Assembly (NCBI RefSeq): GCF_032362555.1
Contig: NC_083530.1
Location: 1,270,001 to 1,334,000, forward strand
Length of the DNA: 64,000 nucleotides
Source of the DNA: Amyelois transitella
Lineage: Eukaryota > Arthropoda > Insecta > Lepidoptera > Pyralidae
Reading direction: 5' to 3'
Position numbers and translations under genes: made by a program
In this document: piece by piece, positions 1 to 64,000 of the stretch
How positions within the stretch are numbered: the first letter of the stretch is position 1
How the letters are laid out: every line of letters begins with the position of its first letter
The notes under the pieces: generated by a model
Database searches by the model: none
Told to the model about the DNA's origin: nothing
What the model saw: only the letters and a program-made list of their open reading frames with translations

Positions 1-246
1 TACTTAAAGGACCTTCTGTCTTAAGTTATTACATAAGTTATTATCATTCCAATATTATAAATATTTTACGTTTTTTACAAATAGATCGACTAGGACATCT
101 ATGTATATGTTTATATCAGATATATTATGTATGATTCAAGAAGAAGGCTTACATGTATAAAATTTATACATATAAGCATTTATACCATAAATGCCACCCG
201 TGGGAAGATGGGGCGGTTCGCTAGTCTAACAATATGGCTCTGTTAC
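1..246. other. pICln intron with degenerate Helitron-like remnant
   Basis: This is intron sequence of pICln. Positions about 85-225 resemble a decayed Helitron-like 3 copy: a 'GATTCAAGAAGAAGG' core, then a 'CCCGTGGGAAGATGGGGCGG' end before CGCTAGT, equivalent to the cleaner copies at 19310-19470 and 31965-32165. Confidence 0.5.
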
Positions 247-1951
247 CTAAGCTGTGTGATAGGTTGATCATCAGCGTCAAATTCTTCATCATCATCATCC
301 TCGTTCGCGTCGCCTGATCCTGACTGTTGTGTAAACTCTGGTACCCTGTAACGAAAGTTGTATAAATAGTTTATAACTTACTTAGAAACAGTTACATCTA
401 TCAACAATAAATACATATAATACATACATACATACATAAAATCACGCCTCTTTCCCGGAGGGGTAGGCAGAGACTACCTCTTTCCACTTGCCACGATCTC
501 TGCATACTTCCTTCGCTTCATAACACTCTTCATACAAGCTTGGCGGTTTCGGGATATAATACATATAATCATGTCTTTATTTATGAACAGACTCAAAAAG
601 ACTGATAGGTGTGCGAGGGAGAGAATGAGATGAGGGAAAGAGACTGCCATTTTTTTGCTATGATGGTATGAATATGTTTCTCTCCCATGGCCCAAAAAAT
701 AACATACAATACAAATACTAAAAATGGTTCAGATGGTACAGTATTAAATAGAATGAGAGGCCATGTTCAGCTTTATGGCTTGATGATAGGGTTGTAGAAG
801 ATGATAGGGTTGTAGAATCTATAAGTGACAGCCAGCCCATCATCTAAAAAAGAAAATACAATACTTAACAAATAACAATAGCTTAAACAGAACTTCATAG
901 CAAGTAAGTATGCAGCAAAGGAGGTATGCAGAGATCGTGGCAAGTGGAAAGAGGTAGTCTCTGCCTACCCCTCCGGGAAAGAGGCGTGATTTTATGTATG
1001 TATGTATGTATGTAAACAGAACTGTCTTCAAAAGACCAAAAGGCTATGTTCAGCTGTCTAGTTTAACAATGAAATTTAGATTTTTGTTATAAAATGGTTT
1101 ACAAGTTCAAAAATAGTCTGAAGGTAGACCCCAAGCCCCGTAACACTTCCGTAGAGGGTGGTACGGGGAACATGCAGGGATGAGAGAGAGAAAGAGAGAG
1201 AGCAAGTTCAAAGAATGATGACCAAAATGAAAACTATACTGAAAGGCTATGTTCAGCTGTCTAGTACGACAATGGAATTTAGATTTTTGTTCTAAAATGG
1301 TTAACAAGTTCAAAAATAGTCTGAAGGCAAACCCCAGGCCCTGTAACACTTCTGTAGAGGGTGCTACGGGGAACACGCTGGGATGAGAGAGAGAAAGAGA
1401 GAGAGCAAATTCAAAGAATGATGACCAAAATGAAAACTCACCTCAATTCGTAATTAAGGACCATATACAAGGCTGGCGAAGGCTCCCTTTGTACGGCATG
1501 TAATGATATGCTGGGGTATAACAGCGATATAGTCGGTGCTGGTCCGCCACTTGGACGCACACCTCCGCCCCATATTACGTTGCTGAAATATGAAATGGTG
1601 TTATTGAAACTTTATTGTAAAAACTATAAAAATAAAATCAGTGGACCTAATATAGTGTTAGAAATGCAACATAGGTGTATTATGTTCGGAAATTAAGTGA
1701 AAATACAACAAACCATTGAAATTACGAACTGCTTTGTTTGAAAATAAAATGCATGTGAATTATCTTTGTGGTTCCCATTAGAAAAAAATGTGTTTGCACA
1801 ATTCAAATAACTATGATAAAATACGATACCTTTCCGTTATGTACAATGTAGCTGTTCCAAGTTCCTGATCATTTACCAAAAGCTTTGTACCGGGTGATTG
1901 AAACAATATCCCTTCGAGAGGCTGCGAAAATGTTGACGAAACTACAACCAT
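247..1951 (-). CDS. icln: pICln (methylosome / chloride conductance regulatory protein), 5' part, three exons
   Basis: Coding exons on the minus strand are 1951-1830, 1582-1442 and 345-247; all junctions are GT/AG and keep one frame. They encode the first 120 or so residues. The protein starts MVVVSSTFSQPLEG and continues through LYITESNVIWGGG, YPSISLHAVQREPSPALYMV, an acidic loop of consecutive D/E residues, and DDQPITQLR. Family knowledge: this is the PH-like domain of pICln, with the conserved P(T/S)ISLHA strand and acidic insertion followed by an (P)ITxxRF strand. pICln holds Sm proteins with PRMT5 during snRNP assembly in the cytosol. The last visible exon ends AG/GTAACA, so the remaining 3' exons, including the second acidic region, lie left of the window. 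The start codon is the first in-frame ATG and gives the expected short N-terminus. It is divergent from the zinc-finger gene at 2850. Confidence 0.9.
425..560 (-). repeat. LINE-3' fragment (5'-truncated retrotransposon tail)
   Basis: Begins with (CATA)n and the complement of the LINE tail (ATCACGCCTCTTTCCCGGAG), continuing through the 'TCTGCATACTTCCTTCGCTTCAT' region. It is a 5'-truncated non-LTR retrotransposon 3' end inside a pICln intron. Confidence 0.8.
905..1016 (+). repeat. LINE-3' fragment
   Basis: Ends CTCCGGGAAAGAGGCGTGAT followed by (ATGT)n, in the opposite orientation to the 425-560 copy. The two are about 370 bp apart in the same pICln intron and could pair in the transcript. Confidence 0.8.
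1038..1438. repeat. tandem duplication of a ~200-bp unit
   Basis: Unit 1 (1038-1241) and unit 2 (1242-1438) both begin AAAGGCTATGTTCAGCTGTC and end near AATGATGACCAAAATGAAAA, with scattered substitutions throughout. Each contains an 8-bp stem of the form GCCCCGTA/TACGGGGA and a GAGAGA tract. It lies in a pICln intron just upstream of the 1442 splice junction. Confidence 0.85.
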
Positions 1952-2849
1952 TTTTATATTCAAAAAACAAAAGAAATGTTAATGAATTTTCCCAAAAAAC
2001 TTTAATATTTTCAATCGTTGTTATTAAATTAACGTTCAGCTTTATTTATTTGACAAATAGTTACTCAATTCCGGCGAAATAATGGAAAAATAAGAAAATC
2101 TAACGACCAAAACACGTTCCTAAAGCGCGTGCGAAATTAAACTGCGTTTTATTTAAATTGCGATCAACATCTTGTGTTATAAAACTATCTCCATTTAAAC
2201 AGCGAAGGTCAAAGAGATCAAAAATATAGGGAGATAATTGTTATTACAATTGTAATATAATAAAGTAATAATAGTAACTAGGTACATGCATTTTTGTGTT
2301 AATTATCATGGTTGACTTCCGTTCTATTTTTATTATTATATTTTTTTATATTAACTCTCTATTTTGCGACTACGATTGTTCAATAGGTAAAAATAAAACG
2401 CAACAACAAGGGTTCTCATACACTATTGTCTAATTAATACTATATGTTTAGTATACTAGTTTAAAAAAAATTACTCACAAAGAAACTTCATAAGTACATT
2501 TTACCATGTTTAAAATCAAAAAGTAAACAAAGGTTGAGCAAAATATATAGCTTTCAAAGATAAATAGGTACAACACATAACTACTAAAGTTTACGAGATA
2601 AGTACTAACTAATCATCTAATATGGTACCAGGTTGCACGATGGCAACATCAGCCACCTGTTTTAAGCAAATGTCAAAGTCAAATGTCAGTTCAAAAGTTA
2701 CCTATATTATGGAATTGAAAAGAGACAATGGAATGGAAACTGGGAAGGATTTGTTTGTTTTCTGTTCTGATTCTCGTTAGTACGAACGAATATCAGTGAA
2801 ATATTGAGTTTTGTATTAAAAAATAACTAGATTTAAGTTAAATTTAATC
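1952..2849. promoter_or_regulatory. divergent intergenic region, pICln / zinc-finger gene
   Basis: About 0.9 kb separates the two start codons, so both promoters and 5' UTRs must lie here. It is AT-rich and mostly free of the repeat families that fill the introns, which fits constraint or recent origin. No TATA box or initiator can be assigned with confidence. Confidence 0.5.
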
Positions 2850-7241
<4,392 letters not shown>

Positions 7242-7293
7242 ATAAGGTGAGTGTTGATTTTTGTTTTTCAATTTTCGCCCGTATCTTACATAT

Positions 7294-7672
7294 CGTGTGC
7301 CGTGCGGTTCCTGGCACCAATAGAAAAAATAGAATAGGACCACTCCGTCTTATACCCATGGATGTCGTGTAAGGCGGCTGAGGGATAGGCGTGTAAACTT
7401 GAGATTATTTTTAGGCGATGGGCTAGCAACCTGTCATTGAAGAATTAAAAAATAAATTATAACATTATAATAATGAATAAGTACTTACCGTTCCGAAATA
7501 TTAATAAAGAGAAATGATATGTTTTTGTGTTTGTAACGTATAAATTCAAAAACTAATGAACCCTCTTGAATTTTTTGAAAAGGGTTCATTAGATTTTTAA
7601 TTTATACGACATATAAGACTGTTGGCTCTGCCTACCCCGCAAGGGATATAGACGTGATTATATGGATGTTCA
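7294..7672 (+). repeat. family A repeat interrupted by a ~175-bp insert with a palindrome
   Basis: The head and middle are at 7294-7438 and the 3' end at 7616-7672 (AGACTGTTGGCTCTGCCTAC..GACGTGATTATATG). The intervening sequence contains a 30-bp inverted repeat with arms 7537-7566 and 7579-7608. Confidence 0.75.
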
Positions 7673-7783
7673 TGAAAATCCGTTAAATAGTTTTTGCGTT
7701 TAAGAGCAACAAACATACGTCCACAAATCCTAACCAACTTTTGTATTGAACATACTCGTACTTCAAACACACGATATCTTTGG

Positions 7784-7985
7784 ATTCGATTGTCTGTGAC
7801 ACTGGAGGTCCCGGGTTCGAATCCCGGATGCCCTGGATGATAAGAAAATAACTTTTTTTGATTGGCCTGGGTTTTAGATGTTTATTTATATGTTTAAGTA
7901 TTTATTATAAAATATAGTATCGTTGAGTTAGTATCTCGTAGGTAATACTTACAAGTCTCGAACTTACTTCGAGGCTAACTCAAAT
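7784..7985 (+). repeat. tRNA-SINE-1, 5'-truncated
   Basis: Begins inside the tRNA-like head, retains the B box GGTTCGAATCC, and ends in CTTCGAGGCTAACTC. Confidence 0.8.
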
Positions 7986-8171
7986 TTTACGACCTATAAA
8001 TATTTTTGACAAAAACTTCAAAGACTTTATTATTATTCAAGCCAGATGGCCAATTTACTATACCTACTTATCTGAAAAAACTTCTATTTTTGTAACTTTT
8101 ATTTTTTAAGTCGCTCTTATCTTTTGGTGTATTATTTTTACGAAACAATAAAAAAAAAAGTGTCTGAATAA

Positions 8172-8312
8172 TAACCGGTGCTGTTACGGTGTGGTAATAC
8201 ATCGTGAGGAAACCTGCACATTCAGGCAACTGGATGTGTGACCGTGTGATCCAATACGGGTTAAGTATACCTCGGGACTCCTCTACGGAGAAGTGAGGAT
8301 GCAACCGGGACA
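8172..8312 (+). repeat. tRNA-SINE-2, 3' part
   Basis: Carries ATCGTGAGGAAACCTGCACA and GGTGAGGATGCAACCGGGAC-like tail sequence, as in the fuller copy at 50583-50968. Confidence 0.7.
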
Positions 8313-8478
8313 AATTATAATTATTTTTGTTATGAAATTTATTATATTACTAGCTTTCCCCCGCGACTCCGTCCGCGCGGATGTCGGTCTTCGCGTAGAT
8401 GGTTTATTTCTCCATTTTATTTTCAGTCCGGTCAATTTAGACCAATAAAATAGGAATGAAGCTACATTAATTCCCATC

Positions 8479-8757
8479 AAGCTGAAAATGAGTATAATTG
8501 TTTAAAACACAATCAAAAGCATTATTTCAAAATTCCCCATGATTCCGGTTTAAGGAAAAAAATTACCCAAGGTCAAAGGTAAGAAAATGGGATTTTCACG
8601 ATTTTCTTCAAAACGGTAAGTTTTATAGGAAAATTACCTCAGACATAGATTGTAGATCATAAAGATATCTATAAAAAGGAATCAATATTTTTTTTCAATA
8701 AAGCTACCGTTTCTGAGATATTACCATGCAAAAAGTTGCAAGCGTCATAATATGCTT
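8479..8757 (+). repeat. left arm of long inverted repeat
   Basis: Starts AGCTACATTAATTCCCATCA and ends GCAAGCGTCATAATATGC. By eye it is about 88% identical to the reverse complement of 10254-10557. Confidence 0.9.
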
Positions 8758-8994
8758 AAGCACGTCTCGTATATACTCTATGTAGCAGTAATATAAGTAA
8801 AAATATTGTTCTGTCGGTAATTTTAACTTGAATTCAAAATATAAAATATACATAAGTATAATGAAACCCAGTCCCTTCATTTATACTGTAGTGAAACCTT
8901 GAGACAACATCTGTCTCTCTGTTTAATTGTGTACGTGGCTAGGGTCGTATACCTGCTTTATCTCAGAATGCTCAATACATGAAATACCGTAAGT

Positions 8995-9096
8995 CTTTAG
9001 TAATAGTTGTCCTTGCGGGGATACCGTTGTCGGCTATGGACACCACGGCCTCTCATGCCCTAGGAGTGCCGGCCGTTGAGGGCGCCATGCCTCCTC
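8995..9096 (+). pseudogene. retroelement coding remnant (N-terminal piece)
   Basis: One frame reads CGDTVVGYGHHGLSCPRSAG and then a stop. This resembles a cysteine/glycine segment common in the C-terminal region of some invertebrate reverse-transcriptase ORFs, recalled as a pattern and not searched. Its likely continuation is at 9715-9955, split by the LINE fragment 9097-9714. Confidence 0.5.
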
Positions 9097-9722
9097 CAAG
9101 TGTGATAGTGATATTGAAAGGAGAGTGAACGCGGGGAACATGGTGAATGGAGCTTTGCATGCCTTTATGAGCAGTCAGAAACTATCCAAAAAGGCTCGAC
9201 TGGCTGTGCACAGGGGCGTGTTGGTCCCGACATTAATGTATGGGAGTGAAAGTTGGGTATGGCAAAAGAAGCACGAAAGCAGAATAAATGCAGTGGAAAT
9301 GAGAGCGTTAAGGAGTATGTTGGGTGTGAAATTGAGTGACCGGATAAGGAACAGTGTGATAAGGGAATGTTGTGATGTGAAAGAAGATGTAGTTACAGGA
9401 ATAGAAAAGGGTATGTTGAGATGGTTCGGTCATGTGGAGAGGATGAATGAAAACAGGTTGACTAAGCAGATATAAATGGAGAGTGTGGAGGGAAAGGTCG
9501 GGGTGGGAAGACCTAGACGAACATATCTTGATCAAATTAAGGACGTCCTGGTAAACGGTCAGGTCAAAAGTACCCGAAACCGCCGAGCTTGCATGAAGAG
9601 AGTTATGAATGTAGATGAAGCAAAGGAAGTATGCAGGGATCGTGGCAAGTGGAAAGAGGTAGTTTCTGCCTACCCCTCCGGGAAAGAGGCGTGATTTTAT
9701 GTATGTATGTATGTAGTTATCG
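9097..9722 (+). mobile_element. non-LTR retrotransposon, 3' end with C-terminal ORF remnant
   Basis: Coding frame 9098-9475 includes VLVPTLMYGSESWVWQKK and MLRWFGHVERM, hallmark C-terminal reverse-transcriptase ORF sequence of LINEs. The frame is broken by a stop at 9473-9475 and then resumes to [16 protein letters not shown]. It ends GGGAAAGAGGCGTGATTTTA plus (ATGT)n. This is the longest LINE copy in the window and identifies the short LINE-3' fragments elsewhere. Clade not assigned. It is 5'-truncated and dead. Confidence 0.85.
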
Positions 9723-9955
9723 GTAATATCTATACTTTTGAACCTTTTGGGGTAGAAACTCTGGGACCGGGGGGCCTATCTGCCCATCAGCTTTTCCGAC
9801 AATTGTCGAAAAAGCTAATTGAGGTATCTCTTGACCGGAGGGCTGGAAATTATCTGGCTCAGAGAATCAGCATTGCCATTCGAATTGGCAATGCTGCCAG
9901 CCTTCTGGGCACATTCCCGCATGTTGATGCTATGCAAGGACTGTACAATTTATAA
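9715..9955 (+). pseudogene. retroelement coding remnant (C-terminal piece)
   Basis: Translates to FEPFGVETLGPGGLSAHQLF and GNYLAQRISIAIRIGNAASL, ending at a stop at 9953. This is a recurring C-terminal motif of invertebrate retroelement polyproteins (family recall). It sits immediately 3' of the LINE insertion that separates it from 8995-9096. Confidence 0.55.
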
Positions 9956-10253
9956 ATTAAATTTTAGGTTGTAGTCATCTTTTTTCTTTCTTTTTATAAG
10001 TAGTTTTAGTTTTAATTTGATTATTGCATTGAATTTGATAATTGTAATCTGTATTATTGTCCTAAGATGATTTTCTTCACTTACAGTTATTCTATTTTTT
10101 TAAATAATAAATGCGAAAGTTAGTCTTGAGTGCCACTGCGTAGTGAAAACACGTGTTTATTCTAACCTATTTCAGACTTTTTCAAGTTTAATAATAAAAA
10201 TGTTAAAAAAAAACGCGCTAATAGTACACTACCTCAGAGGTGGCAAGGAAACG

Positions 10254-10557
10254 GATGCATATTATGACGCTTGCAACTTTTTGCATCGTTATATCACAGA
10301 AACGGTAGCTTTGTTGAAAAAAATTACTGATACCTTTTTTATAGATAACTTTATGATCTACAATTTATGTCTGAGGTAATTTTCCGATTTGAAAAACTTA
10401 CCGTTTTAAAGAAAATTGCGATACACCCAGTTTTTACCTTTGACCGTGAGTACATTTTTTTCCTTAAACCGGAATCATGGGGAATTTTGAAATAATGCTT
10501 TTGATTGTGTTTTAAATAATTATACTCATTTTCAGCTTGATGGGAATTAATGTAGCT
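10254..10557 (-). repeat. right arm of long inverted repeat
   Basis: Reverse complement of 8479-8757 over its whole length, with small indels in the middle. The outer boundary is TTAATGTAGCT. No target-site duplication is obvious outside the arms. Confidence 0.9.
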
Positions 10558-11016
10558 ATGTAGTATTTTTTTCATAGTAATTAGTAGCGGCCCGCTTGTG
10601 CAGCAAACGGTTCAAGCCAAAGCCGACTTTAGGCGCTACAGGTTACGGCGCTAAATCCACTGCGGGTAACGCAACGTGTGTTCGCGGTTCTACAGAACAA
10701 CGTCTATGTATAAACTGAAAAATTAAGATTTTTTTTTCTTCGTATTTTTTCGGGATAAAAAGTATCCTATTTTACGCCCAGGATAATAAGGTATAATTAT
10801 ACCAAGTTTCATCAAAATCGAACCGTTAGTTTTCACGTGATGCCTGAACATACAGACAGACAGACAAAAATTTTTTTAATCACACTTTTGTTTTTGGTAT
10901 CGATCCAGTAACACCCCCTGCTATTTATTTTTTCAATATTTTCAATGTACAGAATTGACCTTTCTACAGATTTATTATATGTATAGATTTCATTTATTAT
11001 TATTATTCAATGTATG

Positions 11017-11277
11017 TGCCGTGTGGTTCCCGGCACCAATACAAAAAAGAATAGGAGCACTCCATCTCTTTCCCATGGATGTCGTAAAAGGCGACTAAGG
11101 GATAGGCTTACAAACTTGAGATTCTTTTTTTTTTAGGCGATAGGCTAGCAACTTGTCACTATTCGAATCTCAATTCTATCTTAAAGCCAACGTGCTATCA
11201 GTCCGCTCAGGACTGTTGGCTCTGTCTACCCCGCAAGGGTTATAGACGTGATTATATGTATGTATGTATGTATGTTC
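11017..11277 (+). repeat. family A repeat, full length
   Basis: Complete from the GTGCCGTGTGGTTCCCGGC head to GACGTGATTATATG and four ATGT units. Confidence 0.9.
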
Positions 11278-11357
11278 AATGTATGTATTAAAATGTAATT
11301 TTTGTGTCAACGATATGGGTCTAGAAACCTGGTATAAATTATTTTTATTTTTTATTT

Positions 11358-11416
11358 TTTTAAAGCGGCTAGCGCGTTCACACAAACAAACAAACTCTTC
11401 AGCTTTAAAATATTAG
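11358..11416 (-). repeat. Helitron-like 1 end fragment
   Basis: GCGTTCACACAAACAAACAAACTC and TTTAAAATATTAGTATAGAT match only the 5' end of the family. Confidence 0.7.
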
Positions 11417-11663
11417 TATAGATTATTTAAATACATCTTATAATTGTTTTATTTATTTTTAATTGCTTGCTATTAACTCCCAACATAATACGACATTTTT
11501 TTTTTATTATTTTTATAATCATCACTAAAGATGATATAAACCTGCCCGCCGTTCCATATTATATTAAAATTGCGATGCCCAGCAGGGTTCATATTGTACT
11601 TACCTTCCTATGAGAAGTAACTAATTCAACTGATGTAATGACTCAAGTACTTTATGATATGCA

Positions 11664-11865
11664 ACTACTATTATAAAGGCGAAAGTTTGTATGGATGTTT
11701 GTTACTCTTTCACGCAAAAACTACTGAACCGATTACCATGAAATTTGGTATGTAGGTAGCTGAAGACCCAGAATAACACATAGGCTACTTTTTATCCCAG
11801 AGTTCCCGCGGGATTGATAGGGTTTCCATGCGGACGAAGTCGCGGGCGGCCTCTAATATGCAATA
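11664..11865 (+). repeat. Helitron-like 2 copy, young
   Basis: From ACTATTATAAAGGCGAAAG to GTCGCGGGCGGCCTCTA. Nearly identical to 35672-35877 and 63730-63923. Confidence 0.9.
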
Positions 11866-12333
11866 AAGATTTTTAAATCACCTTTTCATAGCTGACATTT
11901 GGTCAAAGACAAAAAACGTTGATATGATTTTATTTCTAAAAACTAAAAATTATTTTTGTCTCTATTGTCACGTCTTTATCTCCTGCATTTCATATAACCA
12001 ACCCTCTTTTCGTAGTCAGGTAAAAATAAAACTTAGTGCTTATCTTATTTTTTAGAAATTTTACCTGCCACAGTGACGTCATGCAGTGGAAAAATACACA
12101 CATACAATAAGAGTATACTTACAAACATAATAGAAAGTTGACTAAGTTAACAATAAAACTAAATGTTTAGGGCGAACTTAGAATTTAACTTAAGTAGGTA
12201 TGTATATCTAATATTAGGTATATAAAAAAAAACAAAGTTTACGATACTTAACCTTTTTTTTTATTTTTTATTTATTTAATATATTAAAAAAGTTATCGCA
12301 GTTATGCAACTTTATAGCGATCGTTTTTGATAT

Positions 12334-12575
12334 GGTGCCGTGTGGTTCCCGGCACCAATGAAAAAACGAATAGGACCACTCCATCTCTTTCCCATTGATG
12401 TCGTAAAAAGTGACTAAGGGATAGACTTATAAACTTGGCATTCTTCTATCCTTCTGCGATCCTGTCACTATTTGAATCTCAATTCTATCATTAAGCCAAG
12501 CAGCTGAACGCATGTCAGCCTTTCAAGATTGCTGGCTCTGTCTACCCCAGAAGGGATATAGATGTGATTATGTGG
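12334..12575 (+). repeat. family A repeat
   Basis: Full layout with a few internal deletions. The tail is GATGTGATTATGTGGATGTA. Confidence 0.85.
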
Positions 12576-12740
12576 ATGTACTATTTAATTTAAAAAAAAG
12601 TTTAGTTTCGTTAAGTTAACAAAGTTATCGCTGTAATGCAATTTTCTTGCGATCGTAATAAGTATAATGGATCCCTTTATTTTTAAATAATAGTCTTTAT
12701 CGTCTAATTTGGAAATAATAAATGTATTTCAAACAATAAA

Positions 12741-13370
12741 TGTCGAGAGAATGAATGAAAGCATGTTGACTAAGCAAATATACAAAGGAAGTGTGAATGG
12801 GACTGTTGATGTGGGAAGGCCTAGACCAGTGATTCCCAAAGTGGTCTATATCGACCCATGACAGGGTCTATGACAAACTGCAAGGGGTCTACGTCAGCGA
12901 AAAAAACTTTGAGGTCCATGAAATGAAAATGAGGGTCCACAATAGTTGATCTCAACACATACACTGATATTACCTATTTACTTTTATACTATCTTATAAT
13001 ATCAAAACATATATACATTATTTATAAAAGTACCTAAAAAGTTAAAAAAAAATGTTACATATTTTTATAAAATTGTGTAAGTTGTAGGATACAGGAAATC
13101 AATATCGGGTAATTAAGGGGTCTACCCAACACGGAAAAACATGGTAAAGGGTCTACGACACAAAAAAGTTTGGGGAACTCTGGTCTAGACGAACGTATCT
13201 TGCTTTGCTATCAATGGTCAGGTCAAGAGTACCCGAAACCGACGAGCTTGCATGAAGAAAGTTATGAATGTGGACGAAGCGAAAGAAGTGTGCAGGGATC
13301 GTGGCAAGTGGAAAGATGTGGTCTCTGCCTACCCCTCAGGGAGAGGCGTGATTTATGTATGTATGTACGT
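12741..13370 (+). mobile_element. LINE-3' fragment split by a hAT-like MITE
   Basis: LINE sequence from GAGAGAATGAATGAAAGCAT to GTGGGAAGGCCTAGAC at 12826 resumes at 13183 with GTCTAGACGAACGTATCTTG. It continues to AGGGAGAGGCGTGATTTATG and (ATGT)n. The gap is filled by the element 12827-13182. Confidence 0.9.
12827..13182. mobile_element. hAT-type MITE, 356 bp, with 8-bp target duplication
   Basis: The terminal inverted repeats are CAGTGATTCCCAAAGTGG at the left and the complement of AAAGTTTGGGGAACTCTG at the right. Both begin CAG(T/A)G.TTCCC, the usual hAT terminus. Flanking octamers GCCTAGAC (12819-12826) and GTCTAGAC (13183-13190) differ at one base, and 8-bp duplications are diagnostic of hAT. 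It has no coding capacity. Because it sits inside a known LINE sequence, the empty site is known. Confidence 0.9.
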
Positions 13371-13744
13371 ACATACATATATATAAATGAACAAATTATA
13401 GTGTACGTTTCAATTATAAATATTAGAAATTTATGAACAAGATTTTTTTCTTAATGTCGTTAAAAATTGAATCCCAAATTTTAATTGAGGAATTTTTGAT
13501 GAGAAATGCTTTTAGGTTATAAAAGTTAACCAATCTTGTTACGGTAGACATAACAATGGCAAAATCATATGAGTTCTCACAATGAATTTCATTTTGTTCG
13601 GTTTTGTAATTGTTGAGAATAATAAGAATAATTTCTAATTAAAACTCATCAATGCGTCATTTTTAAATGAGTTAAAGCTGCAATACAAAATCAGATATTA
13701 TGATAAAACATGTCATTAGCTTATCGGTTAAAAGTCATACATAT

Positions 13745-14004
13745 ATACATACGTCAATCACGTCTTTAGTCCCTTGCGGGGTAGACAGAGCCAACAGTCT
13801 TAAGAAGACTGATAGGCCACGTTCAGCTGTTTGGCTTAATGGTAGAATTGAGATTCAAATAGTGACAGGTTGCTTGCCTGTCGCCTAAAAGAAGAATCCC
13901 AAGTTTATAAGCCTATTCCTTAGTCATCTTTTACGACATCCATGGGAAAAAGATGGAGTGATCCCATTCTTCATTGTATTGTGCCGGGAACCACACGGCA
14001 CTAA
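13745..14004 (-). repeat. family A repeat, full length
   Basis: Minus orientation, from (ATAC)n/ATCACGTCTTTAGTCCCTTG to GTGCCGGGAACCACACGGCAC. Confidence 0.85.
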
Positions 14005-14158
14005 GGGATGTAATGTTTAATTCCATTTATTTGAACTGCATTCCATACTTTTTTGATTTTCTGTTTTTTTAAAGATCAAAATTGAATTTAAATACTTTTT
14101 ACAAATAATGTTTTATTGAAAATAATATCATTTTTTATTTTATTATATTATACATATT

Positions 14159-14235
14159 AGACAAAGCCAACAGTCTTGAAAAGACTGATAGGCCACGCTC
14201 AGCTGTTTGGCACCTTAAACGATAGAATCGAGATC
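14159..14235 (-). repeat. family A 3' fragment
   Basis: Only the CAGTCTTGAAAAGACTG hairpin region and adjacent body are present. Confidence 0.65.
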
Positions 14236-14390
14236 AAAATAAAAAAAAAATCTAAATAATATTAAGTAATACCTTTTTAGACATTTAGTAAATATTATAA
14301 TTAAATCAAATTAAACCTGAAGCTAAAACTACTTATAAAAAAGATGATTACTAAAATATTAATGCCTTACTAATTTATTAATTAGTATAA

Positions 14391-14485
14391 CTAGCTGTGT
14401 CCGCGACTTCGTCCGTGTGGAATAGTTATTTTGGGCATCATGGAAGCCCTCAAGGATTAATAATTTTCCCCGTTTTTTTTTAAAG
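14391..14485 (-). repeat. Helitron-like 1, 3' end fragment
   Basis: CTAGCTGTGTCCGCGACTTC followed by GGAATAGTTATTTTGGGCAT. The 5' part is missing. Confidence 0.75.
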
Positions 14486-15460
14486 ATATTTCTTATAATT
14501 AACTTATTTAGAATTTTTCAACAAATTTTTTTTCACCCCTTATAAGGTAGGATAAATTATTGTACAGTTACAAAGGCTAATAAATATAATTTTTAAACGA
14601 ATCAAACGCACTCAAAATTTAGTAAATTAAAAAGGGAATGTAAATTGTTAAAGTTATTATTTAATTATCAAAAATTATTTTATATTGACATTATAATAGT
14701 ATATTGATTGAAATAAAATACAAGTTTGTTTTTCAAGATGCTTTATAAATTCATAATTGTTAATTTCATTATTAGTTAACTTTAAAATTTATTTTATCAT
14801 GTATCTACATATATAAATAAATATAATATTTTGATCGCAAAGCATATGATTATATATTTGCTTTGTTATACATATTCCTATATGGTAATATTACGTAACT
14901 TATTTTGTTTATTTTTCTAACGCTATCTCGGATATTAGATGTTAATAACTTCCAAATTCTTATGCGATATTATAAGTTTTATTCCGAATGCTAGTGAGTT
15001 TCTGTACGACTACAAAAGTGAACTATGCATTTTATTTGTTTAATAAGTCAGTGATAGTGAGCCCGGTCTATTTGTTCGCCGGCGAACGCCATTTTCACTA
15101 CAAAATAACATTTCTACGGAAATATATGATGTATTTACAATTTTAATTATAGTTGTTTAGTTCCGAGTTAAAATACAATGCGTTGTCACATAGAATCATA
15201 CTTACAACTTTATTTTTACCCTGAAGAATTATAACATTTTTTATACCGAAGGGGCGTTACCTACTTTAAGGACAACCCAAGTATTATTGAGGTGCAATAG
15301 GGGAGAGTTCATTTTGTACGCTCGACACTTTATAGCTCGATGCGCCGTACCGTACCCAGTTCGCCAGTTTCCCGCGGACATTCATACGCGCGCGACGTCC
15401 GCTCACGCTATCCGCAAATCCGGAAAATACGTAATTTAATAAAATAGAAAAAAAAACGAA

Positions 15461-18400
15461 ATGGTCCGCACAAGAGACCCCGACGGTGTCAAGAGTAGTT
15501 TTATAATATCCGAAGTGCAAAAACGGCCTTGTCTGTTCGATACAAACCATCCGAATTACGGCGACAGGGCCGAGAAGGCTAGGTGCTGGGAGGAGGTTTA
15601 CGAGAGCGTCGTGCCGAGCTGGTCCACGATGGGTCTACCGGAGAAGTTTGCGGCTGGTATGTAACGCTAAGTATACGATTTGCGTATGTAGGAACAACCG
15701 CAGCGAGCGCGTGCGGCGAACCGCGTTTACAAACCGGCCGGGTAGCAATTGTCGCGGGTTTGCGTGTGCTCTTTGTCCATACGCCAGCCGTCGACGGATG
15801 CTTTCAAAATTGGAATTATAATGTTTGCGTCGAGACCGCACGTGGTATATGCTCTATAATTTTGTTATGTATTAACGCCGCCATTTTGTTGCGGAAAATT
15901 AAAGTTTTTAAATATTATTTTTTTTTATATTTTTGTAAACTCTGCCAGTGTTAAATAGATTAATCGAGCGTGACGTGGTGTTGTTTTGAAAGGAATCGCG
16001 ATGCGGTCGAGGCGTTGCCTCGTCTCACCTTTTGCGCTATCAACTTAATTTATTAAATCATGACGCGCAGTAAGTTTGCGGTTATTTATTTGTTATTGAA
16101 TTATAGACATTGACGCTGTTGTAGATCGAATTGATTCGCTCGAGTTGAACATCTTGTGTTTAATTCATTGTGATTTGTCGGTTATTCCCTGAGTTATAGT
16201 GTTCACTCGTTATAGTTTATGCTTGGGATTTTTCTTCAACACTAATGAGATTTTAAAACTGGCAGTTTATTCATTAGCAAATGTTGTAATTAGAGAATGT
16301 GTAATGGGGACGATGTTATTGTTACAATAGTAATTGCCTACAAATTGATACATTGAGAGCATATTTAAAATAATTAGAGTATTATAGGTCTGATAACAAA
16401 ATGGCTTGTTGATTGTGTACGCATGCAATATTTCGTCTTCTTCTATCCTATAGGAAGTTGGACATCGTCATGACGATTTTAATTTGATATGTTCCTTTGA
16501 AACTTCAAAGTAGGTTGAAAAAGATTTAAAAAAAAAATTATTACTAAATTGCGCAATATTAATTACTATTTATAAACCTTTGTTTTGAGTTTTTTTTTTA
16601 TTTAATCTTGATTTAAGTATTCTAATAGAATTCAAAGTTATAATTATTACCGTTTCTAAAGTACGATTATGATACCTAGGTGCATGTGCATTGTATTTTA
16701 AAACACTAATTAAAAATTAAAAAAAAAATATCGACAATTTCGTTAGGTAACTTAGACCTTTTAGTGGTCACAATAGTCGATTTCTTTTTTTTTCTATTTT
16801 GCGTAGCTCGGTGCTGTGTATTATTGATAATTTTTTATCATCCCTTTAAATAATTTAACCAAAAATATCATTTTTTTTATTAAACTAGGTAATAACTCGT
16901 CTGCGCAACCACGACCACTCTGACAAGAGTGTTCGACTAAAAAGAAGAATACATTTTCAAATAAATAAAATACCAATAAAATAAAACTAATTAATATGAT
17001 ACCAATAATGAGTCCTACGACTTTGTCATTAAAAAGTATCAATATAATATTAGTAACTAGTTATCGCTTATTATTTCATATATATATAAATATTTTTAGG
17101 TACCTAAACAAGGAAAATTTATTTTCTTTAGTTCAGACATATTTCTATCTCATGTTAACCTGTCTTTTTAGCTTAATAAGTTTTAAATTTAATACTAACT
17201 ATAGTGGAACAGTTATTTTGGGCATCATTGAAGCCCTCAAGGATGAATAATTTTCCCCGTCTTTTTTCACATATTCCATTATATCTTTGCTCCTTATAGT
17301 TGCAGCGTGAGCCTAAAGCCCTCCTCGATAAATGGTCTATTCAACGCAAAAATAATTTTTCAATTCCAACCAGTAGTTTCTGAGATTAGCGCGTTCAAAC
17401 GAACAAACTCTTCAGCATTATAATATTAGTATACATAGATAAACCTATTTATAATCGCGACCTCCGCGATTTTTTAATGTTTTTTTAAAACATTTTGTTG
17501 TATTCCGATTATTCTTATTGACATTTTATCATCCTCAAAGCAATCTCCATTGTATGACATATGATACGTTATCTGATTAATGGTAACATGAACTGCCAAC
17601 GATATATAAACGTCCATATATATACATACATACATATGGTCACGTCCAAATCCCCTGCGGGGCAGACAGAGCCAACAGTCTTGTAAAGACTGAACGGCCA
17701 CGTTCAGCTATTTGGCTTAATGATAGAATCGATATTCAAATAGTGAAAGGCTGCCAGCCCATCGCCTTAAAAAAGAATCCCAAGTTTTGTAAGCCTATCC
17801 CTTGGTCGCCTTTTACGACATCCATGGGAAAGAGATGGAGTGGTCCTATTCTTATTTGTATTGGTGCTTTTAATACATTTATAATACTTTTTCTGCACAA
17901 GGTATGATGCTGTAAGTACCTGTTTTTACGCAACATTAATACCTATGTTAGTTTAAGAAATTGTTGTGTCCCAAGATTTTTACAAATTGTGGTTAAACAT
18001 AATACAATTTTGAACTCAATTGAAGTAGGTATGCCTTTTTTGTATATATATATATATATATTTTAATATTTAGTGAGATCTTTATTTGCTTTTTTTCTTA
18101 TATTATTTGATATACAATTGCATTATTTTAAATGCGTGTGTTTTAAATTCTTGAAACTTTTTCTTCTTTTATGAAATTCTAACAACAGTACAGGAGGGAA
18201 ACAGTACTATGTTTCCTATAATATTTGTCAATCGTCTTTTCGGCGGTTTACGAATTTTCGCTGACTTCCGACTTCCAATGAGGTCAGTACAATGCAGATA
18301 AGGTCACGTGCCTAAAGATTCAGTTCATCTAATAGTCTACTGATGATGATTCGTTTCGTAAATTTTATTATTGTGATTCTCTACATCATTTAAATAATTG

Positions 18401-21400
18401 AATTAAAATTAATAAATAAAAAAAAACAAATAAGACTAATAAAAACTCATCTGAACTAATAGAAAAAATGCGGCGTTCATTTCCATACAAAATTATTATA
18501 AGGTAACAAAATTATATTACAATACAATACAAAGACGCTTACGTACAATATACTCCGTGGACGCGATACTAAACTAGACGGGCAGCCGAGTCAATAATTG
18601 TAATGTTGTACCGATCAAACATAACTCAAACATCGTTACCGGCGCATTACATTGAAGTTTTTATATTACTCTGATCAATAAAGTACCTTCGCGGCGCGCA
18701 ATGTAGCCGATTGAAGTTCGCCGAGCGTTGAAATGTTCGGTTTATGAGTAGAAGGTCTCGCTTGGCCCCCGCATCTATTGAGTCATGAATACGAACGCCG
18801 CAGTTCCCTAGCTGCAATAGGTATTCGCACCGTTTGAATTAAGAACGCACAATTATTTATACGTTTTTTTTCTTCGTAATATTGTCGGTAATTCAAATGC
18901 AAACAGCCAGTTTTAATTTCAAAAAGTTAAAAGGTTCACAATTTTTTCTTTTATAGTAACAACAAATGTTGCGTCATGTTTTACAAAAAAAAACTCTAGG
19001 AATTTGTAACAATAATTAAATAAAAGGGAACTTAGGTAATTTCTTAGCAGGTACCAAGTAGATAAGGATATACAAAAGCCATTTGACAATGATATCTCAT
19101 CTTTTCATAGTAACATTGTCGAAATGCGCCTAATAAGTTCTAAGAATATTGATAACGAAATAACCACCTTTATATTATCATTGTTTATAACTTAAAAAAA
19201 AAGTACGGTTTGTTTTGTCAGCACAGTTTATTTGCCCTTGTAGGAATTGCATTATTATATGAGACGGTTTTAAAATTTTCTCAAAATATGAATCACTACT
19301 TAGTATAAAACAAAGTCGCTATTTTGGTCTGTTAGTCTGTATGCTTAAATCTTTAAAATTACGCAACGGATTTTGATGCGGTTTTTTGTAACAGGTAGAG
19401 TGATTCAAGAGGAAGGTTTTTATGTATAAATTTTGCACCCGTGCGAAGCCGGGGCGGGTCGCTAGTTTATTATATTAGCAACCTGTCACTATTTAAATCT
19501 CAATTCTATCTTAAAACCAAATAGCTGAACGTGGCCTATCAGTCTTTTCAAGACTTGGCACCGTCTACCCCGCAAAAGATAAAGACGTGACTAAGTATAT
19601 GTATGTATGTGTGTACCATCCCAGTGTAAACTGTAGCCCATCACCTAAAAGAAGAATCCCAAGTTTATAAGCCTATCCCTTAGTCGCCTTTAAGAATGAG
19701 AGAGATGGGAGTGGTCCTATACTTTTTTCTATTAGTGCCGGGAACCACACGGCACTCTGTGTATGTATGTATTTAAACGATATATATTAAGCAAAATTCT
19801 ATGCAATTTGAAACGTGGCACTCGTCACGTACACAGTAGGTACTTGTAGTACCAGTACTTCTAGTTTAGGTCACCTAGCTTCGGGACTTCAAGTCCTATA
19901 AGATTTACTGTTTCACATTCACTTGGCGAAGGAAATATAACGTAAGCAATTATTATGTAGGTAACCGATACCGTCGAGATTGCATGAAGAGAGTTATGAA
20001 TGTGGATGAAGCGAAGGAAGTGTGCAGAGATCGTGGCAAGTGGAAAGAGGTAGTCACTGCCTACCCCTCCGGGAAAGAGGCGTGATTTTATGTATGTGTG
20101 TATGTATGTGTCACTATTTTTACTATTTCCACTTATATTATCGCGTATCAACGCTAAAATGTTTTTTATTTTTAATAATAGTTTAGATATTTTAATGCAC
20201 CAGTTAGTGCTTCAGACGCTATTAAAGACATCACACACAGCTCTATTGTACTCTAGTTATTTTTTTTATGAATTAAGTTTTTTTAAACCAAGTGTTGCAC
20301 ACAAATAGTTTTTTAAAGTTTTTTCCTATTCTATAAAGCCCGTAAAATATTGTTTAAACGGAGTTTTCTTATTTAGTATGCACAATAATGCACATTCTTT
20401 TATGCAAATGTAAAAAAAAATATGTTATTCATATAATATGTAAACTGGTTGTTATAAATTAATAACAAATCATTTTAATTATTGAATTGAGAAGCTCCCC
20501 TTTATTTTGAAGTCGGTTAATTATTAAAAATATAAATTACGAATGCGCTAGCATTCACAGAAGCGTTAAGTTGAGCAAAAATAAGTAAAACAAAATGGCG
20601 GCTTGTACCACCATTACGGTTGTTAATTATCTCGCCTCTATCTACTCAATAACGTTGAGGTTATAATTATCGAATATATCTATATCTGTGGACGCCGTGC
20701 GCACAGCAAAAAAAAATCACGACAATTTCCCTTCCCGCGAATATTATGGGAAATTCTTATATATAAGGATCCTACATGCCAAATTTCAAATCTATAAAAA
20801 TAAAATATATACGGGACAAATCACACAGATTGAGTTAGCCTCGAAGTAAGTTCGAAACTTGTGTAACGATATACTAACTCGATGATACTATGTTTTATAA
20901 TAAATACTTATATACATAGATAAACGTCCAAGACCAAGGCCAATCAGAGAAAGTTCGTTTCTCATAATGCCATCAGTCAGTCAATTAGTCATAATCTTGC
21001 TTAACTAAGATTCACAATATGTATAAAACGACTCGCCACTCATATCGAACGGGGAAAAAACAATAATTTATCCTATTCCAGATAAGGAATTTTCCGGTAT
21101 AATTTTAATACTCGTATTAGTACATACATCTAAATCTTTTTTAATTTTATTGTTATTTTGATCTCAAATTTATCATGTCCCTGACGAATTTTAGATTTAA
21201 AGATGAATATTTCGGGTTTATTTTTAGGCAGGTTAAATATATTTTGTTGTTTATCAAGAAAGTATCTTTGATTTAAAAAAAATGTTTTTATTCCTCTGAT
21301 ACATATTTTGTAATTTTTTTTTTAAAGATTATTTACTTTCCCATTCGAATTTTAATTTCTTAAATTTTATGTTATATGACATAATAAGTTTTATAAATTA

Positions 21401-23330
21401 AGTAAAAATTTAAAAAAAACAATTCTTTTTTTAATTAGAAATAATTTTCCTGCTATTTTTGAATTTCGAATGCGTCCGCTGAGTCATGCCATTCAGTACG
21501 CCCCAGTGTCTTGCGGTTGGCTCGGCGGACGCACGTAAGTATAACATTGATCGTGTATGTACCATATTATCTATTTCTATTTATAACCATAAATGCCGTG
21601 ATATTATAAAGTATATGACATTAAAATTCCAATTGTGCATTTGGTTTTTTTAATTTATTGTTTTCAATTATTTCTTCCAATTATTCTCTCTGTTAGTTTA
21701 ACTTTATTGACGTTATAACAGCGCACGTATTTAAAATAATTTTTATATTCAGTAAAATAAAACTATGCCTTTTATTTACATTAATATTTCATTTAAAAAA
21801 AAAACAGTGTGAATTCACGTCTCTATCTCTTACGAGGTAGGTAGAGTCTTAAAAAGACGAAAGGCTAAAAAATAAATATAATAATTTTGAATGTTAAAAA
21901 TAAACCGTTCTATTTAACTTTTTGCTAATCTGTTTATTGTTTTTATCTTTTATCACAACGTGAGCTGATTTCCATGATTAAATCACTACTGAGAATACAT
22001 TGATATTCCTGTCTCTTTCTAAATTACTCAATATTGCAAGACTACACCAAAACACAGCGCCTTTTCGTTCTTTGTAACGTCAAATGAGTATATTTACTTT
22101 GCGTGACATTCGTCTTGACTCTATGGTACCTATTTTATGAATTTATAAAATAAAATAAACACATAAAATTACATATTGTTCAATTACACGTCCACATAAC
22201 TGGTTACAGTGCGGCATAGTGAAATAACCGCAGTCATTATTGCTGTGGATGATAAAATTTTATCGTTTAAAACTCTAAGAATATATAGTGGCTCTGAAAA
22301 TGTATAGGTCGTACCGCACCGCTCATTGGCAGACACTAGTCGAGTCAGTGCCTCGCGATCGCTAGCATTCGAGAATGTCTTCTGAGCGCTCGCGTAACAA
22401 TAACGTTGCAGGGGAGCGGAAAAACGAATGATTCGTTCCATATTTGAACATTTAAATTATTAAAAAAATTAAATAGCATAATTTTTTTGTCATTTTAGTT
22501 TTTTCAAACGCCATTCTGGAGATTGACGTAACATTTGAATTGGGAATCCGCGATACAGATTATTTTAACAAATGAAAAAAAAATATATGTGATAACAAAA
22601 CAGATTCTAGTGATTGTATTGTGCCAGTGTTGATTAAAATAACGCCGATAAATAGGAATTCCTTAGCAGATAATGGGTTCGTATATTGTTTTAAAGTTTT
22701 TTTTTTAATATTGTAACAGCGCGGATAACGAGACGAACGAGTGAATTTTGTGAGTCATTAGCCTCAATCGAAGTGAAGGACACTCCCAATATTAGAAACT
22801 TAAATAATAAATTTGTATTTTATTAGTGTATTCATAGTGAGATGTTTGTTTTCTTAAATTCAAAATTTTTAATTGTAGGATTCTTCATATCGATTAATAA
22901 TTATCATGTCTTTTGGTTTCAACATCATTGGTTGACTTCAAATAAATAATTTAAAACTAAGTTTACTGCCGCTTCCAAAACGTCAGTGCAGAAGAAGATT
23001 ATTCATATTATTTAACGTACAATTATATATTTTTTTCTATTCACCTAATTATACAAAGTTAAAATTGTTACATAAGAATGATTTGATCAAATACAATTTT
23101 TTTTTTATATTTTACTAATGAATTTAATTTTCTTTTTCGATGTAAAAATATCCGTATCTAGTCGTCATGTTGAAAAAACTAAATAAAAGCTTTTAATAAA
23201 AATAAAGAAAGCCATTGATAGGGTTTCCGACCGCGGTGGAAGTATTTGTTTCTTCTGGTTTTTTTTTCGGTTCCGATAAAGTAATAACCAAATTTTAATA
23301 TTTTTAATACATTTAAGATGTTATCTGTAA

Positions 23331-23383
<53 letters not shown>

Positions 23384-23455
23384 ATATAAACGTAACGTAA
23401 TTTTATTGTTATTTATAATACTTTTCGGACATAATCATCAATTATTGTATGTGAG

Positions 23456-23517
<62 letters not shown>

Positions 23518-25139
23518 TATATATATAATATATATATATATATAAACATATAAACGTAACGTAATTTTATTGTTATTTATAATACTTTTCGGACATAATC
23601 ATCAATTATTGTATGTGAGTAAATTAGGATATGTAAAAATAAACAATTCAAGAAATTCAATTGAAAACGATTCAAGTAATTACTGAAGAAAATATGAAAG
23701 ATGATTTAATTTAATTAAAGAAATCAGTTAATTCCATTTACTTTTGTTTAGTACTTACGTCAAAAATGTGAATAATGAGTTTTGCAATTATAATTAAAGC
23801 CGTGTGGTTACCGGCACTAATACAAAAAAGAATAGGATCACTCCATCTCTTTCCCATGGATGTCGTAAAAGGCGACTAAGGGACAGGCTTACAAACTTGG
23901 GTTTCTTTTTTTAGGCGATGGGCTAGCAACATTTCACTATTTGGATCTCAATTCTATCATTAAGCCAAATAGCTGAACGTGGCCTCTTTTCAAGACTGTT
24001 GGCTCTGTCTATCCCACAAGGGATATAGACGTAACCATAAATGTATGTATATGTAATTATAATAATTAACAAAGTAAGTGAACACATATTTTAATTTGTT
24101 AGTCACATGACGATTTGTCGTCAAACGTTAAAGATAACGTTTCTAGTACTTACTAATATTAATTATATTTACCTAATTATAATTGAACATGTAATTTGGA
24201 TACACGTTGTTCTAACTGAAAACAAAATACCTACGTCTAGGCGATGGGCTAGCAACCTGTCACTATTTAAATCTCAATTCCACTATTTAGCACTTAATAT
24301 ATACTTTCAATCAGTGCATACTTCTTTCGCGTCATTCCCATTCTTCATTGTCTCCATGAAAAACTCATATTATGTTTATTTACGATACAAAAATGTTTAT
24401 ACGATTTTAAATCTTATCACTTTGTATGAAAATCAATTTTATTTATTGCCAAATATTCGTCAATTTTGATATAATATTTTGTTGCGACATTAATCGCGAA
24501 TCGAAAAACACCCAAAAGTTTAAAATTATTGTTGTATGTAGCATACATAATTCTTTTATATTTTGTTTAATGCAATATAAATTAAACACAACAATTTTCT
24601 ATCTTATTACTAGTTTAAAAATGTATCAAAAATAAAAAAAAACTTTTTTTTCTAATCTACCTACTGTTTTGTTTAAACCAATTAAATGTTAAGAAAAATA
24701 AATACATTACGGTCATGGAGAAATGAAATAAAAGGAAACGATTATATAATATAGTCGCCTGTGTAAATAGGAGTATATTTACATTAAACTAGAGGCCGCC
24801 CGCGACTTCGTCCGCGTGGAATCAATTCCGCGGGAACTCCGGGATAAAAAAGGTAGCCTATCTGTTATATGTATATCTGGGTCTTCAGCTACTTAGGTAC
24901 ATACCAAATTTCATCGTAATGGGTTCAGTAGTTTTTGCGTGAAAGAGTAAAAAACATCCATCCAACCTGACATACAAACTTTCGCATTTATTATATTAGT
25001 AGGATATTGTTATTATGATGTCTTATTTCCTGCCTACTAAGATTTTTTGCGAAGCTCAGGAGGAATACTTTCTAGGAATCAATAAGCTGACATTGATTTT
25101 CATTATAACTGGGGCTTAATGTTTCTGCTTTATGATATG

Positions 25140-25199
<60 letters not shown>

Positions 25200-25201
25200 A
25201 G

Positions 25202-25235
<34 letters not shown>

Positions 25236-28200
25236 AACTGTTTATTTAATATATACATTTCTTTAGTCAAATCAGAAATCCCTCGCGAGGAAGACAGAGA
25301 ACAACATACATACATAAAATCACGCCCTTTTTCCCGGAGGAGTAGGCAGAGACTACATCTTTTCACTTGCTACGATCTCAACACACTTTTTTCGCTTCAT
25401 CCACATTTTGCCAGGACGTCTTTTAAATTTGATCAAGATACGTTCGTCTAGGCTTTCATGATAAATGAACTCTCCACGTGACCAAACCATCTTAACATAC
25501 CCTTTTTCTATTCCTGTTACGAGTAGGTACTACATTTTCTTTCAAATCACAACATTACCCCATTCATCACCCAAAATTTAGTCGGGATCCCTTTCATTCG
25601 ACTAATTATTTTTGTCCTATTTTAGTTTGGCATAACGAGTTACGCATACTATTTTTTGTCATATAAGTTTTTTGGCATAATTGATTTTGGCATACTATTT
25701 TAATAGGCATAAATATAGTTTAGACTAATTTATTTTTTGCGCGGAGCAGATGTAGTGTAATGCGCTATAAGGAGAGTATTTCCTAGGTTAGGTTAGGTTA
25801 TGCTAATATTAGGTATGCTTAAAGAAATATGCCTAAAAAGTTATGCTAAATAATACATACATATAATCACGTCTATATCCCTTGCGGGGTAGACAGAGCC
25901 AACTGTCTTGTAAAGACTGATAGGCCACGTTCAGCTATTTGGCTTTAGGATAGAATTGAGATTCAAATAGTGACAGGTTGCTAGCCCATTGCCTAAAAAA
26001 GAATCTCAAGTATGTAAGCCTATCACTTAGTCGCCTTTTACGACATCCATGGGAAAGAGATGGAGTGGTCCCATTCTTTTTTGTATTGGTGCCGGGAACC
26101 ACACGGCGCGGCTAAATAATATTATGCGTAACAATTATTAGGCTAAACAAAGGTATGCCATATAAAATTGTGTGTTAAAATTGTGACACAGAATTTTATG
26201 CTAATAGATAGAGAACCGAATTAGTCATCTGTCATATAATTACAGCCTCTCCTGTAAATTCCCGCTTAAACCTGTTGCAAGCCGCGTGCATCCACAGTCT
26301 GTCCGTGCCCTAACATGATTATAGACCCACCCATTGGACGGTAATGCCACGAAGCGCTGGCAGGAAACAGTGTTAAAAAGCAATCTTTAAATTTAATTTA
26401 TTAAGCGAGATCGGTCTATTTTTTTTTTTTTATTTTATAAATGGAATTCGATTTTGTTATGTGCCTGATATTTTTTTCTATATGTTTTTTTTTTCAAAAT
26501 TTTTATTCATTATTATAGGATACTTCATATCGCTTAATACTTGTCAAAACGTATGGTTTAACAACATTGGTTGACGTCAAATAAATTACTTAAAAACTAA
26601 GTTTACTGCCGCTTCCAAGGCAGAGTTAGTGCAGAAGAAGCGGTAACACACTGCACTGCAGCATTTTCTTCAACAACGTCAACTTCACAATATCAATTAA
26701 ACTTAGAATAGAATGTGGACGAGAGAATACATTTTTTTCTAAATGGAATTCGATTTTGTTATGTGCCCAATATTTTTTTTTGTTATAGATGATAAATCAG
26801 AAGAAATCTATGTGAATAGAATATGTTTTTCAGTGGCTGACAGACAAAACAGTCCAGGTCAAGTAATTTTAAATTTGTCACTTAGGCTCTTTATGTGGTC
26901 TACTGGTGTACCTGGTATAGACGGGAGTCGCTTCGTGTTAAAACCTGACACACCCAATACAGGATCCGTTGTCAAAGGCGTGCCCCGGGCTCCTCTCCCA
27001 GAGTGGTGAGGATGCAACCGGGACTGAAGCCGGGAGGAAATAAATAATTATATATAAATAAAATACGAGAAAAGCCGCGGATAAAATTAATAAGTAATCT
27101 TTCCGATAGAAGTGCCGTGTGGTTCCCGGCACCAATAGAAAAAAAGAATAGGACCACTCCATCTCTTTCCGATGGATGTCGTAAATAGCGACTAAGGGAT
27201 AGGCTTATAAACTTGTGATTCTTCCTTTAACCGATGGGCTAGCAACCTGTCACTATTTGAATCTCAATTCTATCTTAAAGACAAACAGCTGAACCCGGCC
27301 TATCAGTCTTTTCAATACTGTCGGCTCTGTCTACCTCGCAAGAGATATAGACGTGATTATATGTATGTATTGTTATTTAAAATTAGTATATTATGAAACA
27401 CTCGTCTATCCTTGAAATAGGACAGTGCTTACTAGTAAGTACCGCATCCCACGTGCTTCTAAGATGATGCTGCAAATTATGGTGGGCGGTCATCTCTTGT
27501 CTCACGTTTTGAAAAGTCGATGATATTTAAATTAATTATCTGTCTTTAGTCTGTATCTCTCAAGGGTAGGCAGAGCTGTCGATCTTGATAAGATTGAAAG
27601 ACCTCGTTCAACTTTTTGGTTTGATGACGGAATTGAGATTCGAATAGTGACAGGTTGCTAGCCCATCGCCCAAAAAAAGGATGCCAAGTTTATGAGCCTT
27701 AGCCTTACCCTTAGTCGCCTTTTACGATTTCCATAGGGAAGAGATGGAGTGGTCCTTTTATTTTTGCTATAGGTTCCCACAAGGCACAAAACTACCCGCG
27801 TAATGTTATGATTCAATGTTATTTTTCATGAATCGGTGTATGTATGAATAAGTAAAATGAAGATAATATTACAATTCTCAAGTGTTCACATCAAAGCACT
27901 CATTTATACATCAGTAACCATTCATACACCAAGTGGCTTAAATTATAGGTCCTAAATTATAGTCCTTTAATGTAACCCCGGTATTCATCTATACTAATAT
28001 TATAAAGCTGAAGAGTTTGTTTGTTTGAACGCGCTAATCACAGGAACTTCTGGTTCGAATTGAAAAATTATTTTTGCGTCGAATAAACAATTTATCGAGG
28101 AAGGCTTCAGGCTATACAACATCACGCTGCAACTATAAGGAGCGAAGAAATAATGGAATATGTGAAATGAAAAAGGGGAAAATTATTCATCATTGAGGGC

Positions 28201-31200
28201 TTCAATGATGCCCATAATAACTATTCCACGCGGACGAAGTCGCAGGCACAGCTAGTCTTATATATAAAATTCTCGTGTCACAATGTTCGTTGCCTCCTCC
28301 TCTCCGAAACGGCTTGACCGATTCACATGAAATTTTGTGAGCATATTAAGTAAGTCTGAGAATCGGCCAACATCTATTTTTTATACACCTTAGTGATAAG
28401 GGTTGTCCACACTTATCACTTTTTTTTTTACTAGAAATTCCTTAAAATTATTTATATGGCAAAACAACGTTTGCCGGGACAGCTAGTTTATTTATATAAT
28501 CACGTCTACATCCCTTGCGAAGTAGACAGTGCCTTGAAAGGACTGACAGGCCACGTTCGGCTGTTAGGTGTATTGATAGAATTGAGGTTCAAATAGTGAC
28601 AGATTGCCATCGTCTAAAAGACAATCCCAAATGTATAATACTAACCTTTAGTCGCCTTTTTTATATTGGTGCCGGGAACGGTACACGGCTAAAACTATGT
28701 ATACCTAGATATTTTATAAATTTCATTGAAATCTGTTTAGACGTGAAAGACGGACAAACAAACAAACACACTTTAACGTCGACAATATTAGTATGGATAA
28801 CATGATAATATTTTACCTATAATAAACATTATTGACCGTTCAAAATTTTTTATCGCAAAAAATATCTTTCATACATACATATGGTCACGTCTATATCACT
28901 TGCGGGGTAGACAGAGCCAACAGACTGAATGGCCACGTTCAGCTATTTGGCTTAATGATAGAATTGAGATTCAAATACCGACAGGTTGCCAGCCCGTCGC
29001 CTAAAAAAGAATCCCAAGTTTGTAAGCCTATCCTTTAGTCGCCTTTTACAACGTCCATGGGAAAGAGATGGAGTGATCCTATTCTTTTTTGTATTGGCGC
29101 CGGGAACCACACGGCAAATCTCTTTCAGCTGTCGAAAATAACGAATTGTTTCGTGTCATACGATTTTGTGTATACTTAACACGGCGGGTGTAAATTGTAC
29201 ACGTATCACTGATATGGATAGTTTCTGATAGGGAAAGAGGCGTGATTTTTATGTATGTATGTATGTATCACTGATATGCTATCACTATGATATTATATCA
29301 GTTAGTTATAATAATAACTCCACAGTTAAATTGCTTAGTTTGTTTTGTCAGTTAAAATGTGAGCTAAACTTTTTGAAAATAGAAATCGTTTTTTTTTTAA
29401 TAATTTCACAAACATACATATAATCACGTCTGTATGTTAAATTATTTATTATCGATCTGTATCATACATATAATTATTATTTATTTATAATTATTTTGTG
29501 TTACTCTTGTTATTCCTCTACCAAAAATCCAGTAGAAATCGGAGGGCACAACAAACATATTATAGTTATAAAGCGGTCGTTATACTACGGCCTTCACCTT
29601 CCGATGAAGACGTGTTTTTTTCTGCGAAATGCGCAAATAAGGAGTGCTTTATCGTTAAAAAGTTTTACAAATCTCTCAATATCTCTTTCCCGTGGATGTC
29701 GTAAAAGGTGACTAAGGGCTAGGCATATATACTTGAGATTATTCTTATAGGCGATGGGCTAGCAACCTGTCATTATATGAATCACAATTCTATCATTGAG
29801 CCTTACATCTGTACGTGGCCTTTCTATTCTCTACTCTGCTTGGCTCTGTCTATCCCGTAAGGAATACAGACGTGATTATAGATGTGTATATGTATATGAT
29901 ATATATGATGTGTATAGTGATGTGATTTGATTAAAGACTATGATGAGAATAATGGGAGTATATTTATACGTAGAACGTAATAATACCATATGTATGTGCT
30001 TAGAATTATTAGAAGCAATATCTTAGTTTAAAATTATACCGACCAACGACATCGAATTTTCATGTATTAAATTAAGAGTATTTTCTTCTTAATTCAATTT
30101 TATTTTATTTATGTATTTATTTATTTTATCGCTTAAATGTTCACATAAGGATGATATTACAATATTTGCAGTTGCATGCATGTACTCAATAGTATAATAG
30201 AGTGATACAGTAGTCTAATAACTTATATTTTGACATCTGTCAATGTCAATATTTAACATTTGTACACACTAGCCTTAACCTCCAGTTGTAAGCTACTTTA
30301 ATTTATCTTCATAACCAATCTTCTCGAAATTTGAACATTCATTTAATGACATAATCATAATGTTGACATTTTGCATAATACGCATTTAATTTTTGTAAAA
30401 AAAAAAGTTAAATTTGGGCCAGGCAACAAAAAAATAAATAATTTCAATTTTGTTATCTATTACAATTCGATTTATTAACGGAAGTTTTATTTATGTATGT
30501 AAATTTTGCCCAAGACAACAGAAATTTTGCCATAAAATCGAATAAATTATTTAAATTTTTGTTAAATATTACAATTCGATTAATTAAACGAAAACTAAAT
30601 AGATTAGTGTTAATTTTAACTCATTGTTTTTTTTTTTCGCTCAACGAAAACATTTCTTAGAACAAGGTCATGAGAAATATTTTAAGAGTTCATTCCAAAT
30701 GCGTATATATTTGATGCGTACGTAGATCGCATATCAACAATTTTTGTTTGCGTTACATACAAAAACAATATTTTTTTGCATAAAAATATTTATGTACACA
30801 AATTGACGACACATCAAACCGTGACAACGCCGAATAATTATTTTTTTTGTTGTACTTTTCATAATAAAAAAAAATATCCCTTATGTAAATGTTATAATAT
30901 TAAATATCTACACACATTGAGGTGACTCAGAATTTTTAACTCTACACTTAAGAGACAATTTAAAAAAAAGAAAACTATTTTTTTCTAATTTTTCACAAAT
31001 TACAAGTCGATCCTCAAAATCAATTAAAATATCACACGTAAGAAAGCGTATATTCCCAAAGCGTTACATGTACTCGTACATACATATATATAAACATCGT
31101 CACTCGACCTTCAACTTGACTAAACTGGCTCTGCGAGACGAAGCTATGATGTTATTGCGTGTATAATAACGTATTCTAAAAGTGATAATATACATACTCT

Positions 31201-34200
31201 TACGTTTTGAATAGCAAATTATTGTTTGTCTGTTATTCATATATGTTTAAGTATATTTGATGTGATGAAACGGGGTTTGATACATATTATAATTAGGTCG
31301 TTTGACTTATGCATCGTATGTATCTATACTATACTAAATATTATAAAGCTGAAGAGTTTGTTTGTTTGTTTGAACGCGCTAATCTCAGGAACTACTGTTT
31401 CGAATTGAAAAATTCTTTTTGTGTTGAATAGACCATTTATCGAGGAAGGCTTTAGGCTATATTTAATCACGGTGCAACTTTTAGAGGCGAAGAAATAACA
31501 GAAAATGTGAAAAAATAACGGGGAAAGTTATTCATCCTTGAGGGCTTCAATGATGCCCAAAATAACTATTTCACGCGTACGAAGTCGCGGACACAGCTAT
31601 TCTTATATGTATATAACATTATATATATTTATTTAAATATATTGCTTTGGAGCGTCGCTCGTTGGCTGAATCGGTAAGGTTTGCGGTTAAAATGCGTGAC
31701 GCGCGTGAAAGAAATAACATACAATCATGTCCATATCCCTTGCGGGGTAGACAGAGCCAAAACAGTCTTGAAAAGGCTAATAGGCCACGTTAAGCTGTTT
31801 GGCTTAATGATAGAATTGAGATTCAAATAGTGACAGGTTGCTAGTCTGTCGCCTAAAAAAGAATCCCAAGTTTGTAAGCCTATCCCTTAGTCGCCTTTTA
31901 CCACATTCATGGGAAAGAGATGGAGTGATCCTATTCTTTCTTTATATATATATATACTAGCGACCCGCCATATATGTATATATACTAGCGACCCGCCCCG
32001 GCTTCGCACGGGTGCAAAATTCGGAAAAATTATACATAAAAACCTTCCTCTTGAATCACTCTACCTATTACAAAAAACCGCATCAAAATCCGTTGCGTAA
32101 TTTTAAAGATTTAAGCATACAGACAAACAGACTAATATAGCGACTTTGTTTTATACTATGTAGTGATATATATGTTTTAGAGTATACAATAAACATACTA
32201 ATGTGTTAAACACATGTTTTGTCAACAGGCAAAGACGTCCAGAAGAGATGGCGGTCTATACGTGACTCGTACACGAAGGCCTACAGGCAGGGCAAGTGTG
32301 TGCCGCCTGAAATGTGCGCCCCGGGCTCCCGACGCTATCAGCACCACAAGCAGATGGCGTTCTTGCTGAATGCACTTAAAAACAAGTAAGTACTTAATTA
32401 TACATACATATGTACATGTGATCACGTCTATGTCCCTTGCGGGGTGGACAGAGACGACAGTCTTTAAAAGCATATGTACATATAATAAAAACAAGTAATT
32501 ATATTGTACATACATACATATGTACATATAATCATCGTCTATGTCCCTTGCGGGGTAGACGGAGACAACTGTCTTGAAAAGATTGATAGGCCACGCTCAG
32601 CTGTTTGGCTTAATGAAAGAATTGAGATTCAAATAGTGACAGGTTGCTAGCCCATCGCCTAAAAAAGAATCCCAAGTTTGTAAGCCTATCCCTTAGTCAC
32701 ATTTTACGACATCTATGAGAAAGAGATGAAGTGTTCCTATTTATATTATTATTTTTTTAATTTGGTTTGATATCGCTCCGCAATGTCAATAAAATAAGTA
32801 CTATTAGGTTCTCTTGGGTAAACTTTGAATTGTAAAGCTGCGAATTTTAATATCTATCGAATTTTCAAACAAATATAAAAATTCATCTTGATAAAAATGT
32901 TTGGATCATTGATACAAGTGTAAGCGTTTAAGTAACATCGTTTTTTCTATTTCTATTTTTCAGAAAACCGCGATTCGCACAGGACAAATACGAATCATTC
33001 TCGGAAGTGTCAAACTCTTCGCATCCACCACCCGAAGATATAATTAAAATAAAAAACGAATCCATAGACATACCGCTAGATTTAAAAACCAAACCGGACA
33101 TCCCGGAGAGACCAGAGACAATGGACAAATCCACATCGACTGACGCACAAGATATAAAAATCGAGATGCCAACGTCTGAAATCAAAATCGACGCTAATTC
33201 GATCTTACCGGAAGACCATTTCGACGATGACAAACTGTTTATGAATTCATTAGTGCCGTTTTTCAAAAAAATGAATGACGATACGAGGTTGAAATGCCGT
33301 ATTGAAGTGTTGAAGACAATTAGATACGCCCTGCAAGGTCACAAGTGTTTTCAAACGCTCAAACTGGACGAAGATAGCTTCTTCACGAGCAAAAACAGCA
33401 GGTTGTGTAAAGATGAACCGGGCGATAACAACATGAACACATCCAAGTCTAGCGAGTCCAAATTGTCTATGGTCACAAGGTCTGCCGATGGTACAAGGAC
33501 AACGAGGAAACGGAAGGTATGCCTATATTGTCTATGTTTTGCATATTTTGCCTTTATTTATTTATTTGTTTAAACTTTATTTCTATAAGACACAAAATAA
33601 TCTATACCAATATTATAAAGCTGAAGAGTTTGTTTGTTTGAACGCGATAATCTCAGGAACTACTAGTTCGAATTGAATTTTTTTTTTTGTGTTGAATAAA
33701 CCATTTATCGAGAAGGGCTTTAGGCTTTATAACATCACGCTGCCACTTTTAGGAGCGAAGAAATAATGGAAAATGTGAAAAATAAACGGGGAAAGTTATT
33801 CATCCTTGAGGGCTTCAATGATGTCCTAAAATAACTATTCCACGCGGACGAAGTTACGGGCACAGCTAGATTAATTATAATAATTAATATAAGACGACTA
33901 AGATATAGGCTAATAAACTTAGGATTATTCTTTTAAATGATGGGCTAGCGACCTGTCACTATTTCAATATCAATAGCGATGAAGAATGAAGGTCTTAAAT
34001 AATATAAAAATAAGTAAACATGATAGAATACACGTAATGAAATACATTACAGTTTAAATTTTGACGCTATAAATAAATAATTTCATTCAAAGTACGACGG
34101 GAAAGTCCATTTTGAAAATTCAAAATTTTATAAAATAAAAAAACTATGCCATCAGTGAATTAATAAATTATGGAATAACTTTTATTAAACCATCATAAAT

Positions 34201-36895
34201 GTACATAACAGGTTTTTTTAATATATTTTTTTTAATACTCTACTATTTGGACTCGCCCAAATAATGTGTTATGTACATAGTTATATCTCAGGCATTTTTT
34301 TGTTTATTCACGCGATTACGAGTATTTTACCAATGTTTTAATTGATTAGAAACTAAATTAATAAATTACTAAAACAAACAAATTAGTCATCATGCCTATT
34401 CCGTCATTTAAGCGATTTGCTGAACGTGGTCTGTTCAAGACCGTTGACTCTGTCTGCCCCGCAAGGGATATAGACGTGACCATAGAATAGAATAGATTTA
34501 TTTTCAAAATTGGATACAAGGTATCACTTTTTGACGTCACATAACTTAAATCTAATTATAACTACTACGCGCTTCCAAAGCGGACGAAGAAGCGGCGGAA
34601 CAAACTACACTGCATTTTCACCGGACGTCAATTTACAAATATAGATCTCTTAAATCTAAATCGTGGACGAATGCACATATTGTCTACATTGAGAAAACAT
34701 GAATGAATGTAGATCCAATATGTATGTATGTATGTATGTATGTATTAATTGTTTGTAACTCCCCCAGGGTAGGTCGCCATCCCCACTCCCTGTTCCGGCA
34801 AAAAAACGCGGCCCGGGTCGTCCTAGAAAGGTAAGTTTGTAGTTATTTTAGTGCCGTGTGGTTCCCGGCACCAATAGAAAAAAAGTATAGGACCACTTCA
34901 TCTCTTCTTTCCCATGGATGTCGTAAAAGGCGAATAAGGGATAAGCTTATACACTTGGGATTATTCTTTTGAGGCGATTGGCTAGCAACCTGTCACTATT
35001 TGAAGCTCAATTCTATCTTAAAGCCAAATAGCTGAGCGTGGCCTATCGGTCTTTTCAAGACTGTTGGCTCTGTCTACCCCGCAAGGGATATAGACGTGAT
35101 TATATGATTACATAGTATATGTATGCTTTTAAAAGTTCCGAAAGGCACTGTCCGACCCGTAAGGGATAAATACATGTTATTTGTGAAAGTGTTCCATTTA
35201 CTCGAGTACAAAATAAAGTAATTATTAATTAATATTGTTGACGGCCTGTGTGGCGCAGCGGTAGTGCGCTAGTCTGTGACACCGGAGGTCCCGGGTTCGA
35301 ATCTCGGCCAGGGCATGATGAGAAACGAACTTTTTCTGATTGGCCTGGGTCTTGGATGTTTATCTATATAAGTAGATATTAATTATAAAAATATAATATC
35401 GTTAAGTTAGTATCTCGTAACACAAGTCTCGAACTCACTTCGAGGCCAACTCAATCTGTGTAATTTGTCCCGTATATATTTATATTGCTATCTCATTCAT
35501 CAACAGATCCGTCTCCCCCCATCGGATTCAGACGAGGAACAGGCGGCGAAGAAACGGCCGAAATTGAAGGTGGCGCCGATAGAGCCTCTCTCGGAGATGG
35601 ACGACATTTTAACCAGCGTCAGCAGAGTCGATCAATTGTCAACACCGTTGTTTATGAAGGTAAGCATACATCCTACTACTATTATAAAGGCGAAAGTTTG
35701 TATGGATGTATGGATGTTTGTTACTCTTTCACGCAAAAACTACTGACCCGATTACCATGAAATTTGGTATGTAGGTAGCTGAAGACCCAGAATAACACAT
35801 AGGCTACTTTTTATCCCAGAGTTCCCGCGGGATTGATAGGGTTTCCATGCGGACGAAGTCGCGGGCGGCCTCTAGTACATATATACATATGGTCGCGTCC
35901 ATATCCCTTGCGGGGTAGACAGAGCCAACAGTCTTGAAAAGACTGATAGGCCACGTTCAGCTGTTTGGCTTAATGATAGAATTGAGATTCAAATAGTGAC
36001 AGGTTGCTGGCCCATCGCCTAAAAATAAGAATCCCAAGTTTGTAAGCCTATCCCTTAGTCGCCTTTTACGACATCCATGGGAAAGAGATGGAGTGGTCCT
36101 ATTCTTTTTTGGTATTGGTCCCGGGAACCACACGGCATGAAGATAAGATTAACTTGAATCTTCTCAGCCGCCTGAGCGCTGATCAGATAACAGATACCCA
36201 TTAATGCTACTCTTTCTATGTCAACAAATGTCCAATATACCCAATTATGGAAATTTTTGCTAACTAAACACATCTATATTAATATTAAAAAGCTGAAGAG
36301 TTTGTTTGTTTGTTTGAACGCGCTAATCTCAGGAACGACGGACGGGTTCGAATTGAAAAATTATTTTTGTGTTGAATAGACCATTTATCGAGGAAGGCTT
36401 AAGGCTATATAACATCACGCTGCAACTATTAGGAGCGAAGAAATAATGGAAAATGTGAAAAAAACGGGGGAAAATTATTCATCCTTGAGGGCTTCAATGA
36501 TGCACAAATTAACTATTCCACGCGGACCAAGTCGCAGAATTCCATCGACCTAAAACTCATTATAATCAAATCAAAATTTAAATTCATTATTATGGTAAAT
36601 TTTGAACGTCAATAAATTATGTTCACATCTTTTGGTTTCACAACATTGATTGACGTCGAATAAATAAATTTAGTATATAATAAATTACATTAAACTAAGT
36701 TTAGTGCCGTTTCCAAAGCGATATTGCTGAAGGAGCGGCAACAAACTGCACTGCAGCACGCGCACTTTCATTGACCTGTCATTACGTTGATTCCAGGTGT
36801 ACAATCTCAGCCGTTCAGTGCCTTCTAAACCCACACGGCTCGCCGACGCAATGGAGGAAACCGTATCGTTGGATCCTAAAACACAACCTTGTTAA
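15461..36895 (+). CDS. MADF-BESS domain protein with AT-hook, six exons, 406 aa
   Basis: Exons are 15461-15656, 32229-32385, 32964-33516, 34768-34830, 35507-35659 and 36797-36895 (stop TAA 36893-36895). Phases agree throughout. The MADF domain covers residues about 16-118 (VQKRPCLFDTNHPNY, KDVQKRWRSIRDSY, FLLNAL) and spans the first intron. A BESS-type motif lies at about 205-245 (DDDKLFMNSLVPFF). Exon 4 is a self-contained AT-hook (KKRGPGRPRK). Basic clusters RTTRKRK and KKRPKLK may be nuclear localisation signals, and IKIE is a possible SUMO site. MADF-BESS proteins of the Adf-1/Stwl kind bind DNA and interact through BESS, so this is a probable chromatin or transcription regulator. The orthologue was not identified. 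A polyA signal AATAAA lies at 36937-36942. The first intron is 16.6 kb. Confidence 0.88.
17205..17447 (-). repeat. Helitron-like 1 copy
   Basis: GGGCATCATTGAAGCCCTCA through ATTATAATATTAGTATACAT. The terminal CGCGGACGAAGT hairpin end is missing. Confidence 0.8.
17620..17866 (-). repeat. family A repeat, 5' head missing
   Basis: (CATA)n, GGTCACGTCCAAATCCCCTG, then the body to TCTTATTTGTATTGGTGC. Confidence 0.85.
19310..19470 (+). repeat. Helitron-like 3 copy
   Basis: TCTGTTAGTCTGTATGCTTA, CGCAACGGATTTTGATGCGG and the end GCACCCGTGCGAAGCCGGGG..GCTAGT. Matches 31965-32165 in reverse. Confidence 0.8.
19482..19756. repeat. two family A fragments in opposite orientation
   Basis: A plus-strand 3' half at 19482-19612 is followed by a minus-strand 5' half at 19629-19756 (to GGGAACCACACGGCAC). 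Head-on arrangement within the MADF intron. Confidence 0.8.
19965..20110 (+). repeat. LINE-3' fragment
   Basis: AGTTATGAATGTGGATGAAG through CTCCGGGAAAGAGGCGTGAT plus (ATGT)n. Confidence 0.85.
20800..20976 (-). repeat. tRNA-SINE-1, 5'-truncated
   Basis: Complement of the SINE tail and body (ATATACGGGACAAATCACAC .. AAAGTTCGTTTCTCATAATG). The tRNA-like head is absent. Confidence 0.8.
21470..21536 (+). promoter_or_regulatory. possible alternative first exon in the MADF intron
   Basis: A GC-rich stretch in AT-rich surroundings ends in GGACGCAC followed by GTAAGTAT, a near-perfect splice donor. It has no long reading frame, so if real it would be a 5' UTR or noncoding exon. Single-site evidence only. 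Confidence 0.25.
22905..23000 (+). repeat. family B fragment
   Basis: CAACATCATTGGTTGACTTC and ACTGCCGCTTCCAAAACGTC. The 3' end is missing. Confidence 0.7.
23336..23622. repeat. (TA)n microsatellite with duplicated 78-bp spacer
   Basis: (TA)n tracts at about 23336-23380 and 23456-23544. The unit from AACATATAAACGTAACGTAA to TCAATTATTGTATGTGAGTA occurs after each tract with no differences seen, so the tract-plus-spacer was duplicated in tandem recently. Confidence 0.9.
23801..24050 (+). repeat. family A repeat
   Basis: GCCGTGTGGTTACCGGCACT head through GGGATATAGACGTAACCATA and ATGTATGT. Confidence 0.85.
24790..25015 (-). repeat. Helitron-like 2 copy
   Basis: CTAGAGGCCGCCCGCGACTTCG at the left is the complement of the family 3' end. 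It ends TTTCGCATTTATTATATTAG. Confidence 0.85.
25141..25246. repeat. (TA)n tract ending in a palindrome
   Basis: (TA)n at 25143-25194, then TAAACAGTTAA (25195-25205), a second (TA)n, and TTAACTGTTTA (25234-25244). The arms are exact complements around an AT loop, so a cruciform or hairpin is possible. Confidence 0.85.
25290..25600 (-). mobile_element. LINE-3' fragment, ~310 bp
   Basis: (CATA)n, ATCACGCCCTTTTTCCCGGA, then GATCAAGATACGTTCGTCTA and CCAAACCATCTTAACATACC, which align with the coding part of the 9097 copy in reverse. Confidence 0.85.
25855..26111 (-). mobile_element. family A insertion with 9-11 bp target-site duplication
   Basis: Flanked by CTAAATAAT at 25846-25854 and again at 26112-26120, extendable to GCTAAATAATA. 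This defines the unit as about 257 bp, from the GCCGTGTGG head to the (ATGT) tail, and shows it is a real mobile element. The interrupted host sequence is rich in GGCATA/TATGCC motifs and looks like a decayed transposon too. Confidence 0.9.
26497..26735 (+). repeat. family B copy flanked by ~37-bp direct repeats
   Basis: The body TATAGGATACTTCATATCGC .. GCACTGCAGCATTTTCTTCA is flanked by nearly identical copies of ATGGAATTCGATTTTGTTAT (26442 and 26742) plus the following TGTGCC.. sequence. Confidence 0.8.
26880..27030 (+). repeat. tRNA-SINE-2, 3' part
   Basis: GACGGGAGTCGCTTCGTGTT, CCCGGGCTCCTCTCCCAGAG and GTGAGGATGCAACCGGGACT. Confidence 0.8.
27112..27370 (+). repeat. family A repeat, full length
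   Basis: GTGCCGTGTGGTTCCCGGCAC head to GACGTGATTATATGTATGTA. Confidence 0.9.
27540..27787 (-). repeat. family A repeat, diverged
   Basis: Body recognisable (GAATAGTGACAGGTTGCTAG, TTAGTCGCCTTTTACGATTT). Both ends are degraded. Confidence 0.75.
27985..28255 (+). repeat. Helitron-like 1 copy
   Basis: TCTATACTAATATTATAAAG to GCGGACGAAGTCGCAGGCAC and AGCTAGT. The next element starts immediately. Confidence 0.9.
28256..28490 (+). repeat. Helitron-like 4 copy
   Basis: TTATATATAAAATTCTCGTG, CGAAACGGCTTGACCGATTC and the end GTTTGCCGGGACAGCTAGTT. Abuts the preceding Helitron-like element end to end. Confidence 0.75.
28496..28690 (-). repeat. family A repeat, internally deleted
   Basis: ATAATCACGTCTACATCCCT, then the body to TTGGTGCCGGGAACGGTACA. 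The central part is shortened. Confidence 0.75.
28869..29116 (-). repeat. family A repeat, full length
   Basis: (CATA)n/GGTCACGTCTATATCACTTG to GGCGCCGGGAACCACACGGC. Confidence 0.85.
29228..29272 (+). repeat. LINE-3' terminal fragment
   Basis: Only AGGGAAAGAGGCGTGATTTT plus (ATGT)n is present. Confidence 0.75.
29676..29890 (+). repeat. family A repeat, head missing
   Basis: ATCTCTTTCCCGTGGATGTC through AATACAGACGTGATTATAGA. Confidence 0.8.
31320..31605 (+). repeat. Helitron-like 1 copy
   Basis: TCTATACTATACTAAATATT, AAAGCTGAAGAGTTTGTTTG and ACGAAGTCGCGGACACAGCT. Confidence 0.85.
31650..31712 (+). repeat. tRNA-SINE-2 head fragment
   Basis: GAGCGTCGCTCGTTGGCTGA and GGTAAGGTTTGCGGTTAAAA resemble the 5' tRNA-like part of the 50583 copy. 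Confidence 0.55.
31717..31945 (-). repeat. family A repeat
   Basis: ATCATGTCCATATCCCTTGC to GGAGTGATCCTATTCTTTCT. The head is truncated. Confidence 0.85.
31965..32165 (-). repeat. Helitron-like 3 copy
   Basis: ACTAGCGACCCGCCCCGGCT, CACGGGTGCAAAATTCGG and AATCCGTTGCGTAATTTTAA. Ends 60 bp upstream of MADF exon 2; a short duplicate of its first 12 bases lies just to the left. Confidence 0.8.
32402..32745 (-). repeat. family A fragment plus full-length copy in tandem
   Basis: A 3' fragment at 32402-32470 is followed by a near-complete copy at 32509-32745. Both are minus and both start with ACATATGTACAT-type tails, within MADF intron 2. Confidence 0.8.
33598..33872 (+). repeat. Helitron-like 1 copy
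   Basis: TCTATACCAATATTATAAAG to GCGGACGAAGTTACGGGCAC and AGCTAG, in MADF intron 3. Confidence 0.85.
34488..34670 (+). repeat. family B copy
   Basis: AGATTTATTTTCAAAATTGG through CACTGCATTTTCACCGGACG. Preceded by a family A 3' fragment at 34400-34486. Confidence 0.7.
34850..35107 (+). repeat. family A repeat, full length
   Basis: GTGCCGTGTGGTTCCCGGCA to GACGTGATTATATGATTACA. Begins 19 bases after the MADF exon 4 donor. Confidence 0.9.
35243..35485 (+). repeat. tRNA-SINE-1, full length
   Basis: A box GTGGCGCAGCGGTAGTGCG, B box GGTTCGAATCTC, tail TTTGTCCCGTATATATTTAT. It ends about 20 bases before the MADF exon 5 acceptor. Confidence 0.9.
35672..35877 (+). repeat. Helitron-like 2 copy, young
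   Basis: Starts 12 bases after the MADF exon 5 donor and ends GTCGCGGGCGGCCTCTAGT. Differs from 11664 and 63730 mainly by one extra GTATGGAT unit. Confidence 0.9.
35880..36136 (-). repeat. family A repeat, full length
   Basis: ATATGGTCGCGTCCATATCC to CCCGGGAACCACACGGCA. Abuts the Helitron-like copy. Confidence 0.9.
36270..36540 (+). repeat. Helitron-like 1 copy
   Basis: TCTATATTAATATTAAAAAG to CACGCGGACCAAGTCGCAGA. The terminal CTAG is lost. Confidence 0.8.
36600..36778 (+). repeat. family B copy
   Basis: TTTTGGTTTCACAACATTGA, GTGCCGTTTCCAAAGCG and ACTGCACTGCAGCACG. Ends about 20 bases before the last MADF exon. Confidence 0.75.
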
Positions 36896-36936
36896 ACTAG
36901 TTTCTAAGTTAAAAAACATTTAACGGATATTTAGAA

Positions 36937-36942
36937 AATAAA
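36937..36942 (+). terminator. polyadenylation signal of the MADF-BESS gene
   Basis: AATAAA 42 bases after the stop codon, followed by GTGTGTAG, a reasonable GU-rich downstream element. Confidence 0.6.
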
Positions 36943-36984
36943 GTGTGTAGCGTTTTAGACTGCAAACTTTGAAGAACATAGTAC

Positions 36985-37165
36985 ATGCATATGGTCACGT
37001 CTATAACCCTTGCGGGGTAGACAGAGCCAACAGTCTTGGAAAGACTGAATGGCCACGCTCGGCTGTTGGCTGGCTTAATGATAGAATTGAGATTCAAATA
37101 GTGACAGGTTGCTGGCCCGTCGCCTGAAAGAAGAATCCCAAGTTTGTAAGCCTATCACTTAGCCT
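36985..37165 (-). repeat. family A repeat, truncated
   Basis: CATATGGTCACGTCTATAAC to GTAAGCCTATCACTTAG. The 5' head is missing. Confidence 0.8.
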
Positions 37166-37804
37166 ATTGAATATCATACAAATGTTATTTGTTTTGTTTC
37201 CATTTACCAGCGATATGTTGGATTTCTTCAAGTGGTTTTTGATAATGTAGGTGTTCTTTGACTTGGCGAATTTTCATTTAACTGTCTGTTTTTTTTTTTT
37301 TTGAAACTACATAATAAGCTTAGATAATCGTGTATAACTCCTATTGTGTCCTTTTTTCTATTTCGAAACCCAATGAATCGTTTGGAAATGAAAACGAAAA
37401 TTTTATTAAAATTTGAAGTTATTTAAAAGAAACAAAATTGATTTCCAAAGAATTTGGTTGAGGAAAAAAGCTGACGAATGTTATATTCTTGGGAATCTTT
37501 AATCGTGTAAAATATAAGTTGAACTTGGAAACATTTGGAAAATTAATTCCGGTCCGATTAAATTCCCAATTAGAAACGTCATGCCTTGAAAATGTTAAAT
37601 TGATTGGTCGCCTAGAATGACTTTGATGTCAGGATACATCTAGTGCATCAATTTCTCATATCACTGTAGTGTAAGGTAATGTATAATTATAGATAGTAAT
37701 TTTAATAAGAAAATGTGATATAGCATATATTTGGCCATGTATGTTTAAACTGTTATGTATCAATAATGGCTTATTGTGTAACCAGATTTTTTTATACATT
37801 TCAA

Positions 37805-38035
37805 ACATCAAATTCAAAACTCAAAATTTTTATTCATTATTATAGGATACTTCATATCGCTTAATAATTGTCAAATTTTTTGGTTTCACAACATTGGTTG
37901 ACGTCACATTTATTATTTAAAACTAAGTTTACTGCCGCTTCCAAGGCGTCAGTGCAGAAGAAGCGGTAACAAACTGCACTGCAGCATTTTCTACAACAAC
38001 GTCAACTTCACAAATATCCAAACGTAAATAATATG
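37805..38035 (+). repeat. family B copy, near full length
   Basis: AAATTTTTATTCATTATTAT, ATAGGATACTTCATATCGC, GCCGCTTCCAAGGCGTCAG and CACTGCAGCATTTTCTAC. Confidence 0.8.
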
Positions 38036-38084
38036 TTTGATGCAACTTAAGTCATGAAGCCCATTGTCACTTCACTCGTACTGT

Positions 38085-38165
38085 GGTGTAGTGGTTATAT
38101 TAATGCCTCTTTACTTTAAGTTCAGAGTTCGATCTGAGATCAGGACATATAAAGATGGATGATGT
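38085..38165 (+). repeat. tRNA-like sequence (SINE head)
   Basis: TGTGGTGTAGTGGTTATATT resembles an A box and CAGAGTTCGATCTGA a degenerate B box, spaced as in a tRNA. It does not fold to a clean cloverleaf, so a SINE head or tRNA pseudogene is more likely than a functional tRNA. Confidence 0.5.
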
Positions 38166-38396
38166 GATATATTCTGGTATAGTGAGGTTTGTACTAATAT
38201 ATTGTTTTTAAAAAAATACAGTAAAGTTAGGGTTGAGTTTTATTTTTATTTATTTTATGTAATGTATTTGAGACTTGAGCTTGTGTGCGTTATTTCAAAT
38301 AAATCTTTCATTCATTCATCCATTCAATAATTTTTGAAACATGTTCCAAACTTATTTTGAGGCTAGCTCAATCAGTTAGATTTTTCTGTACACCTA

Positions 38397-38590
38397 CATA
38401 AATAAATAAATATATACGGGACAACACAGATTGAATTAGTCTCGAAGTGAGTTCGAAACTTGTGTTACGAGATACTAACTCAACGATACTACTTATTGTA
38501 ATAAATACATATATAGATAAACATCCAAGACCCAGGTCAATTAGAAATTGTTCGTTTCTCAACATGCCCTGGCCGGGATTCGAACCGAAA
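38397..38590 (-). repeat. tRNA-SINE-1, head-truncated
   Basis: ATATATACGGGACAACACAG to CCTGGCCGGGATTCGAAC. The A box is missing. Confidence 0.85.
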
Positions 38591-39614
38591 TATTATTTGT
38601 CTGGTTACCAAATAGCTTTGTTGATATAATTAAAAAAAGTCAAAGGGATTAAGTACAATATTATTATCTTTAAGTGAAAGAAATAGATTATCTATAAGTA
38701 AGAAATATCTTAGTCGAAAAGGCCTTGCCTGATTATCATTATGTTATTTACCAGGACAAAAATTAAGTGTCTTACGTAATGTCTCATAAACTTAATGAAT
38801 TTAAATCATACAAAGTTTATTTTGATGGCTTCGTTTACCTGTGTTATTATTCTGAAATACAATATCCACTAAACTACACGAAATGAAAATTTACACTTGG
38901 TAGGTACAATAATTATCCAAACTTGACATTCGTGGCAAGGCACGCGTCAAAAACTATCGCCGTTTCGTTTTTTTGTTGTGACGTGAAAAGGGACAGCGAT
39001 AGATTTGCGCGCGAAACTGCTTCGAACTCTATATAATTTCATATTAAAAAAAAACCGTCGTTTGGTGGATATGACAATTTAAAATTTTTGTACAGGTTAT
39101 AAAATATAGCTTTAAGTTTAGTGTATAGGATTAAAAATTTAATGAAATCGAAACGATATTAGAAAACAGGTGTATTAAAAATTTGTACATTCCAACTAAT
39201 ATTGTAAAGACAATAAATGATATTTTACAATTGTATGACTGTCAAATAAATGATTTTCTTAAAAATATATGATTTTTATTTTATTATATTATTACATACA
39301 TATATATAAAAAGTTATTAATAATAACTTTTTATAGATGTAAGTCACCAACTAACACAACATAAACTTTTATAAATATGCCGTCTGGAATTGTTAATACT
39401 TAACAATTAAGGAATAGTTTTAATTGCATAGCAAATTTTTATTGGGCATCCACACATATTATTTTGTAAACAAAAAATTTTATTAAATTACTTACTATCC
39501 CGTTCTATACTACTAAAACGAGCAATATTTGTACCATCTCGAAAACTACTAACGATTATGTTGAAATTTGAAATATAGGTAGGTCCCACGTCTGCATCGA
39601 TAATTTTGGCACGC

Positions 39615-39716
39615 GCGAGCTCATCACTGATGGCTCAGTGGTTATAGCCATCGGAGGAGGATTCACGCCGACGAACCCGAGGTCGATTCCCAGCAACAGA
39701 TTTTTTTTTTTTTTTG
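39615..39716 (+). repeat. tRNA-like SINE head with T-tract
   Basis: TGGCTCAGTGGTTATAGCCA (A box) and GAGGTCGATTCCCAGCAAC (B box) precede a 15-T run, which would terminate pol III. It is distinct from tRNA-SINE-1 and tRNA-SINE-2. Confidence 0.6.
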
Positions 39717-40103
39717 GTGGATTTTCTTTGTTTTTACTATTTTATATGCTTTTTGTGACGTCCACCGATTATAGATTGTACTAATTTTTGGTGGTTTTGT
39801 TAGTGGTTATTTTAATTAACGATTTTTTAACCACCTTAAAAAAACGACAGTTTGACCTGTATCTTTGTTGTTAGCCCATGATTATCTTGCTTTTTACTGA
39901 ACCGATTTTAATGTGATATTCAGGAAACTTACACTAAGGACAAAGTTTTAGAAATTTAACCAACTGCAAAAAAGAAGGAGAGCGATTAGGGGGTTCTCAT
40001 TTTATTACAAAAGTTATTATATATTTTGAATGTCATTTATACTGTAATATTTTCGTTAACACTAGCTGAACTTGGCTCTACACACATTCGAAACCCTAAA
40101 TTC

Positions 40104-42249
40104 TCAATTTGAATGCAAAATATCTTCAGCTGGTGTTCCAAATTTGAAATCGCTGAACTTCACTTCTAAACCTTGCCGTTGCGGGCTACAGCACATGGGT
40201 CCGACGAGAACATTTTCTGAAGGCGGGAATTGACATAACCTCAAAAGTATCCAAGTTATATTGTCTGTGGAGTATTTTACGCAAACCACGTCGCCTAATT
40301 TGGTTATGCGTATCCAGAATTTGCGAGGATTGCCTGTGAAGACACCTGAAAATTATTTAAAAGTACCAATTAACATAAATGATAATAATTTTAAAGTACC
40401 TATTTAGGTGTTGGTTTGGTACAGGCCTAGAGTGCATCTAACTTAAAACGAAATCCAAAAAAAACCACTGCGTGGCGCTATTAACAAAACAGAACGAATT
40501 TTTAAACCACATACATATGTATATTATATGTTTATGATACAAAGGTATGTGATTAACTTGTTATTGGAAATTATAGTTTTACCATTAGGTACTAAACTTT
40601 TTTTGTTGGCTGTCATTCAAAGTTCGGTAAAAACCAGAATTAGAAGCCCCTCCAAATTTTTCAAATATGTTCTTATATATTTTTAATCATTATTATGGGA
40701 TATATTGAATATTATATAACAGTAACACTTATTAATTGTCGTGTCTCTTAATTTCACAATATTGGTTGACGTCAAATAAATTACATAACACTAAGTTTAG
40801 TTCCGCTTCCAAAACGTCAATGCAGAAGGAGCGGTAACAAATGGCACTGCAGCATTTTCATACATCAACTTCGCAAAACTTAATGGAAACTTAGAAATAT
40901 AAATTTATAAATAAAATAAAATTATTATGTTGTATTGATATAATTGAAGTAAAAGCAATTAAGTAGCGGCAACATCTCTACCCAAGTCACAAAAACAAAA
41001 TCACGCGACAGTAAGTTATAAATGGAATAGTCTCTGCCTGCTGTACCTACGCCCATGCTAAATTGCTATACATACATATCATCACGTCTATATCCCTCGC
41101 GGGGTAGACAGCGCCAACAGCCAGCCACGTTCTGCTGTTTGGCTTAATGATAGAATTGAGATTCAAATAGATAGTGACAAGTTGCTAGCCCTTACAAAGG
41201 GGTAAAGTCCCCTCCAGGAAAGAGGCGTGATTTTATGTATGTAAGTTGCTAGCCCATCGCCTAAAAGAAGAACCCCAAGTTCACAAGCCAATCACCTAGT
41301 CGCCTCGCTAAATTGCTAATGTTTCAAAATCCAATTTCTAAATACCTGTGGCCCAATCAGAAACTTCATTGGTCATCACATTGCCAATCATGGGTTGTCC
41401 GTCATTATGCTCAATACCAGACTTCAGCCAATGTTTACTATCCACGTAGACCATGAGACCGGCTTGGTCGTAAAGAGTTGTGAACTCAGCTTCTACGCAC
41501 ACCTGTGTAAAACATTTTAACTTCTAACAATAATAGTAGAAAAAATATTGTTTGCATATCTTGTTTCCCAAGGTGGCCTCTCCTGGGTAAACTAGATACA
41601 CCCACAAATTCACGCAATAAAGTAGGTATTGTGTTGAGACTCTTGTCAGCATTAGTAGCAGAGAGCATACCCTAGGTTCTGTCTTTTCAAGAACATAGGT
41701 ACATATAAAACGTTTTTAAATTATCCATTACGGGGAGATTACATTTAACATAGCGATGTTACGATGATACTACGCTAAATAGCGATTACCTAAGCGTAGT
41801 ATGTATGTACTTTCCTCTCTTTTTATCTCAGTAAACCGCAGAGAGAGATAAGATTTTAGGGTACATTAACCAAAATGCAAAAATTGGACCCTTATGTTTG
41901 TCATTATGTCATATAATTTTTATTTTATTAGCTTTACATGTTAAATGTCTCATGACTTGGGTTAGTAGGTATGTAGATAAGATTTATAGGTTAGGATATT
42001 TTTTTTAATGTTTTTAAATAAAATATCTACAGTTCGCAAATACTTATATCTTACCGAAAAACAGAAATTTCCATTCACTTTTTTTCCAAATAAGTGGCCA
42101 GTGTTGGGATAAAATTTATACCAAGTGTGCTGCCAGAAATCTGTTTTGTTGTCAGTTGTTACGGACAAAATATCCTGTGTTAAATTCCATTCTGCTGGCT
42201 CATTTACCCATTTAAAGAGCTTTAAATCATTTGCGTTTAATGCCTCCAT
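40104..42249 (-). CDS. DUF1349 (concanavalin A-like) protein, three exons, 197 aa
   Basis: Minus-strand exons are 42249-42055, 41502-41346 and 40345-40104 (stop 40106-40104), all GT/AG and in phase. The protein begins MEALNANDLKLFKWVNEPAE. The stretch VEAEFTTLYDQAGLMVYVDS, followed by HWLKSGIEHNDGQPMIGNVM and later WIRITKLGDVVCVKYS and MCCSPQRQGLEVKFSDFKF, matches the pattern of the DUF1349 family: jelly-roll domains related to yeast 'regulation of enolase' protein 1. The length equals a single domain. There is no signal peptide or membrane segment, so it is probably cytosolic. The biochemical function is unknown. DUF1349 is best known from bacteria and fungi, so its origin is worth checking, though three introns show it is a settled eukaryotic gene. 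Confidence 0.85.
40660..40895 (+). repeat. family B copy in DUF1349 intron 2
   Basis: TTTAATCATTATTATGGGAT, TTCCGCTTCCAAAACGTCAA and GCACTGCAGCATTTTCATAC. Confidence 0.75.
41065..41305 (-). repeat. family A repeat with nested LINE-3' tail
   Basis: The family A body is interrupted at about 41195-41243 by CAGGAAAGAGGCGTGATTTT plus ATGT units, after which AAGTTGCTAGCCC is repeated. The duplicated AGTTGCTAGCCC on both sides is consistent with a target-site duplication. Confidence 0.75.
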
Positions 42250-43282
42250 TAGATATTATTAAATTGTACACTTTGTGTAGGTAATCGTCAGTCGATTGAA
42301 TAAGTATTGCTGGCGATCAGTAAATATCAATCAGAAAGTATCTATTTTATTAAAGTTTATCTTTTTTATCGTACTGATAAGAATCTTTATGAAACAAGGA
42401 TTTATTACTTGTGATTCGTTAAAAGTTATCTGTCATTTGTTTAAAAGTCTGTTATTCAATGTTAAGTAACTATGACTTCAAGTACCTATGACTTAGTTGG
42501 TGGATACTCTAAGGTAGTTAATAAGCAAATATGAAATTGGAGCAATCAGCTAGTTTACAAAAAAAACGGGCGACTTGAGAACCTCCTTTTTTAAATCTGT
42601 TTAAAAGGAAACAAAGAAGTTATTTCGGTTTTATTTTTTACAGTAGAATGGCAATTTCTTAAAGATATATTTTAATGGCAATCTTTTTATCCTTTTAGCG
42701 TTGCCAATATATGACTTTATCCTTATTTTGAGGAAAATTATGTGAAATGGTAAGATAGTATTAATCACGGAACTTATAAAATTATCTTACCCTAATAGAT
42801 TTCAAATCTTTAGTACCTACCTACATAAAAATATATTTAGATACTAAGTATCTACATATAGAAAATATATTATATAAAACTAATTAAAAGTAGTCTTCTA
42901 TACAAATGTTTCGAATATCCCAAAAGGTTAATATGAAGATCTGTTATATAACTGTAAGACCTTGTTGTTCTCATATTACGCAAATAAAAAATTGGATGAT
43001 ATAAAATTTATGAAAGGGGAAAAATAATAAATTACAAAATACCGAACGAAGCGCGTGCAGATTCCCTGTAAGAGCTGGCAACATTTGTCCTTCACTTCTG
43101 TGCTGTCATTACTTTTGAAATGGCGACATTTCCGGACGCAGCAACGCGGCGGCATGACTCCGTGTCCGCGCTGTTTATGAGGAAAGTCAGATTTATTTTT
43201 GTATTTAGATAGAAACAAGTGAACGTTTAGTTAAGCATTTATTCTTGATCCCTACGTGCCGTTTATAGTTCCTGCAATTACA
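42250..43282. promoter_or_regulatory. divergent region between DUF1349 and fibrillarin genes
   Basis: About 1 kb between the two start codons, lacking recognisable repeats. The fibrillarin-proximal 230 bp (43040-43282) is markedly richer in GC and CpG and is the likely core promoter and 5' UTR. No specific element is claimed. Confidence 0.5.
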
Positions 43283-46200
43283 ATGGGAAAACCAGGTGAG
43301 TTGACTTCCTAACTTATTCCGAGCACATTGATGCCGCATGTCTTTTTTCTGTTATTACTATTATATGTGATTATTTATTGAATTAATCTGGTGCCATTTG
43401 ATTATATTTTGAGGACCGAAATTTATTCAGTACTATTTAAAAATACTCTTTATTTTTCGTCCACGTTTCACGCGAGAGGTTATGTTTGCATTTGAAACTA
43501 GCTTATTTCTAAGTACTTAGGTATCATTGGCTGAATTTGAAATCATGGTTTTGTTATTAATTTAAGTCAAATTTATTAAGAAATAGCCACTTCTTTCCGC
43601 TAGAAACACTTGGAAGTATAATTTAGAGGTTATGTTTTATTGCACGTACTCCCCAAGCTTCCTTGTCCCCCACGTGGTCCTAATCATTACTTCTTTGCTT
43701 ACGATTTTGGATTAACGCATTTGCTTTTCCTTTAGTTGCCTTTACGACAACCGTGCCAAAAAATCATAGGTATTTAAAGTGCTTGAAACCACTTGCATTT
43801 TAGGAAAACTAAAGTCTTTTCAAAATATAAATGAAATAAAATTTATATGTTGAAAAGATTATTTATCTACTTTATTAACCCACAAGTTTTTCCACAGATT
43901 TCAACGGCGGAGGTCGCGGAGGCGGCGGCGGTAGAGGCGGAGGACGAGGCGGCGGCCGTGGAGGCGGACGGGGGGGATTTGGAGGAGGTAATAAAGATGT
44001 TTTCCAAGCAGGCATCCATTTGTTACAGTTCATTCACATGTCAATGGTTGTCCTTAATTTTTAATATGTGCGTTATTGTTATATTTATCATGAATACATA
44101 AGCAGTTTAAAGCTGATGCGTGTATATTATATTACTACCACCGCTTTACCGCCGTGTGTATAAACGTGTTGCTAGTCGACCTTGTTCCAAATATGAATTT
44201 TTAATTTGTTTTTTTTTTTTTACTTCACTCTGAATTTAATAAAATGACAGTCCTCTCTGTGTCAAAATCCGCCAAAATACTCTAAATTTATTCATTACCA
44301 GTAACAATAGCAATTTGTGTTTGAAATTATCATATTTTATTGTTAAAAGGCGGAGGCCGAGGAGGTTTCGGCGGCGGCCGAGGCGGAGCCGGCGGCGGCA
44401 AGTTTGAGAAGCGCGGGGGCGGAGGCCGGGGCTTCGGCGGACGCGGGGGCGGCGGTAAGTTGTACATCTCTACAATGTAATGTGTATAGTTGTTTTTCAT
44501 GGTGTAATCTGTAACTTAGGGTTCTGTACGTACTTAAAGACAGAAAGAAAGCTAGAAAGTCATGTTTATATCCCTTTAAGGACAGAGCCAAGAGTCTTAA
44601 AAAGACTAAAAGGCCATGTTTAACTGTATGACTCGGATCATATATGTATTTTGGTACCTCAGCGGATTTAATTGTATGGCGTAACTTTAATGAGTTTACT
44701 ACATTTATATGAACAGCTCTTTAGATTGGCCACTTTCTTCCAGTCAAAATTTAAAATCATGATTCTTTTATAGGTAGCTAATAATAATTTTTTTGTAACC
44801 TGAAAGAAATATTTTTTTAATCTTAAAATTCAAATTCTTCATGATCTTTATAATATCTTACCTACATGTTGCGTACAGAACCCATGGTGATAGAAACCGA
44901 CTCGCACATTACCGTTTTAATTTGACCTTCAAATGATGAGAACATGGTCCCTCTAATCTCGACCTATTCATGAAGACTATGATACCACATACCCACTACT
45001 GAATATACATGAAAATCTATCGATTTTGATCAAGTTGATTGTTTGTATTATAAATTCAGTTATTTTTTGTAAGGTCGCGGCAGGGGAGGACCTCCAAAAA
45101 GGGGAGGTTTCAAGGGAGGAAAGCAAGTTATCATTGAACCACACAGGTTAGTGAAATCTATACTAATATTATAAAGCTGAAGAGTTTGTTTGTTTGAACG
45201 CGCTCATCTCAGGAACTACGGGTTCGAATCAAAAATTATTTTTATGTTGACATACATACATACATAAAATCACACCTCTTTCCCGGAGGGGTATTTTGTG
45301 TTGAATAGACCATTTATTGAGGAAGCTTCAGGCTATATAACATCACGCTGCAACTATTAAGAGCGAAGAAATAATGGAAAATGTGAAAAAACAGGGAAAA
45401 TTATTCGTCCTTCAATGATGCCAAAAACAACTATTCTACGCGAACGAAGTCGAGGGCACAGCTAGTTATTTATAAAAGTTTTTTTTGAGTGAATCAAAAT
45501 TGTTTTCAGTTTATTTGATTGAAAAATTATTATTCACATGATGTTATTAAAATAACTTTCGTTCTTCTGAAAGCGAACAGCTTGAAGCCACTTTAATTTT
45601 ACTGATAAATATCTTTGTATGCACAAATAACTAAACAATTTTCCATGAATTCTGTCTTGACCATAGTCTTATTTCGCAGGCACGCTGGTGTTTTTATAGC
45701 TAGGGGCAAAGAAGACGCATTGGTTACAAAGAATTTGGTGCCTGGTTCAGAAGTTTACGGTGAAAAGCGGATATCTGTTGAGGTTTGTTTAATTTATTAA
45801 TATTTAGAAAAATATTAATAGTAGCTGTAAATGAAAATTTAAATATTAAAAGTGTTATTGACTTGTTGGTTTGGCTCAAGTTTTTATACAAACTCCTCGT
45901 TCACTTTCCTTTAATATTGTTAATCATGAACATGATGACTAGATATTAAGGTTTTCATTCAGTCAGATCAAAATTAAGGGAATTGGGTCTGTCCATATGA
46001 CATTTGTTTATATTTAATGTTACAACAAACGTGACAACAGATCAGAAAATAAAAAAAATTAACATATAAAAAGAACATGAAAGAAGGATGTTCCACTTAG
46101 GACGGCGTAGACGAAGCCCAACATCTCGAAAAGACTGGGATACCTCATTCACCTTAATGATGGAATTATTTTTTGGAATAAGAAAGTTATTTTATAAAAC

Positions 46201-49200
46201 CTTGAGCATAAAATGAATTTTAACATTTTAAATCGCCACTACAAAATGATGACAATATGGTCCCTCTAATCTGGACCTATCCATGAAGACCATAACCACA
46301 TACCCACTTCTGATTGGCCACAGCTAAAAAAAAAACTTTCGAAACCATAGACATAAACACCATTAACCATAGACAATATTTTCAGAACGAAGGCGAGAAA
46401 GTGGAGTACAGAGTATGGAATCCATTCCGGTCCAAATTGGCCGCCGCTATCATGGGCGGAGTGGACGCTATACACATGCCTCCCGGTTCCAGGGTCCTGT
46501 ATTTGGGGGCTGCCAGCGGTACCACAGTTAGTCATGTTTCGGATATTGTTGGGCCGGTGAGTTTGACTTAATTACTAGCGAGTCACATATGTTATATAGG
46601 TTAACTAAGCAGATATACAAGGAGAGTGTGTAGGGAAAGGTCGGAGTGGGAAGACCTAGACGAACGTATCTTGATTAAATTAAGGACGTCCTGGTAAAGG
46701 GTCAGGTCAAAAGTACCCGAAACCGCCGAGCTTGCATGAAGAGAGTTGTGTGGGGATGAAATAAAGGAAGTGTGCAGAGATCGTGGCAAGTGGAAAGAGG
46801 TAGTCTCTGCCTACCCCTCTGGGAAAGAGGCGTGATTTTATGTATGTATGAGTCACATATGTATACCATTTTTTAAAGCCAGCCAAATTCAGGGTCTGTG
46901 TTTTATGACACAAGTCTTCAACAGCTTTCATTTTTAATCTCTTGCCACAGTGTATGTAATTCTAGAAGACTACCTCTGTGGCGTTGCGGTAGTACGCTTG
47001 TCTGTGACACCAGAGGTCCCGGGTTTCGAATACCGGTCAGGGCATGATGAGAAAAGAACTTTTTCTGATTGGCCTGTATCTTGGATGTTTATCTATATAA
47101 TTTTTTATAATAAAATATAGTATCGTTGAGTTAGTATCTCGTAACACAAGTCCTGAACTTACTTCGAGACTAACTTGATCTGTGTAATTTGTCCTGTATA
47201 TAAAAAAAATCTGAACGTGGCCTATCAGTCTTTTCAAGACTGTTGGCTTTGTCTACCCCGCATGGGATATAGACGTGACTATATGCAACTATTTAATATT
47301 AATACAAACATATGATGACAAAAAATGGGTGCTTATAAAACCGTGAAGCCCACACAAATTCACTACCTTTCCGTTCTGACAAACCCAAAATCCCACGACA
47401 CATTGTATTTTCAATGAAAACATATTAAAACTTAATAATAATGTCACACAGGAGGGTCTGGTGTACGCAGTGGAGTTCTCGCACAGATCCGGACGAGATC
47501 TGATAAATGTTGCCAAGAAAAGGACAAATATTATACCGATTATTGAAGATGCAAGGCATCCATTGAAATACAGGTGAGTTTTTACCAGTGACTTTGTCTA
47601 GAAATAATTTTTTTTAAGACTTTACCTACATATAAATTTATTACTCCTGGCTGTTCAAAGTTTCGAAAGACTTTGTAGATATTGTGTCAAGAAGAGACAG
47701 AAATTTTAAGAACACTAATTTCCGTGTTTTTAATATTAGTTTGAATTACTGGGGTTTAAATCGAAAAGTTGGGACCAGGGCAGTTGTTCAATTTGAAATG
47801 ACTGAATATTTGAAAATTGGTTATAGGAGAAAAACACTACAGATTTGTATTAATTGTTATGGATAAAGAATTTTTAGTCAAGGAGGTCATACAGTAAGGT
47901 TTACCTGCATAGGTTGCGGAGGTCAGATGGTAGTCGCTTTGTGTAAAAGCCTAACTCACCCAATCCAAGGTCTATGGCATACCCCGGGCTCCTCTCCAGA
48001 GTCGAGGAGTTCAGACAATAGTCATTTATTTACCTGACTTTCCACTTCTCAATTGCGGGCACAACACTAAAAGCACAATCAATTATGAGCTCTTACAGAT
48101 GTGGATTCTAATGATGAAGAACCTATGAACTAAATTATACATGTCGAAATACAATTTGAACTCTCTCTCTGAATTCCACACACAATTTGCATCACATTCT
48201 CTATACAAACCAAGCTTAATATATACACATATAATTACAGAATGCTAGTCGGCATGGTAGATACAATTTTCGCTGATGTAGCCCAACCGGACCAAGCGAG
48301 AATCGTGAGTTTGAACGCTCAACATTTTTTGAAGAACGGCGGACATTTTGTGATATCAATTAAGGTGAGATTTTTTCTAAATACATTTTTATCTCTCATA
48401 TAGGGGTTAAACATACAATACAACAGATTAAAAATGGGTTAGGTTCCCTTGTAGAGATTCAGTCAATCAGTTTTGTGTAAAAACCGGATTTACCCAATTC
48501 AGGATCTTGGTTAAAGGAATACCCCGGGCTCCTCTTTAGAGTGTGATCACTGTGTGAGCTCTCTCACTCAGAGCGCCAGGAAGAATAAGAAGACAATAGT
48601 CACGAGATTCAAAAGTCATTTTTCGCTGAATGCCTTAATTATTTAAATTATATTGTGAAGTTGACGTTGTTGAAGAAAATGCTGCAGTGCAGTTGGTTAC
48701 CGCTTCTTCTGCACTGACGCCTTGGAAGCGGCAGTAAACTTAGTTTTTAAGTAATTTATTTGACGTCAACCAATGTTAAACCATACGACAATTATTAAGC
48801 GATATATAGTATCCTATAATAATGAATAAAAATTTTGAATTTGAATTTGAATTTTTGAAAATTCTTGTATTGACAGTTTGCTAGCTCCAATGCCAAAGTT
48901 TACAAGCATATCCTTGATTGACTTTTACGATCTGCGCGAGAAGGGAAGCAGCTCGCGACAAGAATCGCAATCTTATAAGTAGCATACCTTATCTATCCTA
49001 TAAACGTACCCTTCAAAATGGGGTCAATTTCTCCTATGATGAAGAAAAAAAGCTAAATTTTTCATGTTGAAATTCGAACTCTCTCACTGAGGTCTCGAAA
49101 TCATAACCTCTCTTACCCTCCAAAATTAAAACTAAACTAACCATAGACAACGCTTCCAGGCCTCATGCATAGATTCAACGGCGCAACCGGAAGCTGTATT

Positions 49201-49327
49201 CGCTGCGGAAGTGAAGAAATTACAAGCTGACAAATTGAAACCGCAGGAACAACTCACATTGGAGCCCTACGAAAGGGATCACGCGGTAGTGGTGGGGGTT
49301 TTCAGACCGCCTCCGAAGAAAGCATAG
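43283..49327 (+). CDS. Fib: fibrillarin (box C/D snoRNP 2'-O-methyltransferase), nine exons, 322 aa
   Basis: Exons are 43283-43295, 43898-43987, 44350-44454, 45074-45146, 45680-45782, 46386-46556, 47452-47573, 48241-48364 and 49160-49327 (stop TAG 49325-49327); phases are consistent. Exon 1 codes only MGKP plus one base. Residues 5 to about 85 form a Gly/Arg-rich (GAR) domain spread over exons 2-4, broken by a short KFEKR segment. The methyltransferase follows: [20 protein letters not shown], then SAM motif [12 protein letters not shown] (165-175), then [14 protein letters not shown] and [12 protein letters not shown]. Length and order match animal fibrillarin. It is the catalytic subunit guided by box C/D snoRNAs to methylate rRNA in the nucleolus. 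Introns 3, 5, 7 and 8 carry strong snoRNA candidates, so gene expression and guide supply are probably coupled. Confidence 0.97.
44563..44640 (-). repeat. family A 3' fragment in fibrillarin intron 3
   Basis: TTTATATCCCTTTAAGGACA and the AGTCTTAAAAAGACT hairpin. Diverged. Confidence 0.65.
44928..45007 (+). ncRNA. box C/D snoRNA candidate A1 (fibrillarin intron 3)
   Basis: Box C ATGATGA at 44933-44939, box C' ATGAAGA near 44970, box D CTGA at 44999-45002. The guide upstream of D' includes GGTCCCTCTAA, complementary to the 18S rRNA segment TTAGAGGGAC (recalled). A paralogue with the same guide lies in intron 5. The terminal stem is weak. D is about 72 bases before the exon 4 acceptor, the usual spacing for intronic snoRNAs. 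Confidence 0.75.
45160..45470 (+). repeat. Helitron-like 1 copy with nested LINE-3' tail
   Basis: TCTATACTAATATTATAAAG to GAACGAAGTCGAGGGCACAG and CTAGTT, in fibrillarin intron 4. At 45250-45297 a minus LINE tail (ATCACACCTCTTTCCCGGAG) interrupts the element near a TTTTGTGTTGA / TTTTATGTTGA repeat. Confidence 0.85.
46243..46320 (+). ncRNA. box C/D snoRNA candidate A2 (fibrillarin intron 5)
   Basis: Box C ATGATGA at 46246-46252, D' CTGG at 46271-46274, C' ATGAAGA near 46283, box D CTGA at 46310-46313. The guide GGTCCCTCTAAT precedes D'. The fifth base from D' (C46266) would pair with the G of 18S TTAG, predicting a 2'-O-methyl G. Box D is 72 bases upstream of the exon 6 acceptor. Paralogue of A1: the segments between boxes are nearly identical. 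Confidence 0.8.
46590..46850 (+). mobile_element. LINE-3' fragment in fibrillarin intron 6
   Basis: GGTTAACTAAGCAGATATAC, GGGAAGACCTAGACGAACGT and GGGAAAGAGGCGTGATTTTA plus ATGT units. The sequence GAGTCACATATGT-like flank appears on both sides (about 46578 and 46850), a plausible target-site duplication. Confidence 0.85.
46970..47205 (+). repeat. tRNA-SINE-1, full length
   Basis: CCTCTGTGGCGTTGCGGTAG (A box) and CCGGGTTTCGAATACCGG (B box with one extra T). The tail GTAATTTGTCCTGTATAT is followed by a family A 3' fragment at 47208-47285. Confidence 0.85.
47305..47383 (+). ncRNA. possible box C/D snoRNA C (fibrillarin intron 6)
   Basis: Box C ATGATGA at 47312-47318, C'-like GTGAAGC near 47343, box D CTGA at 47376-47379, 73 bases before the exon 7 acceptor. 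The spacing equals that of A1 and A2. The guide upstream of D, CACTACCTTTCCGTT, has no rRNA target I can name, and no clear terminal stem is seen. Confidence 0.5.
47920..48015 (+). repeat. tRNA-SINE-2 fragment
   Basis: GGTTGCGGAGGTCAGATGGT and CATACCCCGGGCTCCTCTCC. Confidence 0.75.
48099..48180 (+). ncRNA. box C/D snoRNA candidate B1 (fibrillarin intron 7)
   Basis: Terminal stem GTGGA (48101-48105) with TCCAC (48175-48179). Box C ATGATGA 48111-48117 and box D CTGA 48169-48172. The guide directly upstream of D, TTGAACTCTCTCT, is complementary to AGAGAGAGTTCAA, recalled from the 5' domain of 28S rRNA. The base five upstream of D pairs with an A, predicting 2'-O-methyl A. Box D is 68 bases before the exon 8 acceptor. 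Confidence 0.85.
48455..48600 (+). repeat. tRNA-SINE-2 fragment in fibrillarin intron 8
   Basis: AAAAACCGGATTTACCCAAT, AATACCCCGGGCTCCTCTTT. Diverged. Confidence 0.7.
48640..48850 (-). repeat. family B copy
   Basis: Complement of the family: GAAAATGCTGCAGTGCAGTT, CTGACGCCTTGGAAGCGGC, TAGTATCCTATAATAATGAA. Confidence 0.8.
49028..49098 (+). ncRNA. box C/D snoRNA candidate B2 (fibrillarin intron 8)
   Basis: Box C ATGATGA 49036-49042, box D CTGA 49087-49090, 69 bases before the exon 9 acceptor. The guide CGAACTCTCTCA shares the B1 target core GAGAGAGTTC in the same register relative to D, so the same A would be methylated. Sequence between the boxes is clearly related to B1. The terminal stem is weaker than in B1. 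Confidence 0.8.
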
Positions 49328-49879
49328 ACAATATAGACTATTTTTTTAATTTTGGTGCCTAATGTGAGAAGTGCATTTGTTGTGAAATGTGGAATTTCGG
49401 TGTTATGTTTTTATTTGAATTGAAAATTACATGCAATATTTTTTTGACATAGAATTTAAACGTTGTAATTATTTTTTCAAGATATTATAATCATGTCTTT
49501 ATTGGCCCATATGGAATAGACAGAGCCATTAGTATCACAAACACTGAAAGGCCGCGTTCAGATTGATGATGTATGAGATTTTTCAACATGTAAATGCACA
49601 ATACTATGTATTGCTGCTACAGATTGTCATATTATTCATTATTTATGTAATTTGTACATAAATTTTTATATAAATTGAAACATAACACTATTTTCAAATG
49701 TTAAGCGATTGTAAGATAGGACATACAAGGTGATGTATGATAGTTTTAAGTAAATATATTTGTAATAAGAGTACATATATTTTGTTTATTTTTTTCTTTA
49801 AACGTATAGTCCCAATAAGCATCCTTATTGTTACTTTGTATTCTGAGGATTGTATAATAGATGCGTCTTGTGCGAAATA

Positions 49880-50068
49880 CATTTGTCCGCATCCCTTACG
49901 GGGTAGACAGAGACGGCCGTTGGAAAAGACCACGCTTAGCTGTATGGCTCAATGATAGGAATGATATTTAAAATGTGGCAGGTTGCAAGTGAATCGCCTT
50001 CAAGAAGAATATCAAGTTTAGTAGCCTTTCCCATATTCTCCTTTTACGACAGCCATGACGAATCTAGG
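49880..50068 (-). repeat. family A repeat, diverged
   Basis: CCGCATCCCTTACGGGGTAG, CAGGTTGCAAGTGAATCGCC, CCTTTTACGACAGCCATG. Confidence 0.75.
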
Positions 50069-50289
50069 TCTATTAGCCTTTGATTGACTTACAATAGCTA
50101 GCCAGCTTCTAAGCCTGAAACACTTCGCTATCAGGCCAGCATGGACTCATTATTTTCAGACTTAATTCGCTCATTAATGTCACAAGATTATTATCCTTAT
50201 CATTACCGCAAGACATTTGCACCCGCGCCGTAATACCTATGTTTCTTGGGTAATCTTGTAGGTACAAATAATAAAAGCGAGCGAACCAC

Positions 50290-50469
50290 ACTACGATGAT
50301 ATAATGATAGGATTGGGATTCAAATAGTGACAGGTTGTTAGTCCATTGCCTAAAAGAAGAATGCAACGTTTATTAGCCTATCCAGCAGTCGCCTTTTACG
50401 ACATCTATAGGAAAGAGATGGAGTGGTCCTGTTCTTTTTTTTTAATTGGTGCCGGGAACCACCAGGCAT
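50290..50469 (-). repeat. family A repeat, 5' two-thirds
   Basis: TGATAGGATTGGGATTCAAA to TTGGTGCCGGGAACCACCAG. The hairpin and tail are missing. Confidence 0.8.
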
Positions 50470-50582
50470 AACCACCTAGTCTTGCGAAAAATCTTCCGTG
50501 GTGGCGGTCGAGTTGAAGTTGTTCCCGCTACAAAGCGAAAGGATAGTATACATGCAATGGAATGTGCAAGTTGGAAAGATAT

Positions 50583-50968
50583 TAGTCCGTCTTCAGGAGC
50601 GCTCGAATCGTTAAGGTGCCCGGTTAAAACGCGTGTGGCGATAAAAGGCACAGGTTCAAATCCCACGTCGGCCATCAGCCACGTAAAAATGACTATTTTC
50701 GAAGTGACGTACATTATATTGAATTCTACTTATATATTATGCTTGATCGAAGATTCTAACCGATGCTTTTACGATGAGAGAAAGAATCATCGTGAGGAAA
50801 ACTGCACATTTAGGCATGATGTGTAACTTTACGTATTAGGTTCCCCTGCAAAGGTTGCGGATGTCAGACGGGAGTCGCTTCGTGTAAAAACCTGACTCAC
50901 CCAATCCAGGATCCATGGTCAAAGGCATACCCCGGACTCCTCTCCAGAGTGGTGAGGATGCAACCCCT
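50583..50968 (+). repeat. tRNA-SINE-2, full length (~390 bp)
   Basis: tRNA-like head GAATCGTTAAGGTGCCCGGT (A-box region) and ACAGGTTCAAATCCCACG (B box). The body has CATCGTGAGGAAAACTGCAC and GACGGGAGTCGCTTCGTGTA, and it ends GTGGTGAGGATGCAACC. This is the reference copy for the family in this window. Confidence 0.85.
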
Positions 50969-51080
50969 CGATAAATAGTCTATTCGACGCAAAATGATTC
51001 AATTCGAACAAGAAGTTCCTGAGATTAGCGTGCTCAAACAAACAAACAAACTTTTCAGCTTTATAATATTAGTATAGATA
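50968..51080 (-). repeat. Helitron-like 1 fragment
   Basis: CTCGATAAATAGTCTATTCG to TTTATAATATTAGTATAGAT, directly adjoining the tRNA-SINE-2 copy and ending 60 bp from the WDR43 stop codon. Confidence 0.8.
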
Positions 51081-51140
51081 TGTATTGAACGTACAAGGAA
51101 CAATAAAACCACAGGATAAAAATAACATATAATATATTCA

Positions 51141-54100
51141 TCACTCATCATCTGATTCATCATCCGGCCTGTCCCTCTCATCATCCCACGACTGATCACT
51201 GTCAGAATGGTATTTTTCAACTTCCATGTCTTCTGATGTTGAATCTGAAACGTCAATTTATTTTTATATCAGAAATGGGTAAGCTTTTGTCAGACTTAGA
51301 AATGTTTGTCAAACTTTCTGATACAGGCATACTTTGCTTAATAGAAAATCCTAACAATGAGTGTTGACTTTGTAGTTAAAGAAATAAATGCATTTTCATC
51401 TAAAAGGCAACAGCTTACCAATAGATTTCAGATTCAAATATTGACAGGTGGCTACCCCATCGCCTACAAGAATAGTCCCAAGTTTATTAACCTATCACTT
51501 AGTCGTCTTTTATGATAATTCAAGATTCTTAATGCCCTACTTACCATCATTATATTCCAGCACAGCCTCCTGTGAATGTTCATTGTCCGTCTTCCGTTGA
51601 GACATGGTGAGGTCCAGTCGACCTCGCAAATTCAGCAATTGGCAGAGGTGGGAGCGTCTGCAAAAAAAAAAACACTATGAAGTAAACCTGCTTGGTATAC
51701 GCTTTAGCAAGGGTTGCCACGATTTTGTTTGGTTAGAAAAATGTCAGATATAATTTTTATTGTCGTTGAATATTTATACCGTGCCGTGTGGTTCCCGGCA
51801 TCAATACAAAAAAGTCCAGTCCACTGACCAGGACCACTCCGTCTCTTTCCTATGGATGTCGTAAAAGGCGACTAAGGGATAGACTTGCAAAGTTTGAATT
51901 CTTTTTCAGGCGTTGGGTTAGCAACCTGTCACTATTTGAATCTCAATTCTATCATTAAGCCAAATAGCTGAACGTGGCCGTTCAGTCTTTTCAAGTCTGT
52001 TGGCTCTGTCTACCCCGCAAGGGATATAGACGTGATCATATGTACATACATACGGTCACGTCTATATCCCTTGCGGGGACTTGTATTCCATACATATGTA
52101 TGTTGAATATTTATATTTTATGTTGAATAATATAGACATTTTAAACTGATTATTTCTCTCCTCTTTTCTCCTTCTATCTTCTGTAGGAATAACTAACTTT
52201 GTAACTATGTATAAATCCTACAACTACATTGTACAAAGCGAAGTCGCTTACCGCGTCTGTAAGTATGCAACGGATTTTGCTGAAGTTTTTTTTTAATAGA
52301 TAGGATATAGGTTTACTATATGTATAAATGCTAATTATGATAAAATTACGTTATACATGTTAATTAAACTACCTTTGTACCTGTTACTGTTAAAGGTTTC
52401 GTCTATATCTGTGCTTAATACCTACAAAATCGGTGGTGTAGTTTGTGTGAAAATATAACAAATATACAATAAGTCTGATCGGTCACCACTGATAAGAGTC
52501 TGGCATATTTTTATAGCTTTCGATAGCACTGAATAGCTACCGACAGCGCTGAATAGCTACCGACCGCTCTGAATAGCTACCGACAGCTCTGAATAGCTTC
52601 CGACAGCCTTGAATACCTTCCGACAGCCCTGAATAGCTTCCGACAGCCCTGAATAGCTTCCGACAGCCCTGAACAGCTTCTAAAAGCTCTGATATATAAA
52701 TTTCAAAGTAAAAACCACTTACCTATGTGTAAAAACAGCCAGCAATTGAGCTAAATGACTATGGGCCGCGTTGTTTGAGCTAGACGAAGCTATTAGAAGC
52801 GCGGCGTGCGATCTCACAACGGCTTTTATCCACGTACATACTGACGCACATCTGAAACAATTATATATGTAGAGATTGTCTAAGCTGAAGTGACGCGCCC
52901 CACTACTTAATTAGTTTATTTAGATGTGTGAGTGCAAATATTAATGACGACACTTCATCTGTGTGGTAGCGTCGATTGTTCAGTGAACTACGATCTGCAC
53001 GTGAACAATACGGTCGACTTGTCGGGCGATAAATCCGACCACGCTCGCTCTATGGAGCAGCGACGTCATATTGTATGAAACAAAACGTCCTCTCCTCTCG
53101 AACGTTTAAGTTCAACTAAACTAGTTGGGCAACAAAATTCAACAAATTTGAGAAAAACAGTTTGAGCCTAACCGGCAAATGAACGATTGATGTTTAGGTG
53201 TATTGCGTCCATATTTGATATTTGCTTGTGTGCGTAAATACGAAGGTGGGGCGCGTCACTTCAGCTTAGACAATCTCTACATAATATATTTATTTATGTA
53301 AGTACGAAGAATCTGTGTTGGTTCCAACACTTATGTACGAGAGTGAAAGTTGGGTGTGGCAGCAAAATTGTAATTTAATGCATACAATACACAAACTAAA
53401 ACTATTAATAAAAAAAGATGACCACAATAAAAAACAAACTATTTATACATACATACAAACATAAAATCACGCCACTTTCCCGGAGGGGTAGGCAGAGACT
53501 ACCTCTTTCCACTTGCCACGATATTGCGAAAACTATTTATGTTGAAAAGATAAACTCACTGCGTCGTTTTCCTATTAGCCATGATGAGGAGATGTTGCAA
53601 TAACAAAGGCACGCAATCCACCGGCAGCGAAGCTACGGTGCGATTAGCTACAGCTGGATCGTTCTTCAGTAATACCATTTGTGTTAATCTGAAATAAAGA
53701 AAAAAAAATAATAATAATATTTTTTTTTTCACTTTTTTTGCAATTAAAAAAAATGTTATTCATTATTATAGGATACTTCATATCGCTTAATTATTGTCAA
53801 AACGTTTGGTTTCACAACATTGGTTGACGTCAAATTAATTACTTAAAAACTTAAGTTTACTGCCACTTCCAAGGCGTCAGTGCAGAAGAAGCGGTAACAA
53901 ACCGCACTGAAGCATTTTCTTCAACAACGTCAACTTCACAATTATCCAAACTTAGAATAGAATGTGGAGGAGAGAATACATTGTAGTAATAATTTAATTT
54001 TAGTGATCAATTTTTATATTTTACATAGGTACTATTCGACATAATTTGGGAAAATGCTTCTCAGTTTGACCTGTATGTATGTTTGTCCGCGATTATCTCG

Positions 54101-57100
54101 CGTTACACTAAACCGATTTAGATGCTTCCAATTAAATGTTTTTAACACTTAGGAGAAGGTTTTAATAATTTAACCGACTTCAAAAAAGGAGGACATCGAT
54201 TGGTCTGGAGGCGGTTCTCATGTTATTTTAAAAAAAATATTTTTCACATATGACTAACCCTTCTTTTTTTCAAATTTCTTCTGTTATGTATATATATGAT
54301 TAATAAATAAAATAAATAAATAAATAATAATAAATATATACGGGACAAATTACACAGATTGAGTTAACCTCGAAGTAAGTTCGAAACTTGTGTCACGAGA
54401 TACTAACTCAACAATACTATATTTACAATAAATACTATATTTATAATAGATAAAGATCCAAGACCCAGGACAATCAGAGAAAGTTCGTTTCTCATCATGC
54501 CCTGGCCGGGATTCGAACCCGGGACCTCCGGTGTCACAGACAAGCGTACTACCGCTGCGCCACAGAGGCCGTCGAATATATAAAAAAATAACTCACTCTT
54601 TGTCCTTTGAATGTAACCCTTGCATCAGTAGCTTCGTAAGGTTCTGGTTGACAGCGGCTTTACTTCTGCTTTTTGGGTCCAACGCTAAGTTTTCTAGACG
54701 GGCCTCCATCGGCACTTCTATCTGTAAAACAAAATAAACAAACATACATTATAATCACGTCTATATACATTGCGGGGCAGACAGAGCCTACAGTCCTAAA
54801 AAAGACTGAACTCGTTAGCTGTACGGAATTAATATTCAATTAGTGACAGGTTGTTAGCCACTCCCACTCGCGTCTGACCTCCGCCACCTTTGCAGGGGAA
54901 CCTTACCCGTATTGGATCGATCATGCTCACACATCCAGCTACTTGAATGTGCAGGTTTCACAATAAGAGCATCGGTTAGTATTCAAATGCACATAACTTC
55001 TCAAATAGTCATTGGCCGAGTTGGGATTCGAACCTGCGCCTGCGCATCACGCACCAGGCACCTTACTAATTAGACCACCGACGCTCACACATACATACAT
55101 ACATACATAAAATCACGCCTCTTTCCCGGAGGGGTAGGCAGAGACTACCTCTTTCCACTTGCCACGATCGCTGCATACTTCCTTCGCTTCATCCACATTC
55201 ATAACTCTCTTCATGCAAGCTCGGCGGTTTCGGCTACTTTTGACCGACCAACGCTCATGACAGTGGAAATAACAGTTTTTAACACAACTGACCTGCCCAC
55301 CGGAAGCGCTCCGCTTCCTCCCCACCACCCCCCCCATAGGCTCCACGTACGTCACGCTGTCGTCTTGTTTCAACTTGTTCTCAATCGTGCTGCTCCTTCT
55401 ATTCTTCTTAACGCTATCACCGCGTATGAGAACTTGCGTTTTAGATTTTAATTCTGGCGTCTGTGAAAAAAAAGATGTATGTAATACTGAATAGAGGAAA
55501 TGTAATCACTATACATACAACATACATACATACCAAATAATCACATAACAAATAATCACATACCAAATAATCACGTCTACATGTCTTGAGGGGTAGACAG
55601 AGCCGATAGTCTGGAAAAGACTGAAAGGCCACGTTCTGCTGTATGGCTTCATGATGGAATTGAGAATCATATAATGACAGTTTGCTAGCCCATCACCTAC
55701 AAGAGGCCTATCCCTTAGTCATCTTTAACGACACCCATGGGAAAGACAGTTGCAGTGTGATGTTATATAGCCTAAAGCCTTTCTCGATAAACAGTCTATT
55801 CAACGCAAAAATAATTCTTCAATTCGAACCAGCAGTTCCTGAGATAAGCACGTTCAAACAAACAAACAAACTCTTCATCTTTAAAATATTAGTATAAATA
55901 CATGTAAAACTTACGATTCTCTCAAAAGTTGTCACCGTTCCGTTGCTATATCCGATTAGGATGTCCGAGTTAAGCACTTTACAGCATTGGAGCGGCAAGG
56001 GATGGGCGGCCGGCGACGTCACTTGTATAGTGACCGACGGTTTTAATGGCTTCGCTGACGCCCTGCAAAGGAAAATGTCAAGTTTGTTTATTTATCAAAA
56101 CAACAAGGTATAAATTACATACATACATACATAAAATCACGCCTCTTTCCCGGAGGGGTAGGCAGAGACTACCTCTTTCCACTTGCCACGATCTCTGCAT
56201 ACTTCCTTCGCTTCATCCACATTCATAACTCTCTTCATACAAGCTCGGCGGTTTCGGGTACTTTTGACCTGACCCTTTACCAGGACAAAAGGTATAAATT
56301 ATTGTTATCAAACATAACTTATATTGTTGTAATGTTGCTAACGTTTTCTAAATTTTCAAGTTCCGTGTTCCATGACAACCAACCACGGATGACACGACAA
56401 CCACTCCCATGTATTTAACATGGATGTCGTAAAAGGCGACTAAGGGATAGACTTATAAAATTGGGATTCTTCTTTTAGACGATGGGCTAGCAACCCGTCA
56501 CTATTTGAATCTCAATTCTATCATTAAGCCAAACAGCTGAACATGGCCTATCAGTCTTTTCAAGACTGTTGGCTCTGTCTACCCCGTAAGGGATAAAGAC
56601 GTGATCATATGTATGTATGTATGTAGGTATAAATTATTGTTATCAAACATAACTTATATTGATTTATAATACTACTAGCATTTCTAAATTTCCAAGTTTT
56701 GTGTTGTGTGGTTACTGGCACTTAAGAATAGAACCACTTCATATATTTACCATGGATGTCGTAAAAGGCAACTAAGGGATAGAATAATAAATTTGCAATT
56801 CTTTTTGTAGGCGATGGGCTAGCAACCTGTCAACTATTTGAATCTCAATTCCATCACGTAGCCGTTGACTAAGGGATAGGCTAATAAACTTGCATTTCTT
56901 TTTGTAGGTGATGGGCTAGCAACCTGTCAACTATTTGAATCTCAATTCCATCATGAAGCCATACAGCTCAAGGTGGCCTTTCATTCTCCCAAGACCTGTT
57001 GGCTCTGTCTACCCCGCCAGAGGCCTCAGAAGATGATTTTGAAGAATGCAATTTCTTATACAAGACAAGGTGTGCCCGCGACTACGTCGGCGTGGAATAG

Positions 57101-59324
57101 TAATTTTGGGCATCATTGAAGCATTCAAGGATGAATAATTTTCCCCATTTTATTTTCACATTTTCCATTATATCTTCGCTCCTAATAGTTGCAGCGTGAT
57201 GTTATATAGCCTAAAGCCTTCCTCGATAAACAGTCTATTCAATGCAAAAATAATTTTTCAATTCCAACCAGTAGTTCCTGAGCTTAGCGTGTCCAAACAA
57301 ACAAACTCTTCAGCTTCATAATATTAGTATAGATAGATGTGTAAATTACATAAAGTCTTGAAATTCCACTCACCCATTAAGCATGTGATTATAATAATGC
57401 ATAACACCGCTCCTAGTTGTCGCACCAATATTCAGAGCCGTTCCGTTCTCGTCTTCCCTCACTGTCACATCGACGTATCTCGGTGCGTCCTCGAGCACAA
57501 AGTTGTACGTAGGTGATGATGATGAAGAGAGTTTCCGCTGTTTCTTGGACGGTGTTTGATCACCGTTGACTTGCGGCTGGTCCTCCGCAATGGTTACGTC
57601 CCAGAACGATAGGAGACGTTCGTTTCTGAAAAATGAAATAATTTTTTATTTAAAAAAGGCTAATGCCGTGTGGTTCCTGGCACTAATAAAAAAAGAATAG
57701 GACCACTCCATGATTCCCATTAATGTGATAAAAGGGGACTAAGGGATAGGCTTATTAACTTGGGATTCTAGGTTTAGGCGATGGGCTAGCAACCTGTCAC
57801 TATTTGAATCTCAATTGTATCATTAAGCCTAACAAACTTAACGTGGCCTGTCAGTCTTTTCAAGACTGTTGGCTCTATCCCGTAAGGAATATAGACATGA
57901 TTATATGTATGTTTGTAGGAAAGGCTTATAAACTTAGTATAAAGTATGTATATACTATAATAAGTACGTATGATACTCACAGTGCTCCGACAATCAGCCA
58001 ACAAGACTTGTTGAGTGTGCATAGTGAAAGTAATGCGTTCTGCGTAGCGTTGTGTCCGAGGTTCCTCACGATGGTCGCATCGTTATTGTGCAACCGCCAC
58101 AGGCAGACTTGCCATGATGCCGTTATGAGGTATCTCGCTGGTGTATTCTGAAAATCAACACAAAATATTATAATTCGGAGTTACGTGCGAGTTCTAGTGG
58201 CTTGTGGTTTCCAGCAATTTAGAAAAGAACCTCCAACCATATCTTTCCAGTGAATGTAGTAAAAGGGGACCAAGGGGTAGGCTTATAAATTTGGGATTCC
58301 TCTTGCAGGCGATGAGCTAGGAACTTGTCACTATTAGGCAATTTAATTCTATCATTAAGTCAACTCTACATCCCTTGCAGGGTAGCCAAAGCTTACTGAA
58401 AGGCCACTCATTCAGCTCGAAAATGTAAAATGAAAGGTTAAATTCTAAATATAATAGGCATCAATAGAAAAAGGCGAAAGCGATGGGCTAGCAACCTGCC
58501 ACTATATGAATCTCAATTCTATCATTAAGCCAAACAGCTGAATGCAGGTCTACTAGTCTTTTCTAGACTGTTGGCCCTGTCTACCCCGCAAGGGATACAG
58601 ACGTGATTATATGTATGTAAATATAATAACAAAGAATACTCACCAAATTATGAGGTACGATTTTTATAGCACTTATACTGTTTCCTTGCTTATTCTTACT
58701 ATCAAAAATAACATTATACTTATTCCTAATCTTTCCATTACTTAAGTCCCAATTATAAACGTAATTCGACTTATTACAACTGAATAATCCATATTTTCTG
58801 TGCCAATCTACTGATGTTATAAAACTGTTGAAGTTTCCCGATTTCTCCTCCTTCAAAACATGGTCAACTTTAGCCTGTGTCACTGAATATATTAGAATTT
58901 TCCCACTGGACGTCCCTAACGCTATACATTGTGTCTCGCTGTCTGAAGATTTCCGCTTTGTTTTCGGCTGGGTCCCCTGGAAAGATTTTAAGGTTATGTT
59001 TATCAACAGTTTGTTTTTTGTAATTTCCAACGTATTGTCGAGTAGTTTTAAGTACGAGATATTATAAATAAGTTTATATTGAAGTAGATTGTGCAATAAA
59101 ATTGATTGTGTAGATAAGCTGAGTGGTTTAAAACCACGTGTGGTACTTACGGTAGAAATGCCTACAAAGACCCATTTTAGACATGAAGGTGGAGAAGTCA
59201 GGTGGAGGTCTGGAGTGTACTCTTGTTTTAGGACATTCGTTTCTGTGTCCCATATTCTAAGTCGGCCGTCTTGACTAATATTTGAATAATATTTCCCGTC
59301 TTCGGAAAACGCGGATTCCCCCAT
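51141..59324 (-). CDS. WDR43: WDR43 / UTP5 SSU-processome protein, eleven exons, 613 aa
   Basis: Minus-strand exons are 59324-59151, 58976-58644, 58147-57981, 57625-57374, 56062-55915, 55460-55293, 54721-54597, 53688-53560, 52851-52723, 51657-51545 and 51244-51141 (stop 51143-51141); all are GT/AG and phase-consistent. The N-terminus MGESAFSEDGKYYSNISQDG with RLRIWDTETN is a WD40 blade and further blades follow (DWHRKYGLFSCN, TASWQVCLWRLH). The C-terminal half has the Utp12-type helical region (NLTKLLMQGLHSK, SLPVDCVPLLLQHLL, LCQLLNLRGRLDL) and an acidic tail SDQSWDDERDRPDDESDDE. This order matches WDR43/Utp5, a t-UTP component that supports pre-18S transcription and processing in the nucleolus. 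Introns are loaded with repeats. It is tail-to-tail with fibrillarin. Confidence 0.93.
51779..52043 (+). repeat. family A repeat, full length, with inverted tail fragment
   Basis: GTGCCGTGTGGTTCCCGGCA to GACGTGATCATATGTACATA, followed at 52047-52080 by a minus-strand copy of the last 30 bases (GGTCACGTCTATATCCCTTG). Confidence 0.85.
52511..52690. repeat. 20-bp minisatellite, nine units
   Basis: Unit GAATAGCTTCCGACAGCCCT repeated with substitutions. Units 1-4 carry CTAC and later units CTTC at the centre. It lies in the WDR43 intron immediately downstream (in transcript sense) of exon 9. Confidence 0.9.
52868..53281. mobile_element. 414-bp TIR element with TA target duplication
   Basis: The inverted termini begin TGTAGAGATTGTCTAAGCTG and continue AAGTGACGCGCCCCAC, about 36 bp with no mismatch seen. 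TA dinucleotides flank both ends (52866-52867, 53282-53283). The interior is GC-richer than its surroundings and has no useful reading frame, so it is a MITE. TA duplication suits a Tc1/mariner-like mobiliser, but the termini are not ones I recognise. Confidence 0.85.
53325..53366 (+). repeat. internal LINE coding fragment
   Basis: Encodes VGSNTLMYESESWVWQQ-like sequence equivalent to LVPTLMYGSESWVWQ of the 9097 LINE. An isolated piece. Confidence 0.6.
53447..53525 (-). repeat. LINE-3' fragment
   Basis: (CATA)n, ATCACGCCACTTTCCCGGAG, TCTTTCCACTTGCCACGATA. About 35 bases from WDR43 exon 8. Confidence 0.8.
53738..53965 (+). repeat. family B copy
   Basis: TTCATTATTATAGGATACTT, GCCACTTCCAAGGCGTCAG, GAAGCATTTTCTTCAACAAC. 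Confidence 0.85.
54335..54578 (-). repeat. tRNA-SINE-1, full length
   Basis: Complement of the full unit, ending GGATTCGAACCCGGGACCTC (B box) and TACCGCTGCGCCACAGAGGC (A box). It lies 19 bases downstream of the WDR43 exon 7 donor. Confidence 0.9.
54747..54850 (-). repeat. family A 3' fragment
   Basis: ATAATCACGTCTATATACAT, GCCTACAGTCCTAAAAAAGA, TTAGTGACAGGTTGTTAGCC. Confidence 0.75.
54855..55088 (-). repeat. tRNA-SINE-2, 3'-truncated
   Basis: TTGCAGGGGAACCTTACCCG, then TGGGATTCGAACCTGCGCCT (B box complement) and TTAGACCACCGACGCTC (A-box region). Confidence 0.8.
55090..55250 (-). repeat. LINE-3' fragment
   Basis: (CATA)n, ATCACGCCTCTTTCCCGGAG to AAGCTCGGCGGTTTCGGCTA. Directly adjoins tRNA-SINE-2. 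Confidence 0.85.
55560..55740 (-). repeat. family A repeat, diverged
   Basis: ATAATCACGTCTACATGTCT to CATCTTTAACGACACCCATG. Preceded by three ACCAAATAATCACATA-type short repeats (55530-55575). Confidence 0.75.
55745..55905 (-). repeat. Helitron-like 1 fragment
   Basis: GTTGCAGTGTGATGTTATAT to TTAAAATATTAGTATAAATA. Ends 10 bases from the WDR43 exon 5 boundary. Confidence 0.8.
56115..56290 (-). repeat. LINE-3' fragment
   Basis: (CATA)n, ATCACGCCTCTTTCCCGGAG to GACCTGACCCTTTACCAGGA. An AAGGTATAAATTA repeat on each side (56105 and 56289) is a likely target-site duplication. Confidence 0.85.
56395..57025 (+). repeat. three family A copies in direct tandem
   Basis: Copy 1 56395-56630 (complete 3' end with (ATGT)n), copy 2 56705-56850 (3'-truncated), copy 3 56865-57025. 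TAAATTATTGTTATCAAACA precedes copy 1 and follows it, indicating a duplicated target. Confidence 0.8.
57066..57335 (-). repeat. Helitron-like 1 copy
   Basis: GTGCCCGCGACTACGTCGGC to TTCATAATATTAGTATAGAT. Confidence 0.85.
57664..57912 (+). repeat. family A repeat
   Basis: GCCGTGTGGTTCCTGGCACT to GGAATATAGACATGATTATA and ATGTATGT. Confidence 0.85.
58190..58615 (+). repeat. two diverged family A copies
   Basis: 58190-58400 is strongly decayed. 58475-58615 retains the 3' half (GCGATGGGCTAGCAACCTGC to GGATACAGACGTGATTATAT). Confidence 0.7.
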
Positions 59325-60155
59325 GTTTCATGTCAATTTCACTGAATGAGATTAACGACTGACTGACAGTTCCGATTCCTTGTACGCGGGGTGAAGTTGA
59401 ACAAAGGTGAACTGTCATAATTAATTATATAAAAGGATAATTCTCTACCTGTAAGAAAAATAATTGGAATACTTTTGAAATAATCAGGAGATAATATAAG
59501 TTATTTCCTTATTGTTTTTGTAAAAAAAGTTAAGATCATTAGAAGCGCGAATTAATTAATGATGAATGTACGAAATGTTTTTGCTTAGAACGGAACTTTT
59601 ATAGATAACCGATAAGGTATTGCTACCACAAATAAACTGTATAAATTTTGATGCACAAAGCTTTTCATAAAAAGTAATGTTTTTATAAAGAATTTATTTA
59701 CAATAAATAATAAATTTTGATTTCAACTGGTATAAAAATGTCATATCGAAACTGCTTTGATCACATTTTATCAATTGGATTTTTAAGTTTATCTAAAAAT
59801 GTTGATTTGAATTTGACTGCACTTAAGGTATTGCCATTACAAGCGAGGTCAAAATTATCATTCGTCCATCAGTTGGACAGTTTCACTTGGAACGTCATTA
59901 ACATCTGTCATGCAATATTTTTGCTCCCTATTGTCCGTGGTCGCAAATGTAGGCGGAGTAAATTTTAATTTTTAGTTTATTAGCCGTTCTCGTTCCACTT
60001 TTCGATAATATTCTTTTATTTTCTACCACCGCGCCGAGTGTTGTATTTTCGCTAAAGTATAAAACAGTGATGTGAATTGTGTATTTAAATCAGTGCCTTT
60101 CTTTTGATATGCTTTTGTGATTATGATGTCATATTTCTGTTTAGATTCTTGAAAA
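59325..60155. promoter_or_regulatory. divergent region, WDR43 / Ser-Pro-rich gene
   Basis: 831 bp between start codons with no recognisable repeat, unlike most noncoding sequence here. Probably a bidirectional promoter. 59990-60155 is somewhat GC-richer and adjoins the plus-strand start. Confidence 0.5.
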
Positions 60156-61913
60156 ATGAGTGTTAGTGTCGAGCTGGACGTGTCCAGTCCCTTGTCCGAA
60201 GGGCAAAGCGCTAATTCTGAAGAAATATCTAAATCTTCCGAGAGTTCAACCAAAGACCTTGGTTCAAATTGTAATAATGATAAATCCGAGCCTGGTTCTC
60301 CCAAACCTCATCCGATGGCGTTCACGATCGACTTCGGCGAGGCTAAGAAGGTTGACAACCGTAGACTTGAGGAATTGGCTAAAAAATCGCAAGCAAGACA
60401 TCAAAGGGTACAATCGATGTCTGCTAGTATAACTAAACCCGCTTCAGCCCCTCAGAAAACTCCAATGAGCGCGAAACTCCCTAGGAAAGCCCAAGGTTAC
60501 AATTCTGAGGGTTATTTCTCATCCGATCAAGAAGATAGTGGCTTATCCGGTTCGGTTAAACTCCGGAGTAGTCCATTAGCTCAATCCACTCAAATCACTT
60601 CTCCAATAATTAATAGACATGTCAAATCGCCCATTATAGACAGCTTCCAGCCAAAAAGAACGTCCAAAAGTCCAATTGTTGATAGTATTATGTCCAGAAG
60701 TGAAAATTATACTACAAGACAAGATCTGCGATTGCCGTTGAAAAATGCAGCAAGTTCCTATTTGCGAGACGTCCATAGAACGCCTAGTTACGGTAACTTA
60801 TCCTCTAGTTATCAACAAAAACATAATATATCAGATATTGTTGATCAAAGTCCTGATGGAATGATGCTAACAGATATCTCAAGTCCAGAACTCGACATTC
60901 TGACCCCTGATAATGGTTTATCCACCCCAGAATTGTCAAAAAGCCCATTAATAAGAAAAACCAGGGCTACATCTGAAACACCAGATTTGTTCAAGAAATG
61001 CGTACCCAAAGTTGAGCCTTTGTACGTAGATGATGATATAGATGGACAGTCTAATAATTCTTCTACTGGTACGTACACAATTGAAGGTGATAACTATACT
61101 GAAGAGCAAAAAGAAAGAATGAGCATCGACCGTACATTCGGAACAGACTTATTAACCAATGCAATAGAAGAGACAATAAATAAACGCAATGATAGGGATC
61201 CAGAACTAGTATTTGACATGCCTAACCAACGAGTTATAACGAAAGAGCCACGAAGAGATGTTGCATTAAGAAGTCCGTTAACAAACAAAACATTTGACTT
61301 ACCAAAAGTGTCCAAAGAAAAGAATGTACTAGAAATATCCTGCTGTTACGAATCACCCAATGAGAGCGATTTGGCTGCTCAAACTTCGAAACAGATAAAA
61401 TCAACCAGGAGTTACTTAGAGAAAATCAAAAATAGAGTACGAACTATAACAGAAAAGACATTCACTAAACCTCCATGTAAGCAAGAAGACGCAGATGTGG
61501 GCAGTTTCACATCTGTGACAACATCGGGCGTTCTAAGTTCAAAAAACCCGGTAAAAATCGAAGCGCCAATGAGAAGGCGTTGCAGTTTGACAAAATCGGA
61601 AATAGACAAAACGGATTACGTGCACAGATTATCAAGGGAGTCTTCCGTGCCAGTGTCGTTGCCCACCGCTAGACTTTCAGAGGAAAAATATGAGAGTACT
61701 GTAATGAAGAATGCTCAAAGAGCGGTCAAAGATGTGACGGCGGAACAGGTCGTGGGCAAGCTGTCGTATTTGAGCCTGAACAGGTGTAAAGGTGATAAGA
61801 CCTGGATCCAGGATTGGGCGGAGAGTGTGAAGAAATACAATGGGTTGGATGAGGTTCCGTGTGACGATAGACCGCCGATTAGCCCGCGACATGTGACTGG
61901 GAAGCGTAAGTAA
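60156..61913 (+). CDS. large Ser/Pro-rich protein, first or only coding exon, up to 585 aa
   Basis: A single open frame starts at the first ATG (MSVSVELDVSSPLSEGQS) and runs to a TAA at 61911. It is low in hydrophobics and rich in Ser, Thr-Pro and Ser-Pro sites (KSPIIDSF and KSPIVDSI form an internal repeat; TPDNGLSTPELSKSPL). Other segments are HPMAFTIDFGEAKKVDNRRL near residue 52, a basic LEKIKNRVRTITEKTF stretch, and ATAR-like RLSEEKYE. It has no transmembrane segment or enzyme motif and is probably largely disordered and phosphorylated. The AFTIDFGE-plus-basic pattern is faintly like CEP170-family proteins, but I cannot confirm that. A perfect donor GTAAGT at 61906 lies just before the stop, so the frame may splice to exons beyond the window instead of ending GKRK. 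Confidence 0.75.
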   Translation: MSVSVELDVSSPLSEGQSANSEEISKSSESSTKDLGSNCNNDKSEPGSPKPHPMAFTIDFGEAKKVDNRRLEELAKKSQARHQRVQSMSASITKPASAPQKTPMSAKLPRKAQGYNSEGYFSSDQEDSGLSGSVKLRSSPLAQSTQITSPIINRHVKSPIIDSFQPKRTSKSPIVDSIMSRSENYTTRQDLRLPLKNAASSYLRDVHRTPSYGNLSSSYQQKHNISDIVDQSPDGMMLTDISSPELDILTPDNGLSTPELSKSPLIRKTRATSETPDLFKKCVPKVEPLYVDDDIDGQSNNSSTGTYTIEGDNYTEEQKERMSIDRTFGTDLLTNAIEETINKRNDRDPELVFDMPNQRVITKEPRRDVALRSPLTNKTFDLPKVSKEKNVLEISCCYESPNESDLAAQTSKQIKSTRSYLEKIKNRVRTITEKTFTKPPCKQEDADVGSFTSVTTSGVLSSKNPVKIEAPMRRRCSLTKSEIDKTDYVHRLSRESSVPVSLPTARLSEEKYESTVMKNAQRAVKDVTAEQVVGKLSYLSLNRCKGDKTWIQDWAESVKKYNGLDEVPCDDRPPISPRHVTGKRK

Positions 61914-61970
61914 CTTTGTAAATTTTAAAATTGCCTCTTGATGTATTTTCCCGTGGATGTCATAGGACAG

Positions 61971-62096
61971 TATCGATAGTGGTGGGTGGTAGGACACTAT
62001 CTGATTGTTGCAACTAGCTATCGATACTACGAAAGTATCGATATCCATAGGGTAGATGATTTTCGAGGCCAACTATCTATAGAAAAAGTATCGCTA
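61971..62096. promoter_or_regulatory. cluster of TATCGATA palindromes
   Basis: Exact TATCGATA at 61971-61978, 62019-62026 and 62036-62043, with TATCGCTA at 62089-62096. TATCGATA is the core of the insect DRE bound by DREF. The cluster is just 3' of the large exon. It may be a promoter or enhancer or part of a repeat. Confidence 0.45.
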
Positions 62097-63356
62097 TCCT
62101 GACCCATGTTGGATTATTATCATTCTGTTCATTATAACTCAGTTACCTGGGATATGCAGGTTTAATCACGATATTTTTCCCTACCGTTATTGTATCCTTA
62201 TCTGATCATTCTAATTTTAAATTCAAATTATTTTGGTAGTTTGCAACCATCTTGGAACATACCAATTTGAAATTGAGAAAAAAAATGCATTAAGTATCTA
62301 TGTTTACATACGGCCAGTCAGTCTCATTTCGTTATCTACTCTATGACGCTCTTACCATAGAGATTATGAAATGCTGATAAAGTGATAACAATGCACATTT
62401 TGACTCACGTGCATAACATACACAAACAGATTACAAATCCTTTATTTATTTCAATAAAGGGAAATGACTCTTAATTATTGCCCAGTAAAAAATATTGGAT
62501 TAAGTAAGGTGTGGAGGAGGGATTTATTGTAAACTCTTTAATTTAAAAAATGTAGATACCTCAGGGAAGAAAAAAAGAATTTATCCCATTTTACCAAAAG
62601 TTCAGTTTTCAAGACTGTTGACTCTGTCTACCCCGCAAGGGATATAGACGTGATTATATATATGTATGTATGTATCAACCCTTCCTGGTGACAGCAATGC
62701 TGCAACGTGATGATATGTATATATGGATGTTAACCTTATCACAAGTGTGATGCAAATATTAAACAGCATTGTAATCGCTTATCAAACTCTTGTAATCCTC
62801 ATAAAACAAGATGGTGTAAATGCTGTGACCTAGTAGGCGATAGCGAGATGAGAATTCTGAATTGATAACCTCCTTTTTTCGGTGGTTTAGTGAAAGATTG
62901 TCTTATAAGTAAAGCATGATTTTTTGATAAAAATTTTGGAGGTACTCTGTGATTAATATGATTTCTCAATATCCTATGGATGTCGTAAAAGGCGGCTAAG
63001 GGAACAGGCACATTCATTTTGTGCCGCTTTTGCCATGATTCATTATGAGTTAGGTGCTGACCATCATCAGTCAAACGTCATCTAATTGCGAAAAAAGGTG
63101 TCAACAAAAACACTCCTATTTTGGACAGTCTTCAAAAAACTGTGAATCAACAACAATAAACATATACGTTAATAAAAAAAAAACAAACAATAGGTATGCG
63201 TAATATTATGAGATGACATCACACAGGTGGGTATGAAACAAAAACATGATAAGATCATGATGACCTTTTGCCACGAAATACACGATGTGTTATAATAATT
63301 CATTAATTCATTCTATCTGTGTAATTTGTCCCGTATAGGTTATTTATTTATTCATA

Positions 63357-63560
63357 CATACATACATACATATGGTCACGTCTATATCCCTTGCGGGGTA
63401 GACAGAGCCAACAGTCTTCAAAAGACTGAATGGCCACATTCAGCTTTTTGGCTTAATGATAGAATTGAGATTTAAATAGTGACAGGTCGCTAGCCCATCG
63501 CCTAAAAAGAATCCCAAGTTTGTAAGCCTATCCCTTAGTCGCCTTTTACGACATCCACGG
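63357..63560 (-). repeat. family A repeat, head missing
   Basis: (CATA)n/GGTCACGTCTATATCCCTTG to GTCGCCTTTTACGACATCCA. Confidence 0.85.
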
Positions 63561-63729
63561 GACATCCATGCATTTATTTATTCATTTGGCCGAAAGTTAT
63601 AAAAATAATTTCCTAAGTCGCCATTTTGGATCAAATTATATCTTATGCCTCGTATTGTGAAAATACTAAAACACATGACGGTTTTTTTTGCATAATACTA
63701 GCAAAGTTTAAGTGAACAGGTGGTAATCC

Positions 63730-63923
63730 TACTACTATTATAAAGGCGAAAGTTTGTATGGATGTTTGTTACTCTTTCACGCAAAAACTACTGAACCGAT
63801 TACCATGAAATTTGGTATGTAGGTAGCTGAAGACCCAGAATAACACATAGGCTACTTTTTATCCCAGAGTTCCCGCGGGATTGATAGGGTTTCCATGCGG
63901 ACGAAGTCGCGGGCGGCCTCTAG
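63730..63923 (+). repeat. Helitron-like 2 copy, young
   Basis: ACTACTATTATAAAGGCGAA to GTCGCGGGCGGCCTCTAGT. By eye it is almost base-for-base the same as the 11664 copy. Confidence 0.9.
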
Positions 63924-64000
63924 TAATATGAATATATTTGCATTTACGAGACCCACGTTGGATGACTCAAGATTTTCATGGTCACGCGACAGGGTTGTCA

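Follow-up and report, generated by a model that had tools for sequence, protein, structure and literature searches.

Probable box C/D guide units with complementarity to ribosomal RNA in six introns of the fibrillarin gene of Amyelois transitella

The stretch of Amyelois transitella DNA analysed here (64 kb, referred to as the window) carries on its plus strand a gene whose coding region, at 43283..49327, is divided into nine coding exons (43283-43295, 43898-43987, 44350-44454, 45074-45146, 45680-45782, 46386-46556, 47452-47573, 48241-48364 and 49160-49327), which splice into an open frame of 322 aa. The product comprises a glycine/arginine-rich start and a methyltransferase domain, and its match to human fibrillarin, FBL (7mq8_SC), extends over residues 3-320 with an E-value of 4e-148, bearing out the earlier identification of the gene as fibrillarin from the sequence alone. 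A search of the 327-Mb assembly with the Pfam fibrillarin family yielded five matches, all five of them inside this gene.

Six of the eight introns contain a box C/D unit, which spans 55-70 nt with both boxes included. In introns 3, 5, 6, 7 and 8 both boxes are exact (box C ATGATGA, box D CTGA), their starts lie 51-66 nt apart, and the end of box D is found 68-72 nt before the 3' splice site. These units, all on the plus strand, are located at 44933..45002 in intron 3 (box C at 44933 and box D at 44999, the end of box D being 71 nt before the 3' splice site), 46246..46313 in intron 5 (46246, 46310 and 72 nt), 47312..47379 in intron 6 (47312, 47376 and 72 nt), 48111..48172 in intron 7 (48111, 48169 and 68 nt), and 49036..49090 in intron 8 (49036, 49087 and 69 nt). 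The unit of intron 4, at 45538..45605 on the same strand, has one mismatch in box C and appears when this box is relaxed by one base; it consists of box C ATGATGT at 45538, a D' box CTGA at 45567, and box D at 45602, 74 nt from the splice site, so that a spacing of 68-74 nt is seen in 6/6 units. The sequence-only reading had listed units in introns 3, 5, 6, 7 and 8, an inventory that stands, but had overlooked intron 4; the boxes it gave for introns 3, 5, 7 and 8 and its interval of 68-73 bases between box D and the 3' splice site agree with the present measurements, whereas the unit of intron 6, which it called weaker, has exact boxes and pairs with 18S rRNA over 15 bp. Introns 1 and 2 harbor no C/D unit in a scan that allowed one mismatch in box C and required CTGA 40-130 nt before the splice site, and additional copies of ATGATGA at 47044 (intron 6) and 45932 (intron 5) have no suitably spaced box D.

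The frequency with which such an arrangement arises by chance was estimated from 2000 dinucleotide shuffles of the eight introns, employing a gap range of 44-63 that was chosen around the observed values. Strict units were present in a mean of 0.053 introns per shuffle (maximum 2), as opposed to the five observed, and when the end of box D was required to lie 60-80 nt before the 3' splice site the mean was 0.002 introns (maximum 1), again with five observed. The terminal stem of intron 7 stands out from shuffled flanks (55/2000 as good) and that of intron 5 is marginal (134/2000), while those of introns 3, 4, 6 and 8 are not distinct from shuffled flanks (1072, 1868, 863 and 613 of 2000, respectively). 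Minimum free energy folding of the units was uninformative, with z-scores between -1.05 and 0.25.

A search of the introns with RNA family models, which the earlier reading had proposed as a check, produced a divided outcome: the unit of intron 4 aligned to SNORD59, but none of the six units reached a gathering threshold of Rfam, at which three tRNAs are the sole matches in the 64-kb window. Under permissive thresholds, the intron 4 unit aligns over its full length to SNORD59 (RF00273) with 39.1 bits and an E-value of 1e-5, box C, the guide ACTTTCGTTCTT, the D' box CTGA, TGAAGCCA and box D all being in register; its spacer between D' and C' is longer than that of the family. The unit is thus described as SNORD59-like and is not filed as a member of the family, since 39.1 bits fall below the gathering score of 45. 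Human SNORD59 is taken here to target A1031 of 18S rRNA. The unit of intron 7 matches SNORD81 (RF00136) weakly (20.6 bits, E-value 4.5, gathering score 50); the guide TTGAACTCTCTC adjoining box D is shared, and guide and box D are those predicted from the rRNA, but at this E-value the remainder of the RNA is not convincingly aligned. Intron 8 has no SNORD81 match listed under permissive thresholds, and the units of introns 7 and 8 appear SNORD81-like in their guide only, falling short of membership in the family, whose human representative presumably targets A391/A400 of 28S rRNA. Other permissive matches were at chance level (snR67 in intron 5, E-value 2.7; SNORD29 in intron 8, E-value 6.1), and introns 3 and 6 gave no Rfam match at these thresholds. 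The matches of introns 1 and 2 to snR83 (E-value 6.1) and snoR11 (E-value 6) lie on the opposite strand, are also at chance level, and were discarded.

Targets were sought in the rDNA of the same genome, where 18S and 5.8S were placed by Rfam; as no 28S match was listed, the region downstream of 5.8S containing the 28S core pattern was assigned to 28S. The target was read from the fifth nucleotide upstream of box D or D', the rule given in passages of PMC13228274. All six units contain a guide with at least 10 bp to rRNA. In intron 4, nucleotides 45553-45566 abut the perfect D' box and form 14 Watson-Crick pairs with 18S 1042-1055, and the predicted target of 2'-O-methylation would be 18S A1046. 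The guide of intron 6 (47360-47374), which stops one nucleotide short of box D, forms a duplex of 15 bp with 18S 475-489 (13 Watson-Crick and two G-U pairs), for which the predicted target would be G478. In intron 7, nucleotides 48156-48168 abut box D and form 13 pairs with 28S (4961-4973 of the rDNA stretch L011), and in intron 8 nucleotides 49076-49085 form 10 pairs in the same register and at the same nucleotide, so that both units would share as predicted target a single 28S adenosine within GAAGAGAGAGUUC, at L011 4965. The guides next to the D' boxes of introns 3 (44946-44956) and 5 (46259-46269) each form 11 pairs with 18S 1486-1496; the D' boxes are degenerate and can be read as TCGA/TGGA or as CTCG/CTGG, for which reason the predicted target would be either A1488 or G1489. 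The box D guides of these two units (about 44983-44997 in intron 3, pairing with 18S from 1331, and 46295-46308 in intron 5, pairing with 18S 1331-1343) form duplexes with one bulge and at least 13 pairs, with 18S G1334 as the probable target; without a gap they are at chance level, with 7 and 8 pairs. In a second rDNA copy the four ungapped target sequences are identical.

Two further matches were set aside. The box D guide of intron 4 shows a 10-pair match to 18S 820-830, which 20 of 366 other CTGA sites equal, and no second target is claimed for it because its lowest-energy duplex (as low in 3 of 150 shuffles) does not adjoin box D. TGAAGCC stretches in introns 4 and 6 match a region near 18S 1797 over 9-10 bp and are followed by no D box.

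The pairing of the guides was compared with three backgrounds. When the 366 other CTGA sites of the window were scored, 10 pairs were attained at 20 of them, 11 at four, 13 at one, and 14 at none. A search of both strands of the 64 kb identified 12 C-to-D units, and the five best guide duplexes (14, 13, 13, 11 and 10 pairs) all belong to fibrillarin introns, while the guides of the six units located elsewhere form 9, 8, 7, 7, 7 and 5 pairs; the unit of intron 3 ranks at 7 pairs because its D' box, with two mismatches, went unscored. In terms of duplex energy, the number of 150 shuffled guides that were as low was 0 for box D of intron 6, 1 for box D of intron 7, 1 for D' of intron 4, 2 and 1 for D' of introns 3 and 5, 4 and 0 for box D of introns 3 and 5, and 6 for box D of intron 8. 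Taken alone, the guide of intron 8 (10 pairs, 20/366; energy 6/150) and the D' guides of introns 3 and 5 (11 pairs, 4/366) are of moderate strength; that each of these guides is shared by the two members of a duplicate pair adds to their weight.

The units of introns 3 and 5 form one such duplicate pair, and those of introns 7 and 8 another, in which the intron 8 copy has diverged. Counted over aligned columns, identity between introns 3 and 5 is 61/68 between the boxes and 47/95 in the flanks (Fisher p 4e-8; 2 gap columns inside and 19 outside), and between introns 7 and 8 the corresponding values are 46/55 and 49/90 (Fisher p 3e-4; 7 gap columns inside and 19 outside). From the higher identity between the boxes it follows that intron sequence has diverged around units that were retained. 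When the genome was searched with the intron 3 unit plus its flanks, two matches were returned, namely itself and the intron 5 unit, and a search with the intron 7 unit returned only itself; as it missed the intron 8 copy, searches of this kind do not reach diverged copies. The guide pattern of intron 4 has one exact match in the assembly, within the fibrillarin gene, and 19 matches at up to two mismatches, as compared to 29 for a reversed-pattern control; among the eight matches given as loci, a box C/D context was seen by eye only at fibrillarin's own. For the pattern shared by introns 7 and 8, the two exact matches in the genome are these two introns, and three matches with one mismatch have no box C core within 75 nt upstream. 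The intron 6 pattern matches only itself at up to one mismatch. No exact copy of the guides of introns 4, 6, 7 and 8 was thus found outside the gene in these genome searches, and diverged backup guides may exist. Five stretches of viral contigs with the SNORD59 core show no box C/D context by eye.

These observations make it very probable that fibrillarin is a host gene for intronic box C/D snoRNAs in this moth, with one guide in each of introns 3 to 8. The sequence-only reading had proposed that the introns encode such guides, and the proposal is sustained by rRNA-complementary guides in register, the SNORD59 alignment, conservation between the boxes, and the position of the units within the introns; the arrangement is the one seen in intronic C/D RNAs whose processing depends on splicing. 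We infer the expression and processing of the units, and the methylation itself, along the following lines. Each of introns 3 to 8 would encode one guide RNA, positioned approximately 70 nt ahead of the 3' splice site. Once the intron has been spliced out and debranched, its unit would be shielded by the box C/D proteins, including fibrillarin, from the exonucleases that remove the rest, leaving guides of roughly 60-80 nt that would direct 2'-O-methylation of 18S and 28S nucleotides at the +5 position from D or D'.

The motifs concerned are short, the introns are AT-rich, and six further C-to-D units occur in the window outside the gene, all of which could evoke a fortuitous origin; the shuffles, the comparison with other CTGA sites, the ranking of units and the SNORD59 E-value of 1e-5 render such an origin scarcely credible. 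The units could also be decayed snoRNA copies, left by retroposition or duplication and no longer processed, as might be suggested by the two duplicate pairs, Rfam scores below cut-off, and weak terminal stems in four of the six. Pseudogenes, however, would not be expected to retain boxes and guides while their flanks diverge, nor to preserve the distance to the splice site in every case, and for introns 4, 6, 7 and 8 the genome searches offer no exact-guide copy elsewhere as a candidate working gene; decay is therefore considered very improbable, if less so than chance.

A different proposal is that the units serve mainly as cis-acting sensors, in which abundant fibrillarin and its partners would bind their own pre-mRNA and shift its splicing or stability. 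The presence of six units within one core-protein gene is compatible with this idea, and a precedent is described for a sister core-protein gene, human NOP56, whose intronic SNORD86 acts in cis on splicing (PMC11028025, PMC10324135). SNORD86, however, is described as an orphan (PMC11028025), whereas the fibrillarin units contain guides to rRNA, as expected of elements that act in trans, and the complementarity of nine guides to the fibrillarin pre-mRNA does not exceed that of shuffles. A mainly cis-acting role is judged unlikely; cis and trans functions of the units could nevertheless coexist.

If the introns are processed as the host-gene interpretation would have it, their anatomy implies that a single transcript yields both the enzyme and the guides. 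The stoichiometric coupling or feedback that had been suggested on this basis is conceivable by analogy with NOP56 and SNORD86. A stronger version, in which the fibrillarin transcript would be the sole source of guides for several rRNA sites and self-assembly on its introns would feed back on splicing, setting the supply of enzyme and guides together, is regarded as doubtful. For comparison, 7500 bases around Nop58 (L036), 9000 around presumed Nop56 (L034) and 8500 around Prp31 (L035) were analysed; Nop58 is clear by its Nop domain, while L034 was taken as Nop56 on a 54-aa piece that matches Nop58 and Nop56 alike. Within these stretches, beyond which parts of the genes may extend, Rfam found no snoRNA at E-values up to 1, and among five C-to-D units on both strands none was comparable to those of fibrillarin: the best box D guide, with 10 pairs, has a box C ATGATGT and lies on the minus strand of L036, antisense to the gene, and none of the remaining four exceeds 8 pairs. 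As the sequence analysed around Nop58 and presumed Nop56 lacks such units, hosting does not appear to be general among core-protein genes in this genome.

The C/D snoRNA hosted by fibrillarin in Arabidopsis is reportedly U60. That Arabidopsis fibrillarin genes host a C/D snoRNA has been described by Barneche et al. (2000, J Biol Chem), and in both systems one gene encodes the protein and a guide for rRNA methylation; the title of that report, however, speaks of one novel guide, as opposed to six units in six introns in A. transitella. Human NOP56 likewise is a C/D core-protein gene with an intronic C/D RNA, but SNORD86 is reported as a cis-acting orphan (PMC11028025), whereas the A. transitella units have rRNA guides and gave no indication of action in cis. 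In Drosophila, snoRNAs are also found in introns of host genes, which include Uhg1-8, lola, Arpc2, dom and ribosomal protein genes, but fibrillarin is not named among the hosts in passages of PMC13228274. A literature search of partial coverage for fibrillarin as an intronic snoRNA host gene returned nothing outside plants, and among the matches listed for Lepidoptera, snoRNA, fibrillarin and host genes, none mentions Lepidoptera; novelty for this order cannot be firmly claimed.

The hosting of a C/D guide by fibrillarin is therefore already known from Arabidopsis, and A. transitella provides a richly populated animal case, in which fibrillarin can carry many such guides, with none seen in the sequence analysed around Nop58 and presumed Nop56. 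The six guides of the locus have at least four predicted sites between them, and for those of introns 4, 6, 7 and 8 the searches revealed no backup with an identical guide elsewhere; the locus offers a clean one-gene test of whether guides hosted within the gene of the very enzyme that they guide have a regulatory consequence.

An assembly-wide search for a 28S core sequence returned only two exact copies, in the rDNA loci L011 and L012 (contigs C30 and C26), one of which lies on the same contig as the fibrillarin gene, at a distance of ~3.95 Mb; the rDNA arrays are probably collapsed in this assembly.

Matches to the Rfam tRNA model were found at three sites in the window, at 6257-6328 (33.9 bits), 35244-35315 (42.7 bits) and 54498-54569 (36.5 bits), and at one in L034, the presumed Nop56 locus (5853-5924, 45.6 bits), and these may represent tRNA-derived repeats rather than tRNA genes.

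Within fibrillarin intron 6, the stretch at 46960-47060 reads, as judged by eye, like a tRNA-derived short interspersed element; the ATGATGA at 47044 falls inside it and outside any C/D unit.

Besides their snoRNA units, introns 7 and 8 also have in common a diverged repeat (47938-48002 and 48472-48542, respectively), which aligns over 36 nt (78%) and 34 nt (82%). This shared repeat, located upstream of the snoRNA unit in each intron, suggests either that a duplication took place earlier or that a dispersed element is present.
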